A stretch of DNA of 64,000 nucleotides, taken from positions 1-64,000 of the forward strand of contig NZ_JACAAX010000026.1 in the NCBI RefSeq assembly GCF_013377085.1, written 5' to 3'. The notes beneath the pieces were generated by a model. The model had not been told where the DNA came from and made no database searches. It was given only the letters and a program-made list of their open reading frames with translations. This document shows positions 1 through 64,000 of the stretch, piece after piece (position 1 is the stretch's first letter; each line of letters starts with the position of its first letter). This stretch comes from Rhodoplanes sp. GTDB lineage: Bacteria; Pseudomonadota; Alphaproteobacteria; Rhizobiales; Xanthobacteraceae. The position numbers and the translations under genes are program-made.

Positions 1-1193
1 GCCTGGCGCGGCGCCGGTCGGCCCGCCGGGGTCTTGTGGCCCGCGGGCAGCGGGCGGCTGTGGCCGCCGGTGCGGCGGTCGGTCGACGGGATGGCGCGGC
101 GGATCAGCTTCTCGATGTCGCGCAGGAACGGCATCTCCTCCGCATCGCAGAACGAGATGGCGATGCCGTCCGCCCCGGCCCGCGCGGTGCGGCCGATGCG
201 GTGCACGTAGCTCTCCGGGATGTTCGGGAGGTCGTAGTTGACGACGTGGGAGATGCCCTCGACGTCGATGCCGCGCGCCGCGATGTCGGTCGCGATCAGG
301 ATGCGCACCTCGCCGGTGCGGAACGCCGCCAGCACGCGCTCGCGCTGGTTCTGCGACTTGTTGCCGTGGATCGCCTCGGCGTCGATGCCGCTCTTGGCGA
401 GGCTGCGGACGACCTTGTCGGCGCCGTGCTTGGTGCGGGTGAAGACGAGGCAGCGGTCGAGCGTCTCGCTCTTCAGGATCTCGGCCAGGATCGTCGGCTT
501 GGCGGCCTTGTCGACATGAACGATGCGCTGGTCGATGCGATCGACCGTGGAGGCCGCCGGCGTCACGGCGACGCGGGCCGGATCGCGCAGCATCAGCGAG
601 GCAAGCTCGGCGATCGCCTGCGGCATGGTGGCCGAGAAGAACAGCGTCTGGCGGTCCTTCGGCAGCTTCGACACGATCTTCCGAATGTCGTGGATGAAGC
701 CCATGTCGAGCATGCGGTCGGCTTCGTCGAGCACCAGCACGTCGACCTTGTCGAGCTTCAACGCATTGCTGTGCACGAGGTCGAGGAGCCGGCCGGGCGT
801 GGCGACGAGGACGTCGAGGCCGTTCAGCATGGCCCGCACCTGGCGGCCCATCGAGACGCCGCCGATGGCGAGGTCCGAGCTGATCTGCATATGGCGGCCG
901 TAGGCCCGGAAGCTGTCGAGGATCTGGCCGGACAGCTCACGGGTCGGGCTCAGCACCAGCACCCGGCAGCTCTTGCGCACGGGCGGTTTGCGGTCGGTGA
1001 AGAGGCGATGGAGGATCGGCAGCGCGAAGGCGGCGGTCTTGCCGGTGCCCGTCTGGGCGATCCCGACCACGTCGCGTCCGGCGAGGACGAGCGGCACCGT
1101 TTGGGCCTGGATCGGGGTGGGGGTGATGTATTGTTCGTCTACGAGCGCACGAGCGATGGGCTCGGCGAGTCCAAATCCTTGGAAGGAGTTCAA
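1..1193 (-). CDS. rhlE: DEAD-box ATP-dependent RNA helicase, RhlE type (3' end outside window)
   Basis: ATP-driven unwinding of structured RNA in the cytoplasm, acting in ribosome assembly, RNA decay and cold adaptation in this family. Reading the minus strand gives, in order, a Q motif (FGLAEPIARAL followed by TPTPIQAQ), Walker A AQTGTGKTA, PTRELSGQI, TPGRLLDL, the DEAD box VLDEADRMLD, FFSAT, the second-domain ATDIAARGIDV and HRIGRTARAG. The reading frame stays open to the left edge, so the usually basic C-terminal tail is missing. No ATG fits the family N-terminus. A TTG at 1193 gives LNSFQGFGLAEP, which lines up with the usual MxSFxxFGLxxP start. Monocistronic as far as can be seen; a good promoter lies about 180 bases upstream. 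Confidence 0.9.
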   Translation of the reverse strand, partial: MNSFQGFGLAEPIARALVDEQYITPTPIQAQTVPLVLAGRDVVGIAQTGTGKTAAFALPILHRLFTDRKPPVRKSCRVLVLSPTRELSGQILDSFRAYGRHMQISSDLAIGGVSMGRQVRAMLNGLDVLVATPGRLLDLVHSNALKLDKVDVLVLDEADRMLDMGFIHDIRKIVSKLPKDRQTLFFSATMPQAIAELASLMLRDPARVAVTPAASTVDRIDQRIVHVDKAAKPTILAEILKSETLDRCLVFTRTKHGADKVVRSLAKSGIDAEAIHGNKSQNQRERVLAAFRTGEVRILIATDIAARGIDVEGISHVVNYDLPNIPESYVHRIGRTARAGADGIAISFCDAEEMPFLRDIEKLIRRAIPSTDRRTGGHSRPLPAGHKTPAGRPAPRQ

Positions 1194-1377
1194 AGGGTGG
1201 CTTTCTGTTCTACTATAGGGCCCGGGCGCAGCCGTAGCGCGCCGCGTGCAGCGGATGAACGGGACATCCCGCGTGGTCTGGGCTGCCTTCGGGTGGCGGA
1301 TCGGGCCGAAACCGTTATTGGATTCGTTCACGCGGCCCAGGGGGGACCAACCGGGGGTCGGTCATCCGCTCGCGACT

Positions 1378-1406
1378 TATATGGCCCAATTCGCTTCATG
1401 TTTCAA
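1378..1406 (-). promoter_or_regulatory. Putative sigma-70 type promoter of rhlE
   Basis: On the minus strand a -35 box TTGAAA (1401-1406) and a -10 box CATATA (1378-1383) are separated by exactly 17 bases, close to consensus and standing out in very GC-rich DNA. Transcription would start near 1370 and leave a GC-rich leader of about 175 bases before the TTG start of the helicase. Long leaders are common in cold-inducible helicase mRNAs. The rest of the 1194-1641 gap holds nothing else I can support. Confidence 0.55.
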
Positions 1407-1641
1407 GCCGGATAGCGCTGGCGGCGTGTACCCTGGTACCGAAACGACCTTGGGGGGCGCGCGGGCGCCCCGTTCAAGCCGCTGGTCCGGCTGACAATTA
1501 ATTGAATTTCCGAATTCGTCCGCGGTTCGTTCCGCTCGCCACCATCTCGCCGCGGGCCGGCGGGCGTCCGAACCGCGCCCACCAGCACCCGCGCCGGCCG
1601 AAGACGGGGCCGCCCCGAAAGCGCCCCGCAACCGCCATGCG

Positions 1642-3009
1642 TCACGCCGGCTCGACCTGCGGCAGGGCGTCGAGCGAGGCCTGGAGGGCGGCGGCGTCGT
1701 AGTCGCGGTCCTCCAGCTTACCGGCCGCATAGTCCATGTAGGCCTGCATGTCGAAATGGCCGTGACCCGACAGATTGAACAGGATGGTGCGCGGCTTGCC
1801 CTCGGCCTTGGCGGCGAGCGCCTCGTCGATGGCGGCCCGCACCGCGTGGGTCGACTCCGGCGCCGGGACGATGCCTTCGCTGCGGGCGAACAGGAGCCCG
1901 GCCTCGAAGCACGGGTTCTGATAAACGGCGCGCGCCTCGACCAGCCCGAGCTCCTTGGCGTGGCTGACCAGCGGCGACATGCCGTGATAGCGCAGGCCGC
2001 CGGCGTGGAAGCCGGGCGGCACGAAAGCCGAGCCGAGCGTGTGCATCTTCATCAGCGGGGTGAGGTGCGCGATGTCGCCGAAATCGTAGGCGTAGGTGCC
2101 GCGGGTCAGCGTCGGGCAGGCCGCCGGCTCGACGGCGACGACGCGCACGTCCTTCCCCTCGCGCAGCTTCTTGCCGAGGAACGGGAACGCGATGCCGGCG
2201 AAGTTGGAGCCGCCGCCGGCGCAGCCGATCACCACGTCGGGCCAGAAGCCCGCCATCTCCATCTGCTCGATCGCCTCGATGCCGATCACGGTCTGGTGCA
2301 GCGCCACGTGGTTGAGCACGCTGCCGAGCGCGTAATTGGTGTCGGCGTTCTGGGCCGCGACCTCGACCGCCTCCGAGATGGCGATGCCGAGGCTGCCGGG
2401 CGAGTCCGGATGCTCCGCCAGCACGGCGCGGCCGGCGGCCGTCTCGGTCGACGGGCTGGGGATGCAGGTCGCTCCGTAGGTCTCCATCAGGGCTCGCCGA
2501 TAGGGCTTCTGCTGGTAGCTGACCCGGACCATGTAGACCTTCACCTCGAGGCCGAAGATCGAGCCCGCGAAGGCGAGCGAGGAGCCCCATTGGCCGGCGC
2601 CGGTCTCGGTCGACAGCTTCCGGATGCCGGCCTCGCGGTTGTAGAAGGCCTGTGCCACCGCGGTGTTCGGCTTGTGGCTGCCGGCCGGGCTGACGCCCTC
2701 GTATTTGTAGAAGATGCGGGCCGGGGTATCGAGCGCGCGCTCGAGCCGCACGGCGCGGTGCAGCGGCGCCGGCCGCCACAGCTTGTAGATCTCGCGCACC
2801 GGCTCCGGGATCTCGATCTCGCGCTCGGTCGTCACTTCCTGCCTGATCAGCTCCATCGGGAAGATGGCGGCGAGATCGTCGGGGCCGATCGGCTTGCCCG
2901 TGCCGGGATGCAGGACGGGCGGCAGCGGCACCGGCAGGTCGGCTGCGATGTTGTACCAGGCCCGCGGAATGCGGTTCTCGGGCAGCAGAAACTTGTAGGT
3001 GTCGGTCAT
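1642..3009 (-). CDS. trpB2: Tryptophan synthase beta-like PLP enzyme, TrpB2 type
   Basis: 455-residue fold-type II PLP enzyme. The N-terminal extension ([16 protein letters not shown], then [18 protein letters not shown]) marks the TrpB2 subfamily rather than the classical beta subunit. The PLP lysine is K113 in AGSHKPNTA, the catalytic Glu is in STETGAGQW (about 135), and the phosphate-cup glycines are in GCAGGGSNF. TrpB2 enzymes make tryptophan from indole and serine but lack the usual TrpA interface; they are thought to salvage indole or work with another indole source. A normal trpF-trpB-trpA operon lies at 23.6-26.5 kb, so this gene is not needed for ordinary synthesis. It lies downstream of the nitrilase-like gene on the same strand, separated by a palindromic repeat. 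Confidence 0.9.
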
Positions 3010-3061
3010 CGTCGGTCTTTCATTATCTCGACTTTTATCTGATCCGGCTGGAGCCTTCGTC

Positions 3062-3163
3062 CGTCATTCCGGAAGCCGACCGCAGGTCGGCTATCCGGAA
3101 TCCATAACCCCTGCGTGTGAGTATGGATTCCGGGCTCGCCGCTGCGCGGCGCCCCGGAATGAC
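3062..3163. repeat. Palindromic intergenic repeat, family A, short form (copy 1 of 4)
   Basis: A compound inverted repeat that opens with CGTCATTCCGG and closes with CCGGAATGAC, with inner hairpins of the type GGAATCCATA / TATGGATTCC. The same unit recurs at 8582, 32316 and 48012. This copy and the one at 32316 are short (about 102 bases); the other two are about 124 bases. All four lie between genes. Confidence 0.85.
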
Positions 3164-3200
3164 CGGATCGATGGCCGGTCTCTCGTAGAAAGCGCGATGC

Positions 3201-4268
3201 TCACCGCGACGGCTTCTTCCAGATGTCGCGCTCCTGCATCAGGGCGACCTGCTTGTCGATCACGTCGCGCTTGTACTCGGCGTGCTTGCCGGGAATCTTG
3301 TCCATGTACATGTTCTTCGGATAGACGGGCTTCTCGTAGATGATCTGGGCGAGCTCGGTGCGCACGTCCTTGAGCCAGTTGGTCACCTGCGAGCTCTCGC
3401 GGTGGTGGCGCAGCGCCTCGATGTTGACGACGCCGGACACGAAGGTCGAGCCGTTGGTGTCGCGCTGCTTGCCGACGATCTGGCCGCGATAGTCGACGAT
3501 CATCGACTGGCCGCCGCCGGCATCGATGCCGACCTTGCCCTCGGGATGCAGGTGGTAGCTGCCGATGTTCGGCGCCACGATGTACATGTTGTTTTCCAGC
3601 GCCCGCGCGCGGTTGGTGATCTCGAAGAAGTCGTTCTCGGTGAACGGGGCGGGCAGCGACGCCCGGTAGACCACCTCGGCGCCGTTCATGGCGAGCCCGC
3701 GGCCGTTCTCCGGATAGCTGCCCTCCATCGCCATCATGATGCCGAGCCGGCCGATCTTGGTGTCGGCCACGGGCCAGAAGGCGTCGAGCGTGCGGCCGTA
3801 TTTCTCGATCCACCAGTCGTAAATGTCGTGCGGCGACACCGAGCGCTCGACCGGCAGCAGGGCGCCGAGCTTGTAGTGCTGCAGGATGACGGCGCCGTCC
3901 GGATCGACGATGAAGCCGATGTTGAAGAAACGGTCCTTCCAGTCGGGATGCCGCGCCTTGGCCTGCGCCATGATGTAGACGTTCCACTCCCGCGCGAGCT
4001 TGCCGATCTCGTCGGTCTCGGGGCCCGGAATGTCGATGCAGCAGGTGTTGGCGAAGTCGGCGTGGTCGACGTCCAGCACCTCGTCGTTGAAGCCCATCAG
4101 GGCGCCCTCGGGAATGGCGAGGAGGCGCACGGGAATATCGAGGTTGGACAGCCAGAAGGCGGCCTTGGTCAGGCTCTTCAGGTGGTCGATGTTGTTCTTG
4201 ATGTCGTCGCGGCGGCGAATGCCCCAGAATGTCGGGATCAGCCCGACCGCATTATACGGCTCGATCAT
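3201..4268 (-). CDS. Nitrilase/carbon-nitrogen hydrolase superfamily protein with the nucleophile Cys replaced by Ala
   Basis: 355-residue protein with the nitrilase alpha-beta-beta-alpha layout. The expected Glu is E54 in AIPEGALMGF and the expected Lys is K133 in LQHYKLGALLP. The nucleophile elbow, normally GxxxCYD/E..PE, reads LGIMMAMEGSYPE, with Ala180 where Cys should be; the codon is GCG and clear. The only cysteines are C76 and C77, far from the elbow. It may be inactive, a binding protein, or a subfamily with different chemistry. It is divergent from the Liv ABC operon (215-base gap) and transcribed towards trpB2, so a role in handling the imported compound is an inference from context. 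Confidence 0.8.
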   Translation of the reverse strand: MIEPYNAVGLIPTFWGIRRRDDIKNNIDHLKSLTKAAFWLSNLDIPVRLLAIPEGALMGFNDEVLDVDHADFANTCCIDIPGPETDEIGKLAREWNVYIMAQAKARHPDWKDRFFNIGFIVDPDGAVILQHYKLGALLPVERSVSPHDIYDWWIEKYGRTLDAFWPVADTKIGRLGIMMAMEGSYPENGRGLAMNGAEVVYRASLPAPFTENDFFEITNRARALENNMYIVAPNIGSYHLHPEGKVGIDAGGGQSMIVDYRGQIVGKQRDTNGSTFVSGVVNIEALRHHRESSQVTNWLKDVRTELAQIIYEKPVYPKNMYMDKIPGKHAEYKRDVIDKQVALMQERDIWKKPSR

Positions 4269-4400
4269 GCAATAGTCCCCCTCCGGCCCCGCGCGGGCCG
4301 GGTCGATGCTCCGGGCCGGAAACTGCGCTTTTCCAATCCCGGGTGCAAGACGAGGGACCTTACGAACGGCCGATCCTCCGTCGGCGCCTGCATTTTTTGC

Positions 4401-4430
4401 TTGAATGGCGCGCTTCGGGACGGCTTATCT
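4401..4430 (+). promoter_or_regulatory. Putative promoter of the liv operon
   Basis: TTGAAT (4401-4406) and TTATCT (4425-4430) are separated by 18 bases and lie about 55 bases upstream of the livK start. The 215-base gap is shared with the divergent nitrilase-like gene, so it should also carry that gene's promoter and possibly the TetR operator, but I found no convincing palindrome for the latter. Confidence 0.4.
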
Positions 4431-4483
4431 CGCGGTCTGACTGCACCCCCCACGGATTTCGGGTTCTCGGAGGAGTAGTTGCG

Positions 4484-5659
4484 ATGACCAAAACCGTTTC
4501 CATGCTCGCCACCGCGGCGGCCGCGCTGGCGCTCGCCGCGTCGGGCGCCCAGGCACAAGAGAAGCTCAAGGTGGGCCTGATCGCCACCCTGTCGGGTCCG
4601 CCGGCCGTGCTCGGCCAGCAGATCCGCAACGGCTTCCAGCTCGCCGTGAAGCAGAAGGGCGGCAAGCTCGGCGGCCGCGAGGTCGAGGTGCTGGTCCAGG
4701 ACGACGAGCTCAAGCCCGACATCGCGGTCGGCAAGGTCAAGGCCATGGTCGAGCGCGACAAGGTCGACTTCGTGGTCGGGCCGGTGTTCTCGAACATCCT
4801 GCAGGCGATCGTGAAGCCGGTCACCGAGGGCGGGACGATCCTGATCAGCCCGAACGCCGGCACCTCGAACTATGCCGGGCGGGACTGCAACCCCAATTTG
4901 TTCATCACGTCCTACCAGAACGACCAGATGCACGAGATCTCGGGCAAGTATGCCCAGGACTCCGGCATGAAGACCGCCTTCATCATGGCGCCAAACTACC
5001 AAGCCGGAAAGGATTCGCTGGCCGGCTTCAAGCGGTATTTCAAAGGCGAGATCCTCGATGAGGTCTACGTGCCGCTCAACCAGCTCGACTATTCGGCCGA
5101 GCTGTCGAAAATCGCCGCCGCGAAACCCCAGGTCGTCTTCGTGTTTCTTCCCGGTGGCATGGGCGTCAACTTCGTGAAGCAGTACCGCCAGGCCGGCCTC
5201 GCCGACACCATCCCGGTCTACTCGACCTTCACGGTGGACGAGTCGACCCTGCCGGCCCAGCAGGACGCCGCGCTCGGCTTCTTTGCCGGCTCCAACTGGG
5301 CCCCGAACCTCGACAACCCGCAAAACAAGGCCTTCGTCGCCGCCTACGAGCAGGAGTTCGGCGCCGTGCCGGCGACCTATGCGTTCCAGGCCTACGACGC
5401 GGCCCTGTTGATCGACAGCGCGCTCACCGCGACCAAGGGCGACACCAAGGACCGCGACGCCCTGCGGGCCGCGCTGAAGAAGGCCGACTTCGTCTCGCTG
5501 CGCGGCAGCTTCAAGTACAACACCAACAACTATCCGATCCAGGACTTCTACCTGACCAAGGTCGCCAAGCGGCCGGACGGCAAGTACCAGACCGAGATCG
5601 TCAGGAAGGTGTTCGACGACTACGCCGACCCCTACGTCAAGGACTGCAAGATGAAGTGA
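4484..5659 (+). CDS. livK: Branched-chain amino acid/aromatic-type ABC transporter, periplasmic substrate-binding protein
   Basis: 391-residue type I periplasmic binding protein that captures the solute and delivers it to the LivHMGF complex. It has a signal peptide ending AASGAQAQ, then EKLKVGLIATLSGPPAVLGQ, typical of the Leu/Ile/Val-binding fold. The ATG at 4484 is chosen because it gives a clean signal peptide and follows GGAGGAG at good spacing; the frame is open further upstream but without signal-peptide character. The segment around RDCNPNLFITSYQNDQMHE resembles paralogs that bind aromatic acids or amides rather than leucine, but I cannot name the ligand. First gene of the importer operon. 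Confidence 0.88.
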   Translation: MTKTVSMLATAAAALALAASGAQAQEKLKVGLIATLSGPPAVLGQQIRNGFQLAVKQKGGKLGGREVEVLVQDDELKPDIAVGKVKAMVERDKVDFVVGPVFSNILQAIVKPVTEGGTILISPNAGTSNYAGRDCNPNLFITSYQNDQMHEISGKYAQDSGMKTAFIMAPNYQAGKDSLAGFKRYFKGEILDEVYVPLNQLDYSAELSKIAAAKPQVVFVFLPGGMGVNFVKQYRQAGLADTIPVYSTFTVDESTLPAQQDAALGFFAGSNWAPNLDNPQNKAFVAAYEQEFGAVPATYAFQAYDAALLIDSALTATKGDTKDRDALRAALKKADFVSLRGSFKYNTNNYPIQDFYLTKVAKRPDGKYQTEIVRKVFDDYADPYVKDCKMK

Positions 5660-5672
5660 GGCGAAGGCCTTG

Positions 5673-5841
5673 CTCCCACCCTCCCCTGGGTTTCGCGGCT
5701 TCGCCGCGACGGGAGGGTCGGGGCGCGCGATAGCGCGCACCGGGGTGGGGTGAAGCCCCGAGCGCCGGCTTCGCCGATCACCCCCGCCCACCGCTCTGCG
5801 CTGTCGCGCGGACCGGCGACCTCCCCCTCCAGGGGGAGGTG
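5673..5841. repeat. Composite palindromic intergenic repeat (family D) between livK and livH
   Basis: About 170 bases made of several hairpins: a CCCACCCTCCC arm pairing with GGGAGGGTCGGG, a small TTCGCGGCTTCGCCGCGA stem, and CCTCCCCCTCC / GGGGGAGG just before livH. Elements of this look recur in many alphaproteobacterial genomes. Its position inside the operon could let binding-protein mRNA accumulate over the membrane and ATPase parts. Confidence 0.7.
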
Positions 5842-5871
5842 AAAAGGCGCCTCGCACGATCCGAATAATCC

Positions 5872-6795
5872 ATGTCCACCACGCTCCTGATCGTCCAGAT
5901 CCTCAACGGGCTGCAGCTCGGCGTGCTGCTGTTCCTGATCGCCGCCGGGCTGACGCTGGTGTTCGGGGTGATGGACTTCATCAATCTGGCGCACGGCGTG
6001 CAATACATGCTGGGCGCCTATCTGGCGGTCGCCTTCTACGGGCTGACCGGCAGCTTTTTCGCGGCGCTCGTGCTGGCGCTTGCGGCGGCGCTGGTCTTCG
6101 GCCTGCTGCTCGAGGTCTTGGTGTTCCGCCATCTCTACGGGCGCGACCACCTCGACCACGTGATCGCGACCTTCGGCATCATCCTGTTCCTCAACAGCGC
6201 CGTGAAGCTCGTCTGGGGCGCGGCGCCGCTGTCGCTGCCGGTGCCCGAGGCGCTGTCCGGCTCGGTGGCGCTGGCGCCGGGGCTCCTCTACCCGGTGTGG
6301 CGGCTGGTGATCATCGGCAGCGGCCTCGCCGTCGCGCTGCTGCTCTATGTGCTGGTCTCGCGCACCCGCATCGGCATGCTGGTGCGAGCCGGGGCCACCA
6401 ATGCCGAGATGGTCGGTGCGCTCGGCGTCGACATCCGGCGGCTGTTCTCGCTGGTGTTCGGCTTCGGCGCCATGCTGGCCGGCTTCGCCGGCATCATGAT
6501 CGCTCCCATTCTCTCGGTCGAGCCCGGCATGGGCGACACCATCCTGATCCTCGCCTTCGTGGTGATCGTGATCGGCGGCATCGGCTCGATCCGCGGCGCC
6601 TTCGTGGCGGCCCTGCTGATCGGCCTCGTCGACACGCTCGGCCGCTCGTTCTCGGTCGACATTCTGCGCCTGTTCATGGCGTCGTCGACGGCCCGCACGG
6701 TCGGGCCGGCGCTCGCCTCCATGCTGATCTATCTGCTGATGGCCGTGGTCCTGTATGTGCGGCCGACCGGGCTGTTCCCGGCCAAGGGCCGCTGA
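5872..6795 (+). CDS. livH: ABC transporter permease, LivH type
   Basis: 307-residue inner-membrane permease of the branched-chain amino acid importer class, with about eight hydrophobic segments. Family hallmarks are GLTLVFGVMDFINLAHG near the N-terminus and the AxxAGxxMAP-like stretch FAGIMIAPILSVEPGMGD, followed by VVIVIGGIGSIRGAF, the coupling region that contacts the ATPases. It pairs with LivM, whose ATG begins one base after this stop codon. No strong ribosome-binding site precedes the start; the upstream repeat region may influence translation. Confidence 0.9.
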   Translation: MSTTLLIVQILNGLQLGVLLFLIAAGLTLVFGVMDFINLAHGVQYMLGAYLAVAFYGLTGSFFAALVLALAAALVFGLLLEVLVFRHLYGRDHLDHVIATFGIILFLNSAVKLVWGAAPLSLPVPEALSGSVALAPGLLYPVWRLVIIGSGLAVALLLYVLVSRTRIGMLVRAGATNAEMVGALGVDIRRLFSLVFGFGAMLAGFAGIMIAPILSVEPGMGDTILILAFVVIVIGGIGSIRGAFVAALLIGLVDTLGRSFSVDILRLFMASSTARTVGPALASMLIYLLMAVVLYVRPTGLFPAKGR

Positions 6796-6796
6796 G

Positions 6797-7810
6797 ATGA
6801 AAGCGCCGTCGGCGTCCCCGTCCGCACCGGTGACCTCGCCACCCCGGTCACGTCTCCGCAGCCTGGCGCTGCCGGCCCTGCTGTTCGTCGCGCTGGCGAT
6901 CCTGCCGCTCGCGGCGCTCGCCGCATCGGCCGGCTACGTGCTCGACCTGTTCACCAGGGTGATGATCTTCTCGGTCGCCGCCCTTTCGGTCGATCTGCTG
7001 ATCGGCTATGCGGCGCTGGTGACGTTCGGGCAGGCGGCCTTTGTCGGGATCGGCGCCTATGCGGTCGGGATTCTCTCCTCGCACGGCATCACCGACGCGC
7101 TCGTCGCGCTGCCGGTGGCGATGACCGCCGCGGGCCTGTTCGCGCTCTTGACCGGCATCGTCTGCCTGCGCACCAAGGGCGTCTACTTCATCATGATCAC
7201 GCTCGCCTTCGGCCAGATGGCGTTCTTCACGGCGAGCTCGCTCGCCCCCTATGGCGGCGACGACGGCCTGACGCTGGCGGACCGCAACACGCTCGCCGGA
7301 CTGGCGCTGTTCGGTCGGCCGCTGGTCTTCTACTATGTCGTCCTCGCCGTGCTGATCGCCAGCTACGCGCTGTGCCGCTCGCTGGTCGCCTCGCGCTTCG
7401 GCCGGGTCTTGCGCGGCACCAAAGAGAACGCCTTGCGGATGACCACGCTGGGCTTCCGGGTCTACCGCTTCCAGCTCGTCGCCTATGTGATCGCCGGCAT
7501 GCTGAGCGGGCTCGCCGGCTTCCTGCTCGCCAACGCGACCGAGTTCGTCAGCCCCGCCTACATGTCCTGGCAGCGCTCCGGCGAGCTGATCATCATGGTG
7601 CTGCTCGGCGGCATCGGCACGCTGCACGGCGCGATCGTCGGCGCCGCGGCGTTCCTGCTGCTGGAGGAGTGGCTGGCCGGTTTCACCGAGCACTGGAAGA
7701 TGATTTTTGGGCCGCTGCTGGTGCTGGTCGTGGTGTTCGTGCGTGGCGGCCTGATCGGCATCGCGGCCGCGCTCGGCCGTGCCGTTGCCCGGAGGTTCGG
7801 CCGTGGCTGA
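6797..7810 (+). CDS. livM: ABC transporter permease, LivM type
   Basis: 337-residue partner permease of LivH in the importer. It has a Pro/Ser-rich N-terminal tail, about ten membrane segments, the family motif AALVTFGQAAFVGIGAYAVG and a C-terminal coupling segment LLGGIGTLHGAIVG. The ATG at 6797 follows the livH stop by one base, so the two are almost certainly translationally coupled. Its last codons overlap the GTG start of livG by eight bases. Confidence 0.9.
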   Translation: MKAPSASPSAPVTSPPRSRLRSLALPALLFVALAILPLAALAASAGYVLDLFTRVMIFSVAALSVDLLIGYAALVTFGQAAFVGIGAYAVGILSSHGITDALVALPVAMTAAGLFALLTGIVCLRTKGVYFIMITLAFGQMAFFTASSLAPYGGDDGLTLADRNTLAGLALFGRPLVFYYVVLAVLIASYALCRSLVASRFGRVLRGTKENALRMTTLGFRVYRFQLVAYVIAGMLSGLAGFLLANATEFVSPAYMSWQRSGELIIMVLLGGIGTLHGAIVGAAAFLLLEEWLAGFTEHWKMIFGPLLVLVVVFVRGGLIGIAAALGRAVARRFGRG

Positions 7811-8555
7811 GCCGGTGCTCGCTCTCAGAGACGTGCGCAAGCAGTTCGGCGGCCTGGTGGTCAGCGACAACGTCACGTTTTCGGTGGCGCCCGGCGAGCT
7901 GCATGCCATCATCGGCCCGAACGGGGCCGGCAAGACGACGCTGATCAACCAGATCTCGGGCGTGCTCATGCCCGACTCGGGCACGATCCTGTTCGGCGGC
8001 CGCGACATCACCCGTCTCGGGCCGCCCGAGCGCGCCCGGCTCGGGCTCGCCCGCTCGTTCCAGATCACCTCGGTGCTGCCCGGCTTCTCGGCGCTGGAGA
8101 ACGTCGCGCTCGCCGTGCAGGCGCGCTCCGGCTCGAGCTTCCGCTTCTTCGGGGACGCTGCCGGCGAGACGGCCCTGAACGAGCCGGCGCTCGCCGCGCT
8201 CGCCGAGGTCGGTCTCGCCGACCGCGCCGAAGTCCCGGCCGGCCATCTCGCCCACGGCGAGAAGCGGGCGCTCGAGCTGGCGATGGCGCTGGTCACCGAG
8301 CCGAAGCTCTTGCTGCTCGACGAGCCGATGGCCGGCACCGGCCGCGAGGAGACGGCGCGGCTGATCGGCGTGCTGCGCCGCCTCAAGGGCCGCTTCGCCA
8401 TGATGCTGGTCGAGCACGACATGACCGCCGTGTTCGCGCTCGCCGACCGCATCTCGGTGCTGATCTACGGCCGGATCATGATCAGCGGGACGCCCGACGA
8501 GGTGCGCGAGGATCCGCAGGTGGTCGCTGCGTATCTCGGCGACGAGCTGGAGTGA
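7803..8555 (+). CDS. livG: ABC transporter ATPase, LivG type
   Basis: 250-residue ATPase that powers LivHM. Walker A is GPNGAGKTT, Walker B is LLLLDEPMAG, and the H-loop is VEHDM. The signature motif is the degenerate LAHGEKRALE that is usual for LivG. The GTG at 7803 is preferred because GGAGG lies just upstream and the product then starts VAEPVLALRDV, as in the family; an earlier GTG at 7779 is possible. The start overlaps livM by eight bases. A family A repeat separates it from livF. Confidence 0.9.
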   Translation: MAEPVLALRDVRKQFGGLVVSDNVTFSVAPGELHAIIGPNGAGKTTLINQISGVLMPDSGTILFGGRDITRLGPPERARLGLARSFQITSVLPGFSALENVALAVQARSGSSFRFFGDAAGETALNEPALAALAEVGLADRAEVPAGHLAHGEKRALELAMALVTEPKLLLLDEPMAGTGREETARLIGVLRRLKGRFAMMLVEHDMTAVFALADRISVLIYGRIMISGTPDEVREDPQVVAAYLGDELE

Positions 8556-8581
8556 CGGCGCGATGAGGGAGCGCCATTCAC

Positions 8582-8705
8582 CGTCATTCCGGGGCGCGAA
8601 CCGCAGGTTCGCGAGCCCGGAATCCATAGCCCCGGCGCCGGTGGCTCACGACAGACAGGGCGTATGGGTCCCGGGCTCGGCGCTGTCGCGCCGCCCCGGG
8701 ACGAC
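8582..8705. repeat. Palindromic intergenic repeat, family A, long form (copy 2 of 4)
   Basis: Opens with CGTCATTCCGGGGCGCG and closes with CCCCGGGACGAC. It fills almost the whole livG-livF gap inside the operon. It carries the extra GTGGCTCACGA-type insert also found in the copy at 48012. Its stems could stabilise or stall the operon transcript. Confidence 0.85.
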
Positions 8706-8717
8706 CGGAGAAGGCCC

Positions 8718-9413
8718 ATGCTGACGATCGAGAACCTGCAGGCGGGATACGGGGAGACCCCGGTGCTGTTCGACATCGGCTTCGCCATCGGGACCGGCGA
8801 GGTGGTGACCCTGCTGGGCCGCAACGGCATGGGCAAGACCACCACGATCCGGGCCCTGATGGGGCTGGTGCGGCCGACCGGCGGCACGCTGGTGTTCGAC
8901 GGCCGAGCGCTGACCGGCCTGCCGTCCTACCGGATCGCCCAGCTCGGCCTCGGGCTGGTGCCGGAGGGCCGGCAGGTGTTTCCGACTCTCACGGTGCGCG
9001 AGAACCTGGTGGCGACCGCCGCGGCCCGCTTCGGCGAGCGTTGGACGCTCGACCGGGTCTACGCGTTCTTCCCGCGGCTCGCCGAGCGGCGTGGCCATCT
9101 CGGCAGCCAGCTCTCCGGCGGCGAGCAGCAGATGCTGGCGATCGGCCGCGCGCTGATGACCAATCCCAAGCTCCTGATCCTGGACGAGGCGACCGAGGGG
9201 CTGGCGCCGCTGATCCGCGCCGAGATCTGGGCGTGCCTCAAGCGCCTGAGGGGCGAGGGCCAGGCCATCCTGCTGGTCGACAAGCACCTCGATGCGATGA
9301 CCAAGCTCGCCGACCGCCATGTCGTGCTGGAGAAGGGCCATGTGGTGTGGTCGGGCTCGTCGGCGGCGCTTGCCGCCGACCCGACCGTGCGCCAGCGCTG
9401 GCTGCAGGTGTGA
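8718..9413 (+). CDS. livF: ABC transporter ATPase, LivF type
   Basis: 231-residue second ATPase of the importer. Walker A is GRNGMGKTT, the signature is LSGGEQQMLAIGRAL and Walker B is LLILDEATEGLAP, all typical of LivF. The ATG at 8718 has GGAGAAGG directly upstream; the frame extends further into the repeat, but that part has no coding character. The H-loop reads LLVDKHLDA, where His follows Lys, as often seen in LivF. Last transport gene; a TetR gene follows after 85 bases. Confidence 0.9.
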   Translation: MLTIENLQAGYGETPVLFDIGFAIGTGEVVTLLGRNGMGKTTTIRALMGLVRPTGGTLVFDGRALTGLPSYRIAQLGLGLVPEGRQVFPTLTVRENLVATAAARFGERWTLDRVYAFFPRLAERRGHLGSQLSGGEQQMLAIGRALMTNPKLLILDEATEGLAPLIRAEIWACLKRLRGEGQAILLVDKHLDAMTKLADRHVVLEKGHVVWSGSSAALAADPTVRQRWLQV

Positions 9414-9498
9414 TCCGCGTGGCCCGGGTGTCTGCCGCAGGTGCGAACAATGCTGTATGGTCGTCGGGCGGCGGTGCTGCTCCTCCGCGGACGAGGCT

Positions 9499-10158
9499 AT
9501 GGAAGCGACCCTGAGCAAGAGCATTTCGCCGAAGCGGCCCACCGGCCCCCGCGACCCGGTGCGCACCCGCGCCGCCATCCTCGACGCCGCCACCGAGGAG
9601 TTCAACGGCAAGGGCCTCAACGGCGCCCGCGTCGACACGATCGCCAAGCGGTCGGGCGTCAACAAGCGGATGATCTATCACTATTTCGGCGGCAAGGAGG
9701 GTCTCTATCTCGCCGTCCTGGAGGAGACCTATTCGGCGATCCGGCAGGCCGAGGGCGACCTCCATCTCGGCGACCGCGATCCGATCGAGGCGATCCGCGA
9801 ATTGGTGCGCTTCACCTGGCGCTACTTCATCCAGCACCCGGAATTCTTGAGCCTGCTCGGCACCGAGAATCTGCACCGCGCCCGCTATCTCCGCCAGTCC
9901 GCGCGCATCCGCGACCTGCACTTCCCCTTGGTCGCGACGCTGTCGCATCAGCTCGATCGTGGCGCCGCCATAGGGCTGATCCGGCCCGGCATCGACCCCG
10001 TGCAGCTCTACATCACCATCGCGTCGTTGGGGTTCTTCTACCTGTCCAACCGCTACACGCTCGCCACCATCTTCGGCCGCAGCATGGACGATCCCGACAG
10101 CCTCGATGCCCGCGGCCGACATATCGAGGCGGTCGTTCTGTCCTACCTGAAGCCGTGA
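9499..10158 (+). CDS. TetR/AcrR family transcriptional regulator
   Basis: 219-residue regulator. The N-terminal helix-turn-helix (about 22-70) reads RTRAAILDAATEEF, VDTIAKRSGVNKRMIYHYFGGKEGLY, a standard TetR DNA-binding domain. The C-terminal part matches the TetR_C type found in CerR/RutR-like regulators (FTWRYFIQHPEFLSLL, SLGFFYLSNRYTL). It is codirectional with and directly behind the liv operon, so it probably senses the imported compound or a breakdown product and represses the 4.27-4.48 kb divergent promoter region. Start chosen at ATG 9499, which leaves about 20 residues before the first HTH helix. Confidence 0.88.
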   Translation: MEATLSKSISPKRPTGPRDPVRTRAAILDAATEEFNGKGLNGARVDTIAKRSGVNKRMIYHYFGGKEGLYLAVLEETYSAIRQAEGDLHLGDRDPIEAIRELVRFTWRYFIQHPEFLSLLGTENLHRARYLRQSARIRDLHFPLVATLSHQLDRGAAIGLIRPGIDPVQLYITIASLGFFYLSNRYTLATIFGRSMDDPDSLDARGRHIEAVVLSYLKP

Positions 10159-10278
10159 GGGCCACGGTCTCGCCGTGACGCTCCAGAATTCTGCCGGCAG
10201 CCCTGCGATTGCCGAACATTTCCGCCGGCGCGGGAACGTGCGGGCTTGGGACGCCGGCTGCCTTTAGGGGCTGCTGCC

Positions 10279-11241
10279 CTACATCCGCAACAGCCGCTTG
10301 GCGTTGCCGCCGAGGATCTTCTGCTTGTCGGCCTCGCACAGCGGCACGCCCGCCATCCAGTCGACCGCGGGGCGGTTGTCGACGAAGGGCCAGTCCACGG
10401 CGAACAGGATGCGCTCGACCCCGAGCTCCATCACGCAGCACATCAGGGCCGGCGTGGAGAAAAAGCCGCTCGTCGTCACCGAGATGTTGTGGCTGAAGAT
10501 CTCGCGGAAGGCGATGCGCTTCTGGCCCGGCCGGGCGAGCGAGCTCTCGATCCGCCACAGCAGGAACGGCAGCGTCTCGCCGAGATGGCCGAGGACGACC
10601 TGCAGGCCCGGATAGGCGTCGAACGCGCCGCTCAGGATCAGCCGTAGCGCCGTCGTCGCGGTTTCCACCGTGAATCCCCAGGCGGGCCGCACGACGGTCG
10701 GGAAGTCGGCCGCGTAGTCGTCGTAATAGGCCGACGTCACGGCCGGATGCGGCAGCGATGGATGCAGGTAGATCGGCACGCCGAGCAGCGCGGCGCGCTC
10801 GTAGATCGGCCAGAACCGCTTGTCGTCGAGGAAGACGCCGTGCGCCATGCCGTGCAGCATGGCCCCCTTGAAGCCGAGCTTCTCGACGCAGCGCTCGAGC
10901 TCGTCGGCGGCGGCGACCGGATCGGCGGTCGGCAGCGCCGCAAAGCCGGCGAAGCGGCCGGGGTGGGCGTGGATCGCCGCGTGCAGGCGGTCGTTGACAC
11001 GTCGGGTCAGCGTCACGGCGACGTCGGCCCCCATCTTCTGGGCCGAGGGCGCGCCGTGCGAGAGCACCTGGATGTCGATGCCGGCGGCGTCCATCTCGGC
11101 GATCCGCCGCGCCCCGAGCTCGCCGAGCTTGTCGGCCAGCGGGCCGGGCCGTGCCGCCTCCGATCCGGTGAACAGCGCCGCCATCTCGGCGTCCCAGTAG
11201 TGCTCCTCGACGGCGATCACCGGATACGGCTTGTCCGACAT
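10279..11241 (-). CDS. Amidohydrolase 2 family protein, gamma-resorcylate decarboxylase/ACMSD-like
   Basis: 320-residue TIM-barrel metal enzyme of COG2159. The first metal motif is VEEHYWD (Glu and His ligands), the barrel His is in PIYLHPSLP, a second conserved His is in LGHLGETLPF, and the metal Asp is in FAVDWPFVDN. This pattern fits nonoxidative decarboxylases of hydroxybenzoates such as gamma-resorcylate decarboxylase rather than plain hydrolases. It starts at ATG 11241 after an AAGGAC ribosome site. It faces the TetR gene tail to tail and lies downstream of an exported protein on the same strand. A role in breaking down the compound brought in by the Liv importer is inference. Confidence 0.8.
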   Translation of the reverse strand: MSDKPYPVIAVEEHYWDAEMAALFTGSEAARPGPLADKLGELGARRIAEMDAAGIDIQVLSHGAPSAQKMGADVAVTLTRRVNDRLHAAIHAHPGRFAGFAALPTADPVAAADELERCVEKLGFKGAMLHGMAHGVFLDDKRFWPIYERAALLGVPIYLHPSLPHPAVTSAYYDDYAADFPTVVRPAWGFTVETATTALRLILSGAFDAYPGLQVVLGHLGETLPFLLWRIESSLARPGQKRIAFREIFSHNISVTTSGFFSTPALMCCVMELGVERILFAVDWPFVDNRPAVDWMAGVPLCEADKQKILGGNAKRLLRM

Positions 11242-11317
11242 GCGTGGGTTTGTCCTTTGGTCGGTGGGGTCGGCGCCGCGGCGGGGAAACGTCCGCCGCG
11301 GCGTCGGCGATGTGGGC

Positions 11318-12370
11318 TCAGCGCACCGTCTTGCGGGCGATCACCAGATTGTCGAACACCAGGTTCGACGACCAGATCCAGCGGGCGCCCTCGAACAGCT
11401 CGGGATAGCGCGTGTAGGCCGGCAGCGCCGTCACGCCGATGTCCGTGTCGGTGTACTCGTAGGCACGCGGCCACTTGGAATCGTCGAACGCCTTGCCCTG
11501 CCAGCCGTCCGGAATCTTGTAGTGGACGGCGTAGCAGGAGTCGGCGCAGGGCGGCTTCTTGGCGACCGGGTGGACGCGGCCGAGCTTGGTGGTGTCGTGC
11601 ACGTTGCCCATCTCCACCACCTCGTCGGGCGTGTTGAGCGGGGCGATGTAGAAGGTCTGCGCCTTCCAGGTCGAGTCCGTCACGGTGCCGTCGGAGAAGC
11701 GGGCGATCAGCCCGCCGTCGCCGGGATGGCGCGGATTGCCGCCGAACAGCTCCATGCCGATGCCGAGCTGCTCGTCCCAGTCGACCAGCAGAAACGCCAT
11801 CGTGTAGGGCTTCTTGACCTTGAACTTCACGATGGCGGAGTTGAACGGCGTGTACGGCGTGTGGTCGACCGCGATCAGCTTGCCGTTGACGTAGAGTTCG
11901 AAATAATTGTCGGCGACCACATAGCCGGTGACGACCTCGCCGTCGGGATCGACCTCGACGGCCGGCACCTTGGAGGCGTCGACATCCTTGGCGGTCGCCG
12001 GCGTCACCTGGGTGCACTCGTTATAGAGGTCGGCGGCGATCGGTCCCTTCCCGTACTGGACCTCGGCCGGCACCGTGATCACGGTGCCGTCGGTCGCCGT
12101 GATGGTTCCGACCGCGCTGACCCGGTGATTCGAGACCGTCACGGGACATTTGTAGAAATTCTCGACCGTCACCTTGGCCAGCCCCTGGGTGATCATCCGG
12201 CCGCCGGGCGCCGGCCCGGCCGCCGCCGGGGCGGCAGCCGACGGCGCTGGCGCCGACGGGGCAGGGGCGGGTGCGGGGGACGACTGGGCGTGCGCCGCGG
12301 TCGCCGCGGCGCCGGCGACCGCGAGCGCCAGGCCGGTGGTGCGGACGCAATTCGGGATTCGGGTGGTCAT
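11318..12370 (-). CDS. Exported protein of unknown function, probable carbohydrate-binding-like beta sandwich
   Basis: 350-residue secreted protein. The signal peptide ends ATAAHAQ, followed by a low-complexity Ala/Pro stretch (about 30-55) that looks like a linker. The body contains DNYFELYVNGKLI and later FDNLVIARK, the pattern of galactose-binding-like domains that hold an Asn/Gly turn. Six cysteines are in the mature part, including a CADSC pair. Start at ATG 12370 with GGGAGAG upstream. It precedes the amidohydrolase by 76 bases on the same strand, so both may be on one transcript. I do not recognise a named family and assign no function. Confidence 0.75.
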   Translation of the reverse strand: MTTRIPNCVRTTGLALAVAGAAATAAHAQSSPAPAPAPSAPAPSAAAPAAAGPAPGGRMITQGLAKVTVENFYKCPVTVSNHRVSAVGTITATDGTVITVPAEVQYGKGPIAADLYNECTQVTPATAKDVDASKVPAVEVDPDGEVVTGYVVADNYFELYVNGKLIAVDHTPYTPFNSAIVKFKVKKPYTMAFLLVDWDEQLGIGMELFGGNPRHPGDGGLIARFSDGTVTDSTWKAQTFYIAPLNTPDEVVEMGNVHDTTKLGRVHPVAKKPPCADSCYAVHYKIPDGWQGKAFDDSKWPRAYEYTDTDIGVTALPAYTRYPELFEGARWIWSSNLVFDNLVIARKTVR

Positions 12371-12640
12371 GCGTTTCTCTCCCCAGAGACGAATTTTTTG
12401 TTTGAAGGGCATTGCGGGTCGGACGCGGCGATTGTGCATGGCCGGACCGCGGGCGCAACGGGAATACCGCCGGACAGGAACGTGGGGCCGCGAATCGCAG
12501 GGACCTCGAGAGGAGGGAAGGGGAGCGGCCGCGCGTGAGCGGCAGGCCGACGGTCGTGGCGCGTCCGATCCGCCGCGGCGCGTCCGCAGCCCGGCGCAGA
12601 AACCGTTATCCCATTCCAGGAATTCAGAGACTCAGGAAAT

Positions 12641-12716
<76 letters not shown>

Positions 12717-12752
12717 ACACGCGGCACGGTCTTGGGACTCCGTGCCGGACGT

Positions 12753-12781
12753 TCTCTAGGCTTTGCGACCGTCCGGTTCAA
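12753..12781 (-). promoter_or_regulatory. Putative promoter of the tRNA-Ala gene
   Basis: Minus-strand TTGAAC (12776-12781) and TAGAGA (12753-12758) are separated by exactly 17 bases. The predicted start is about 30 bases before the mature tRNA end, a usual spacing. The gap 12371-12640, downstream of the tRNA, must hold its end signal and the promoter of the exported protein, but I could not pick out a clear terminator. Confidence 0.5.
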
Positions 12782-12829
12782 GGCCCGGCGCGATCAGGCC
12801 CGCCCTGAAACCACACTTTGCGGACGATC

Positions 12830-13240
12830 TCAAGTCTCCTCCTCGTCCTCGATGTCGCCACCGAGGATTTCCGCCACGTCGGTGTCCTCTTCCTCGTCCT
12901 CGGCGATGAAGGCGGCGTCGTCCAGGCTCTCGTCGATCTCGACATCGTCCTCGACGTCGGCGATATCCTCGCCGCCCGCGGTCTTCTTGCCGCCCGAGGC
13001 CTCCGCATCGGCCTCCTCGAGCGAGACGAACTCGGCTTCGTTGGTCTCGGGCAGCTCAGCTTCCTGCACCACATGCCGGCTCGCCGCCGCCTCGGAGCGG
13101 CCGCCGCGCGGCGCCACGGGAACCACGACCTCGTACACGGTGCCGCATTTCGGGCAGGTGATCGGATCCTTGGCGAGGTCGTAGAACTTTGCGCCACAGG
13201 AGGCGCAGAGACGTTTCGTACCGAGCTCGGGTTTTGCCAC
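12830..13240 (-). CDS. TIGR02300/FYDLN-acid family zinc-ribbon protein
   Basis: 136-residue small acidic protein found almost only in alphaproteobacteria. The N-terminal zinc ribbon has CASC (about 12-15), FYDLAKDPITCPKCG; the name-giving FYDLN is here FYDLA. The rest is a long acidic tail rich in Glu and Asp, ending EDEEET, without a recognised fold. Function unknown. Start set at GTG 13240 because VAKPELGTKRLC matches the family start and AAGGA precedes it; an upstream ATG at 13261 would add seven residues. It is divergent from aroA, a neighbourhood kept in Rhizobiales. Confidence 0.85.
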   Translation of the reverse strand: MAKPELGTKRLCASCGAKFYDLAKDPITCPKCGTVYEVVVPVAPRGGRSEAAASRHVVQEAELPETNEAEFVSLEEADAEASGGKKTAGGEDIADVEDDVEIDESLDDAAFIAEDEEEDTDVAEILGGDIEDEEET

Positions 13241-13517
13241 GGTCGGAAATCCTTGCAGCATCGTTCGGAAAAACGGACCATCCCCTTGGCGACTTGCTGG
13301 TCCGGTGTCAATAGCGTCGGCACAGGCGGCCGGCGTCCAATTCGATTGGCGCGGGGCCGTCTCGGGGACATCACCGCCATCCCGGCACAGCGCGCCATAT
13401 GGGGCGGTGCCGGGCCGAGTGGAAGAGGTCGCCTAAGATTCCGATGGGCGCCGGCGCTGATCCCCGATAAGGACATCCCCGTTTTCGAACCGGTTCTTCC
13501 GCGAACGGGGCACTGCC

Positions 13518-14870
13518 ATGTCGTCGACCGCCGGACACGTCATGCCGCTGACCGCCCGCGGCGCCCGCCCGCTCGCCGGGCGTATCCGCGTGCCGGGCGA
13601 CAAGTCGATCTCGCACCGGGCCCTGATTCTGGGGGCCCTGGCGGTCGGTCGCACCACCGTGATGGGGCTCCTCGAGGGCGAGGACGTGCTCGCCACCGCG
13701 CAGGCGATGCGGCTGCTCGGTGCCACCGTGACGCGCACCGGCCCGGGCGCCTGGACCGTCGAGGGGGTCGGGGTCGGCGGCTTCGCGGCGCCGCCCGAGA
13801 CGCTCGACTTCGGCAATTCCGGCACGGGCTGCCGGCTGGTGATGGGCGCGGTCGCCGGCGCGCCCGTGACAGCCATGTTCGACGGCGACGCCTCGCTGCG
13901 GCGGCGGCCGATGCGGCGCATCCTCGAGCCGCTGCTGCGCATGGGCGCGACGGTCGTGCAGGCCGTCGAGGGCGACCGCCTGCCCGTGATGCTCGCCGGC
14001 GCCCGCGATCCGATCCCGATCGAGTACGCGACGCCGGTGCCGTCCGCCCAGGTGAAGTCCGCCGTGCTGCTCGCCGGCCTCTCGGCACCCGGCCATACGG
14101 TCGTGGTGGAGACCGAAGCCACCCGCGACCACACGGAAAAAATGCTGGCGCATTTCGGGGCCGACGTGACCGTCGTGCAGGAGGGGCCGCACGGCCGCCG
14201 CATCACCCTGGTCGGCCGGCCGGAGCTGCGCGCCGCGTCCGTGGTGGTGCCGTCCGACCCGTCCTCGGCGGCCTTCCCGCTGGTCGCCGCTCTGCTGGTG
14301 CCTGGTTCGGATGTTTTTCTGGCAAACGTGATGACCAATCCGTTGCGCACCGGCCTGATCGCCACGCTGCGCGAGATGGGCGCGCGAATCGAGGAGGTCG
14401 GGGCCCGCCAGGACGGCGGCGAGGCGATGGCGGATCTGCGGGTACGCGCCTCCGCGCTCTCCGGCGTCGAGGTGCCGCCGGACCGCGCGCCCGCCATGAT
14501 CGACGAGTACCCGGTGCTGGCGGTCGCTGCGGCGTTTGCCCGCGGCACGACGGTGATGCGCGGCCTGAAGGAGCTGCGGGTGAAGGAATCGGACCGGCTC
14601 GCCGCCACGGCCGACCTTTTGCGCGCCAACGGCGTCGCGGTGGACATCCAGGGCGACGACATGATCGTCGAGGGGCAGGGCGCGGGACGCGGATTGCCGC
14701 CGGGCGGCGGCCTCGTCGCCACCCATATGGATCACCGCATCGCCATGTCGGCCCTGGTGATGGGGCTGGCGACCGAAAAGCCGGTCGCAGTCGACGACGC
14801 CGCCTTCATCGCGACGAGCTTTCCCGGCTTCGTCGAGACCATGCGGGGGCTCGGCGCCGACATCGGGTAG
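13518..14870 (+). CDS. aroA: 3-phosphoshikimate 1-carboxyvinyltransferase (EPSP synthase), class II
   Basis: 450-residue cytosolic enzyme that joins PEP to shikimate 3-phosphate in the aromatic amino acid pathway. It matches the Agrobacterium CP4 class II type along its length: [70 protein letters not shown]. In the PEP/glyphosate loop CP4 has NAATG; here it is N100-S-G102-T-G, so Gly stands where CP4 has its tolerance-giving Ala100. The 277-base upstream gap is shared with the FYDLN gene. In most relatives cmk follows directly; here cfa lies antisense between them. Confidence 0.96.
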
Positions 14871-14879
14871 AGCGGGCCT

Positions 14880-14944
14880 GTAGCCTGGATGCGCGAAGCG
14901 CATCCGGGAAGACCCGGGTTTCGTTGCACTCAACCCGGGCTACG
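14880..14944. repeat. Intergenic palindromic repeat, family C (copy 1 of 2)
   Basis: Starts GTAGCCTGGATGCGC and ends CCCGGGCTACG, with an inner GATGCGCGAAGCGCATC hairpin and a CCCGGGTTT..AACCCGGG stem. It lies in the aroA-cfa tail-to-tail gap, where it may act as a two-way terminator. The second copy is at 17081 in the same orientation. Confidence 0.85.
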
Positions 14945-14958
14945 GGTCGCTACACGGC

Positions 14959-16335
14959 TCACCGCGGCCGGACGCCCGATCGCACCGGCGACGGCACGGC
15001 CCGCCCGCCGCCGTTCGGGGACGCGGTCGTGGCCGCATCGCGATAAATATCCGCCCGGGTCGGCGGCAGGCCGGCGGGGCCGCGGCGGCGCTTGGAGGCA
15101 AGCGTCTGGTAGAGGCCGACCGTGTTGCGCTCGAAGGCGATGGCGCAGGCGGCGAGGTACGCGATCCACATCCGAGTCTTGACGGCGCCGACCTCGGCCA
15201 CCGCGGCCGCCTCGTTGGCGAGCAGGCGGTCGTGCCACAGCCGGCAGGTCCGCCAGTAGTGCTCGCGGAGCTGCTCGACGTCGTGCACCTCGAAGCCGTG
15301 CCGCTCCAGCATCGTCACGGTGTTGCCGATGTGGTCGAGCTCGCCGCCCGGGAAGATGTACTTGGTCAGCAGCGCGAACTCGGGCCGCTTGCGGCGGAAG
15401 GTCTTGTCGTCGCGCTTGGCCGGCCTTGTGATGGCGTGATGCAGGAACAGCCCGCCCGGCGCCAGCACGCGCTGCACCGTGTCGTAATAGGTCGGGTAGT
15501 TGTCGATCCCGATATGCTCCTGGATGCCGATCGCCGCGACCTTGTCGTACTGCCCGTCGACCGTCGAATAGTCGCGCAGCTCGATCTTGACGCGATCCTC
15601 GAGCCCGAGGCGGCGCGCCTTCTCCTGGCCCCAGGCGACCTGCTGCTCGGACAGGGTGACGCCGTGCGCCGTGACGCCGTAGTGCTGCGCCGCATAGCAC
15701 GACAGCGCCCCCCAGCCGCAGCCGACGTCGAGCAGCCGGTCCCCCGGCTTCAGCCGCAGCTTGCGGCAGATGTGCTCCAGCTTGTCGCGCTGGATGGTGT
15801 CGACGTCGTTGTCCCAGTCGGTGCAGTAGCCGCAGGTGTAGACCATCTCGCGGTCGAGCCAGAGCGCGTAGAAGGCGTTCGACACGTCGTAGTGATAGGC
15901 GATGTTCTGCTTGTTCTCGGACGGGGCGCCGCTGCTCGGCCGTTCGCTCGGCTGTGCCTCCAGCGGCCATGGGCCGCCGCGCGACACGAACAGGAATTTC
16001 GCCGCGGTCCTGAGCGTCAATGGCTTGTCGAGGGTCTTGAGAAAATCCTTGGTGCGCACCCGCGGGCGTTGCTTCACCAGGTCGAAGATGGTGCCGTCGA
16101 CCAGCGCGATGCGCCCCGCCGCCCACAGATTGGCCAGCGTGTCGAGCTTCGGCCGCCGGATCAGCGCGGCGATCACGCCCTCGTCGGCGAGGGCGACCGC
16201 CAGCGCGCCGTCGGGATAGTCGGCCGGCACCCGCGAGCCGTCCCACAGCCGGAAGCCCAGGTCGATGGCGAGCCGCTCGCGCGCATGGGCGAGGAGCTGC
16301 TTGAGGCTGTCGAGGCGTCGCTGGGCTGCGTCCAT
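14959..16335 (-). CDS. cfa: Cyclopropane-fatty-acyl-phospholipid synthase
   Basis: 458-residue enzyme that adds a methylene bridge from S-adenosylmethionine to unsaturated acyl chains in membrane phospholipids. The N-terminal lipid-binding domain (about 1-140) is followed by the SAM-dependent methyltransferase core with LLDVGCGWGALSCYAA, the catalytic-type EHIG (QEHIGIDNYPTYY) and LHHAIT. The preceding HYDVSNAFYALWLD is highly typical of the family. The C-terminal 40 residues are basic and Pro-rich. It lies antisense between aroA and cmk, which are normally adjacent, and is flanked by family C repeats on the aroA side and past cmk. Confidence 0.93.
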   Translation of the reverse strand: MDAAQRRLDSLKQLLAHARERLAIDLGFRLWDGSRVPADYPDGALAVALADEGVIAALIRRPKLDTLANLWAAGRIALVDGTIFDLVKQRPRVRTKDFLKTLDKPLTLRTAAKFLFVSRGGPWPLEAQPSERPSSGAPSENKQNIAYHYDVSNAFYALWLDREMVYTCGYCTDWDNDVDTIQRDKLEHICRKLRLKPGDRLLDVGCGWGALSCYAAQHYGVTAHGVTLSEQQVAWGQEKARRLGLEDRVKIELRDYSTVDGQYDKVAAIGIQEHIGIDNYPTYYDTVQRVLAPGGLFLHHAITRPAKRDDKTFRRKRPEFALLTKYIFPGGELDHIGNTVTMLERHGFEVHDVEQLREHYWRTCRLWHDRLLANEAAAVAEVGAVKTRMWIAYLAACAIAFERNTVGLYQTLASKRRRGPAGLPPTRADIYRDAATTASPNGGGRAVPSPVRSGVRPR

Positions 16336-16457
16336 GAAGGTTCTCCCCGCGTGCCCGGCCGCTGCGGCCGGGGCGCCGGGGATATTGCAGAAGTCCGCCC
16401 GTCATGGAATAGGCTGCCGCCCCGAACCGGCCGTCAGGCCGACACGCAGCGAAGCAC

Positions 16458-17084
16458 ATGATCATCGCCATCGACGGGCCGGCGGCCTCCGGCAAGGGCA
16501 CGCTCGGCAAGCGCCTCGCGGCCCATTACGGGCTCCGCCATCTCGACACCGGCCTTCTCTACCGGGCGGTCGCCCATGCCGTGATGTCGGCCGGCCATCC
16601 GCCGCAGGATCGCGTCCGCGCCGCCGCGGCGGCGATGGCCATCGACCCGGCCGGCTTCGACGAGGCCGCGCTCAAGAGTCAGGCGGTCGGCGAGGGCTCG
16701 TCGATCGTCTCGGCGTTTCCGGAGGTGCGGGCGGCGCTGTTCAACCTGCAGCAGGAGTTCGCCGCGGTGCCGCCCGGCGCCGTGCTGGACGGGCGCGACA
16801 TCGGCACGGTGATCTGCCCGCATGCCGACGTGAAGATCTTCGTCACGGCCTCGCCGGAGGCGCGGGCGCACCGCCGCTGGCTGGAGTTTTCGGGCCGCGG
16901 CGTGACCGTCGACGAGGCCGAGGTGCTCGAAGACATCCGGCGGCGCGACGAGCGCGATTCCGGCCGGGCGGTGGCGCCGCTGGTGGCGGCCGTGGACGCC
17001 CATGTGCTCGACACCACGGAGCTGGACGTGGAGGGCTCGGTCGCCGCCGCCATCGCCATCGTCGAGGCGAAGCGGACCCCGTAG
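16458..17084 (+). CDS. cmk: Cytidylate kinase
   Basis: 208-residue cytosolic kinase that phosphorylates CMP and dCMP. The P-loop is [11 protein letters not shown] (about 5-15), then LDTGLLYRA, the CMP-binding LDGRDIGTV and the lid region [10 protein letters not shown], which mark Cmk. The ATG at 16458 gives the usual MIIAIDGPA start. It lies between cfa (divergent, 122 bases) and the transglutaminase genes; its stop codon is inside the next family C repeat. In relatives it is followed by rpsA; here two minus-strand transglutaminase genes come between. Confidence 0.95.
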
Positions 17085-17147
17085 CCCGGATGCGCCCAGC
17101 GCATCCGGGAAAGATCCCGGGTCTCGTTGCACTCGACCCGGGCTACG
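17081..17147. repeat. Intergenic palindromic repeat, family C (copy 2 of 2)
   Basis: GTAGCCCGGATGCGC at the start and GGGCTACG at the end, with the same inner stems as the copy at 14880 and the same orientation. It overlaps the cmk stop codon and lies in the tail-to-tail gap with the transglutaminase gene. Confidence 0.85.
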
Positions 17148-17164
17148 AGGGCCGCGGCCCGCGC

Positions 17165-17971
17165 CTACTCCACCTCTTCGGTGATCACCGTGAATCCGGC
17201 GAGATCCGCCCGTCCGAACGAGGTCGAGAGCGCGACGTCGGTGGCGTCGCGGCCGCGCGCCATCAGGATGCGGCCGATCCGCGGGGCGTTGTGGCGGGCG
17301 TCGAACGTGTACCAGCGGCCGCCCAGATACGCCTCGAACCACGCGGAAAAATCCATCGGCTGCGGGTCCGGCGGCACGCCGATGTCGCCCAGATAGCCGG
17401 TGCAGTAGCGCGCCGGGATGTTCATGCAGCGGCAGAACGTGATGGCGAGATGGGCGAAGTCGCGGCAGACGCCGCGCTGCTCGGCATTGCCCTCGGCCGC
17501 CGTGCGGGTGGCGCGCGCATGCGAGTAGCCGAAGGTGAGGTGATCGTTGACGTAGTCGCAGATCGCCTGGACCCGGCCCCAGCCCAGCGGTGCGGTGCCG
17601 AAGCGCGACCACGCTTCCTCGGCTAGGTGCTCGGTGTCGCAATAGCGGCTGCCGAGCAGATAGACGAGCGTGTCGGCAGGGAGGTCCTGGACGGGGATTT
17701 GCGGCGCAGAGGGCGCGACCTCGTCGGGGTCGCCCGAGTCGCGCACGACGAAATCGGCCGTCATCCGCACCCGTCCGGCCGGCGCCGTGATGCGGGTGCA
17801 GACATTGCCGAACTGGTCGAAATAGGTCCGCGGGGCGAGCGGCGGTTCGAACGTCATGCCCTGCGGGCCGAGCAGGTCGCCCTCGCGCGATGGATGCACC
17901 GAGAGCATGAGGATCATCGGGGTCGGCTGCGGGCAGTCGAAGGCGATGTCGTAGCCGGCACGGATTTTCAC
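17165..17971 (-). CDS. Transglutaminase-like family protein (catalytic His position is Ser)
   Basis: 268-residue cytosolic protein of the bacterial transglutaminase-like group. The nucleophile motif GVCRDFAHLAI carries the Cys and YTFDARHN the Asp, but the middle element reads MDFSAWFEAY where active homologs have HAW, so Ser takes the place of His. It may use another residue or be inactive. GTG 17971 is chosen since VKIRAGYDIAFDCPQPTP fits the family start; a longer frame to 18013 is possible. It is probably cotranscribed with the upstream transglutaminase gene (99-base gap). Substrate unknown. Confidence 0.82.
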   Translation of the reverse strand: MKIRAGYDIAFDCPQPTPMILMLSVHPSREGDLLGPQGMTFEPPLAPRTYFDQFGNVCTRITAPAGRVRMTADFVVRDSGDPDEVAPSAPQIPVQDLPADTLVYLLGSRYCDTEHLAEEAWSRFGTAPLGWGRVQAICDYVNDHLTFGYSHARATRTAAEGNAEQRGVCRDFAHLAITFCRCMNIPARYCTGYLGDIGVPPDPQPMDFSAWFEAYLGGRWYTFDARHNAPRIGRILMARGRDATDVALSTSFGRADLAGFTVITEEVE

Positions 17972-18070
17972 GCGGTGCGGTCTCCGGTTTCGGGGGTCGT
18001 CGCGGTCGTCCAACCGAGGAAAAGCAAGCCGGATGCCAATCCCTGGACACCGCCGAAGTTCCAGGGGGGC

Positions 18071-18955
18071 TCAATCTCCCGGGCCGTCCTCCGAGGTGAC
18101 CTGGACGTCGACCGTCATGCCGCGCTCGTCGGTCGGGGTGCCCCGGAATGTGCCGCTCAGCGGCACCGCCTGGGCCGGCGTACGGGCGACCGCGACCCGG
18201 ATCAGGTCGCGATTGCCGATGATGCCGTTGGTCGGGTCGAACTCCACCCAGCCGGCGCCCGGGATGTAGACTTGGCACCAGGCATGGGTCGAGCCGCCGC
18301 CGAGATGGCTCGTTCCGTCGTGGGTCGGGACGTAGAGATAGCCCGACACGAAGCGCGCCGCGAGGCCGAGCGAGCGCACTGCCTCGATCATGAACAGCGC
18401 GAAGTCGCGGCAGGTGCCCCGTCCGAGACGCAGCGTGGTGAGCGGCCCCTGGGTGCCGGTCTCGGTGCGGCGGTTGTAGGCGAAGCTCTCGCCGACCGCA
18501 GTGGTCAGCGTCATCAGCAGCCGGCCCGTCGCGGTCTCCTGGCCGGGTCCGAGAAAGCGTCGCGCCCACCGTGCCAGCTCGCCCTCGGGATCGGGATGCT
18601 GGCGGGCCATGAAGGGCGCCAGGTCGGGCAGCTCGTCCTCCGCATAGGAGAACGGGTAGGTTTTGGCGAAGTCCTCGCTCTCGAACCCGATCGGATCGGG
18701 GAAGTGGTCGACCTCGATGCGGCTCTCGAAGGTCAGCTCGTCGGCCATGGCGTCGAAGCGGGCGAGCGCGACGGCGTTGCCGAAGGCGTCGTGGACCCAG
18801 CGCAGGCCGCTCGGTTTCGGCATGATGCGCAGCGACGAGCCGAGCAGGCGCTGGTCATAGGAGTCGCGCGGGCGGAACATCATCCGATGCTCACCGAAGG
18901 CGACCGGCCGGCCGTACCGGTAGGTCGTCACGTGGCGCACCTTCAGGATGGTCAT
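18071..18955 (-). CDS. Transglutaminase family protein with intact Cys-His-Asp triad
   Basis: 294 residues. The N-terminal beta domain (MTILKVRHVTTYRYGRPV, bacterial transglutaminase N-terminal region) is followed by the papain-like core: Cys in GTCRDFALFMIEA, His in STHAWCQVYIPGAGW, Asp in VEFDPTNG. This is the complete catalytic triad, in contrast to the downstream paralog. Such proteins often occur with alpha-E and ATP-grasp proteins; those partners are absent here. Probably a protease or amide-forming enzyme on peptides; the substrate is not known. Confidence 0.86.
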   Translation of the reverse strand: MTILKVRHVTTYRYGRPVAFGEHRMMFRPRDSYDQRLLGSSLRIMPKPSGLRWVHDAFGNAVALARFDAMADELTFESRIEVDHFPDPIGFESEDFAKTYPFSYAEDELPDLAPFMARQHPDPEGELARWARRFLGPGQETATGRLLMTLTTAVGESFAYNRRTETGTQGPLTTLRLGRGTCRDFALFMIEAVRSLGLAARFVSGYLYVPTHDGTSHLGGGSTHAWCQVYIPGAGWVEFDPTNGIIGNRDLIRVAVARTPAQAVPLSGTFRGTPTDERGMTVDVQVTSEDGPGD

Positions 18956-19107
18956 ATTCGAACCACTCTCTCTTTGGTTGTGGCTCGCCGGTTCCCGGCT
19001 GTCCCGCCGGTGCCCAGGGGTGGGACGCCTGTCCGCACTGCCGCCGACGCCGGGCTTCGCCTCGCAATTTAACGCCTTCGCGGCGGATTGCGACGGCCTT
19101 CGCGCCC

Positions 19108-19454
19108 TTGCCCGCGACCCGGCCGATACGGTATAGACGCGGCAGTCCGGGCTGCCGACAACCTCGAAGCCGCCTGAGCGAAACGCACGAGACCCGACCT
19201 GTCCGGAGCCGTTCTCCGGACCAGGGCGGTGTCGGGCGTTTTAACGGATCGCCTCCCTTTGCCGGGACCGATCCGGCTCCCGCAGCCCCTTGGTCGGCTG
19301 CGGCACCCGGGCCCAGCACTCGTCCCGACCGCTCGGTTGATCGGGCCGGCCCGCCGCTTTGCGGCGGCAGCCGAAGGCTACGGGGCCTTCGGCCCGAGCG
19401 GTCAACGGACGTTTCGTCAACACCAGCCCGCCGGCTGTCCCGTCAGGAGAATTC
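19108..19454 (+). promoter_or_regulatory. Putative rpsA promoter and long structured 5' leader
   Basis: TTGCCC (19108-19113) and TATAGA (19132-19137) are separated by 18 bases, giving a start near 19144 and a leader of about 310 bases before the rpsA ATG. The leader holds several GC stems, for example CGCCGCTTTGCGGCGG and CCGAAGGC..GCCTTCGG. In E. coli S1 represses its own mRNA through the leader; a similar control here is inference. The 18956-19107 part holds nothing else I recognise. Confidence 0.4.
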
Positions 19455-21176
19455 ATGGCTCAGACCGCTCACGCCACGCACGCCGCCGTACCGCCTATGC
19501 GCGAAGACTTCGCGGCCATGCTCGAGGAATCCTTCACCCAGGGCAACCTGCACGAAGGCACCGTCATCAAGGGAACAGTCGTCGCGATCGAGAAGGACCT
19601 CGCGGTCATCGACGTCGGGCTGAAGACCGAAGGTCGGGTTCCGGTCAAAGAGTTCGCGACACCCGGACGGCAGAACGAGATCAAGGTCGGCGACATCGTC
19701 GAAGTCTATCTGGAGCGCGTCGAGAACGCGCTCGGCGAGGCGGTGCTGTCGCGCGACAAGGCGCGGCGCGAGGAGAGCTGGGGCAAGCTCGAGCGCGCCT
19801 TCCAGAACAACGAGAAGGTCTCGGGCGTCATCTTCAACCAGGTCAAGGGCGGCTTCACGGTCGACCTCGACGGCGCCGTGGCGTTCCTGCCCCGTAGCCA
19901 GGTGGACATCCGCCCGATCCGCGACGTCACCCCGCTGATGAACGTTCCGCAGCAGTTCCAGATCCTCAAGATGGATCGGCGCCGCGGCAACATCGTGGTG
20001 TCGCGCCGCACCGTGCTGGAAGAGACCCGCGCCGAGCAGCGTCAGGAGCTCGTCCAGAACCTCGAAGAGGGGCAGGTGATCGACGGCGTGGTCAAGAACA
20101 TCACCGATTACGGTGCGTTCGTCGACCTCGGCGGCATCGACGGCCTGCTGCACGTGACCGACATCGCCTGGCGGCGGGTGAATCACCCGTCCGAGGTCTT
20201 GAACATCGGCCAGCAGGTCAAGGTCAAGATCATCAAGATCAACCACGAGACCCACCGCATCTCGCTCGGCATGAAGCAGCTTCAGGCCGATCCGTGGCAG
20301 GGCATCGAGGCGAAGTACCCGGTCCACACGCGGCTCAACGGCCGCGTCACCAACATCACGGACTACGGTGCGTTCGTCGAGCTCGAGCCGGGCATCGAGG
20401 GCCTCATCCACGTCTCCGAGATGTCGTGGACCAAGAAGAACGTCCACCCGGGCAAGATCGTCTCCACCTCCCAGGAGGTCGAGGTGCAGGTGCTCGAGGT
20501 CGATCCGGTCAAGCGGCGCATCTCGCTCGGCCTCAAGCAGACCATGCGCAACCCGTGGGAGGTCTTCGTCGAGAAGTACCCGCCCGGCTCGGTGGTCGAG
20601 GGCGAGGTCAAGAACAAGACCGAGTTCGGCCTGTTCCTCGGGCTCGACGGCGACGTGGACGGCATGGTCCATCTCTCCGACCTCGACTGGAAGCGTCCGG
20701 GCGAACAGGTCATCGAGGAGTTCAAGAAGGGCGACCAGGTCCGCGCCCAGGTGCTCGACGTCGACGTCGAGAAGGAGCGCATCTCGCTCGGCATCAAGCA
20801 GCTCGAGGGCGACCCCTTCGCCGAGGCCGGCGACGTCCGCAAGGGCGCCGTGGTGACGGGCGAGGTGGTCGAGGTGAAGGAAGGCGGCATCGACGTGAAG
20901 ATCGTCGGCACCGACCTCGTCGCCTTCATCAAGCGCAACGAGCTCGCGCGCGACCGCTCCGAGCAGCGCCCCGACCGCTTTGCGGTCGGCCAGAAGGTGG
21001 ATGCCCGCGTCACCCAGTTCGACCGCAAGTCGCACAAGGTGCAGGTGTCCATCAAGGCGCTCGAGGTGGCCGAGGAGAAGGAGGCGATCGCCCAGTACGG
21101 CTCGTCCGACTCCGGCGCGACGCTCGGCGACATTCTCGGCACCGCGCTCAAGCGCGCCAACGAGAAGAAGGACTGA
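19455..21176 (+). CDS. rpsA: 30S ribosomal protein S1
   Basis: 573-residue RNA-binding ribosomal protein that recruits mRNA to the 30S subunit. It contains six S1 (OB-fold) repeats; repeats 3 and 4 are recognised by the twin NITDYGAFVDL / NITDYGAFVEL, and repeat 5 by KTEFGLFLGLDGDVDG. Length is normal for alphaproteobacteria. ATG 19455 follows AGGAGA and gives the family N-terminus; the open frame upstream is leader. A strong terminator follows 50 bases after the stop. Confidence 0.97.
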   Translation: MAQTAHATHAAVPPMREDFAAMLEESFTQGNLHEGTVIKGTVVAIEKDLAVIDVGLKTEGRVPVKEFATPGRQNEIKVGDIVEVYLERVENALGEAVLSRDKARREESWGKLERAFQNNEKVSGVIFNQVKGGFTVDLDGAVAFLPRSQVDIRPIRDVTPLMNVPQQFQILKMDRRRGNIVVSRRTVLEETRAEQRQELVQNLEEGQVIDGVVKNITDYGAFVDLGGIDGLLHVTDIAWRRVNHPSEVLNIGQQVKVKIIKINHETHRISLGMKQLQADPWQGIEAKYPVHTRLNGRVTNITDYGAFVELEPGIEGLIHVSEMSWTKKNVHPGKIVSTSQEVEVQVLEVDPVKRRISLGLKQTMRNPWEVFVEKYPPGSVVEGEVKNKTEFGLFLGLDGDVDGMVHLSDLDWKRPGEQVIEEFKKGDQVRAQVLDVDVEKERISLGIKQLEGDPFAEAGDVRKGAVVTGEVVEVKEGGIDVKIVGTDLVAFIKRNELARDRSEQRPDRFAVGQKVDARVTQFDRKSHKVQVSIKALEVAEEKEAIAQYGSSDSGATLGDILGTALKRANEKKD

Positions 21177-21226
21177 CGGCCCGCCCGGCCCGGGCGTGCC
21201 CCGGGCCGTTCAGCCGAACGTGTAGG

Positions 21227-21258
21227 AACCGGCCGCGAAAGCGGCCGGTTTGCCTTTT
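21227..21258 (+). terminator. Rho-independent terminator of rpsA
   Basis: A perfect 10-base-pair stem AACCGGCCGC / GCGGCCGGTT closed by a GAAA tetraloop, followed by TGCCTTTT. It lies in the rpsA-sppA gap and separates the two transcription units. Confidence 0.85.
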
Positions 21259-21333
21259 CACCGCCGGATTCGTGGCCGATGGCGGATACCCCCGGGCGGA
21301 TGCCGGACCGCCCTGCTGCCGAGGAGCCGACCG

Positions 21334-22323
21334 ATGTCGCTCGACGCCGATTCCCTCGTCGACCGTCGCCGCATGCGGCGCAAGCTGACCTTCTGGCGCG
21401 TGCTGGCCGTGCTGGTCGCGGTGGTCGGCATCGTCGCCGTGGGGGCCGCCCTGCGGGGACGCTCCGAGCTCGGCTTCGGCGAGCCGGTTTCGGCCCAGAT
21501 CGCCCGGATCGGTATCCGCGGCATCATCCGCAACGATCAGGAGCGGGTCGAGGCGCTGGACCGGCTCGGCAAGTCGCGGGCCGCCCGCGCCGTGATCGTC
21601 CATATCGACAGCCCCGGCGGCACCACGGCCGGCTCCGAGCAGCTCCATACGGCGCTGCGCCGGCTCGCCGCCAAGAAGCCGACCGTCATCGTGGTCGACG
21701 GCATGGCCGCCTCGGGCGGCTACATCGCCGCCATGGCGGGCGAGCACATCGTGGCGCAGGGCAACTCGATCGTCGGCTCGATCGGGGTGCTGTTCCAATA
21801 TCCGAACGTCACCGACCTCCTGAAGACCATCGGGGTCAAGGTCGAGGAGGTGAAGTCCTCGCCCCTCAAGGCGGCGCCCAACGGCTTCGAGCCGACCAGC
21901 CCCGAGGTGCGGGCTGCGATCGCCTCCCTGGTCGCCGACTCCTACGATTGGTTCCGGGCCATGGTGCGCGAGCGCCGCAGCATCGACGGCGAGCTCCTGG
22001 CCAAGGTGACGGACGGCCGCGTGTTCACGGGCCGCCAGGGCATCGAGTTCAAGCTGGTCGACGAGATCGGGACCGAGGAGCAGGCGGTCGAGTGGCTCGC
22101 CAAGGCCAAGGGGATCGACGCCAAGCTGCCCGTCAAGGACTGGGATCTCAAGGCCCAGTTCGGCGACCTGTCGTTCATCCACCTCGGTAGCGCGGCGGTG
22201 CTCGAGGCGGTCGGGCTCGGCCGGATCGCCCGGACCCTCGCGGACACGGGGACAATCCAATCTTTAGAACGCCTTAATCTTGACGGTCTGCTGGCGCTTT
22301 GGCACCCTGCGGCGTCGGACTGA
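21334..22323 (+). CDS. sppA: Signal peptide peptidase SppA, 36K type (family S49)
   Basis: 329-residue inner-membrane serine protease that cleaves leftover signal peptides. One N-terminal membrane segment ([17 protein letters not shown]) is followed by [13 protein letters not shown], the nucleophile region [15 protein letters not shown] and the general-base Lys region (EEVKSSPLK). The length is that of the short SppA form. ATG 21334 has GAGGAG upstream and gives a standard cytoplasmic tail; an earlier in-frame start at 21250 lies close to the terminator and is unlikely. Confidence 0.92.
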
Positions 22324-22489
22324 GCGACGGCTCGACAGCCGGACGGCCACCGGGCGCCTTCGGCGGCGACTCGATCGCGAGACCTCGATCCGAAACGGTG
22401 GATCGGCGGGCTCGATCAGAGTATGTCGCAGGTGGCACTGTGATCGCAGGTGGGTTTGTGATCTCGTCGCTGATCGGCGGAAACGACAG

Positions 22490-22783
22490 ATGATCAAATC
22501 GGAACTGGTCCAGCGCATAGCGGCGCAGAACCCGCATCTTTACCAGCGGGACGTCGAGAACATCGTCAACGCGATCCTCAACGAGATCACGGCGGCGCTC
22601 GCCCGCGGCGATCGCGTCGAGCTGCGCGGCTTCGGCGCCTTCTCGGTCAAGGAGCGACCGGCCCGCACGGGGCGCAACCCGCGCACCGGGCAGCATGTCG
22701 ATGTCGACCAGAAATGCGTGCCGTTCTTCAAGACCGGCAAGGAGATGCGCGAGCGGCTGAATCGCCCCGAACCGCAGGCCTGA
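22490..22783 (+). CDS. ihfB: Integration host factor beta subunit
   Basis: 97-residue DNA-bending protein, partner of IhfA in replication, recombination and transcription. [29 protein letters not shown] and the arm [12 protein letters not shown] are diagnostic; the intercalating Pro lies in the NPRTG arm. ATG 22490 is the family start; the longer open frame upstream is not coding. The 166 bases before it probably hold its own promoter, but no strong box was seen. Confidence 0.95.
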
Positions 22784-22814
22784 GGGCCCGCCGATTGACC
22801 GAAAGTGTTTTCAA

Positions 22815-23177
22815 ATGATCCGTAAAATCATCGCCGTCCTGATTCTCGTGCCGTTGATGATCGCCATCGTGGCGCTCGCGCTGGTCAACCGGCACGGCGT
22901 GCCGATCTCGCTCGACCCGTTCAGCGCCGGCGATCTCACCAACGCCGTGCAGGTGCCGCTGTTCGTGCTGGTGTTCGGCCTCGTCGCCGGCGGCGTCTTC
23001 GTCGGCGGGGTCGCGGCCTGGCTCGGCCAGGGCAAGTGGCGCCGCGCCGCCCGTCGCGCCGAGTGGGAGCTCGGCTCCGCCCGGGCCGAGAATGTCGAGC
23101 TCAAGCAGCGCCTCGCCGACGCCGAGGACGAGGGCCGCCGCTGGCCGCCCCGCGCCCTGCAGCGCCCGGCTGCGTGA
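22815..23177 (+). CDS. lapA: LapA/DUF1049 family membrane protein
   Basis: 120-residue inner-membrane protein with two membrane segments (about 4-24 and 45-67), NRHGVPISLDPF between them, and a cytosolic coiled-coil tail (SARAENVELKQRLADAEDE). The E. coli homolog works with LapB in controlling LPS synthesis through LpxC turnover. Adjacent to ihfB as in many proteobacteria. No LapB gene follows here, which is common in Rhizobiales. Confidence 0.85.
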   Translation: MIRKIIAVLILVPLMIAIVALALVNRHGVPISLDPFSAGDLTNAVQVPLFVLVFGLVAGGVFVGGVAAWLGQGKWRRAARRAEWELGSARAENVELKQRLADAEDEGRRWPPRALQRPAA

Positions 23178-23181
23178 GGCG

Positions 23182-23466
23182 GGGGAAGGCAGTCGCGAGG
23201 CGCTTCGGCGTCATGCGAGAGCGATCGAGGAGAGGGTCCCGATCAGGTTCGTCGGCATCCTTCCGGCCGGGAGCATCGGTCATGTCTTCGATTCCGATGC
23301 GATCGAGCTGCTCGCCGAGAAGCGCCCTGGCCTGAGCCTTCTCGATCTGGCCCAGGCGGAGGTCGATCTCAGTGATCGACTCGGCTGCACGGTCGGCATC
23401 GTCCTCGTGAGCGGATTGAGGGGGCGGGAGGTCGAAGATTTTCCCGTTCTTGCAGAGCCCCTTTAA
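23182..23466 (+). pseudogene. Remnant of an MNT-type nucleotidyltransferase (MNT/HEPN antitoxin-like)
   Basis: An open frame without a usable start codon ends at TAA 23466. Its last 60 codons read FDSDAIELLAEKRPG, LSLLDLAQAEVDLSDRLG and a final RGREVEDFPVLAEPL. This follows the usual MNT pattern (DSDIDLL, LLDL..LE..L....G..VD) but the upstream GSxARGE loop is lost (PAGSIGHVF) and the second metal Asp is changed. An ATG exists only in another frame. It therefore looks like a decayed antitoxin-type gene between lapA and trpF. No HEPN partner is nearby. Confidence 0.6.
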
Positions 23467-23484
23467 GCGTTCCACCCACTGGCC

Positions 23485-23575
23485 CGTCATGCCCGCGCGC
23501 GTCGCGGGCATCCACGTCTTGCAGAGAACGCCGAGAACATAGACGTGGATGGCCGGGACGAGCCCGGCCATGACG
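23485..23575. repeat. Palindromic intergenic repeat, family B (copy 1 of 2)
   Basis: Starts CGTCATGCCCGCG with a GCCCGCGCGCGTCGCGGGC stem and ends with GGCCGGGACGAGCCCGGCC and ATGACG. Inner ACGTC / GACGT parts also pair. It stands just before trpF. The second copy, at 27485, lies in the opposite orientation after accD. Confidence 0.85.
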
Positions 23576-23607
23576 CAGACCCGAGATCGGCTCGTGACGC
23601 CATCACC

Positions 23608-24279
23608 ATGACCCTCCTGGTCAAAATCTGCGGGCTGAAGACCCACGAGGCGCTGGACGCGACGATCGCGGCCGGGGCCGACATGGCCGGCTTCGTGGTG
23701 TTTCCGCCGTCGCCCCGGCACCTCGACCCGGCGGGCGGGCGGGACCTTGTGACGCGTGCCAAGGGCAAGCTCCTGACCGTCGCCCTCACGGTCGATGCCA
23801 CCGACGCTCTCCTCTCCGAGATCGTCGAGGTCCTGGCGCCGGACCTGCTGCAACTGCACGGCAAGGAGAGCCCCGAGCGGGTTGCGGCCGTGCGGGCGCG
23901 GTTCGGTCGGCCGGTCATCAAGGCACTTGCCGTCGCCGAGGCGGCGGATCTCGCTGCCGTTCCGGGCTATGCGGCGGTCGCCGACCGGATCCTGTTCGAC
24001 GCACGTGCCCCGAAGGGCGCCACCCGGCCGGGCGGCCTGGGAAAAGCCTTCGACTGGCGGCTCCTGCAAAACCTCGATCCGGGCCTGTCCTACATGCTGT
24101 CCGGCGGGCTCGACCCACAGAATGTCGCCGAGGCCCTGCGGATCACCCGGGCGCCGGCCGTCGACGTCTCGTCCGGGGTCGAGCGGGCGCCGGGCGAGAA
24201 GGACCCCCGAAAGATCGCCGATTTCGTCCAGGCCGCCCGGGCCGCCTGGGCCGGCGCGACGGCCTTGCCTCTCCCCTAA
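23608..24279 (+). CDS. trpF: Phosphoribosylanthranilate isomerase
   Basis: 223-residue TIM-barrel enzyme of tryptophan synthesis. The catalytic Cys is in VKICGLKTHEA and the catalytic Asp is in FDARAP (general acid region), with phosphate binding by LSGGLDPQNV and DVSSGVERAPGEKD. ATG 23608 gives the normal MTLLVKICGL start; the open frame further upstream lies in the repeat. First gene of trpF-trpB-trpA-accD, the common alphaproteobacterial order. Confidence 0.96.
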   Translation: MTLLVKICGLKTHEALDATIAAGADMAGFVVFPPSPRHLDPAGGRDLVTRAKGKLLTVALTVDATDALLSEIVEVLAPDLLQLHGKESPERVAAVRARFGRPVIKALAVAEAADLAAVPGYAAVADRILFDARAPKGATRPGGLGKAFDWRLLQNLDPGLSYMLSGGLDPQNVAEALRITRAPAVDVSSGVERAPGEKDPRKIADFVQAARAAWAGATALPLP

Positions 24280-24414
24280 CCGGCGGCTTGGTGCTAGCAA
24301 GGGGCCGACCATGACGGCCGCGCGACTCTTGCGCGGGCGACGGTCTGCCTGCGCGGTCCGCGGGCGTCCGTACCCCGCAGCCCGCCGGCCCAACCGAGAC
24401 GCGCCAGGACCCGC

Positions 24415-25635
24415 ATGAGCATCGTCCAACAACCCAACTCGTTCCGGACCGGACCCGACGAGCGCGGCCATTTCGGCCTCTATGGCGGCCGCTTCGTCGC
24501 CGAGACGCTGATGCCGCTGGTGCTGGAGCTGGAGCGCGCCTACGCGGCCGCCCGGGTCGATCCCGAATTCAAGCGCACCATGGACGGCTATCTCGCCACC
24601 TATGTGGGCCGGCCGTCGCCGCTCTATTTCGCCGAGCGCCTGACCGCCCATCTCGGCGGCGCCAAGATCTATCTCAAGCGCGAGGATCTCAACCACACCG
24701 GCGCCCACAAGGTGAACAACGTGCTCGGCCAGATCATGCTGGCCAACCGCATGGGCAAGAAGCGCATCATCGCCGAGACCGGCGCCGGCATGCACGGCGT
24801 CGCCACCGCGACCCTGTGCGCCAAGTTCGGCCTCGACTGCATCGTCTATATGGGTGCCGTCGACATCGAGAGGCAGCAGCCCAACGTGCTGCGCATGCGG
24901 GCGCTCGGCGCCGAGGTGGTGCCCGTCACGTCCGGGTCGAGCACCCTCAAGGACGCCATGAACGAGGCGCTGCGCGACTGGGTCACCAATGTCGCGACGA
25001 CCTTCTACTGCATCGGCACGGTCGCCGGCCCGCACCCCTATCCGATGATGGTGCGCGACTTCCAGTCGGTGATCGGCATCGAGGCGAAGGCCCAGATGCA
25101 GGAGGCCGAAGGCCGCCTGCCGGACTCGCTGATCGCCTGCATCGGCGGCGGCTCCAACGCGATGGGCCTGTTCCACCCGTTCCTCGACGACGCGTCGGTC
25201 GAGATTTTCGGGGTCGAGGCGGCCGGGCACGGCATCGCCAGCGGCCAGCACGCGGCCTCGATCACGGGCGGACGGCCGGGCGTTCTGCACGGCAATCGCA
25301 CCTATCTGCTGATGGACGTCGACGGCCAGATCGACGAGGCGCATTCGATCTCGGCCGGCCTCGATTATCCGGGCGTCGGGCCGGAGCACGCCTGGCTCGC
25401 CGACATCGGCCGGGTCAAGTATCTCTCGGCGACCGACACCGAGGCGCTCGACGCCTTCAAGCTGTGCTCGCGCCTGGAAGGCATCATCCCGGCGCTGGAG
25501 CCGGCGCACGCGATCGCCAAGGCGATGGAGCTGGCGCCCAAGTTGCCGAAGGACCACCTGATGGTGATCAACCTCTCCGGCCGCGGCGACAAGGATCTGG
25601 ACGCCGTCGCCCGCCATCTCGGGGGCAAGCTGTGA
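24415..25635 (+). CDS. trpB: Tryptophan synthase beta subunit
   Basis: 406-residue classical TrpB that condenses indole with serine. The PLP Lys is in [12 protein letters not shown], the catalytic Glu in AETGAGMHG, and the phosphate loop is IGGGSNAMG. The N-terminal [17 protein letters not shown] is typical of TrpB1. ATG 24415 lies 135 bases after trpF. It overlaps trpA by four bases, so alpha and beta subunits are translationally coupled. Confidence 0.97.
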
Positions 25636-26471
25636 CCACCCGCATCGACACCCGCTTCGCGGCGCTGAAGCGCGAGGGCCGTGCCGGCCTCGTGACGTTC
25701 GTCTCGGCCGGCGATCCCGATCCCAAAACCTCGCTGGCGATCCTCGAGGCGCTGCCCGGCGCCGGCGCCGACGTGATCGAGCTCGGCATGCCGTTCTCCG
25801 ATCCGATGTCGGACGGGCCGACCATCCAGGCGTCGTCGCAACGCGCCCTCGCGCACGGGCAGACGCTGGTGAAGACGCTCGCGATGGTGCGCGAGTTTCG
25901 CGCCACCGACGACGCGACCCCGATCGTTTTGATGGGCTACTTCAACCCGATCTACGTCCACGGCGTCGAGCGCTTCCTTATCGAGGCGAAGGACGCCGGC
26001 GTCGACGGGCTGATCGTCGTCGATCTGCCGCCCGAGGAGGACGACGAGCTGTGCGTGCCGGCCCTGAAGGCCGGCATCAGCTTCGTGCGGCTGATCACGC
26101 CGACGACCGATGCTGCCCGGCTGCCGGCCGTCCTCTCCAACACGTCCGGCTTCGTCTATTACGTGTCGATCACCGGTGTCACCGGCACGGCGGCGCCCGA
26201 CTTCGCCGCGGTCGGCCGCGCCGTCGCCGCCATCAAGGCCAAGACGCCGCTGCCGGTCGCGGTCGGCTTCGGCGTGCGCAGCGCCGACGATGCCGCCGCC
26301 ATCGCCGCCGGCGCCGATGCCGTGGTGGTCGGCTCGGCGCTGGTCGCCGCCATCAAGGGAAGCCTCGACGCAAACGACGCCGCGACGTCCGCGACCGTCG
26401 AGGCGGCCGAGCGTCTGGTGCGTGAGCTCGCCGCCGGCGTGCGCCGTGCCCAGCGTCCTGCCGCCGAGTGA
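25632..26471 (+). CDS. trpA: Tryptophan synthase alpha subunit
   Basis: 279-residue TIM-barrel subunit that cleaves indoleglycerol phosphate and passes indole to TrpB. The catalytic Glu is in [19 protein letters not shown] and the catalytic Asp in [19 protein letters not shown] forms the phosphate/COMM region. The start is the GTG at 25632 inside GTGA, overlapping the trpB stop, since [17 protein letters not shown] is the family N-terminus. Confidence 0.96.
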
Positions 26472-26496
26472 GCCGCCGAGCAAACACAGGCCTGCC

Positions 26497-27417
26497 ATGA
26501 ACTGGATCTCCAACGTCGTCCGCCCGAAAATCCGCGGTTTCCTCAATCGCCGCGAGGTGCCGGAAAATCTCTGGATCAAGTGCCCCGAGACCGGGCAGCT
26601 CGTCTTCTACAAGGACGTCGAGTCGAACCAGTTCGTCATTCCCGGCTCGAACTATCACATGCGCATGAGCGCGACGGCGCGCCTCAAGTCGATGTTCGAC
26701 AACGAGACCTGGTTCGATGTCGGCGTGCCGCCCGTGCCGATCGATCCGCTGAAGTTCCGCGATGCGCGGCGCTACACCGACCGTCTCAAGGACGCCCGCG
26801 CCAAGACCGGCCTCACCGATGCCGTCAAGCTGGGCTTCGGCAAGCTCGAAGCCATGCCCGTGGTGATCGGCGTGCAGGAGTTCGAGTTCATGGGCGGCTC
26901 GCTCGGCATGGCGGCCGGCGAGGCGATCATCACGGGCATCGAGACCGCGATCGGCAAGCAGACGCCCTTCGTGCTGTTCGTCTCCTCGGGCGGCGCGCGC
27001 ATGCAGGAAGGGATTCTCTCGCTGATGCAGATGCCGCGCACCACGGTCGCGGTGCAACGGCTGCGCGAGGCCAAGAAGCCCTACATCGTCGTGCTCACCA
27101 ATCCGACCACCGGCGGCGTCACGGCGTCCTATGCGATGCTGGGCGACGTCCACATCGCCGAGCCGGGCGCGCTGATCGGCTTCGCCGGCCCGCGCGTGAT
27201 CGAGCAGACCATCCGCGAGCGGCTGCCGGACGGCTTCCAGAAGGCCGAGTATCTCAAGGCCCACGGCATGGTCGACATGGTGGTGCACCGCCACGAGCTG
27301 CGCCCGACCATCGCGCGCCTGTGCCGGCTGCTCACCAAGTCACCGGCGCCCGAGCCGCCCACCAATCTGCCGGCCGTCACCGAGCAGCCTGTGCAGCCGC
27401 CCGAGCCCGTCACGTGA
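26497..27417 (+). CDS. accD: Acetyl-CoA carboxylase carboxyltransferase beta subunit (zinc-ribbon residues mostly lost)
   Basis: 306-residue subunit that, with AccA, moves CO2 from biotin to acetyl-CoA in fatty acid synthesis. The carboxyltransferase core has [21 protein letters not shown] and [17 protein letters not shown]. The N-terminal zinc ribbon normally has two CxxC pairs; here only C29 remains (KCPETG) and the second pair reads VIPGSN, so zinc binding is unlikely. I believe this is usual in Rhizobiales. The C-terminal 25 residues are Pro-rich. It follows trpA by 25 bases. Confidence 0.95.
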
Positions 27418-27484
27418 GGGACGCGCCGACGATCGGCTGGCGGCGCATGATGCCGATCGCGATGCATGCCGACCTCTCCACAGC

Positions 27485-27572
27485 CGTCATGGCCGGGCTC
27501 GTCCCGGCCATCCACGCCTTCGCGCCGTCGAGCAGAAAACCGGGGATGCCCGCGACGAGCGCGGGCATGACG
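27485..27572. repeat. Palindromic intergenic repeat, family B (copy 2 of 2, inverted)
   Basis: CGTCATGGCCGGGC at the start and GCGGGCATGACG at the end. Compared with the copy at 23485 the two halves are swapped, meaning it lies in the opposite orientation. The two copies therefore bracket trpF-trpB-trpA-accD as inverted repeats about 3.9 kb apart. Confidence 0.85.
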
Positions 27573-27595
27573 AGTCAGACGTCGTGGCCGGCCGC

Positions 27596-28912
27596 ATGAC
27601 CGCCCCGGTCGACGCGATTCTGGCGCGACTCCTCGCCCTGCATCCGCGCCGCATCGATCTCACGCTCGACCGCATGTGGCGGCTGCTCGACGCGCTCGAT
27701 CATCCGGAGCGGCGGCTGCCGCCCGTGATCCACGTCGCCGGCACCAACGGCAAAGGCTCCACGGTCGCCTTCATGCGGGCCATGCTGGAGGCCGCCGGGC
27801 GGCGCGTCCACGTCTACACCTCGCCCAATCTGGTGCGGCTCGCCGAGCGCTTCCGCCTCGCCGGCCCCGATGGCGGCACGCTGGTCTCCGACGATGAGCT
27901 CTCCGAGGTTCTCGAATTCTGCGAGCAGCGCAATGCCGGCGCGCCCATCACGGTGTTCGAGATCGAGACCGCGGCGGCCTTCATGCTGTTCGCGCGTCAT
28001 CCGGCCGACGTGCTGCTGCTCGAGGTCGGGCTCGGCGGCCGGCTCGACGCCACCAATGTGGTGGAGCGGCCGCTCGCCAGCGTGGTGACGCCGGTGTCGC
28101 TCGATCACGTCGAGTTCCTCGGCGACACCATTGCGAAGATCGCATTCGAGAAGGCCGGCATCTTCAAGCGCGCCGTGCCGGCCGTGATCGCCCGCCAGAT
28201 CGACGTCGCCCGCGATGTGCTGATCGAGCGCGGCGAGGCGGTCGGCGCCGCCCTGCATGTCGCCGGCCAGGACTGGGTGGCGGCGGAGGAGCGCGGCCGC
28301 CTGGTCTTTCAGGATACCGACGGGCTGATCGACCTGCCGGCGCCGCGGCTGTTCGGACGCCATCAGTTCGACAATGCCGGCACGGCGATCGCGGCGCTGC
28401 GGGTGGCCGGGCTCGGCCTGCCGGTCGCGGCCTTCGAGCAGGGGCTCGTCAAGGCCGAGTGGCCGGCCCGCATGCAGCGCCTCACCGCCGGCGCGCTGGT
28501 GTCCGCCGCACCGGCCGGCTGCGAGCTGTGGCTCGACGGCGGCCACAATGCCGAGGGCGGCCGTGCCGTCGCGGCGGCGCTCGGCGACCTGGAAGAGCGC
28601 GTGTCGCGCCCGCTGGTGCTGGTGGTCGGCATGCTGTCCACCAAGGACGTTGCCGGCTTCCTCCAAAACTTCGTCGGTCTCGCGCTGCGCCTGATCGCGG
28701 TGCCGATCCACCAGGACAAGGGATTGCCGCCGGAAGACATTGTCGCGACGGCACGCGGCCTCGGCCTGCCGGCCGATACCTGCGTCGGCCTCGACGAGGC
28801 GCTCGCCCGCATCGGTGCGCTCGACCTCGACCCGCCGCCCCGTGTCCTGATCACCGGCTCGCTCTATCTGGCCGGCGAGGTCCTTTCAGCCAACGGCACC
28901 CCGCCGCGGTGA
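27596..28912 (+). CDS. folC: Bifunctional folylpolyglutamate/dihydrofolate synthase
   Basis: 438-residue Mur-ligase-family enzyme that adds glutamate to dihydropteroate and folates. The ATP loop is VAGTNGKGSTVAF; the conserved LLEVGLGGRLDATNVV and the C-terminal LWLDGGHNAEGGRA are diagnostic. ATG 27596 matches the family start MTAPVDAIL; a GTG four codons earlier is possible. Last gene of the trp-acc-fol series. It ends 22 bases from the tail of pyrD. Confidence 0.94.
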   Translation: MTAPVDAILARLLALHPRRIDLTLDRMWRLLDALDHPERRLPPVIHVAGTNGKGSTVAFMRAMLEAAGRRVHVYTSPNLVRLAERFRLAGPDGGTLVSDDELSEVLEFCEQRNAGAPITVFEIETAAAFMLFARHPADVLLLEVGLGGRLDATNVVERPLASVVTPVSLDHVEFLGDTIAKIAFEKAGIFKRAVPAVIARQIDVARDVLIERGEAVGAALHVAGQDWVAAEERGRLVFQDTDGLIDLPAPRLFGRHQFDNAGTAIAALRVAGLGLPVAAFEQGLVKAEWPARMQRLTAGALVSAAPAGCELWLDGGHNAEGGRAVAAALGDLEERVSRPLVLVVGMLSTKDVAGFLQNFVGLALRLIAVPIHQDKGLPPEDIVATARGLGLPADTCVGLDEALARIGALDLDPPPRVLITGSLYLAGEVLSANGTPPR

Positions 28913-28934
28913 GGATGGAAGCAGGCCGCCCGGC

Positions 28935-30020
28935 TCAGCGGTGGTCGGCCCCGACCGCGTCGGCGACGCTGGCAAAGCCGTCGCGGCGCAAGAGGGCGGC
29001 GAGGTCGCGCTTGATGGTGACGGCGAAGCCGGGGCCGTTGAACACCAGCGCCGAGTAGAGCTGCACCAGCGCGGCGCCGGCGCGGATCTTCGCATAGGCG
29101 TCCTCGCCGCTGGAGACGCCGCCGCAGCCGATGATCGGCACCTTTCCGTCGGTGTGGCGGTACATCGATCGCAGGCACTCGGTCGCCAGCCCCATCAGGG
29201 GGCGGCCCGAGAGGCCACCCTCGGCGTCGCGCCAGGGGCTGCGCAGGCTCGGTGGCCGCGTCACCGTGGTGTTGCCGACGATCAGCCCGTCGACACCGGT
29301 GTCGACCACCACCTCGGCGATGTCGCGGATCTGGTCCTCGTCGAGATCGGGGCCGACTTTCAGGAGCAGTGGCGGCGGCCGCCGCAATCCCTCCGCGGCG
29401 CGGTTGCGGGCGATCAGCACGCGGCCGACCAGCGCCTCGATCGGGGCGCGCGCCTGCAGGCCGCGCAGCCCGGGCGTGTTGGGCGAGGAGACGTTGACGA
29501 CGACGTAATCGCAGAGCGGCGCGACCGCGGCGATGCAGGTCTCGTAGTCGGCGGCGGCGTCCTCGGTCGTGCGGTTCTTGCCGATATTGGCGCCGACGAT
29601 GCCGCGCCGCGGATGGGCGCCGGCGGCGTGGCGCGCCTTCAGGCGCTCGGCGAAGGCGTCGAGCCCCTCGCTGTTGAAGCCGAACCGGTTGATCACCGCC
29701 TCGTCCTCGTCGAGCCGGAACAGGCGCTGCCCGGTGTTGCCCGGCTGCGGCTGCGGCGTCACGGTGCCGGCCTCGACGAACCCGAAGCCGAAGCCGAACA
29801 TCGCGTCGATCACCTCGGCATGCTTGTCGAAGCCGGCGCCCAGGCCGATCGGGTTGGGGAAGTCGAGATCCCACACCCGGGTTGCGAGGATCGGGTCGTC
29901 CGCGGCCGCGGTCGGCCGCAGCAAGCCGCGCTTGAGCGTGACGATGGCGAGCCGGTGCGCCTGCTCGGGATCGATGAGCCGCAGGGCTGGGCGGACGAGG
30001 TTGTAGAGGAAATCGTGCAT
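28935..30020 (-). CDS. pyrD: Dihydroorotate dehydrogenase (quinone), class 2
   Basis: 361-residue membrane-associated flavoprotein of pyrimidine synthesis that passes electrons to quinone. The N-terminal helical part (LYNLVRPALRLIDPEQAHRL) forms the quinone entry, FVEAGTVTPQPQPGN and NVSSPNTPGLRGLQ follow, with the class 2 catalytic Ser in NVSSPNT; LVQLYSALVF closes the FMN site. ATG 30020 gives the standard MHDFLY start. The 181-base gap to the ParA-like gene upstream is enough for its own promoter. Confidence 0.95.
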   Translation of the reverse strand: MHDFLYNLVRPALRLIDPEQAHRLAIVTLKRGLLRPTAAADDPILATRVWDLDFPNPIGLGAGFDKHAEVIDAMFGFGFGFVEAGTVTPQPQPGNTGQRLFRLDEDEAVINRFGFNSEGLDAFAERLKARHAAGAHPRRGIVGANIGKNRTTEDAAADYETCIAAVAPLCDYVVVNVSSPNTPGLRGLQARAPIEALVGRVLIARNRAAEGLRRPPPLLLKVGPDLDEDQIRDIAEVVVDTGVDGLIVGNTTVTRPPSLRSPWRDAEGGLSGRPLMGLATECLRSMYRHTDGKVPIIGCGGVSSGEDAYAKIRAGAALVQLYSALVFNGPGFAVTIKRDLAALLRRDGFASVADAVGADHR

Positions 30021-30201
30021 CGCGGCTGTGTCGGCTCCGGCTCCGGCTCCGCCCCGACGCCGGCGCGGTCGCGGGGTGTTATTGCGGCCGCTGGGCAGCG
30101 ATGCAAGCCGTGGGCCGCGCGGGGCGGCCCCGCGGGCGGCGTTCTCCACCGGGAAACAGCCGGCAGGGTCTTGGGGTGAGGCGAGGATTTTCCGGCGGTC
30201 G

Positions 30202-30957
30202 TCAGCCCTGCTGGCCGGCGCGCAGCGGCACCACGTCGCGCGGCCCGAGGTGGTCGGACAGCTTGATGCGGTCGTACTCGGCCCACACGTGGCTCAGCCA
30301 ATGGCGGACATAGCCGCGCAGCACGAAGGAATAGGCGGCGGACTCGCCCTTGGAGGTCTTGTTGGCCACGAAGGTGAGGAACGGCACCGAGGCGAGCTCG
30401 ACCTGCTCGGCCGCCATCTCGTTGAGCTTGGGGATGGTGATCTCGGCCACCCCCTGCAGGCGGCTGAAATAGTTCTCGTAGGTGGCCTGGTCCCACTCGA
30501 AGAAGGACGTGTTGTTGATGAAGTTCTTCACCAGGTGGTAGCGCGTGCCGGTGACGCTCTCGGCCGTCTCGGCGATCTCCTCGAGCGACGAGATCGACGG
30601 TCCGAGGATGTGGAACAGCGTCAGGCTGATCTGGCCCTTGCGGGCGGCGTCGGTGAAGCCGATGTCGCGCAGCGCCTTGAGCGTCGGGGTCAGCAGCCCG
30701 GCCCGCACGTCGATCACGGTCACCTGCGCGTCCGACAGCGAGTCGAAGATGCGCATCTGGTCGGCGACCGTGGTGATGTCGACGATCTCGGTGACGTCGG
30801 GGTGGAAGCGCTTCAGCGTCCCCTTGGGGGACTCGGTGTCGAAGGCGCGGGTCGGCAGCTTGCGGGCCAGCAGGTAGTCGAGCAGCGTGCGGGCGACCGT
30901 CGTCTTGCCCACGCCGCCCTTGTCTGCCCCCACCAGCACGACGGCTGGGCTCGCCAT
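30202..30957 (-). CDS. ParA/MinD-like P-loop ATPase, orphan
   Basis: 251-residue ATPase with the deviant Walker A GADKGGVGKTT (10-20), a partial Walker B (VTVIDVRAG) and otherwise little similarity to chromosome or plasmid partition proteins. There is no ParB or centromere-like repeat beside it. The second half (NFINNTSFFEWDQATYENYF) is not one I recognise, so the cargo is unknown. ATG 30957 is used because the Walker motif then lies at the N-terminus; a longer frame reaches 31080 but adds an Arg-rich stretch without homologous look. Confidence 0.75.
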   Translation of the reverse strand: MASPAVVLVGADKGGVGKTTVARTLLDYLLARKLPTRAFDTESPKGTLKRFHPDVTEIVDITTVADQMRIFDSLSDAQVTVIDVRAGLLTPTLKALRDIGFTDAARKGQISLTLFHILGPSISSLEEIAETAESVTGTRYHLVKNFINNTSFFEWDQATYENYFSRLQGVAEITIPKLNEMAAEQVELASVPFLTFVANKTSKGESAAYSFVLRGYVRHWLSHVWAEYDRIKLSDHLGPRDVVPLRAGQQG

Positions 30958-31110
30958 GTCGATCCTTCCGCAATGAGAACGAATCAGTGGCGCAAGGTTA
31001 CGCCAGCGCGCCCGCGCGCGCATGCGCAACGACCGCAGTGTGCCAGGGATTCGGCAACAGCGACACGACGGTGGCGGCAAAATCGCGCGTCGGCCGGAGC
31101 CACGGCCGGC

Positions 31111-32301
31111 TCAGCGCCGCGGTCCCCACGGGCCGGGGATCGGGAAGGGGTTTTGGCCCGGGTTCTGGCCCGGCAGCGGGAAGGGCGAGGGCGGCGGCTG
31201 CGGGGCGCCGGGCGGCGGCGCCGGCCCGGGTGCGTCGCCCCAGGGGCCGTGACGCGGGCCGGCGCCGTCCTCCGGTCCGCCGGCTTGATCGGCCTCGCCG
31301 GCGCCGTCGTCGAGCGGCGGCAGGGCGATCGGGCCGGGGTCGTGGCCGCCGGCGAACTTGACCAGCGCCGCCACCCGGCTGTCGACCGAGGGGTGGGTGG
31401 CGAACACGTCGGCAAAGCCCGAGCGGGGATTGTCGACGCACAGCTCCATCACGGCCGAGGTGGCGCCCGGCAGCTCGCCGCGGCCCTCGATCTTGCGCAG
31501 CGCCGAGATCATGGCGTCGGGGTTCTTGGTCAGCTCGACGGAGCCGGCGTCGGCCAGAAACTCGCGCGAGCGCGACAGGGCGAAGCGGATCACCGACGAC
31601 AACAGCCAGGCGACCGCCAGCAGCGCGACCGCGATGGCGAGCGCCGCCGCGCCGCCGCCCTTGCCGCGGTCGCTGTCGCTGCTCGACCGTGAGGAGCTCC
31701 AGCGGGTGTTGAGGCCGATGCGGAACACCAGCTCGGCGACGAACGAGATCACCCCGGCGATGATCACGGCGATCACCATCAGGCGCACGTCACCGTTGCG
31801 GATATGGGTCAGCTCGTGGCCCAGCACCGCCTCGATCTCGGCGTCGTCCAGCCGGTCCAGCAGGCCGGTCGTCACCGTGACGGAATACTGTTTCTCGTTC
31901 AGCCCGGTGGCGAAGGCGTTGAGGGCGTCGTCCTCGACGATCTTCAGCTTCGGCATCGGGATGCCGCGCGAGATGCAAAGGTTTTCCAGAAGATTGTAGA
32001 GCCGCGGCTGCTCCTGCCGGGTGACGTCGTGGCCCCCGGTCACGGCGTCGATCATGGCCTGGTGGAAGCGCCAGGCGATGGCGATCCAGATCGCGGTGCC
32101 GATGGTGGCGAAGGGGACGGCCTTGACGAAATCGGCGCGCGCCTTGGCCAGCAGCCAGGGCAGCGAGGCGTCGACCGTCAGCGCCTCGGCCGCCAGCGCG
32201 CCGGCAAAGACCAACACGTAGACGAGCCCGAACAGCCCGATCAGCAGGACGACCGAGCGGCGCCGGTTCGACTGGATATGGGAGTAGAGCCCGTAGGCCA
32301 T
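31111..32301 (-). CDS. M48 family membrane metalloprotease, HtpX-like
   Basis: 396-residue inner-membrane zinc protease of the HtpX group, which removes damaged membrane proteins. Two N-terminal membrane segments are followed by HELTH (H162, E163, H166), two further membrane segments (about 172-190 and 223-245) and the third zinc ligand Glu in SREFLADAGSVEL. The last 70 residues are a Pro/Gly-rich tail, longer than in E. coli HtpX (293 aa). It lies directly downstream of lemA, a pairing seen in many bacteria. Confidence 0.88.
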   Translation of the reverse strand: MAYGLYSHIQSNRRRSVVLLIGLFGLVYVLVFAGALAAEALTVDASLPWLLAKARADFVKAVPFATIGTAIWIAIAWRFHQAMIDAVTGGHDVTRQEQPRLYNLLENLCISRGIPMPKLKIVEDDALNAFATGLNEKQYSVTVTTGLLDRLDDAEIEAVLGHELTHIRNGDVRLMVIAVIIAGVISFVAELVFRIGLNTRWSSSRSSSDSDRGKGGGAAALAIAVALLAVAWLLSSVIRFALSRSREFLADAGSVELTKNPDAMISALRKIEGRGELPGATSAVMELCVDNPRSGFADVFATHPSVDSRVAALVKFAGGHDPGPIALPPLDDGAGEADQAGGPEDGAGPRHGPWGDAPGPAPPPGAPQPPPSPFPLPGQNPGQNPFPIPGPWGPRR

Positions 32302-32315
32302 GGCGCTTCTTGCCT

Positions 32316-32418
32316 CGTCGTTCCGGGGCGCCGCGAAGCGGCGAGCCCGGAACCCATAATCCCTGTCTGTGAATATGGATTCCGGGCTCGCGGGCTGGCG
32401 CCCGCGCCCCGGAATGAC
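32316..32418. repeat. Palindromic intergenic repeat, family A, short form (copy 3 of 4)
   Basis: CGTCGTTCCGGGGCGCCGCG at the start, CCCCGGAATGAC at the end. Short form like the copy at 3062. It fills the gap between lemA and the htpX-like gene, which are otherwise likely to be cotranscribed. Confidence 0.85.
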
Positions 32419-32422
32419 AGGA

Positions 32423-32992
32423 TCAGAACTTCACCTGCGGAGCCTGCTCGAGCGTCTTTCGCTCCTCGCCGACGTCGAAGAAGGTCTGCGGGTGGAAGCC
32501 GAAGGAGGCGGCGAACAGCGCGGCCGGGAACTGCTGGATGCCGGTGTTGTACTCGCTCACCGCGTTGTTGAAGAAGCGGCGGCTCGCGGCGAGCTTGTTC
32601 TCGATGTCGGACAGCTCGGTCTGCAGTTGCTGGAAGTTCTGGTTGGCCTTGAGGTCGGGATAGGCCTCCGACAGCGCGAAGAGCTGGCGCAGCGCCCCGG
32701 TGAGCTGGTTCTCGGCGGCGACCTGCTGGCTCGGTCCCTGGGCCTGTGCCGAGATCGCCTGGTTGCGGGCTGCGACGACGGCCTCGAGGGTGCCGCGCTC
32801 GTGCGTGGCGTAGCCCTTCACGGTCTCTACCAGGTTGGGGATCAGGTCGTGCCGCTGCTTGAGCTGCACGTCGACGTCGGCGAAGGACTGTCCGACGCGC
32901 TGCCGCATCGCGACCAGGCCGTTGTAGACCGTCACGACCCACAGGACGAGCACGACGATCGCTCCGAGGACGATCCAGGCGGTAGTGGACAT
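32423..32992 (-). CDS. lemA: LemA family protein
   Basis: 189-residue membrane-anchored helical protein. One N-terminal membrane segment (about 5-24) is followed by YNGLVAMRQRVGQSFADVDVQLKQRHDLIPNLVETVKGYA, the LemA hallmark, and a long four-helix bundle ending FFDVGEE. Role unknown; it is found next to HtpX-type proteases and TPM-domain proteins and may be a scaffold or substrate adaptor. Start at ATG 32992, where the membrane segment begins. Confidence 0.9.
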   Translation of the reverse strand: MSTTAWIVLGAIVVLVLWVVTVYNGLVAMRQRVGQSFADVDVQLKQRHDLIPNLVETVKGYATHERGTLEAVVAARNQAISAQAQGPSQQVAAENQLTGALRQLFALSEAYPDLKANQNFQQLQTELSDIENKLAASRRFFNNAVSEYNTGIQQFPAALFAASFGFHPQTFFDVGEERKTLEQAPQVKF

Positions 32993-33208
32993 GGGCGGGC
33001 TCCAGAAAGCGGGCTCCAGGAAGGGCGCACCGGGCGTCGCGGACCGACGCACGGCTGGAAAACGTCGGCCAGTATAGCGGAGGAGCGGGCGGGCGACGTT
33101 TCTTTCGAAACGGCTCGCACCCGGGCCGGGACGACACAGGCTTGGTCGGCCGATCGCGGTGCCCGGTTCAAGGTTCGGTGCCCGAATTTCAGGCGCAGCC
33201 CTGCGGGC

Positions 33209-33235
33209 AAAAAGAGAGAGCCCCGAAGGGCTCTC
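33209..33235 (-). terminator. Rho-independent terminator of the glycine-rich protein gene
   Basis: On the minus strand an 8-base-pair stem GAGAGCCC / GGGCTCTC closed by TTCG is followed by TCTTTTTG. It stands 33 bases after the stop of the gene ending at 33268 and separates it from lemA. Confidence 0.85.
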
Positions 33236-33267
33236 GTAGGTCCAGGTCAGTACCTGCTTCTTCCGGC

Positions 33268-33849
33268 TCACCACCCCCAGGGGTAGCCGCCGCCGTAATA
33301 CGAGTAGGTCGGGACGCCGCAGACATTGACGCGACGCCAGCCCCATGGGGTCGGCTGCCAGCGCCAGCACGAGCCGTAATAGCCGGCTCCGATGATGCCG
33401 GCACCGACGAAGGCCGGGCCGACCCACGGACGCCGATAGCGCCAGCCGCCGCCCCAATAGGGTCGCCGCCAGCCGGGACCGTAGAAGCCGCCCCGATAGA
33501 AGCGTTGGCCACCGACAAAGCGTTGGCCACCGACGAAGCGGGGACCACCGACGAAGCGGGCGCCGCCGCCGTAGAAGCGCTGGCCGCCGACGAAGCCGCC
33601 GCCCATCCGCTGTGGCACGAAGCCGCCCCGGAAGCCGCCGCCACCGAAGCTACCGCCCCGGAAGCCACCGCCACCGAAACCGCCGCCGCGGAAGCCGCCG
33701 CCACCGTGGAAACCGCCACCGCCGCCGCGGAAGCCGCCGCCGCCCATGCGTTGAGCTTCCGCCGGAGCGCCGCCGAGAAACATCACCATGGCCGCGATCG
33801 CTGCCGCAAACGCGAAGCCACCGCGCAGCCTGTTTTGCCAGAAACGCAT
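33268..33849 (-). CDS. Glycine-rich repetitive exported protein
   Basis: 193 residues. A signal peptide (MRFWQNRLRGGFAFAAAIAA, cleavage after APAEAQ) is followed by tandem GGGGFRGG / GGGFHGG units (about 34-80), then FVGGQRF / FVGGPRF units and a Trp/Tyr/Arg-rich C-terminal part ending GYPWGW with two Cys. Such proteins occur widely in Bradyrhizobiaceae and are thought to lie at the cell surface; the function is not known. ATG 33849 is the only start with signal-peptide character. Its own terminator and 284-base upstream gap make it a single unit. The DNA repeat units invite copy-number change. Confidence 0.72.
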   Translation of the reverse strand: MRFWQNRLRGGFAFAAAIAAMVMFLGGAPAEAQRMGGGGFRGGGGGFHGGGGFRGGGFGGGGFRGGSFGGGGFRGGFVPQRMGGGFVGGQRFYGGGARFVGGPRFVGGQRFVGGQRFYRGGFYGPGWRRPYWGGGWRYRRPWVGPAFVGAGIIGAGYYGSCWRWQPTPWGWRRVNVCGVPTYSYYGGGYPWGW

Positions 33850-34133
33850 CGTCTGTTGTTCTCCGAGGGTTCTTGTCGCCTCGCCCCTATCGCAGTCTGA
33901 CACGCTCAGGTGAACCGCCACTGAACGAGCCGGTTCCGGCGCTGTCATTTCGATGCGTGAATGCGAGGCGAGCAAAGGCCTCGCTGCATTGCGATGTAAG
34001 CTTGGCGTCAGGTCGGCGAAGGCGGCGTCCACATCGCTCGGCGGCGCGATCGAGACCGCGGCGGTCGCGGATTTTTGATCATCCGCCGGCGCGGACGATG
34101 ACGATCGAGCGCGTCGCGGGCTTCCGCCTGCGC

Positions 34134-37100
34134 TTACGCCACCTGCTGCTCGATGATCTTCTCAGCCGACTCGAGGTCGACCGAGACGAGCTGGGACACG
34201 CCGCGCTCCGCCATGGTGACGCCGAACAGCCGGTTCATCCGCGCCATCGTGATCGGGTTGTGGGTGATGATCACGAAGCGGGTGTCGGTCGACTTGGTCA
34301 TCTCGATGAGGAGATCGCAGAAGCGATCGACATTGTGATCGTCGAGCGGCGCATCGACCTCGTCCAGCACGCAGATCGGCGCCGGATTGGTGAGGAACAC
34401 GGCGAAGATCAGGGCGAGCGCCGTCAGGGCCTGCTCGCCGCCGGACAGGAGTGACAGTGTCGCCGGCTTCTTGCCCGGGGGCTTGGCCAGGATGTCGAGG
34501 CCGGCCTCCAGCGGGTCTTCGCTGTCGGTGAGCTGCAGCTCGGCCGTGCCGCCGCCGAACAGGGTCGAGAACAGCCGCTTGAAGTGCTCGTTGACCACCT
34601 CGAACGAGGCGATCAGGCGGTCGCGCGCCTCCTTGTTGAGGCTCTGGATGCCCTGGCGCAGCCGCTTGATGGCGGAGATCAGATCGTCGCGCTCGGAGGT
34701 CAGCGTGGTGTGCTGCTGCTCGACCTCGCGCAACTCCTCGTCGGCGCGCAGATTGACGGCGCCGAGCCGCTCGCGCTCGCGCCGCAGCCGGTCGAGCTTC
34801 TCCTCGACCTCGGCGAGGTCGGGCAGCGCGGCCTCGGGGGCGAGCTCGGCGAGCCCCAGCAGGGCCGAGGGCTCGACCTCCAGCACGTCGTGGATCTCGC
34901 GGGCGACGTCGGCGAGCCGGCGCTTGGCGGCCTCGTGGCGTTCCTCGGCGCGCACCGCCTGCTCGCGGGCGTCTGCCATGGCGTCACGCGCCGCGTTGGC
35001 GGCCTTGTCGGCGTCCTTCTGGTCGGTCTCGGCGGTCGCGAGCGCGTCGGCGGCGGCGCGGCGTTCGGCCTCGGCCTCCTCGACCTCGCCGATCAGCGAG
35101 CGCCGCTTGAGGGCGAACTGCGCGGGCGCGTCGGCGAGCGTCTCGCGCTCCTGCTCGGTCTCGGCCAGGCGGGCCGCCAGCGTCTCGATCTGGGCACCGG
35201 CGCTCCCCTTGCGGGTGCGCCACGCCGTGATGTCGCCCGTGACGGTGGTGAGCCGGCGGGTGGTCAGGTCGATCTCGCGGGCGAGCGCCTGGGCGGCGGC
35301 GCGGGCCTCGGCCTGGGCGGCGCGCTCGACTCCGGCGCGGGTGCGCAGATCGCCGAGATCGGCCTCCATCCGGTCGGTCGGGTCGAGCTCCTCGAGGGTT
35401 GCGGCGGCCTCCTCGGCGGCGGCGCGGGCCTCGTCGCGGGTGGCGGCGAGTCGCGACTGCGCCTCGACCAGCCCAGCCCGGCGGGCGGTCAGCCGGCCGA
35501 GCTCGCGCTCGGCGGCGGCATGGCGGTCGCGGGTGCTGTCTGCTGCGCGCTGCAGGTCACGGCGGGCGCCTCGTGCGGCGGTCTCTTGGCTCGCCGCGGC
35601 CGCGACCTCCTCCCGGGCGGCCTCGACGGCCTCCCGGCGGGTCTCGACCTCGGCACGGGCGAGCGCCAGCTCGGCCTCGACATCGGCGAGGCGGTTGCGT
35701 TCGGCGAGCCGGCGGGCCGCTCCGGTCGGCGCATGCGCCGCGACCGCAAAACCGTCCCAGCGCCAGAAATCGCCGTCGAGCGAGACGAGCCGCTGCCCGG
35801 GCTTGAGGAGGGCGGCGAGCTGCGGCCCATCGGCACGGGTGACGACGCCGATCTGGGCGAGGCGGCGACGGAGCTCGTCGGGGGCGGCCGTGACATGCGC
35901 CGCCAGCGCCTCGACGCCTTCCGGCAGGGCCGGATCGGCACCGTCGCCGGCGGCCAGCGACCAGCGGATCGGCGCGGTCGGCTCGACCGGCGCATCGAGA
36001 TCGTCGCCGAGCGCGGCGCCGAGCGCGGTCTCGTAGCCCTTGTCGACCTCGAGCGCGTCGATGACGGGCGGCCAGAGCTGCTTGGCGTCGACATGCAGCA
36101 CCTTGGCGAGCGTCTTCGCCTCGGTCTCCAGCCGGTTGGCGCGGCGCTCGGCTTCGGCGAGCGGCTGGCGGGCGACGTCGAGGGCCTGCCGGGCCGCCGA
36201 ATGCGCCGCTTCGGCGCGCACCGAGGCTGCCTCGGCCTCGCTCGACGCCGCATGGGCAGCCTCGACGGCTTCGGCCAGTGCGTCGAGATCGACCGCGTCG
36301 GCGGCCTCCGCCATCATCCGGTCGAGGTCGGCCGTGACGCTCGAAAGCTCGGTCTCGGTGCGGCTGGCGCGTTCGGTCTGCGCCCGCACGGCCCCTTCGA
36401 GCTGGCGGCGCCGGGCCGTCACCTCGGCCAGCGCCGCGGTCAGTTCGGCGAGCTGCTTCTCGGTCGCGGCGACGACCGCATCCGCCTCGGCGACCCGGTC
36501 GTCGATCTCGGCGCGGCGCTCGGCGGCGGCCTCGAGATCGGTCGCCAGCGTCTCGCGCTCGGCGTCGAGCCGCTCGATGGTGCCGTCGGCGTCGGCGAGC
36601 AGTTGCGCCTCGCGGTCGCGATCGCGGGCGATCTGCTCGATGCGGCGGCCGAGCTCGGCCATGCGCTCGTTGGCGCGGGCCTCCTCGCGCTCCAGCGCGT
36701 CGCGCGCCGAGACGAGTCGCTGCAGCGCGGCCGCGGCCCTGGCCTCGGCGTCGCGCAGCGGCGGCAGCGCGGCGGCGGCGAGAGCCTGCCGGGTCGCGGT
36801 CTCGGCCTGCAGGGCGGTGCGCGCCGTGACCTCGCTGGCGCCCGTGTTCTTGGCAGCCTCGGCGGCGGCGACCTCGTCGGTCGCCTGCCGATGACGGACA
36901 TGGAACAGCGTCGCCTCGGCCTTGCGGACATGGCCCGACAGCGCGCGGTAGCGCACCGCCTGGCGGGCCTGGCGCTTGAGCGAGTCGATCTGCTGGACGA
37001 GCTGGCCGATGACGTCCTCAAGGCGCAGCAGGTTCTGCTCGGCGGCGCGCAGCCGCAGCTCCGCCTCGTGGCGGCGCGCATGCAGGCCGGAGATGCCGGC

Positions 37101-37601
37101 GGCTTCCTCCAGCACGCGGCGGCGCTGCTCCGGCTTGGCCTGGATGATCTCGCCGATGCGGCCCTGGTGGACGAGGGCTGGCGAGCGCGAGCCGGAGGAC
37201 GCGTCGGCGAACAGGATCTGCACGTCGCGGGCCCGCACCTCGCGGCCGTTGACCCGGTAGACCGAGCCCTGCTCGCGCTCGATGCGGCGCGACACTTCGA
37301 GCGTGTCGTCGCCGTTGAACTGGGCCGGCGCCGTGCGGGTCGTGTTGTCGATCAGGATCTGCACCTCGGCCGTGTTGCGGGCCGGGCGCTTCTGGTTGCC
37401 CGAGAAGATCACGTCGTTCATGTCGGCGGCGCGCATCGCCTTGTGCGACGCCTCGCCCATCACCCAGCGCAGCGCCTCGACGAGGTTCGACTTGCCGCAG
37501 CCGTTCGGCCCGACCACCCCGGTCAGGCCAGGCTCGATGACGAAGTCGGTCGGCTCCACGAATGACTTGAAGCCGATCAGTCGCAGTCGCTTGAACTTCA
37601 T
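34134..37601 (-). CDS. smc: Chromosome segregation protein SMC
   Basis: 1155-residue condensin ATPase that folds and segregates the chromosome with ScpAB. The head has Walker A GPNGCGKSN (31-39). Two long coiled coils rich in Ala, Glu and Arg flank a hinge (about 510-620, PPVIDALEVDKGYETALGAALGDDL). The C-terminal head has the signature LSGGEQALTALAL and Walker B ICVLDEVDAPLDDHN. Length is normal. ATG 37601 gives the standard MKFKRLRLIGFKSF start. It lies downstream of dsbA, past a hairpin. Confidence 0.96.
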   Translation of the reverse strand: MKFKRLRLIGFKSFVEPTDFVIEPGLTGVVGPNGCGKSNLVEALRWVMGEASHKAMRAADMNDVIFSGNQKRPARNTAEVQILIDNTTRTAPAQFNGDDTLEVSRRIEREQGSVYRVNGREVRARDVQILFADASSGSRSPALVHQGRIGEIIQAKPEQRRRVLEEAAGISGLHARRHEAELRLRAAEQNLLRLEDVIGQLVQQIDSLKRQARQAVRYRALSGHVRKAEATLFHVRHRQATDEVAAAEAAKNTGASEVTARTALQAETATRQALAAAALPPLRDAEARAAAALQRLVSARDALEREEARANERMAELGRRIEQIARDRDREAQLLADADGTIERLDAERETLATDLEAAAERRAEIDDRVAEADAVVAATEKQLAELTAALAEVTARRRQLEGAVRAQTERASRTETELSSVTADLDRMMAEAADAVDLDALAEAVEAAHAASSEAEAASVRAEAAHSAARQALDVARQPLAEAERRANRLETEAKTLAKVLHVDAKQLWPPVIDALEVDKGYETALGAALGDDLDAPVEPTAPIRWSLAAGDGADPALPEGVEALAAHVTAAPDELRRRLAQIGVVTRADGPQLAALLKPGQRLVSLDGDFWRWDGFAVAAHAPTGAARRLAERNRLADVEAELALARAEVETRREAVEAAREEVAAAASQETAARGARRDLQRAADSTRDRHAAAERELGRLTARRAGLVEAQSRLAATRDEARAAAEEAAATLEELDPTDRMEADLGDLRTRAGVERAAQAEARAAAQALAREIDLTTRRLTTVTGDITAWRTRKGSAGAQIETLAARLAETEQERETLADAPAQFALKRRSLIGEVEEAEAERRAAADALATAETDQKDADKAANAARDAMADAREQAVRAEERHEAAKRRLADVAREIHDVLEVEPSALLGLAELAPEAALPDLAEVEEKLDRLRRERERLGAVNLRADEELREVEQQHTTLTSERDDLISAIKRLRQGIQSLNKEARDRLIASFEVVNEHFKRLFSTLFGGGTAELQLTDSEDPLEAGLDILAKPPGKKPATLSLLSGGEQALTALALIFAVFLTNPAPICVLDEVDAPLDDHNVDRFCDLLIEMTKSTDTRFVIITHNPITMARMNRLFGVTMAERGVSQLVSVDLESAEKIIEQQVA

Positions 37602-37836
37602 GATCCGAGAGCTCCCGGCGCGGCCCGCGCAACGGCGGCCCGCGCAGCGGCGGAACGCGCAGCGGCGGCCCGGCGCGGCGGCAACGCCCGCGGGCACGTC
37701 ACAAACGGGCCCGGGCCCGGATTGGTCGAGGTCTGCCGCATCGCGCGGGAGAATGAATGGATCGCAGCCGCGAAGGCAACAGGGGCGGCCGGCTTGTCCA
37801 GACCTTTGTCCCCCGCCAGGGCTATCCGAAACGGAT

Positions 37837-37863
37837 GGCCCGCCGTCTCCGGGACGGCGGGCC
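37837..37863 (-). terminator. Perfect 11-bp hairpin between dsbA and smc
   Basis: GGCCCGCCGTC (37837-37847) and GACGGCGGGCC (37853-37863) pair perfectly around a five-base loop. It lies 28 bases after the dsbA stop. No run of T follows on the minus strand, so it may be a weak terminator or an mRNA 3'-end stabiliser. Nearby, 37618-37685 is a low-complexity run of GCGGCCCGCGCA-like units in the smc upstream region. Confidence 0.5.
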
Positions 37864-37891
37864 ACATCCGCAGGTCGGCCTCAAGGCGTTG

Positions 37892-38536
37892 TCACGACTT
37901 GAGATATTTGTCGATGATCTTGCTGAACTCGTCGAGCGGCAGGGCGCCGACGACGCGCTCGCCGTTGACGAAGAAGGTCGGCGTCGATTCGATCTTGAAG
38001 GTCTGCGAGCCGCGCTTGCGCACCTCGTCGATGCCGTCCAGCAGGGTCTGATTCTGCAGGCAGGCCTCGAAGCTCTGCTGGGTGAAGCCGGCCTGCTTGG
38101 CGATGCCGAGGAGCGGCGGAATCGGGTTCTGCACCACCCATTTGTCGAACTGCTGGAACAGCATCTCGACCAGCGGGTAGTACTTGTCGTTGCCGGCGCA
38201 GCGGGCCAGCATGAAGGCGCCGGCGGCCAGCGGATCGAGCGGGAACTCGCGCAGGATGTAGCGGACCTTGCCGCTGTCGATGTAGCGCTCCTTGATCTTC
38301 GGCATCACGTCGCGGGTGAAGTGCGCGCAGTGCGTGCACGTCATCGACGCGTATTCGACGATGGTGACGGGGGCGTTCGCATCGCCCATCGTGACGTCGC
38401 CGAGCTTGCTCGGCTGCATCAGCTCCGTCACGTCCACCGTGTCGGCGCGGGCCGCGACGGGGGCGCCGATCGCTGCGGCGACGGCGAGGCAGGAGGCGCT
38501 GGTGACGAGTTCGCGGCGTGTGACGGGCACGGTCAT
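37892..38536 (-). CDS. DsbA-family thiol:disulfide oxidoreductase, exported
   Basis: 214-residue periplasmic protein with a thioredoxin fold and a helical insert. The signal peptide has a twin-arginine look (TRRELVTSA) and ends PVAARA. The active site is CTHC (C67, C70) in EYASMTCTHCAHF, and the cis-Pro loop is ESTPTFFVNG. These mark the alphaproteobacterial DsbA/DsbG-like group that oxidises or isomerises disulfides. It stands in the mutY-DUF721-dsbA-smc neighbourhood that is kept in Rhizobiales. Confidence 0.9.
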   Translation of the reverse strand: MTVPVTRRELVTSASCLAVAAAIGAPVAARADTVDVTELMQPSKLGDVTMGDANAPVTIVEYASMTCTHCAHFTRDVMPKIKERYIDSGKVRYILREFPLDPLAAGAFMLARCAGNDKYYPLVEMLFQQFDKWVVQNPIPPLLGIAKQAGFTQQSFEACLQNQTLLDGIDEVRKRGSQTFKIESTPTFFVNGERVVGALPLDEFSKIIDKYLKS

Positions 38537-38727
38537 CCTCTTCGGCTCTGGTCGCTGCGGAGACGGTCTGCGTGACGTCGACGGGTCGGCGCAGCCGCGA
38601 GCGTGGCTAGCGGGTTTAGGGCTCCGAGGCAATCTGGCCGCGATTTGTGGCAATATTGCCACGCTTACATTCGCTTGAACGCCCGGGTTGTGGGCGGCTT
38701 CGGGCCACCCGATGCGGCGACCCTGGC

Positions 38728-39207
38728 TCAGCGGCGTTTGACCGCGGCGCCGAGCCGGGCGAGGGCGGCCTTGAGCCCGTCGTCGGCGAACGGGGGCAGG
38801 GCGGCCGCGGCAGCCGCCACGGCGGCGGGATCGAGGCCCGGGCGGGGCTTTTTGCGCGCCTGCCGCACCAGCGGAGCCTGGCGCAGCGCCAGCCGGCCGA
38901 TCGCCGGCCAGCCGAAAAACTGGTTGATGCGGCCGACGATGACGCCGGCCATGTGCTGGATCTCGATGGCGGCCGGGCCCTCGACCCGCAGCACCAGGGT
39001 GGCGGGCTCCTGCTCGGCGCCGTCGCGCCGGCGCGGCCATTCGATCTTCATCGGCTCGGCGATGGCCGCCACCTCGGCCCCGACGATGTCGTCCCAATGA
39101 GTGACGATCTCGGTGGCGGCGAAGCCGCGCCGTGCGAAGGCGGGCGACAGGCAAGGGCCGATCAGGTCGGCGAGGGGGCGCGGGCGGGACCGGGCCGGCT
39201 TGTTCAT
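38728..39207 (-). CDS. DUF721/DciA-like protein
   Basis: 159-residue small basic protein. The DUF721 core lies at about 10-110 (LADLIGPCLSPAFARRGF, THWDDIVGAEVAAIAEPMKI, LVLRVEGPAAIEIQHM, INQFFGWPAI). DciA, the helicase loader of many bacteria, has a DUF721 domain, so a link to replication is possible, but alphaproteobacterial members are not well studied. Start at ATG 39207, divergent from mutY with a 27-base gap. dsbA follows on the same strand after 190 bases. Confidence 0.85.
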   Translation of the reverse strand: MNKPARSRPRPLADLIGPCLSPAFARRGFAATEIVTHWDDIVGAEVAAIAEPMKIEWPRRRDGAEQEPATLVLRVEGPAAIEIQHMAGVIVGRINQFFGWPAIGRLALRQAPLVRQARKKPRPGLDPAAVAAAAAALPPFADDGLKAALARLGAAVKRR

Positions 39208-39234
39208 GGCGCGCGCCTCTGTCACAGGAACGGC

Positions 39235-40440
39235 ATGACCGTAGCAGCGCCACCCCCCGGGCGAAAGACAAGTCGCGCAGCTCGTGCCGCCGAGCCCTCG
39301 CCGGGCGCTCTCGCCGCCGCGCTGCTCGGCTGGTACGACCGCCACCGCCGCGTGCTGCCCTGGCGGGCGCCGCCGGGCGTGAAGGCCGACCCTTATGCCG
39401 TGTGGCTGTCCGAGATCATGCTGCAGCAGACCACCGTCAAGGCGGTGGTGCCGTACTTCCAGAAGTTCACGGCGGCGTTTCCGACCGTCCGCGACCTCGC
39501 GGAGGCCGAGCTCGATTCGGTGCTGCGCCTGTGGGCCGGGCTCGGCTATTACGCCCGCGCCCGCAACCTGCACGCCTGCGCCAAGGTTCTGGTGGACCGC
39601 TACGGCGGGGTTTTTCCACGCAGCGTCGAGGAATTGCGGGCGCTGCCGGGCATCGGCGCCTACACGGCGAATGCCGTCGCCTCGATCGCCTTCGACCTGC
39701 CGGTGGTGCCGATCGACGGCAATGTCGAGCGGGTGCTGACCCGCGTGCACGCCGTCGAGGAGATGCTGCCGGCCGCCAAGCCACGGGTGACGGCGCTGGC
39801 CGAGGCGCTGGAGCCGTCCGACCGGCCGGGCGACTTCGCTCAAGCACTGATGGATCTCGGCGCGACGATCTGCACCCCGAAGGCGCCGGCCTGCGTGCTG
39901 TGTCCGTGGGCCGAGCCGTGTCTGGCGCGCCGCCGCGGCGACCCCGAAACGTTTCCCGTCAAGGCGCCGAAGCGCGAGGGACTCTTGCGTCGCGGCGCCG
40001 CCTTCGTCGCCGTGCGGGCCGACGGCGCCGTGCTGGTGCGCACGCGGGTTGCAGAAGGCCTGCTCGGCGGCATGACCGAGGTGCCGACCGGCGCATGGTC
40101 CGGCGATCACGACGAGGCGACGTCGCTCGATCACGCCCCCGATCTCGGTGTCGCGCGAAGACAATGGCGGCGCGTGCCCGGCGTGGTCACGCATGTGTTC
40201 ACGCATTTCCCGCTGGAGCTTCTGGTGTTCGTCGCCGACGTGGCCGACCGCATCGCCGCGCCCGGAGGGATGCGCTGGATCGCGCGAAAGGATCTCGCCG
40301 GCGAAGCCTTCCCGAGTCTGATGCGCAAGGTGATCGCGCACGCCGGCATCGATCTTCGACCCGGCGAAGCGCCGTCCGGCGATGCGCCTGCGCACGCGCA
40401 GAAACCCGATCCCACCAAGACAAACCGGAGACGACGATGA
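39235..40440 (+). CDS. mutY: A/G-specific adenine glycosylase MutY
   Basis: 401-residue base-excision enzyme that removes adenine opposite 8-oxoguanine. The catalytic Glu is E60 in SEIMLQQT, the helix-hairpin-helix is LPGIGAYTANAVAS, the catalytic Asp is D161 in PIDGNVERVL, and the 4Fe-4S ligands C213, C220, C223 and C229 keep the C-x6-C-x2-C-x5-C spacing. The C-terminal NUDIX-like domain recognises 8-oxoguanine. ATG 39235 has AGGAA upstream. Its TGA overlaps the ATG of ridA. Confidence 0.95.
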   Translation: MTVAAPPPGRKTSRAARAAEPSPGALAAALLGWYDRHRRVLPWRAPPGVKADPYAVWLSEIMLQQTTVKAVVPYFQKFTAAFPTVRDLAEAELDSVLRLWAGLGYYARARNLHACAKVLVDRYGGVFPRSVEELRALPGIGAYTANAVASIAFDLPVVPIDGNVERVLTRVHAVEEMLPAAKPRVTALAEALEPSDRPGDFAQALMDLGATICTPKAPACVLCPWAEPCLARRRGDPETFPVKAPKREGLLRRGAAFVAVRADGAVLVRTRVAEGLLGGMTEVPTGAWSGDHDEATSLDHAPDLGVARRQWRRVPGVVTHVFTHFPLELLVFVADVADRIAAPGGMRWIARKDLAGEAFPSLMRKVIAHAGIDLRPGEAPSGDAPAHAQKPDPTKTNRRRR

Positions 40441-40787
40441 CGATAAAGCGCCTGCAGGTCGGCCCGCGCATGAGCAAGATCGTGATCCACGGCGACACCG
40501 TCCATCTGTGCGGCGTCACGGCCGACAAGACCAAGGGCCAAAGCCTCGCCGAGCAGACGCGCGAAATTCTGGGTGTGATCGACGCCCTGCTGGCCGAGGC
40601 CGGCACCGACAAGTCGAAGCTGCTCGCCGCAACCATCTGGCTCTCGGACATCCGCACCGTCGACGAGATGAACTCCGTGTGGGACGCCTGGGTGGTGCCC
40701 GGCGCCACGCCGGTGCGCGCCTGCATCGAGGCGCTGCTGCAGGGCCCGGAGAAGAAGATCGAGATCCAGGTGACGGCGGCGAAGTGA
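40437..40787 (+). CDS. RidA family protein (YjgF/YER057c/UK114)
   Basis: 116-residue small trimeric enzyme family that hydrolyses reactive enamine/imine intermediates formed by PLP enzymes. The typical residues are HLCGVTADKTKGQSLAEQTREIL, KLLAATIWLSDI and the carboxylate-binding Arg in TPVRACIEALL. It is translationally coupled to mutY by an ATGA overlap. Two PLP enzymes of the tryptophan synthase family lie in this window, but no link is implied. Confidence 0.9.
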   Translation: MTIKRLQVGPRMSKIVIHGDTVHLCGVTADKTKGQSLAEQTREILGVIDALLAEAGTDKSKLLAATIWLSDIRTVDEMNSVWDAWVVPGATPVRACIEALLQGPEKKIEIQVTAAK

Positions 40788-40791
40788 GGCC

Positions 40792-40826
40792 GACGAGCCG
40801 CGTCCGCATGGCGGGCGCGGCTCGTC
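40792..40826. terminator. Perfect inverted repeat between converging ridA and aqpZ
   Basis: GACGAGCCGCG (40792-40802) and CGCGGCTCGTC (40816-40826) pair perfectly, and an inner CCGC / GCGG extends the hairpin. It begins 4 bases after the ridA stop and has no T-run, so it is probably a transcript-end stabiliser or part of a two-way terminator. Confidence 0.55.
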
Positions 40827-40933
40827 ACGTCGATTCGAGATGGCCTTGGCCGCCGTGCGAGTTCACGGCGTGCGCCGTGCACTTGCGCGCCGATGCGGGC
40901 GGTTCGACGGTCCGCCGGTCGACGCGACGACCG

Positions 40934-41665
40934 TCATGGTCTTGTGCGCGCCGTGTCTCCCGTCACCTGCGCCGACGGCTCGGCGCTGAGCCACCGGTAC
41001 AGCAGCCCGCCGGCGGCGCCGCCGATCAGGGGCGCGACCCAGAACAGCCAGAGCTGCGCCAGCGCCCAGCCGCCGACGAACAGCGCCGGCCCCGTGCTGC
41101 GCGCCGGATTGACCGACGTGTTGGTGACCGGAATGCTGATCAGATGGATGAGGGTGAGACCGAGCCCGATCGCGATCGGCGCGACGCCGACAGGTGCCTT
41201 GCCGTGGGTCGATCCCATGATGATGAAGAGGAACATCATGGTCAGCACGATCTCGGCGATCAGGCAGGAGACCAAGCCGTACTTGCCGGGCGAGTGATCG
41301 CCGTATCCGTTCGCGGCGAAGCCCTTCGCCAGGCTGAAATCGGCGGTGCCGCTGGCGATCGCATAAAGGACGCCAGCGCCGATGACGGCGCCGACGACCT
41401 GCGCGACGATGTAGGGTGCGACCTGCCCGACGGGGAACCGTCCGCCGGCCGCGAGCCCGACCGTGACGGCGGGGTTGAGGTGGCATCCGGAGACGTGGCC
41501 GACGGCATAGGCCATCGTCAGCACGGTCAGGCCGAACGCGAAGGACACCCCGAGCAGGCCGATGCCCACCTCCGGGAAGCCGGCCGCGATGACGGCGCTG
41601 CCGCAGCCGCCGAAGGTGAGCCAGAACGTGCCGATCACCTCGGCCGCGAGTTTCCGCGCATCCAT
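40934..41665 (-). CDS. aqpZ: Aquaporin Z
   Basis: 243-residue MIP-family water channel with six membrane segments. The two pore motifs are NPAVT (in [13 protein letters not shown]) and NPARS (in [15 protein letters not shown]), with the selectivity Arg after the second NPA. The first half [20 protein letters not shown] is typical of AqpZ. ATG 41665 follows AGGAGGACACTC, a strong ribosome site. Single gene. Confidence 0.95.
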
Positions 41666-42185
41666 GAGTGTCCTCCTCCCGATTGTCCGTTGCCGTGCGA
41701 ACGGCTGCCCGATCGTAACGAGACCCCGACGGGTTCGCGATATCCGCGCCGAAATTATGATTGCCGCCATGCCCTCTGGATTCGCGGGATGCGGCCGATG
41801 ATTTTGCGGCAGGTTCGGATCCGGGCCGGGCCGCAGTGTTCCGAATCGGCCGATCACGATCTGATCAGAGCCGAATCCGACCCGTCGGATCGCCGAATTC
41901 CGGGTGCGGGGAGGATACGACTAGCCCTGTTCAGCGGAACGACATCACGCATTCGTTATCGGCCGCGGCCTGTCGGATCGCCGAGGTCATGGCGTTGAAC
42001 CCGGCGGTATGTGAAACCTCCTGCCCCGGCAGGCGCCGACGCGAGGTCACTTGCGGTCATGATCGACAGATCCGGACCGCGGCATGCCAGGTCTCGCGGC
42101 GGCGCAGACGACGTGCACGTCGAGTCTCGATTTCGACACGTGTGGCATGTTGTTGTTTCGGGACCAGTTCACCAGGGAGCGATCG
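41666..42185. other. 520-base intergenic region, nothing recognised
   Basis: Between divergent aqpZ and the DUF3597 gene. It should hold both promoters. I saw no convincing -35/-10 pair, repeat family member, RNA gene or coding frame with protein-like composition. Confidence 0.5.
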
Positions 42186-42587
42186 ATGAGCATCTTCGGC
42201 ACGATCATGTCGACCATCTTCGGCCACGCCAAAGCGGCCGAACCGTCTGCGGCCCCGGCCGGGTCGTCGCCTTCGGCGGCGCCGTCGACGTCCTCGTCGT
42301 CGGCTTCAACGGCCGGAGGGACGAAGCCTTCGGTCGACGTGGCGGCGGTTCTGACCGAGCTCGCCGCGCACAACAAGGAGAAGCTCGACTGGCGGCGCTC
42401 GATCGTCGATCTGATGAAGCTGCTCGATCTGGACAGCAGCCTGGCCGCTCGCAAGGAGCTCGCCAAGGAGCTGCGCTATTCCGGCAACCTCGACGATTCC
42501 GCCAACATGAACGTCTGGCTCCACAAGCAGGTGATGCAGAAGCTCGCCGAGAACGGCGGCAAGGTGCCGGACGACCTGAAGAGCTGA
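42186..42587 (+). CDS. DUF3597 domain-containing protein
   Basis: 133-residue soluble protein. The N-terminus MSIFGTIMSTIFGHAKA is followed by an Ala/Ser/Pro/Thr-rich linker (about 18-45) and the DUF3597 domain: LDWRRSIVDLMKLLDLDSSLAARKELAKELRY, then MNVWLHKQVMQKLAENGGKVP. Known homologs form a small helical domain without assigned function. ATG 42186 has AGGGAG upstream; the frame extends further up but without similarity. Confidence 0.85.
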   Translation: MSIFGTIMSTIFGHAKAAEPSAAPAGSSPSAAPSTSSSSASTAGGTKPSVDVAAVLTELAAHNKEKLDWRRSIVDLMKLLDLDSSLAARKELAKELRYSGNLDDSANMNVWLHKQVMQKLAENGGKVPDDLKS

Positions 42588-42663
42588 TTTTCCGGGCGCT
42601 GCGGCGTTAGTCACGATCGGTCCGCGGCGCCAGCCGCCGCGGACGAGTCTCTCCGTCGCCGGC

Positions 42664-43174
<511 letters not shown>

Positions 43175-43175
<1 letters not shown>

Positions 43176-43684
43176 TGGTCCGCTTCACTATCGAACCGCT
43201 CGGGGCACACGACAGATCGACTTTTGCCTGTGGCGTCGATGCGCTCGACCAATATCTTCGCACACGAGCGTCTCAGGACGTCAAAAAGCTCGTCGCAAGT
43301 TGTCTGGTCGCTGTCGAAGAAGGCACCGGCACGTTGGCCGGCTATTACACCCTCGCCGCCTCGAGCGTTCGCGCCGACGATCTTCCGCCCGAGATTCTCA
43401 AGCGGCTCCCGCGTTACCCGGTTCTCCCGACGGTGCTCGTCGGCCGGCTCGCGGTCGACCGTGGATTTCGCGGAAAAGGTCTCGGCAGCGTGCTCCTTGC
43501 CGATGCGGCTCTCCGCGTTCTGAAGGGCGACGTAAAAGCGTTCGCGCTGATCGTCGACGCAAAGGACGAAAATGCCGCCGCGTTCTGCCGGCACCAGGGA
43601 TTTCGTCCCTTCACGAGCCGACCGACGACGCTCTTCCTGCCGCTCGGAACCATCAAGAAGGGCGTCGATGCCGAAGTGATTTAG
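43175..43684 (+). CDS. GNAT-family acetyltransferase toxin (TacT-like)
   Basis: 169-residue acetyltransferase. GVDALDQYLRTRASQDVKKLVA and GYYTLAASSV are typical of TacT/AtaT-type toxins, which acetylate aminoacyl-tRNA and stop translation; the acetyl-CoA loop is RGFRGKGLGSVLL, and CRHQGFRPF lies near the end with a Phe in the place of the usual Tyr. ATG 43175 overlaps the antitoxin stop by one base; a GTG one codon earlier is possible. Confidence 0.88.
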
Positions 43685-43853
43685 TGTCGACAGGGTCGGC
43701 GTGACCAGGAACGTTCAGGTGCTCCACCGTCGCCGCCCGCTCGGCGCCATCCTACGGTAACGTAAATACCGAGAACCTGCCGCCATGATCGCGACCCTGT
43801 GCGCGCGCTGTTAGAGTAGGGTCCGCTTGCTCTGCCCGTTGATGGGGGTCGCA

Positions 43854-44585
43854 ATGCGGCTCGGCTCGGTTCTCGCGGTTGTCGCGTTTGTCTTCGCCGG
43901 GGCTGTCGTCGGCGCGATGTCCTCCGCGGCTCGTGCCGAGACGGCGGGCGTGAAGCGCGCCGCGGTTCCGCCCCAGCTCGCGACGTCGTTCCTATATACC
44001 TCCTCCGGCATATTTGAGCAGTTCCGGAAAGGCCCGCCGATCGTAATTCGCCCGCAGGCGGAGGTCGAGCCGACACGACACGTAGAGGCGAAGGACTGGA
44101 AATCGCCCTATTGCACGGACTGGTCCGACGGCTGCACACGCTGTGTCCGGCGCCGGGCGCGCGACGCGCCGGTCTGCGTTCCCCACAATCCGGACTTCAC
44201 CGACGTGGAGTGCAGCCGGCGCGGCATCACGTGCATCGCCGATGACCCGAGGGCCACGAAACAATTGTGCCACGGCTTGCACTTCTTTCAGGTTCTCCGA
44301 AAGCCGAGTGTGGGCAGGGTGCGGCGGAATTATCATTACGCGCCGTGGGAACTCGCCCTCGACGACCGCGGGATCTGGGAGAAGAACGGGGGGATGAGCC
44401 ATCAGGAATCGCTCGATCACACCCGGGGAGGCCAGCCGTGGAACTGGATTCCGGTCGACGACATCGTGCCCGGTGTCATCGCGGAGAGGCTGCGAATACA
44501 GGCGCATGAGGATCTGCCGGACCTGCCGACGATCTATTGCGAGGGATGGGAGAAGACCGCCAGGGAGCGGGGGTGGATAAAATGA
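43854..44585 (+). CDS. Exported Cys-rich protein of unknown function
   Basis: 243 residues. A signal peptide of about 30 residues (LAVVAFVFAGAVVGAMSSA, cleavage near ARAE) is followed by a region with eight cysteines between about 85 and 145 (CTDWSDGCTRC, CVPHNP, VECSRRGITC, LCHGL), suggesting disulfide bonds. The C-terminal part (YHYAPWELALDDRG, HTRGGQPWNWIPVDD) has no family I recognise. ATG 43854 is chosen because it follows GGGGG and opens the signal peptide. It is the third gene of the island beside ccrM and is not clearly part of the toxin-antitoxin operon (169-base gap). Confidence 0.68.
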   Translation: MRLGSVLAVVAFVFAGAVVGAMSSAARAETAGVKRAAVPPQLATSFLYTSSGIFEQFRKGPPIVIRPQAEVEPTRHVEAKDWKSPYCTDWSDGCTRCVRRRARDAPVCVPHNPDFTDVECSRRGITCIADDPRATKQLCHGLHFFQVLRKPSVGRVRRNYHYAPWELALDDRGIWEKNGGMSHQESLDHTRGGQPWNWIPVDDIVPGVIAERLRIQAHEDLPDLPTIYCEGWEKTARERGWIK

Positions 44586-44606
44586 CGGGGCCGGCTCGGC
44601 CGCGTC

Positions 44607-46963
<2,357 letters not shown>

Positions 46964-46977
46964 GCAAAGGACGAAAC

Positions 46978-47331
46978 ATGATCATCGAGCTGGTGACCTT
47001 CGAGTCGCCCGCGGGTTGGGACCGCGCCCGCGTGCTCGCCGATGCCGAGACCACGATCCCGAAATGGACCGCCAACCGCGAGCTCGTGCGCAAGCACTTC
47101 ATGCTGGGGATCGGCGAGGCCGAAGGCACCGGCGGCGGCATCTATGTCTGGCCGTCCGTCGAGGCGGCGCAGCGGGCGCACGACGACGCTTGGCGCGAGG
47201 GCGTGAAGCGCCGCACCGGCGGCTATCCGACCATCCGGTATTTCGATCTCATGCTGTTGATCGACAACGAGCACGACCGGGTCACCGCCTTCGACGCCGA
47301 CGGCCAGCCGCGCGAGCGCCTGCCGGCCTGA
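46978..47331 (+). CDS. Small conserved protein, possible dimeric alpha/beta-barrel fold
   Basis: 117 residues. MIIELVTFESPAGWDRARVLADAE, GGGIYVWPSVEAAQRAHDDAW and YFDLMLLIDNE suggest a ferredoxin-like fold as in antibiotic-biosynthesis-monooxygenase/YdhR-type proteins, but no catalytic residue can be named. ATG 46978 is 14 bases after the zinc peptidase stop, so the two are probably cotranscribed. Confidence 0.72.
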   Translation: MIIELVTFESPAGWDRARVLADAETTIPKWTANRELVRKHFMLGIGEAEGTGGGIYVWPSVEAAQRAHDDAWREGVKRRTGGYPTIRYFDLMLLIDNEHDRVTAFDADGQPRERLPA

Positions 47332-47442
47332 CGGCGCCTGCTTTTCCACCGCGGCGATTGACGCCCGTGAGGGCGCACGCCATCGTGGCGCCGCCGGTCC
47401 GTCAGCGTCGGGCGCGGACGGGCCGGCACGACGGAGACACGC

Positions 47443-48006
47443 ATGGCCGGCCTCGACGATTCGCGGCAGTTCGTCCCGCTCAAGATCGCGGTGCTCACGG
47501 TGTCGGACACCCGCACGCCCGAGGACGACAAGTCCGGCGCCACGCTGGTCGAGCGCATCACGGCGGCCGGCCACACGCTGGCGGCGCGCGCCATCGTGGT
47601 CGACGACATCGCCGCGATCCGCAGCCGGGTCGAAACCTGGATCGCCGATCCCGAGATCGACGTGGTGATCACCACGGGCGGCACCGGCTTCACCGGGCGC
47701 GACGTCACGCCGGAAGCGGTCGAGCCGCTGTTCGAGAAGCGCATGGACGCCTTCTCGAGCCTGTTCCTGCTGGTCAGCTTCCAGAAGATCGGCACCTCGG
47801 CGATCCAGACCCGGGCGACCGCCGGCGTCGCCCGCGCCACCTACGTGTTCTGCCTGCCGGGCTCGCCGGGCGCCTGCAAGGACGCCTGGGACGCCATTTT
47901 GGTGCACCAGCTCGACTACCGCTACCGCCCCTGCAACTTCGTCGAGATCATGCCGCGCCTCGACGAGCATCTGCGCCGCCCCAAGTCCAAGGGCGCGACG
48001 GCGTAG
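47443..48006 (+). CDS. moaB: Molybdenum cofactor biosynthesis protein MoaB/Mog
   Basis: 187-residue molybdopterin adenylyltransferase-type protein. LKIAVLTVSDTRTPEDDKSG, the molybdopterin-binding VVITTGGTGFTGRDVTPEA and LPGSPGACKDAWDAIL are diagnostic. ATG 47443 follows a Rhizobiales-like start MAGLDDSRQFVPL. Followed by a family A repeat. No other molybdenum cofactor gene is in the window. Confidence 0.93.
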   Translation: MAGLDDSRQFVPLKIAVLTVSDTRTPEDDKSGATLVERITAAGHTLAARAIVVDDIAAIRSRVETWIADPEIDVVITTGGTGFTGRDVTPEAVEPLFEKRMDAFSSLFLLVSFQKIGTSAIQTRATAGVARATYVFCLPGSPGACKDAWDAILVHQLDYRYRPCNFVEIMPRLDEHLRRPKSKGATA

Positions 48007-48011
48007 AGGCT

Positions 48012-48135
48012 GTCGTTCCGGGGCGGCGCAAAAGCGCCGAGCCCGGAACCCATAGCCCCTGCCTCTCGTGAGCCACCAACACCGGGCGTATGGATTCCGG
48101 GCTCGCGGACCTGCCGTTCCGCGCCCCGGAATGAC
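48012..48135. repeat. Palindromic intergenic repeat, family A, long form (copy 4 of 4)
   Basis: GTCGTTCCGGGGCGGCGC at the start and GCCCCGGAATGAC at the end, with the long insert CTCTCGTGAGCCACC that matches the copy at 8582. It lies in the tail-to-tail gap between moaB and the MarR-GNAT gene and may end both transcripts. Confidence 0.85.
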
Positions 48136-48153
48136 GGGTCGAAGGGCCTCCCG

Positions 48154-49143
48154 CTACGCCAGCTCCAGCTCCCAGGTTTCTCCCAACAGCTCGTGTGCGA
48201 ACGCGCAATGCGGCTCCTGCTTCACCAGGGTGAAGCCGAGCGACGCGTAGAGGCCGCGCGCCTCCACAAGAATGCTCTGGGTCCACAGCGAGATTTTTCG
48301 GTAGCGCCGCTCGCGGGCGAAGCGGATGCACGCCTCGACCAGCTTGCGGCCGAGGCCAAGGCCGCGCGCCTCCGGCACGACGAGCAGGAGCCGCAGCTTG
48401 GCGATCTCGTCGCCGCCGTCGACCAGGAACACGCTGCCGACCGGGGTGCCGTCACGCTCGGCGATCCAGCAATTTTCGCGCGACGGATCGAAGCGGCGGA
48501 GGAAGTCGGCGAGAATGTCCGCGACCAGCGCCTCGAAGGCCGCGCCCCAGCCCTGCTCGGCGCCGTAGACGGCGGCGTGGCTCGCCAGCACGAAGCCCAT
48601 GTCGCCGGTGCGGTGCGGGCGCAGCACGACGGCCGCGGCTCCGCCGTCGGGCGCCATCGTCGTCTCGATGGTGCGCATCGCCGCGACCAGCCGCTGCTGC
48701 GCCGCCTCGGGCAGCGGCGCCAGCATGGCGGCGACCTGCGCCGCGGAGCGGCGGTCGAGGTCCCGGAAGGCGTCGAGTCCCGCGGGGCTGAGGGTGAGGA
48801 GGCTCTGCCGCCCGTCCTGCGGCGACGGGCTTTTTGCGACCAGCCCGGTCTTCTCGAACCGCTTCAGGATGCGGCTGAGATAGCCGTGGTCGAGGCCGAG
48901 GCTGGTCGCGATCGCGGTTGCCGTGGTGCCGGGCCCCCTCTCGGGGACTTGGGCGAGCTCGTAGAGCACCCGCGCCTCGGTGAGCGAGTAGGGCGTGTCG
49001 ACCAGCCCGTCCTGCAGGAGGCCGATCCGGCGCGTATAGGCCCGGTTGAAGCGGCGCACTGCATCGAGGCGGGCAGGGGGCGGATTTGTCGAAGGGGGCG
49101 CAGCCGACAGGGCCGTCTCGGTCGTCGCCGTCTTGGTCGTCAT
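48154..49143 (-). CDS. MarR regulator fused to a GNAT acetyltransferase
   Basis: 329 residues. The N-terminal winged-helix MarR domain (about 30-165) contains YSLTEARVLYELAQVPERG, LDHGYLSRILKRFEKTGLV and DGRQSLLTLSPAG. The C-terminal GNAT domain (about 175-329) contains VVLRPHRTGDMGFVLASHAA and the acetyl-CoA loop VVPEARGLGLGRKLVEACI. Fusions of this kind are known in proteobacteria; the ligand and acetyl acceptor are unknown. ATG 49143 leaves a short Thr/Ala/Pro-rich lead; an in-frame start up to 49194 would run through the operator. A palindrome stands 51 bases upstream. Confidence 0.88.
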   Translation of the reverse strand: MTTKTATTETALSAAPPSTNPPPARLDAVRRFNRAYTRRIGLLQDGLVDTPYSLTEARVLYELAQVPERGPGTTATAIATSLGLDHGYLSRILKRFEKTGLVAKSPSPQDGRQSLLTLSPAGLDAFRDLDRRSAAQVAAMLAPLPEAAQQRLVAAMRTIETTMAPDGGAAAVVLRPHRTGDMGFVLASHAAVYGAEQGWGAAFEALVADILADFLRRFDPSRENCWIAERDGTPVGSVFLVDGGDEIAKLRLLLVVPEARGLGLGRKLVEACIRFARERRYRKISLWTQSILVEARGLYASLGFTLVKQEPHCAFAHELLGETWELELA

Positions 49144-49193
49144 GGTCACCTCGCTCGACACGCAGCGATACGAACGGGTGTCACGATCAGACA

Positions 49194-49216
49194 ATTAGTT
49201 GACCAAGTCAAATAAT
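49194..49216. promoter_or_regulatory. 23-bp near-perfect palindrome, probable operator of the MarR-GNAT gene
   Basis: The core is TTGAC-CAA-GTCAA (49199-49211), extended by ATTA on the left and TAAT on the right, each one base away. It is AT-rich within GC-rich DNA and fits MarR-type operators in size and symmetry. It lies between the glycosyltransferase stop and the regulator start, suggesting self-repression. Confidence 0.7.
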
Positions 49217-49217
49217 A

Positions 49218-49808
49218 TCAGAGGATCGTCTCGTCGGGGGAGATCACCCCGCTGCGCAGCCGCACCAGCCGGCGGCTGCCGAGCCGGCCCAGCAGGGCGC
49301 TCTCGCTGTTCTCCTGGTCCGGATGGCCGCCGAGCGAGTCGTAGAACCGCTTGTTGATCAGAAGCCCCTGGTCGGGACTCGGGCGGCGGCGGACCGCCTC
49401 GCGCATCAGCGCCAGCGCCTGGCCGGCCAGCGACGGCCCGGCGCGCCCCAACGGCTCGGCCCGGAAAACGGCGGCCGTGTCGATGCGGCCGCGCCGCTCG
49501 GCATCCTCGACGAACCGCGTGGTCTCCTCGATCCAGCCGCTGTCCGGCATGGTGCCGGGGCGCAGGAACAAGAGCCAAGGGCTGCGCGCCGCCGCCACCG
49601 CGTCGCGCAGCCGCGCTCCGAGCGGCGCGGTCGAGACCAGCACGGTGCAGCCGGCGATCTCGGCGACCTGCGCAGTATCGTCCTGGGAGCCGCCCTCGGC
49701 GACGATCACCTCGCGCACCGTGCCGGCCACAGCCGCGCCGACCAGCGCAGCAAGGGTGCGAACCAGCGGCCGCTCGCAATCGCGGGCCGGAATGACGACG
49801 CTCAGCAT
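49218..49808 (-). CDS. Glycosyltransferase family 2 protein
   Basis: 196-residue short GT-A fold. MLSVVIPARDCERPLVRTLAAL, VIVAEGGSQDDTAQ and WLLFLRPGTMPDSGWIEE mark GT2, but the usual DxD metal motif is replaced by the FLRPGT region, as in short members of this subfamily. The donor and acceptor are unknown. Its stop lies two bases from the MarR-type operator, so read-through into the regulator gene would be subject to it. Confidence 0.82.
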   Translation of the reverse strand: MLSVVIPARDCERPLVRTLAALVGAAVAGTVREVIVAEGGSQDDTAQVAEIAGCTVLVSTAPLGARLRDAVAAARSPWLLFLRPGTMPDSGWIEETTRFVEDAERRGRIDTAAVFRAEPLGRAGPSLAGQALALMREAVRRRPSPDQGLLINKRFYDSLGGHPDQENSESALLGRLGSRRLVRLRSGVISPDETIL

Positions 49809-49920
49809 GACCTCGTGCCCTGCCTTCCCGCGGCCACTATAGTGATGCGGCAGCCAAAACTCGATCGCATCGCGAGAATTTCCGCGCCCGGCGGGGGATC
49901 GACATCACGGTTAATTGTTC

Positions 49921-49949
49921 TTGTTTTGTTCGTGTCCGATGACTAGATT
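49921..49949 (+). promoter_or_regulatory. Putative promoter of the radical SAM gene
   Basis: TTGTTT (49921-49926) and TAGATT (49944-49949), 17 bases apart, in a short AT-rich stretch. The predicted start falls near 49956, on the ATG itself, and no ribosome site is present, which would make a leaderless mRNA. Confidence 0.4.
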
Positions 49950-49955
49950 CCGCTC

Positions 49956-51113
49956 ATGAGCGCAACCTCCGCCCTTCGCCGCCTGCCCGCCCCGGCCCCC
50001 ACCGAGCCCCGTCTCGGCGCCGACGCCGCCTCCCCGCCGACAGCCCCGATCGCGCCGGATCGGCGGCGCGGCCGCGGCGCCGTGTCGAACCAGACCGGCC
50101 GCTTCGAGCCGGTCGCCCGCGTCGCCTTCGACGACGGCTGGCAGAGCCTCGACGAGCTGCCGCCCTTCGCCACCACGGTGGCGACCGACACGGCCCGCAA
50201 GGTGATCACCAGGAACGAGTCGCCCGACATCTCGTTCGACCGCTCGATCAACCCCTATCGCGGCTGCGAGCACGGCTGCGTCTACTGCTTCGCCCGGCCG
50301 ACCCACGCCTATCTGGGCCTGTCGCCCGGCCTCGACTTCGAATCGAAGCTGTTCATGAAGCCGGACGCGCCCGAGCTTCTGGAGCGCGAGCTGTCGATGC
50401 GCGGCTATGTGCCGAAGACCATCGCGATCGGCACCAACACCGACCCGTACCAGCCGATCGAGCGCAAGACCGGCCTGATGCGGCGCATCCTCGAGGTGCT
50501 GGAGAAGGCCGGCCACCCGGTCGGCATCGTCACCAAGTCGGACCTGATTCGTCGCGATCTCGACATTCTGTCGCGCATGGCGGAGCGACGGCTGGTCCGC
50601 GTCGCCGTGTCGGTGACGACCCTCGATCCGGCGCTGGCGCGCACCATGGAGCCGCGGGCGCCGACGCCGTCGCGCCGGCTCGCCGCCCTGCGGGCGCTCG
50701 CCGAGGCCGGCGTCCCGGCGACCGTGATGGTCGCGCCCGTGGTGCCGGCCATCAACGACGCCGAGATCGAGCGCATCCTCGATGCCGCCGCGGCGGCCGG
50801 TGTCGAAGGCGCCGGCTACGTGCTGCTGCGGTTGCCGCTGGAGGTGCGCGATCTGTTCCGCGAATGGCTGGTCACGCATTTCCCCGACCGCGAGCGCCAC
50901 GTCTTCACGCTGATCCGCCAGATGCGCGGCGGCAAGGACTACGACGCCAAGTTCGGCCAGCGCATGACCGGCTCGGGCCCCTATGCCTGGATGCTGGGCC
51001 GCCGCTTCGAAAAGGCCTGCGACCGGCTCGGCCTCAATCTTCGCCGCACCGCCCTGACGGTCGAGCATTTTACGCCGCCCGCAAAAGCGTCGAAGCAGCT
51101 CGAGATGTTCTGA
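49956..51113 (+). CDS. PA0069-family radical SAM protein (spore-photoproduct-lyase-like)
   Basis: 385 residues. The radical SAM 4Fe-4S motif is CEHGCVYC in [16 protein letters not shown], followed by [29 protein letters not shown] and [13 protein letters not shown]. These match the widespread PA0069 family, distantly related to spore photoproduct lyase; the reaction is unknown. The first 60 residues are a Pro/Ala/Arg-rich tail. It precedes rnhB, a conserved order in Rhizobiales. Confidence 0.9.
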
Positions 51114-51255
51114 GACGGGCCTGCGCCGGCTTGCTGCGGAGCGTGTCATCGGGCGGGCCGAAGGCAGCCGGACCGGCTGCGCGACGCCCCCGAAAGGGCA
51201 AATCCGTCCTGTCCGGGCGGTTGCCTCCATTGCTCTTTCCGACCACCCTCACACT

Positions 51256-51930
51256 ATGAGTCGCCGTCCGGATCCCGCCGCCACGCCGCGCCTGCCGCTT
51301 GCCGAGGAGCCGGTGCGCCCGACATTTTTGCGCGAACGGCGTGCCTTGAAACGCGGGCTGTGGCCGGTCGCCGGTTGCGACGAGGCCGGCCGCGGGCCGC
51401 TGGCCGGACCCGTGGTGGCCGCCGCCGTGATCCTCGACCCGAAGAGAATCCCGCGTGGGCTCGACGATTCCAAGAAGCTCACGGCGGAGCGCCGCGCCGT
51501 TCTCTATGAGCGCATCTGCGCCGTGGCCGAGGTCGGCATCGCGCTCGGCTCGACCGCCCGCATCGACCGCGACAATATCCGCCAGGCCTCGCTGTGGGCG
51601 CTGGCGCGTGCCGTCCGGGCGCTGCCGATCGCGCCGAAGCTCGTCTTCGTCGACGGCTGCGACCGCATCGATGCCGGCTGCGACTGCGAGGCCGTGGTCT
51701 CCGGCGACGCCCTGGTGCTGTCCATCGCGGCCGCCTCGATCGTCGCCAAGGTGACGCGCGACCGGCTGATGGAGCAGGTCGGTGCCGCCTGTCCGGGCTA
51801 TGGGTTCGAACGCCACATGGGCTACGGCGTCCCCGCGCACAAGCGGGCCCTGGTCGAGTTCGGTGCGACCCCGCATCACCGCCGCTCCTTCGCGCCGGTG
51901 CGGGCGGTGTGCGGCGAATCCACCGCCTAA
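51256..51930 (+). CDS. rnhB: Ribonuclease HII
   Basis: 224-residue endonuclease that removes ribonucleotides from DNA. The catalytic acidic residues are in [20 protein letters not shown] (Asp-Glu pair), the later Asp in VFVDGCDRI and the Asp in [21 protein letters not shown] is highly diagnostic. No clear ribosome site precedes ATG 51256, and the first 35 residues are variable in the family, so the start is less certain than the identity. Confidence 0.94.
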
Positions 51931-52130
51931 GAGCCTGGCGCAAGCCCCGTGGACGCCGATGCGGCATCCGGCGTGCACCGGATCGCTTCCTAGACGGGGC
52001 GGGGTTTGCTACCACGCTGAGCACGGCCGGCGCCCCCGGACGGCCGCCGCCAGGGTGCCGCCGCGGGGACGGCGCCCATGATCCCGTTCCGCTCCCGTCC
52101 CGACGCCCGAACCGCGACGAACTGCCGCCG

Positions 52131-53627
52131 ATGTTGCACGTCTCCCTGTTCGTCGAGCTGATCCGCGCCAATCCGCGCCTCGTGGTGTGGACGGCCGCGC
52201 TCGTCCAGGCGACGCTGTGGTGGCTGGTGCCGACGCTGTTCTACTCGGCGCCGCCCGGCAATCTGCCGCTGATGATCGCGGTCGGCCACGAGTTCCAGCT
52301 CGGCTCCTATTGGGGGCCGCCGCTGGCGAGCTGGCTCGCCGAGATCGCCTTCGCGATCGCCGGGACGGCCGGCGTCTATCTGCTCTCGCAGGCCTGCGTG
52401 ATCTCGACCTATTGGGGCGTGTTCACGCTCGGCCGCGCCATCGTCGGTGCCCAGCACGCCGCCATGGCGGTGCTGCTGATGGTCGGCATCGCCGCGCTCA
52501 CCGTGCCGACGCCGGATTTCGGGCCGCCCATTCTTGCGATGCCGCTCACCGTCTTCGTGCTGCGGCATTACTGGCGGGTGATCGGGGAGGGACGGCGCAG
52601 CGCCTGGTATGTCCTGGCGGTCGGGCTCGCGCTGCTGCTGCTCACCATGTATGCGGGCCTGATCCTGCTCGCGGCCATCGCCATCTTCACCGGGACGAGC
52701 CGGCGCGGCCGCGAGATGCTGCTCGGCATCGAGCCCTGGGTGGGGCTGTTCCTGATCGGCGTCATCGTGTTTCCGCACCTTTTGTGGGTCGACATGTCGG
52801 GCATGTGGGGCGTGTGGACGGGGCGCTACGGCGTGGCGGCGCTCGATCCGCTGCTGCAGGGCGGCCAGCTCCTGGGCGGCCTGGTGCTCGCCCATGTGGG
52901 TGCGCTGCTGCTCGCCTTGATCGCGGTCGGCCTGCGTCCGCCCAAGGACAAGGCTCCGACATTCGCGCGAAAACCCATCACCGGGCTGGAGCGCCGTTTC
53001 GTGCTGTTCTTTGCCGCGGCACTGCCGCTCGCCGCGATCACGATCGGCGCCTTCATGGGCGACCGCGGGCCGATCGGCGGGCTCGGGCCCTATGTGGTGC
53101 TGTCCGGCCTCGCCATCGTGGTCCTGGCCGGCAACACCATCGTGCTGCAGCGACAGGGCCTCACCAGCATCGCCTGGAGCCTCCTGCTGGTGGCGCCGCC
53201 CGTGATCGCCGCCGCCGCGGTCGCGGTCCTGCCGTTCGTCTCCACGACGGACGTGCCGATCTCCCAGCCGGCCAATGCGATCGGAAAATTCTTCGGCGAG
53301 ACCTTCGAGCGCCGCACCGGCAAGCCGCTGGCGATCGTCGCCGGCGAGCCGCGGCTGGCCAGCCTGGTCGCCATCGCGGCGCCGTCGCGGCCGAGCTTCT
53401 ATTTCGACGCGGCGCCCGACCGCACCCCCTGGATCAACGGCGACGAGCTGCGCCGCAAGGGCGCGATCGTGCTGTGGCCGACCACCGACACCTCGACGAC
53501 GGTGCCGCCCGACATCAAGGCGCGCTTCCCCGACCTGGTGGCCGAGGTCCCGCAGACCTTCACCCGCGTCGTGCAGGGCCGCCTGCCGCTGATGCGCATC
53601 GGCTGGGGCATGCTGCGCCCGCAGTGA
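52131..53627 (+). CDS. ArnT-like/PMT-fold membrane glycosyltransferase family protein
   Basis: 498-residue protein with about eleven membrane segments and a periplasmic C-terminal domain of about 120 residues. LVPTLFYSAPPGNLPLMIAV and HEFQLGSYWGPPLASWLAE resemble the first periplasmic loop of ArnT-like transferases (HPPL-type motif), but the usual Asp of the DxE site is not obvious in PGNLPLM. It probably transfers a sugar from a polyprenyl carrier, with unknown acceptor. ATG 52131 precedes the first membrane helix. It ends 22 bases from the ABC operon tail. Confidence 0.8.
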   Translation: MLHVSLFVELIRANPRLVVWTAALVQATLWWLVPTLFYSAPPGNLPLMIAVGHEFQLGSYWGPPLASWLAEIAFAIAGTAGVYLLSQACVISTYWGVFTLGRAIVGAQHAAMAVLLMVGIAALTVPTPDFGPPILAMPLTVFVLRHYWRVIGEGRRSAWYVLAVGLALLLLTMYAGLILLAAIAIFTGTSRRGREMLLGIEPWVGLFLIGVIVFPHLLWVDMSGMWGVWTGRYGVAALDPLLQGGQLLGGLVLAHVGALLLALIAVGLRPPKDKAPTFARKPITGLERRFVLFFAAALPLAAITIGAFMGDRGPIGGLGPYVVLSGLAIVVLAGNTIVLQRQGLTSIAWSLLLVAPPVIAAAAVAVLPFVSTTDVPISQPANAIGKFFGETFERRTGKPLAIVAGEPRLASLVAIAAPSRPSFYFDAAPDRTPWINGDELRRKGAIVLWPTTDTSTTVPPDIKARFPDLVAEVPQTFTRVVQGRLPLMRIGWGMLRPQ

Positions 53628-53649
53628 GGGGCGCTTGCGCCTCCGGTCA

Positions 53650-54894
53650 CTACGTTTTGATGGCGGCCCAGAGGCTCGAACTGGTGGTGCCGCCCGACCA
53701 CAGCCAGCCCCATGCTCCGCACGCCGCCGCCGCGATGATCGGCGGTGAGATCCAGTCCCAGACGCGGGTTCCGACGGGCAAGTGAACGACACTGCTGGCG
53801 GCGCGAAAGCCACCGGCCGCGAAATCGACCGGGTTCTCGCCGCCCAGGCTGGCCGGCAGGGTGATCGTGGCCCGGGCGAGCATCTCGAGGCCGAACGCGA
53901 CGAGAACGAGCGCGGCCAGCCCGGCCAGGAGCCCCTGTGCCGTCATCTCGACGGCCATCTGGCGGCGCACCTGGCCACTGCTCCAGCCGAGCACGCGCAG
54001 GAGCGCCAGCTCCCGCCGGCGCTCGGAGACGACGCCGAGCACCAGCATGGCGCCCAAGGCCAGCGCAGCAGCCGCACCGACGCCGACCGCAATCGGACCG
54101 AAGCGGCCGATCGTCTGCGAGACCCCGCCGAACAGTTGCAGCATGGTTCCGGGCGAGGCGACCGAGGCGTGCGGCAGCCAGCCGGCAATGCGCTGTTTCA
54201 CCGTCTCGGTGTCGGCAATGTCGGCGACGTCGAGGAAGACCTGATTGACCAGCCCCTCGGGCAGCCCGGCGAGCGTGCGGGCCTCGCCGATGTCCATGTA
54301 GAAGTTGCTCGATGCGATCTGGCTGCCTTCCTTGATGTCGATCACGCCGACGACCGTGAAGGTCTTGCCGCCGATCTCGACGGTGCGGCCGGGATCGAGG
54401 CGGTAGAAGGCGCCGTAGTGCCGCTCGACGAGGATCTCCGGCTTGCCGGCCTCCGGCAGGCGGCCGTTGATCAGCCACTCCCGTATCCGGCCCGGACCGA
54501 GCGCGGGAGCATTCGGGTCGAGCGGGATGCCGCTGATCGAATAGAAGCGGCCGGCACCCAGATTCCAGAGCAGCACGAAGCCGGCGCTTTGTGACACGCC
54601 CGGCTCGGAGGCGAGCCGGGTCGCTTCCTCCTGCGTGATCGGCTGCGCCGAGTAGGGCAGCATGATGCCCATCTGCTTCGGGACGGACGTCTGGACGGCG
54701 TTGCGCTGCACGATCAGGTTTGCGCCGAGGCTGCGGAACGGGACGGTCGCGACGTCGGCGAAGGAGCGCCCGAGGACATCGAGCATGACGACGAGGGTGG
54801 CCGCGAGCGCGATGCCGCCGACCAGAAGCGCGGTTCGCCGCCAGCGATAGGTCAGCTCGTTCGCCAGGTAGCGCCAGTGCACGAGGCGGCACAT
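53650..54894 (-). CDS. ABC transporter permease, FtsX/MacB-like (second permease of operon)
   Basis: 414 residues. One N-terminal membrane segment (ALLVGGIALAATLVVMLDVL) is followed by a periplasmic domain of about 210 residues (MacB_PCD-like: LGANLIVQRNAV, GKTFTVVGVIDIKEGSQ) and three membrane segments in the FtsX region, including SERRRELALLRVLGWSSGQV, the cytoplasmic ERRxExxxLRxxG coupling helix. It is a permease of the type that drives envelope processes rather than import. Starts two bases after the thioredoxin-fold gene; last gene of the four-gene operon. Confidence 0.87.
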   Translation of the reverse strand: MCRLVHWRYLANELTYRWRRTALLVGGIALAATLVVMLDVLGRSFADVATVPFRSLGANLIVQRNAVQTSVPKQMGIMLPYSAQPITQEEATRLASEPGVSQSAGFVLLWNLGAGRFYSISGIPLDPNAPALGPGRIREWLINGRLPEAGKPEILVERHYGAFYRLDPGRTVEIGGKTFTVVGVIDIKEGSQIASSNFYMDIGEARTLAGLPEGLVNQVFLDVADIADTETVKQRIAGWLPHASVASPGTMLQLFGGVSQTIGRFGPIAVGVGAAAALALGAMLVLGVVSERRRELALLRVLGWSSGQVRRQMAVEMTAQGLLAGLAALVLVAFGLEMLARATITLPASLGGENPVDFAAGGFRAASSVVHLPVGTRVWDWISPPIIAAAACGAWGWLWSGGTTSSSLWAAIKT

Positions 54895-54896
54895 CG

Positions 54897-55319
54897 TCAG
54901 TCCGCCTTCTCGCCGAGGGCGGCACGCAGCGCCACCTCGAAATCGGCGACGCTCCAGGTGCCGTTCAGGCCCATCGGATTGCCGGCCGAAGCCGGGAAGT
55001 TGACGAACTCGATGGTCTTGCCGTCCGCCCGCTTGAAGCTCTTGCTGCCGGCGATCAGGATCACGATCGGGATGTGTCCCTTCAATCCGACGGCTTTCGC
55101 CCGCCTTTCGCCGTCGGGGCTTTCGATGTCGAGATCGACGACCTTCACGCGGCCGTCGTACTTGGCGAGAACCTCGCGCACTGGCTTCAGCGCGCTCTGC
55201 ACCGGCCAATGCCCCATTGCGAGCAGCTCGATGGTCGGCTCGGCGGCGGCGGCGTGACCGGCCAAGAAGGGGAGTCCGGCGGCGCCGATCAGGAGGAGGA
55301 CGTCTCTACGCGTTGCCAT
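54897..55319 (-). CDS. Exported thioredoxin-fold protein without cysteines, in the ABC operon
   Basis: 140 residues. The signal peptide has a twin arginine (MATRRDVLLLIGAAG) and ends HAAAA. The mature part reads PTIELLAMGHWPVQSALKPV, VKVVDLDIESPD and GHIPIVILIAG, the beta-alpha-beta pattern of thioredoxin, with a Pro at the cis-Pro position. The place of CxxC is occupied by GHWP, and there is no cysteine in the whole protein, so it cannot be a redox enzyme. It overlaps the ATPase gene by 14 bases. A substrate-binding or adaptor role for the ABC machine is inference. Confidence 0.75.
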   Translation of the reverse strand: MATRRDVLLLIGAAGLPFLAGHAAAAEPTIELLAMGHWPVQSALKPVREVLAKYDGRVKVVDLDIESPDGERRAKAVGLKGHIPIVILIAGSKSFKRADGKTIEFVNFPASAGNPMGLNGTWSVADFEVALRAALGEKAD

Positions 55320-55983
55320 GCTGGATTCTCCCGTCCTTCATCTCGATGGTCATGTCGGCCTTGCCGGCGACATCGAGATCGTGGGTCACGATCAGTAGCG
55401 TCGTTGCAAAAATGCGGCTCATGTCGAGCAACAGGCCGAGCACGCCGGCGCCGGTTTCGGCGTCGAGGTTTCCGGTCGGCTCGTCCGCGAGCAGAATCGC
55501 CGGGCGATTGACCAGCGCGCGGGCGATCGCGACGCGCTGCTGCTCGCCGCCGCTCAACTGCGACGGGCGGTGGTGCATCCGGTCGCCGAGTCCCACCTGC
55601 GCAAGGAGGTCGGTAGCCCGTTTGCGGCGGTCGGCAGCCGTGCCTTCCTTTTCGAAGAAGGTCGGCAGCAGGACGTTTTCCAGAGCCGAAAGCGACGGGA
55701 TGAGGTTGAAGCTCTGGAACACGATGCCGATCGTCTGCCGCCGGAGATCGGCCATCTGCGGTTCGTCGAGCTGCGACAGATCGTGCCCCTGGATGAGCAC
55801 GCGGCCGCTGTCCGCCTTCTCCAGCCCGGAGACGACCCCGAGCAGCGTGCTCTTGCCGGATCCTGACTTGCCGATGACGGCAGCGAAGCGTCCGGCCGGG
55901 ACCGACAGGTCGATGCCGTTGAGGACCGCGAGGGTGCCATACCGCTTGGTTACGCCGTCGACTTGGATGATTGCCTCGTTCAT
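55306..55983 (-). CDS. ABC transporter ATPase, LolD/MacB/FtsE-like
   Basis: 225-residue ATPase. Walker A GKSGSGKST, the Q-loop GIVFQSFNLIPSLSALENVLLP typical of this class, signature LSGGEQQRVAIARAL, Walker B ILLADEPTGNLD and H-loop LIVTHD are all intact. Such ATPases power FtsX-fold permeases that move lipoproteins, peptides or force across the envelope. It is between the two permease genes, 10 bases after the first one and overlapping the thioredoxin-fold gene by 14 bases. Confidence 0.92.
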   Translation of the reverse strand: MNEAIIQVDGVTKRYGTLAVLNGIDLSVPAGRFAAVIGKSGSGKSTLLGVVSGLEKADSGRVLIQGHDLSQLDEPQMADLRRQTIGIVFQSFNLIPSLSALENVLLPTFFEKEGTAADRRKRATDLLAQVGLGDRMHHRPSQLSGGEQQRVAIARALVNRPAILLADEPTGNLDAETGAGVLGLLLDMSRIFATTLLIVTHDLDVAGKADMTIEMKDGRIQHGNA

Positions 55984-55993
55984 GGCGTTTCTC

Positions 55994-57238
55994 CTATTCG
56001 CTGCGCAGGAGCGACCAGGGCTGCGGCGGAGGCGAGGCGGCGAGGGCGAGTGCCGCGGCCAGGGCGACCATGACGCCGCCGGCGGCCGCGATCACCGCCG
56101 CCTCCCAGGGCACCGTGATCGGCACCGTGATGGTCTGGGTGCGGTCGAGCGTCGCGTCGGGGATGAAATGCGGGGTCGAGCTCAGATCCCAGGGCAGATC
56201 GAGCGTCACCGAGATATGGCCGAGCGCCGCCGCAATCAGAACCGCGAGAAGCACGCCGAGGGCCACACCGGCGAGCGCGAGCATGCCGTTCTCAATGAGG
56301 ACTTGCCGGCGGATCAGCCGCCACGGCCAACCGACCGCCTGCAGGACGGCCAGTTCCCGGCGCCGTTCCGCGATCGCTGAAGCGGTGGCGCGCAGCACGA
56401 AGGCTGCCGCGAAGACGCCGATCACGACGGCGACGATCAGTCCCATGCGTTGCGAGAGGAACAGGACGCCGCTCAGGGCCTCGCGGAACGACAGTTCGCT
56501 CGACACGATCCCCTTCTTGCCGAGCATTGCGACGGTCCTGTCGACGACACTTTCGAGGGTCTGGCGGTCGACCTTGACCAGCAACAGGTTGGCGTCGTCG
56601 CGTCGGAACGGATAGAGCGCCTGCACCATCGGGGCGCCTGCGGCTAGCTCTTGCGCCGGGGCGAGCGGCATGTAGACGTCGGCCCGCACGACCTTGCCGC
56701 CGCGGGCCGCATCGACGATGCCGGCGACGGGGAATTTGGTTCCGCCGATATCGAGCTCGGCCCCGACCTGCACGCCGTTCTTGGAGGCGAAATCGCTGTC
56801 GAGCAAGATCGCGCGGTCACCCGGGTGCAGGGGCTTGCCGGCGATCAGCCGTGAGGACAGCGAGCCGAGGCCGGCCTCACCGTCCTCGATGCCGAGCACC
56901 GATTGATAATGATCCGGCGCCAGCTCCCACATGTAGACCCCACGGGTCACCGAGATGACGCCCGCCATCCTGCCGATGGTCGCGGTTGCAGCCGCGGGCA
57001 CCAGGGCGTTCGGGTGCGGAAAGACGAGCCCCTCGAGCTTCGGCGGAATATCGCCGGTGATCTGGACGACGACGTCGGCCCCGACGGTCTCGACCGGAGC
57101 GCGGATCGCGCGGGCGTAGGACGCCGCGAGGGCGGTCAGAAGCACGGCCGCGATCACGGCCACCGCAATGCTCAGAACGGTGACCAGCGACCGGCTGCGG
57201 CGGAACAAGAGTTCGCGGAGTGCGTAATTGAGCCACAT
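55994..57238 (-). CDS. ABC transporter permease, FtsX/MacB-like (first permease of operon)
   Basis: 414 residues, the same length and layout as the second permease. One N-terminal membrane segment (RSLVTVLSIAVAVIAAVLLT), a large periplasmic domain, then three membrane segments with AERRRELAVLQAVGWPWRLI as the coupling helix. Together they would form a heterodimer, like LolC and LolE. ATG 57238 is the first gene of the operon; 110 bases upstream lies a TTTACA direct repeat. Confidence 0.87.
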   Translation of the reverse strand: MWLNYALRELLFRRSRSLVTVLSIAVAVIAAVLLTALAASYARAIRAPVETVGADVVVQITGDIPPKLEGLVFPHPNALVPAAATATIGRMAGVISVTRGVYMWELAPDHYQSVLGIEDGEAGLGSLSSRLIAGKPLHPGDRAILLDSDFASKNGVQVGAELDIGGTKFPVAGIVDAARGGKVVRADVYMPLAPAQELAAGAPMVQALYPFRRDDANLLLVKVDRQTLESVVDRTVAMLGKKGIVSSELSFREALSGVLFLSQRMGLIVAVVIGVFAAAFVLRATASAIAERRRELAVLQAVGWPWRLIRRQVLIENGMLALAGVALGVLLAVLIAAALGHISVTLDLPWDLSSTPHFIPDATLDRTQTITVPITVPWEAAVIAAAGGVMVALAAALALAASPPPQPWSLLRSE

Positions 57239-57347
57239 GTGCGGGAATGCCTTGAACTGAGCGTCCAGGTCACGACGACCATCCCTGACCGCTGCGGGGG
57301 CCGCAGGTCACCAATGGGCTTTGATGATGTCGCGTCCGTCTCCCTGC

Positions 57348-57364
57348 TGTAAAGTTATGTAAAG
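57348..57364 (-). promoter_or_regulatory. Direct-repeat operator upstream of the ABC operon
   Basis: On the minus strand TTTACA-TAAC-TTTACA, two identical hexamers with a 10-base period, one helical turn, each preceded by C or AAC. Same-face direct repeats are how OmpR/PhoB-family regulators bind. A CATCAT -10-like box follows the second hexamer by 18 bases on the minus strand, so a regulator here could replace a weak -35. Confidence 0.55.
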
Positions 57365-57511
57365 CCGACGTCCTGGGGCTGTGCTGGAGGCCGGAATGGT
57401 CGATGCCGAGCCCCGGCTCGGGTTCGGAACCTGCCATAGGCCGCGCGATCTCGCCGCCGATGCGGTGGGGAGTGCACGCCCCCGGCGCTCGCGTGTCGCC
57501 GAGCAGGCGGC

Positions 57512-57527
57512 TTCACGAAACTTTACA
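57512..57527 (+). promoter_or_regulatory. Matching direct-repeat operator upstream of the DedA gene
   Basis: TTCACG-AAAC-TTTACA on the plus strand, with the same hexamer spacing and orientation to its gene as the site at 57348. The shared pattern is TTYAC, then five bases, then CTTTACA. The 390-base divergent region holds only these two sites; the remainder shows no other feature I can support. Confidence 0.5.
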
Positions 57528-57628
57528 TGGGCGCAATGGCAGCGATGCGCCAGGGATCGATTATCGGGCGCGCTCCGGACGAGGCGACGCTATTGTGCTG
57601 TCCGCGGGGCACTGTCAGATATCTCGAG

Positions 57629-58606
57629 ATGAACCGGGTTCGCCTGCTCGCCACCTGCATGTTGATCCTGGCGCTGGTTGCGACCGCGCTCTTCGGGTAC
57701 CGCACCTATCGTTCGTTCCAGTTGCTACGTTCAGCGTATGATGTCGGCGCTCCGAGGACCAGTGGCATTCGTGGCTGGATGACGCTCAAATACGTCTCCA
57801 CGGCCTACCGCGTTTCGGAAGCGTCCCTGGGCAAAGGGCTCCAGCTCCCGCCCGACGTCGACACCGGCAGGAGCCTGAAGTCCCTTGCCGAGGAAGCGCG
57901 CATCTCACCGCCGCAGTATGTCCAGCGGGTCCAGCGGGTCATCGCCGAGCACATGCCTGTCGGCGAGGCCGACCACGAGACCGGCTCGTCGACCTGGTTC
58001 GGCGCGATTTCCGAAGGGATCCTCACCTGGCTGCTGATCTCCGGATACGCCGCGCTCGGCTTCACCATTCTGCTCGGCGCGGTCGGCGTGCCCTTGCCGA
58101 CCGGGATCGCCATGGCGCTCGCCGGGTCGCTGGCTGCGCAAGGCCGCATGGACTTGATGTGGGCCGGTGCGATCGCCGTGGTCGCATCGGTGGCAGGCGA
58201 TGTCGTCGGCTACGGACTCGGCCGCATGCTGAGCCTCGAGTTCCTGGAAAGGCGCGGCCGCTGGATCGGATATACGCCCGGGCGTCACGCCCATGTCCAC
58301 GAGCTGTTCGACCGCTGGGGCCTCGTCACCGTCTTCATCACGCGGACCTTCGTGTCGTATCTCAGCTCGATTGCCAATCTTTTTGCGGGCGTGATCCGCT
58401 TTCGTCTTGTCGCGTTCCTGATGGTCGCGGTGCTCGGACGCGTCGCCTGGGCGGCCGCCTATATGGGGCTCGGCTGGCTCGTCGGCAGCGATCTCGACGC
58501 GGCAGCCGGCTTCCTCACCAATCTCAGCCTCTTGTTCCTGGCCCTCGTGGTCGTCGCCGGGTCGGCCGTGCTCGCGTTCCGACGAACGACCGTTGCGGCC
58601 GGATAG
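57629..58606 (+). CDS. DedA/VTT-domain membrane protein with an extra N-terminal helical domain
   Basis: 325 residues. An N-terminal membrane segment (LATCMLILALVATALFGY) is followed by a periplasmic helical region (about 30-110, SGIRGWMTLKYVSTAYRVSE, ISPPQYVQRVQRVI) not found in ordinary DedA proteins. From about 130 comes the VTT domain: GAVGVPLPTGIAMALAGSLA, GDVVGYGLGRMLSLEFLERRG, FDRWGLVTVFITRTFVS, the re-entrant helix and Arg region typical of DedA lipid scramblases/transporters. ATG 57629 is chosen because it leads straight into the first helix. Divergent from the ABC operon. Confidence 0.83.
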   Translation: MNRVRLLATCMLILALVATALFGYRTYRSFQLLRSAYDVGAPRTSGIRGWMTLKYVSTAYRVSEASLGKGLQLPPDVDTGRSLKSLAEEARISPPQYVQRVQRVIAEHMPVGEADHETGSSTWFGAISEGILTWLLISGYAALGFTILLGAVGVPLPTGIAMALAGSLAAQGRMDLMWAGAIAVVASVAGDVVGYGLGRMLSLEFLERRGRWIGYTPGRHAHVHELFDRWGLVTVFITRTFVSYLSSIANLFAGVIRFRLVAFLMVAVLGRVAWAAAYMGLGWLVGSDLDAAAGFLTNLSLLFLALVVVAGSAVLAFRRTTVAAG

Positions 58607-58764
58607 CCCTGCGCGAAACAATAGCGCCGCGGCGGATGATCGCCTGGCCGCGATCGCATGCCGGTCGCTGTCGCATTGACTCGCCGGCACCCGGGGCGGT
58701 GTACTGCGAAACAGCGCGGCGTGCTCGGCATCGCGCGACCATACGGCGTCGTCGGGAGGGGGGT

Positions 58765-60042
58765 TTGCGCGGGTGGATGGCCGTCGTCCTGGTCCTCACC
58801 GGCCTTGCGGCCGCGGCGCCGGCCGTCGCCGACACCCGCGTCGCTCTGGTGGTCGGCAACGGCGCCTATCGGTCCATCTCGCCGCTCGACAATCCGGTCA
58901 ACGACGCCCGCCTGATGGCGCAGACGCTGCGCTCGCTCGGCTTCACGCTGGTCGGCGGGGCGGCGCAGCTCGATCTCGACAAGAGCGCGCTCGATGCCGC
59001 CGTGCAGGCCTTCGGGACTGCCCTGCAGGGCGCCGATGTCGGCCTGTTCTATTATGCGGGGCACGGCGTGCAGGTGCGCGGCGCCAACTATCTGGTGCCG
59101 GTCGGGGCGAACCCGGTGCGCGAGGCCGACATCGACTTCCAGATGCTCGACACCGCCCTGGTGCTGCGCCAGATGGAGGCGGCCGGCACGCGGCTCAATC
59201 TCGTCATCCTCGACGCCTGCCGCAACAACCCGTTCGGCGGCCGCGGCCTGCGTGCGACCGCCGGCGGCCTCGCCCAGATGCAGGCGCCGGAAGGCACCCT
59301 GATCTCGTTCGCCACCCAGCCCGGCAATGTCGCGCTCGACGGGCAGAGCGGCAACAGCCCCTACACGGCGGCGCTCGCCCAGACGATCCGCCGCGCCGGC
59401 CTCGACATCTTCCAGACCTTCAACGAGGTCGGACTGGCGGTGAAACGCTCGACCGCCGGCGCCCAGCAGCCCTGGGTGTCGTCCTCGCCGATCGCCGGCA
59501 CGTTCTACTTTTCCGGAACGCAGGCGGAGCCGCTTCCCTCGGCGCCGCAGGCGCCGCCCGTCGGGGCGGCCGGCAGCGACGCCGAGCGCGCCTGGGCCGT
59601 CACCAAGGACACCACCAGCATCGCCGTGCTGGAGGACTTCGTCCGTCAGTTCGGCCCGACGCCCTACGGCAGCATGGCGCGGGCCCGCCTGGAGGAGCTG
59701 CGGCGAGAACGCCCGCCGGTCGCGCCCGAGCCGCGGCAGCCGCAACCCCCGCCGCCGCCGGTCGTCGCCACGCTGCCACCGGTGCCGCCGAGCTTCGACT
59801 GCGCCACCGATCGTGGCATCGTCGAGCAGGCGATCTGCCGCAGCGATCGCCTCTCCCGGCTCGATCGTAATCTCGATGCACTCTACACGGTGGTGCGCGG
59901 CCGGCTGCGTCCCGACCAGCAGATCGTCCTGCGCGACGAGCAGCGCGCCTGGCTGAAGCAGCGCGCCGCCTGTGGCGACGGCGAGCCCTGCCTGATCGCC
60001 GTCTACGAGTCGCGCATCGCGCAGCTCCAGGCCTGGCGGTGA
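58765..60042 (+). CDS. Exported caspase-like peptidase (C14) fused to an LprI-type lysozyme-inhibitor domain
   Basis: 425 residues. Signal peptide, then a caspase-fold domain (about 24-250): TRVALVVGNGAYRSISPLDNP, His100 in FYYAGHGVQV and Cys152 in VILDACRNNPF form the dyad, followed by SYTAAL-like SPYTAALAQTI. A linker with proline runs (QPQPPPPPVV) leads to a C-terminal DUF1311/LprI domain (about 345-425) with four Cys (FDCATDRGIVEQAICRSDRL, RAACGDGEPC). The TTG at 58765 has GGGAGGGG upstream and adds an Arg to the signal peptide; the ATG at 58777 is the alternative. The amidase gene follows after four bases. Confidence 0.87.
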   Translation: MRGWMAVVLVLTGLAAAAPAVADTRVALVVGNGAYRSISPLDNPVNDARLMAQTLRSLGFTLVGGAAQLDLDKSALDAAVQAFGTALQGADVGLFYYAGHGVQVRGANYLVPVGANPVREADIDFQMLDTALVLRQMEAAGTRLNLVILDACRNNPFGGRGLRATAGGLAQMQAPEGTLISFATQPGNVALDGQSGNSPYTAALAQTIRRAGLDIFQTFNEVGLAVKRSTAGAQQPWVSSSPIAGTFYFSGTQAEPLPSAPQAPPVGAAGSDAERAWAVTKDTTSIAVLEDFVRQFGPTPYGSMARARLEELRRERPPVAPEPRQPQPPPPPVVATLPPVPPSFDCATDRGIVEQAICRSDRLSRLDRNLDALYTVVRGRLRPDQQIVLRDEQRAWLKQRAACGDGEPCLIAVYESRIAQLQAWR

Positions 60043-60046
60043 CGGG

Positions 60047-60838
60047 GTGACGAAATTTCTTCGGGACTGGCGCTACCCCTTTGTCGCTGCCGTGCTGGCG
60101 GTGGCGTTCGGCGGGGCGTCGTTTGCGGCCGACGATCCTGTGCCGAACGCTCCGGCCCCCGCCTGCAAGCCCGAAAGCTTCCGCGTGATGCTCGATGTCG
60201 GCCACACGGTCGACCAGCCGGGCGCCACCAGCGCGCGCGGCGTCGCCGAGCACGTCTTCAATCTGCGGTTGGCGAAGCGCATCGAGCGGGCGCTGCGCGA
60301 CGGCGGATTTGTCCGCACCAGGCTTTTGGTCGTGCGGGGCAGCGGTCGCAAGCAGCTCCTCGCCCGGGCCAAGGCGGCGAACGCCGAAAAACCCGATCTG
60401 CTGCTGTCGATCCATCACGACGACGTGCAGTCGCGCTACCACGCGCAGTGGCGGTTCGAGGGCCGGGAGCGGATCTACAGCGACCGCTTCGCCGGCTGGT
60501 CGCTGTTCGTGTCGCAACAGAACCGGCAGTTTGACGCGAGCTTGGCGTTCGCCAAGACGCTGGGTGCAGCGCTGCGCGCGAAGAATCTGCCCTTCACCAT
60601 GCACCACGCCGAGGCGATCCCGGGCGAAGGACGCGAGGTGCTCGACCGCGACGCCGGCGTGTTCCGCTACGACGCCCTGATCGTGCTGAAGGACAGTGAC
60701 GTGCCGGCCGTGCTCCTGGAAGCCGGCGTCATCGTCAACCGCGCCGAGGAGATTTTGCTGGCGACGCCCGCGCGGCAGGACGTCGTCGCGGCCGCGGTCT
60801 TGTCCGCCGTGCAGGGCTTTTGCGCGGAGCGGAAGTGA
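60047..60838 (+). CDS. Exported N-acetylmuramoyl-L-alanine amidase (Amidase_3)
   Basis: 263-residue zinc amidase that cuts the peptide from the glycan in peptidoglycan. Signal peptide ending ASFAAD; zinc ligands H53 in LDVGHTVDQPGA, E68 in GVAEHVFNLRLA and H123 in LLLSIHHDDV; the catalytic Glu is in VLLEAGVIVNRAEE. The GTG at 60047 starts four bases after the caspase-like gene stop, so the two are almost surely coupled. An insert with SDRFAGWSLFVSQQNRQ after the second His is typical of a subgroup of unspecified role. Confidence 0.88.
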   Translation: MTKFLRDWRYPFVAAVLAVAFGGASFAADDPVPNAPAPACKPESFRVMLDVGHTVDQPGATSARGVAEHVFNLRLAKRIERALRDGGFVRTRLLVVRGSGRKQLLARAKAANAEKPDLLLSIHHDDVQSRYHAQWRFEGRERIYSDRFAGWSLFVSQQNRQFDASLAFAKTLGAALRAKNLPFTMHHAEAIPGEGREVLDRDAGVFRYDALIVLKDSDVPAVLLEAGVIVNRAEEILLATPARQDVVAAAVLSAVQGFCAERK

Positions 60839-60925
60839 CGTAGGGCGCAATGAGCGGAGCGAATTGCGCCGGCTTTCTACGAGACGGTTTTTCGGCGCAA
60901 TTCGCTCCGCTCATTGCGCCCTACG
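60839..60925. repeat. Perfect 32-bp inverted repeat between amidase and cydB
   Basis: The arms 60839-60870 and 60894-60925 are exact reverse complements over 32 bases (CGTAGGGCGCAATGAGCGGA and on), with a 23-base loop that ends in GTTTTTC. It fills the tail-to-tail gap and would form a very stable two-way terminator. Elements of this kind (GCGCAATGAGCGGAGCGAAT) occur as dispersed repeats in related genomes as far as I recall. Confidence 0.85.
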
Positions 60926-60945
60926 GGCCGGCGCCGCATCGAACC

Positions 60946-61947
60946 TCAATGATAGCTCTCGTCCTCGCGGACTTTTCCGCGAAAGAGCCAGTACACATAG
61001 GCGACGTAGGCGAGGATGATGGGCAGCAGCACGACGGTGCCGGCCAGCATGAAGATCTGGCTGGAGCGCGCCGCCGCCGTGTCCCAGATGGTCAGCACGG
61101 GCGGCACCACATACGGATAGGTCGAGATCGCCAGCCCGAGATAGCCGAGCAGGAAAAGCCCGACCGTGCCGACGAACGGCACCCAGTCGCGCCGCTCGGT
61201 CGCCCGCCACACCGTGACCGCCACGGCCGCCGTGACGACCGGCACGATCCACAGCACATAGATGTTGGGGGCCGAGAACCAGCGCGCCTCGATGCGCGCG
61301 AAGGCGAGCGGCGTCCACACCGAGACGGCCACCATGAAGCCCATCACGACGACGAGGAGGACGCGGGCCTGCCGGCGGGCGAGGTCGGCGACCGCGCCCT
61401 CGGTCTTCATGATCAGCCAGGTGGCGCCGAGCAGCGCATAGCCGGCCATCACGCCGAGCCCGCACAGCGCCGCGAACGGCGTCGCCCAGTCGAACGGACC
61501 GCCGGCGAAGGCGCCGTTCTCCACATGGATGCCCTGGATGTAACCGCCCAGGATCACGCCCTGGCAGAACGCGGCGAGCGCCGAGCCGGCGAAGAAGGCG
61601 ATGCTCCAGGCCGCCGTGGTGTCGGCCTGCGGGGCGCGGAACTCGAAGGCGACGCCGCGCAGCACCAGCGCCAGCAGCATGGCGATGACGGGCAGATAGA
61701 GGGCCGGCATGATCACGGCATAGGCGCGCGGGAAGGCGACCAGCAGGCCGCCGCCGCCGAGCACCAGCCAGGTCTCGTTGCCGTCCCAGTAGGGCGCGAC
61801 CGACGCCATCATCTGGTCGCGCTGGCGCTCGTTGGCGGCGAACGGGAACAGCAGGCCGATGCCGAGATCGAAGCCGTCCATCACCACATAGAGGGCGACC
61901 GCGGTGCCGAGCAAGGCGGCCCAGATCGTCGGAAGATCGAGTACCAT
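60946..61947 (-). CDS. cydB: Cytochrome bd-type quinol oxidase subunit II
   Basis: 333-residue inner-membrane subunit with eight to nine membrane segments. VVMDGFDLGIGLLFPFA and PYWDGNETWLVLGGGGL are typical of CydB; the C-terminus has YVAYVYWLFRGKVRED. ATG 61947 is chosen as GGAG lies eight bases upstream; an ATG two codons earlier (61953) has worse spacing. Follows cydA with a short gap of 14 bases. No CydX-type small subunit was found after it. Confidence 0.94.
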   Translation of the reverse strand: MVLDLPTIWAALLGTAVALYVVMDGFDLGIGLLFPFAANERQRDQMMASVAPYWDGNETWLVLGGGGLLVAFPRAYAVIMPALYLPVIAMLLALVLRGVAFEFRAPQADTTAAWSIAFFAGSALAAFCQGVILGGYIQGIHVENGAFAGGPFDWATPFAALCGLGVMAGYALLGATWLIMKTEGAVADLARRQARVLLVVVMGFMVAVSVWTPLAFARIEARWFSAPNIYVLWIVPVVTAAVAVTVWRATERRDWVPFVGTVGLFLLGYLGLAISTYPYVVPPVLTIWDTAAARSSQIFMLAGTVVLLPIILAYVAYVYWLFRGKVREDESYH

Positions 61948-61961
61948 GGGCATTGCTCCGC

Positions 61962-63359
61962 TCAGCCTTGACCGAGGACGCCGCGGCCCGCCTCGCGCGC
62001 CGCGGATTGCGGCCGCAGCGGCGTGCCGGTCCCGGGCGGCTGACTGGCGCCGCCGACGAGGCCGCGGGCGAGCAGCCGGTTGATGAAATAGATGCCCATC
62101 GAGAAGACGCCGCCATAGACCAGGATGAACAGCGCCAGCGTCGCCGCGATGCTGCCGCCCGGCACCGGTGAGGTGGCGTCGGTCGTGCGGAGGATTCCAC
62201 TCACGATCCAGGGCTGGCGTCCGCTCTCGGTGACGGTCCAGCCGGCCACGATGGCGACGAAGCCGAGCCACCAGCCGTGCGAGGCGACCTTCAGGAACCA
62301 GCCCGTGGTGAACAGCGCGCCACGCCACCACAAGACCGCGCCCGTCATGGCGACCAGCACCATGGCGCCGCCGACCGCCAGCATGATGCGGAAGGCGAAG
62401 AAGACGTTCTTGACCGGCGGGCGATCCTGCGGCGGCACGCTGGTGAGGCCCGGGAAGAGCCCGTCCGGATCATGGGTGAGGATCAGCGAGGAGCCGCGCG
62501 GGATCGAGATCGCGAACCGGTTGGTCTCGGCCTTCTCGTCCGGCCAGGCGAAGACGTGGAAGTCGCCCGGCTTGCTGCCGTCCCAATGCGCCTCCATGGC
62601 GGCGACCTTGACGGGCTGGTACTTCAGCGTGTTGAGCCCGTGCTGGTCGCCGATGATCACCTGCAGGGGCGCCAGCACGGCGATCATGCCGACCGCCATG
62701 CGCACCATGATGCGCGCCTCGTCGTAATGCCGCTCGGCCAGCACCCAGCGGGCCCCGACGGCCAGCACCACGAAGGCCGTGGTGAGATAGGCCGCCGTCA
62801 TCATGTGGGCGAAGCGGTACGGAAAGCTCGGGTTGAGGATGATGGCGAGCCAGTCCTGCGGATGGGCGACGCCGTCGATCATCGCGTGCCCGGCCGGCGT
62901 CTGCATCCAACTGTTGGCGGAGAGGATCCAGAATCCCGAGATGGCCGTGCCGGTCGCCACGATCACGGCGGAGGCCGCGTGCACGGCGGGCGACACCCGT
63001 TCGCCGCCGAACAGCAGAATGCCGAGGAACGACGCCTCGAGGAAGAAGGCGGTCAACACCTCGTAGCCGATCAGCGGGCCGATGACGTTGCCGACGACGA
63101 CCGAGAAGCGGCTCCAATTGGTGCCGAACTGATAGGACAGCACCAGCCCCGACACCACGCCGAGCGCGAACGAGACGGCGAAGATCCGGGTCCAGAACCG
63201 GGCGAGCCGCGCATAGCGCGCGTCGCCGGTCCGCAGCCGCAGGATCAGGAGCGTCGCGATATAGGCCGACAGGCCGATCGTGAAGCTCGGGAAGATGATG
63301 TGGAACGTGATCGTGAAGGCGAATTGCAGGCGGGCGAGCAGCAGGGGGTCGAAGTCCAT
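61962..63359 (-). CDS. cydA: Cytochrome bd-type quinol oxidase subunit I, short Q-loop (CIO-like)
   Basis: 465-residue heme-bearing subunit that oxidises quinol and reduces oxygen to water. His20 in FAFTITFHIIFPSFTIG is a heme ligand, RFAHMMTAAYLTTAF holds another, and GRQPWIV and the quinol-site region (HWDGSKPGDFHVFAWPDEKAE) are seen. The total length is shorter than E. coli CydA (522), consistent with the short-Q-loop, cyanide-insensitive oxidase type. ATG 63359 has GGAAAG upstream. A longer frame to 63482 has no homologous look. Confidence 0.94.
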   Translation of the reverse strand: MDFDPLLLARLQFAFTITFHIIFPSFTIGLSAYIATLLILRLRTGDARYARLARFWTRIFAVSFALGVVSGLVLSYQFGTNWSRFSVVVGNVIGPLIGYEVLTAFFLEASFLGILLFGGERVSPAVHAASAVIVATGTAISGFWILSANSWMQTPAGHAMIDGVAHPQDWLAIILNPSFPYRFAHMMTAAYLTTAFVVLAVGARWVLAERHYDEARIMVRMAVGMIAVLAPLQVIIGDQHGLNTLKYQPVKVAAMEAHWDGSKPGDFHVFAWPDEKAETNRFAISIPRGSSLILTHDPDGLFPGLTSVPPQDRPPVKNVFFAFRIMLAVGGAMVLVAMTGAVLWWRGALFTTGWFLKVASHGWWLGFVAIVAGWTVTESGRQPWIVSGILRTTDATSPVPGGSIAATLALFILVYGGVFSMGIYFINRLLARGLVGGASQPPGTGTPLRPQSAAREAGRGVLGQG

Positions 63360-63781
63360 CGGGTCTTTCCCGGAGTTCCGGATCGGGGGCGGGCGCGGCC
63401 GAGAGGAGGCCACGCGGAGGGCCGCCGAGCGGCCGGAGCGACGCGAGCACGACCGAGACCGGGCTAGGCCGCCGCGTGGCACGAACGCAGGATGGTACTC
63501 CCCGGTTCGCGGCGCGTCACCTGCGCGGGATGGGCGCCCGTCCGCCGGCCGACGGGAACCAGGCGTCGCCCCGCCGTCTGGGCGTTCTGCGCGCCGGCGG
63601 CGGCGATCGGAGCCGGACCTGCGCGATCACCTCGCCCGCTCGGGAATGCCGCTCGGACAACATGATTTGACTTGTGCTTCCATTGCTTGACACCCGTGCG
63701 TCCTCTGGCAAATGAAGGCCGACGACAAAAACACCACGGGCCGACGTTCTCGGCCCGCACCTCGAGCGGAGTGACAATCTC
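63360..63781. other. 422-base divergent intergenic region between cydA and the alkylsulfatase gene
   Basis: A perfect -35 box TTGACA lies at 63687-63692 on the plus strand, but no good -10 follows at 16-18 bases (AAATGA at best). No FNR/ANR half-site pair was seen before cydA. The 63360-63660 part is GC-rich without recognised signals or genes. Confidence 0.3.
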
Positions 63782-64000
63782 ATGACCACCAGGCGCGAGT
63801 TCGTGCAGGCTCTTCCGTCGGCAGGCGCGGCCTTCGCGGTCGCCGGCAGTGTCGTGCTGGACGAGAGCCCGGCCCGCGCGCAGACCGCGGCCCCCCTGAA
63901 GGGCCACTTCCATCCGCAGGGGAAGGCTCCCTCCAAATACACGATCGAGATCCTGCGCAAGGCCAAGGCGACCCTGCCGTTCGGCGACACGCGCGATCTG
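63782..64000 (+). CDS. Tat-exported alkylsulfatase-like protein (N-terminal 73 residues, cut by window end)
   Basis: The start ATG 63782 follows GGAG. The product begins with a twin-arginine signal (TTRREFVQALPSAGAAFAVA, cleavage near ARAQ) and continues LKGHFHPQGKAPSKYTIEIL, LPFGDTRD. This is the N-terminal start typical of linear alkylsulfatases with a metallo-beta-lactamase fold (SdsA1/BDS1 type), which release sulfate from alkyl sulfates in the periplasm. The catalytic domain lies outside the window, so activity cannot be judged. Confidence 0.78.
   Translation, partial: MTTRREFVQALPSAGAAFAVAGSVVLDESPARAQTAAPLKGHFHPQGKAPSKYTIEILRKAKATLPFGDTRDL

Follow-up and report, generated by a model that had tools for sequence, protein, structure and literature searches.

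A caspase gene, mostly fused to LprI, next to a peptidoglycan amidase in eight alphaproteobacterial families points to possible protease control of own-wall cutting

Introduction

To our knowledge, the substrates of most bacterial caspase relatives are unknown. The locus described here raises the question of why a gene for an exported caspase-like protease that is fused to an LprI domain lies four nucleotides upstream of a gene for an exported cell wall amidase, and whether the one protein acts on the other. We addressed this by comparing the locus in the window, by which we mean the whole stretch of 64,000 nucleotides of Rhodoplanes sp. DNA that was analysed, with its relatives in other genomes. 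Caspase–amidase combinations as such have been reported, namely four sequences in which a caspase is fused to Amidase_2 and one Geobacter operon that includes an amidase domain; both were linked to cell death (PMC3501461). The window has a different, Amidase_3/LprI arrangement. In the open-access literature, with subscription papers mostly outside the scope of the search, no description of a module of caspase, LprI and amidase was found. Caspase genes, most of them with an LprI tail, stand next to the amidase in eight alphaproteobacterial families, which points to a caspase-like protease that controls the cutting of the cell's own wall. A pairing with one wall amidase that is conserved and has repeatedly formed anew would provide such a caspase with a testable substrate and a place of action, the periplasm, and it also makes the amidase a likely partner for the poorly understood LprI domain.

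The locus

A sequence-only reading had placed two open reading frames at this locus, and when the frames of the window were read again its coordinates were exact to the base. The features are as follows.

58765–60042, + strand: exported caspase–LprI fusion gene (ORF call; TTG start, TGA stop at 60042, 425 aa)
58834–59508, + strand: Peptidase_C14 (caspase p20-like) domain (PF00656), with His100 at 59062–59064 and Cys152 at 59218–59220
59578–59712, + strand: linker (DAERAWAV...LRRER), 40/44 identical to R. tepidamans, the domains on either side differing
59821–60027, + strand: LprI domain (PF07007)
60047–60838, + strand: exported Amidase_3 gene (ORF call; GTG start, 263 aa)
60203, 60248, 60413 and 60719, + strand: Amidase_3 residues H53, E68, H123 and E225, respectively; the subfamily marks are Q128 and H187
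60839–60925, no strand assigned: perfect 33-nt inverted repeat with a 21-nt loop, starting at the first base past the amidase stop

The SD-like GGGAGGGGGG lies immediately 5' of the TTG start, and the encoded protein is made up, in this order, of a signal peptide, the Peptidase_C14 domain, the linker, a proline-rich stretch and the LprI domain. Its signal peptide comprises residues 1–22 and ends in AAAAPAVA ahead of DT, and that of the amidase ends in GGASFA ahead of AD, both having been read by eye rather than with a prediction program. With this qualification and together with the Pfam matches given below, we agree with the earlier description of an exported caspase domain that is joined to LprI and followed, 4 nt (CGGG) later, by an exported amidase. 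Because the gap is this small, the two genes are probably expressed as one transcript; a promoter and terminator scan, which was uninformative, found no promoter-like site at the locus.

The pair sits in a chromosome-like contig beside cydAB, and this flank is common to the window and R. tepidamans DSM 9987, which has the nearest named locus (G001 falls in the same genus). ABC transporter, thioredoxin-like and VTT/DedA-type genes at 53.6–58.8 kb of the window separate the caspase gene from a block that directly adjoins the caspase in R. tepidamans. At the other end, the 25-nt core of the inverted repeat has 38 occurrences in the genome when up to 2 mismatches are allowed, often in pairs that face each other, while the control gave 0. 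The repeat is a REP/REPIN-like element that is found genome-wide, and it is a boundary and not a component of the caspase–amidase system.

The caspase domain

The Peptidase_C14 match covers residues 24–248 (E 1.2e-38; 133.5 bits against a cut-off of 21.4), and reading the codons directly bore out the previous assignment of an intact pair of His100 and Cys152. The same dyad is intact in all 12 amidase-linked caspases of the alignment described below. The acidic residues D47 and D150 are present as well and putatively stand at the places expected for an Arg/Lys preference, according to our own mapping of TbMC2 Asp95 and Asp211, which have been given as the acidic residues for this preference (PMC6426788). 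In its Peptidase_C14 domain, its HC dyad and these acidic residues the protein is thus like the orthocaspases and bacterial metacaspases, from which it differs by its export, its LprI tail and its recurrent amidase neighbour. A profile search found 22 PF00656 matches in the window's own genome, and the usual His-Cys dyad is absent at 4 of the 20 own-genome caspase loci that were read out (L005, L008, L019 and L020), as in pseudo-orthocaspases. The PADLOC defence model named caspase matched with an E value of 2.1e-13 at profile positions 5–130 of 453 only, and PADLOC had no match for the amidase. An AlphaFold model of the caspase protein, built from 2 sequences, was unusable (pLDDT 51). A phage origin was set aside, there being one weak phage match only.

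The amidase and its subfamily

The second gene product matches Amidase_3 (PF01520; E 9.2e-26, 91.4 bits against a cut-off of 27), and H53, E68, H123 and E225, which we take to be the zinc ligands and the catalytic Glu, are the same in all 39 family members aligned. In the subfamily tree, 24 of the 39 members form a nested clade, named HYT for its motif, and the other 15 lie outside it; H187 is found in 15/15 of the latter and Q128 in 14/15, and both occur in 0/24 HYT amidases. In a rooted tree of 50 rows, from which 11 of the 24 HYT rows were left out, the window subfamily forms a clade separate from the AmiC-type amidases. The protein shares the zinc ligands and the catalytic Glu with Rv3717/Ami1 and AmiA/B/C, and an AlphaFold model based on 3 sequences (pLDDT 64) gave a low-confidence match to the Rv3717, AmiA and AmiC folds. 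It differs from these enzymes by its separate clade, by NCBIfam equivalog scores of 35–50 bits against AmiA/B/C cut-offs of 335–700, and by the absence of an AMIN or other targeting domain in the Pfam scan. No Arg or Lys clearly separated the caspase-linked from the HYT sets, and a zymogen reading of the amidase was set aside for want of a convincing marker of this kind in the linked members. Distant relatives (~35% identity; L170) lie on 58 Acinetobacter plasmid records and on plasmids of others.

Conservation of the linkage

In surveys of sampled genomes, which overlap with one another and in which only some first-look candidates were scored, members of the amidase family turned up in 15 of 100 genomes (own included; E value of 1.4e-41 or lower), in 26 of 397 from the order (more than 230 bits) and in 3 of 386 from the class (own, G028 and G555). 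A caspase gene is adjacent in 12 of the 15 non-HYT alphaproteobacterial amidases, in eight families (window, G001, G061, G091, G143, G192, G225, G282, G404, G264, G128 and G163), most of these adjacencies having been re-scanned with a 1.5-kb flank and gene starts in the relatives being stop-to-stop readings. The three others are G318, G555 and Bradyrhizobium Tv2a-2, in the last of which LprI is encoded by a gene of its own upstream. With 22 matches in the own genome, a caspase will at times lie next to a given gene by chance, at a low but not negligible frequency; from the caspase counts per genome, taken from 14 further genomes and the own one, ~0.05 caspase neighbours would be expected among the 15. 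In the HYT clade the number is 0/24, with three members carrying a caspase piece ~3–4 kb off, and beside AmiC-type amidases it is 0/46 within a 1.5-kb flank, where a caspase behind another gene could be missed. The rows are related by descent, so that Fisher values overstate the count of independent events. It is nevertheless well supported that the adjacency is not due to chance, and the doubt left by the earlier reading, that the pair might not be conserved, can be put aside.

The gene order is tandem in f1, f3, f31, f33, f42 and f49 and divergent in f28 and f35, and by eye, from gene lists in which not each flanking gene was annotated, the flanks are dissimilar except for the cydAB shared by the window and R. 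tepidamans. The fusion is also real and recurrent, as had been proposed from the window: nine of the 12 linked caspases have an LprI tail, with one copy in four and two copies in five (in L129 the Pfam score, 19.7, is just under the cut-off of 22), two have a bacterial SH3 tail (L124 by Pfam and its near-identical relative L126 by sequence), and one has no recognised tail.

Exchange of caspase modules in place

The amidases of the window and R. tepidamans are orthologous, being 66% identical as proteins along their whole length and both flanked by cydAB-like genes, and the linkers are identical at 40/44 positions. The caspase domains are 50.5% identical (112/222), and the C-terminal parts are without likeness. 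Within each genome, the window caspase is 77.5% identical to its own paralog L016 (176/227), and the linked caspase of R. tepidamans is 90% identical to its paralog L012 (206/229). By these comparisons, modules were exchanged in place while the linker and the amidase stayed, a pattern suggestive of gene conversion or of recombination between paralogous caspase genes. Against L132 (L051), the caspase exchange region covers 58807–59708 of the window. A tree built from 36 caspase domains, of which 12 are linked, 19 are own paralogs and 5 are unlinked fusions, places the linked ones in about five groups, parts of this tree being unsure because of long branches, of which the program warned; judged by this tree, the linked caspases do not form a single lineage, and about five groups were placed beside the amidase.

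The abundance of own-genome caspase domains and the visible exchange could also be explained by a single ancestral adjacency that was kept by chance and in which the caspase was swapped by gene conversion among paralogs. We regard this as highly improbable, since both tandem and divergent orders occur, the flanks look dissimilar by eye, the dyads are intact in 12/12 and caspases are absent in the control clades.

The LprI domain and its likely partner

The LprI match covers residues 353–421 (PF07007; E 8.2e-8, 33 bits against a cut-off of 22); of the four Cys of the domain, three are invariant in 11/11 aligned domains, and the own genome has two LprI matches by profile search, one of which is the window locus. 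It had been proposed that this domain inhibits muramidases and that the pair controls wall cutting or answers an attack on the wall. The Pfam name of the family and the description of M. tuberculosis LprI as a lysozyme inhibitor (Sethi 2016, via citing papers) agree with a guard against foreign lysozyme, but the Salmonella LprI-domain protein ScwA is without a lysozyme phenotype and changes how much MltD, AmiC and other wall enzymes of the cell itself are present, and the authors of that study refer to a separate MliC domain in M. tuberculosis LprI (PMC7933661). The genomic partner in our case is an amidase, and we consider the lysozyme proposal very unlikely. Other work counts LprI proteins among the putative immunity partners of T6SS effectors that hydrolyse the wall (PMC8867033, PMC12135965). 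The window domain shares with all these proteins the profile match, the conserved cysteines, export and a link to a wall hydrolase, but it is fused to a protease and its partner is an Amidase_3 rather than a lysozyme or transglycosylase.

The immunity proposals would be consistent with an exported lytic kit, in which caspase and amidase are both effectors for self-lysis or for attack on neighbours and LprI is the immunity against the amidase, and so would the plasmid location of distant amidase relatives in Acinetobacter and others and the discussion of caspase–amidase combinations as death or lysis devices (PMC3501461). However, the amidase carries, as read by eye, a Sec-type signal of its own, the pair sits beside cydAB in a chromosome-like contig with a flank common to R. 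tepidamans, and an immunity protein fused to a protease would be unusual; we therefore judge a lytic kit to be unlikely.

A domain in a separate frame in relatives had been named as an outcome that would speak against the fusion. Separate LprI genes do exist, in Bradyrhizobium Tv2a-2, where the gene lies upstream of the amidase without a caspase, in Burkholderia and in others, but they do not have this effect, because the separate gene still adjoins the amidase and the link between the two is thereby strengthened. The amidase was found in 14 genomes of other proteobacterial classes, in none of which a caspase lies within up to 4 kb on each side. LprI is the immediate neighbour in G881, G896 (Pfam score under the cut-off) and G1064 and lies ~2 kb away in G929, that is three immediate neighbours against 0.007 expected, these four genomes having merely 1–4 LprI domains each. 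The amidase–LprI order is alike on a large replicon of Burkholderia stagnalis and absent at three other plasmid loci examined. Since LprI adjoins the amidase without a caspase in Bradyrhizobium and in other classes, it seems, from these neighbourhoods, to be the partner with the wider distribution, and the caspase to be an addition that is here confined to alphaproteobacteria.

A proposed model for the control of the amidase

We favour, at a probability of roughly 0.4, a two-gene periplasmic module that controls one particular peptidoglycan amidase, with LprI as the restraint and the caspase as the switch. The zinc N-acetylmuramoyl-L-alanine amidase would be the effector, and the LprI domain would restrain it by binding either the enzyme or, at the wall, its substrate, much as LprI-domain proteins are supposed to restrain other wall hydrolases. 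In Rhizobiales this partner is joined to an orthocaspase whose dyad is intact; on a signal, the orthocaspase would cut after Arg/Lys in its own linker, so that LprI is released and the amidase freed; alternatively, the cut after Arg/Lys might be made in the bound amidase. The sequences supply the fusion, the intact catalytic residues, the recurrent linkage with its controls, the caspase replacement and, by eye, the export signals. We infer the contact between LprI and amidase, the substrate, the trigger and which way the control runs, and a restraining contact is the most economical idea in view of the LprI–hydrolase precedents and the gene neighbourhoods. Sequence comparison found no interaction, cleavage site or autoinhibitory element in the pair. 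A broader version, to which we give somewhat less credence and which we think on balance doubtful, makes LprI a dedicated regulator of the amidase subfamily across Proteobacteria that in Rhizobiales was repeatedly armed with interchangeable orthocaspases, giving an envelope caspase pathway that cuts the cell's own peptidoglycan; if true, this would be a switch that leads from a bacterial caspase to the wall and has a defined substrate.

A favoured but not obligatory link

Among 20 stretches chosen from the matches listed, with open frames of at least 297 aa, caspase–LprI fusions with no amidase nearby were found in five genomes of one genus (L156, L158, L159, L160 and L166) and in G261 (L164). 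The amidase in turn stands without caspase or LprI in 24/24 HYT members, at L114 and L128 and in 10 of the 14 other-class genomes, and in R. tepidamans the caspase is beside the amidase and LprI is absent. Because unlinked fusions exist and the amidase often stands alone, the link of caspase–LprI to the amidase is favoured and not obligatory. These unlinked fusions, and the bacterial SH3 domain that takes the place of LprI in L124 and L126, would fit a wall-stress protease that LprI or SH3 directs to peptidoglycan and that cuts several proteins of the envelope, with the amidase merely co-regulated. This seems to us rather unlikely, though less so than a lytic kit, as the restriction to one amidase subfamily (12/15 against 0/24 and 0/46) and the LprI–amidase pairs without a caspase point to the amidase itself. 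The closest plasmid caspase domains, from Azospirillum, are not beside an amidase, and L155 and L165 carry five and six tandem LprI domains, respectively, without a caspase.
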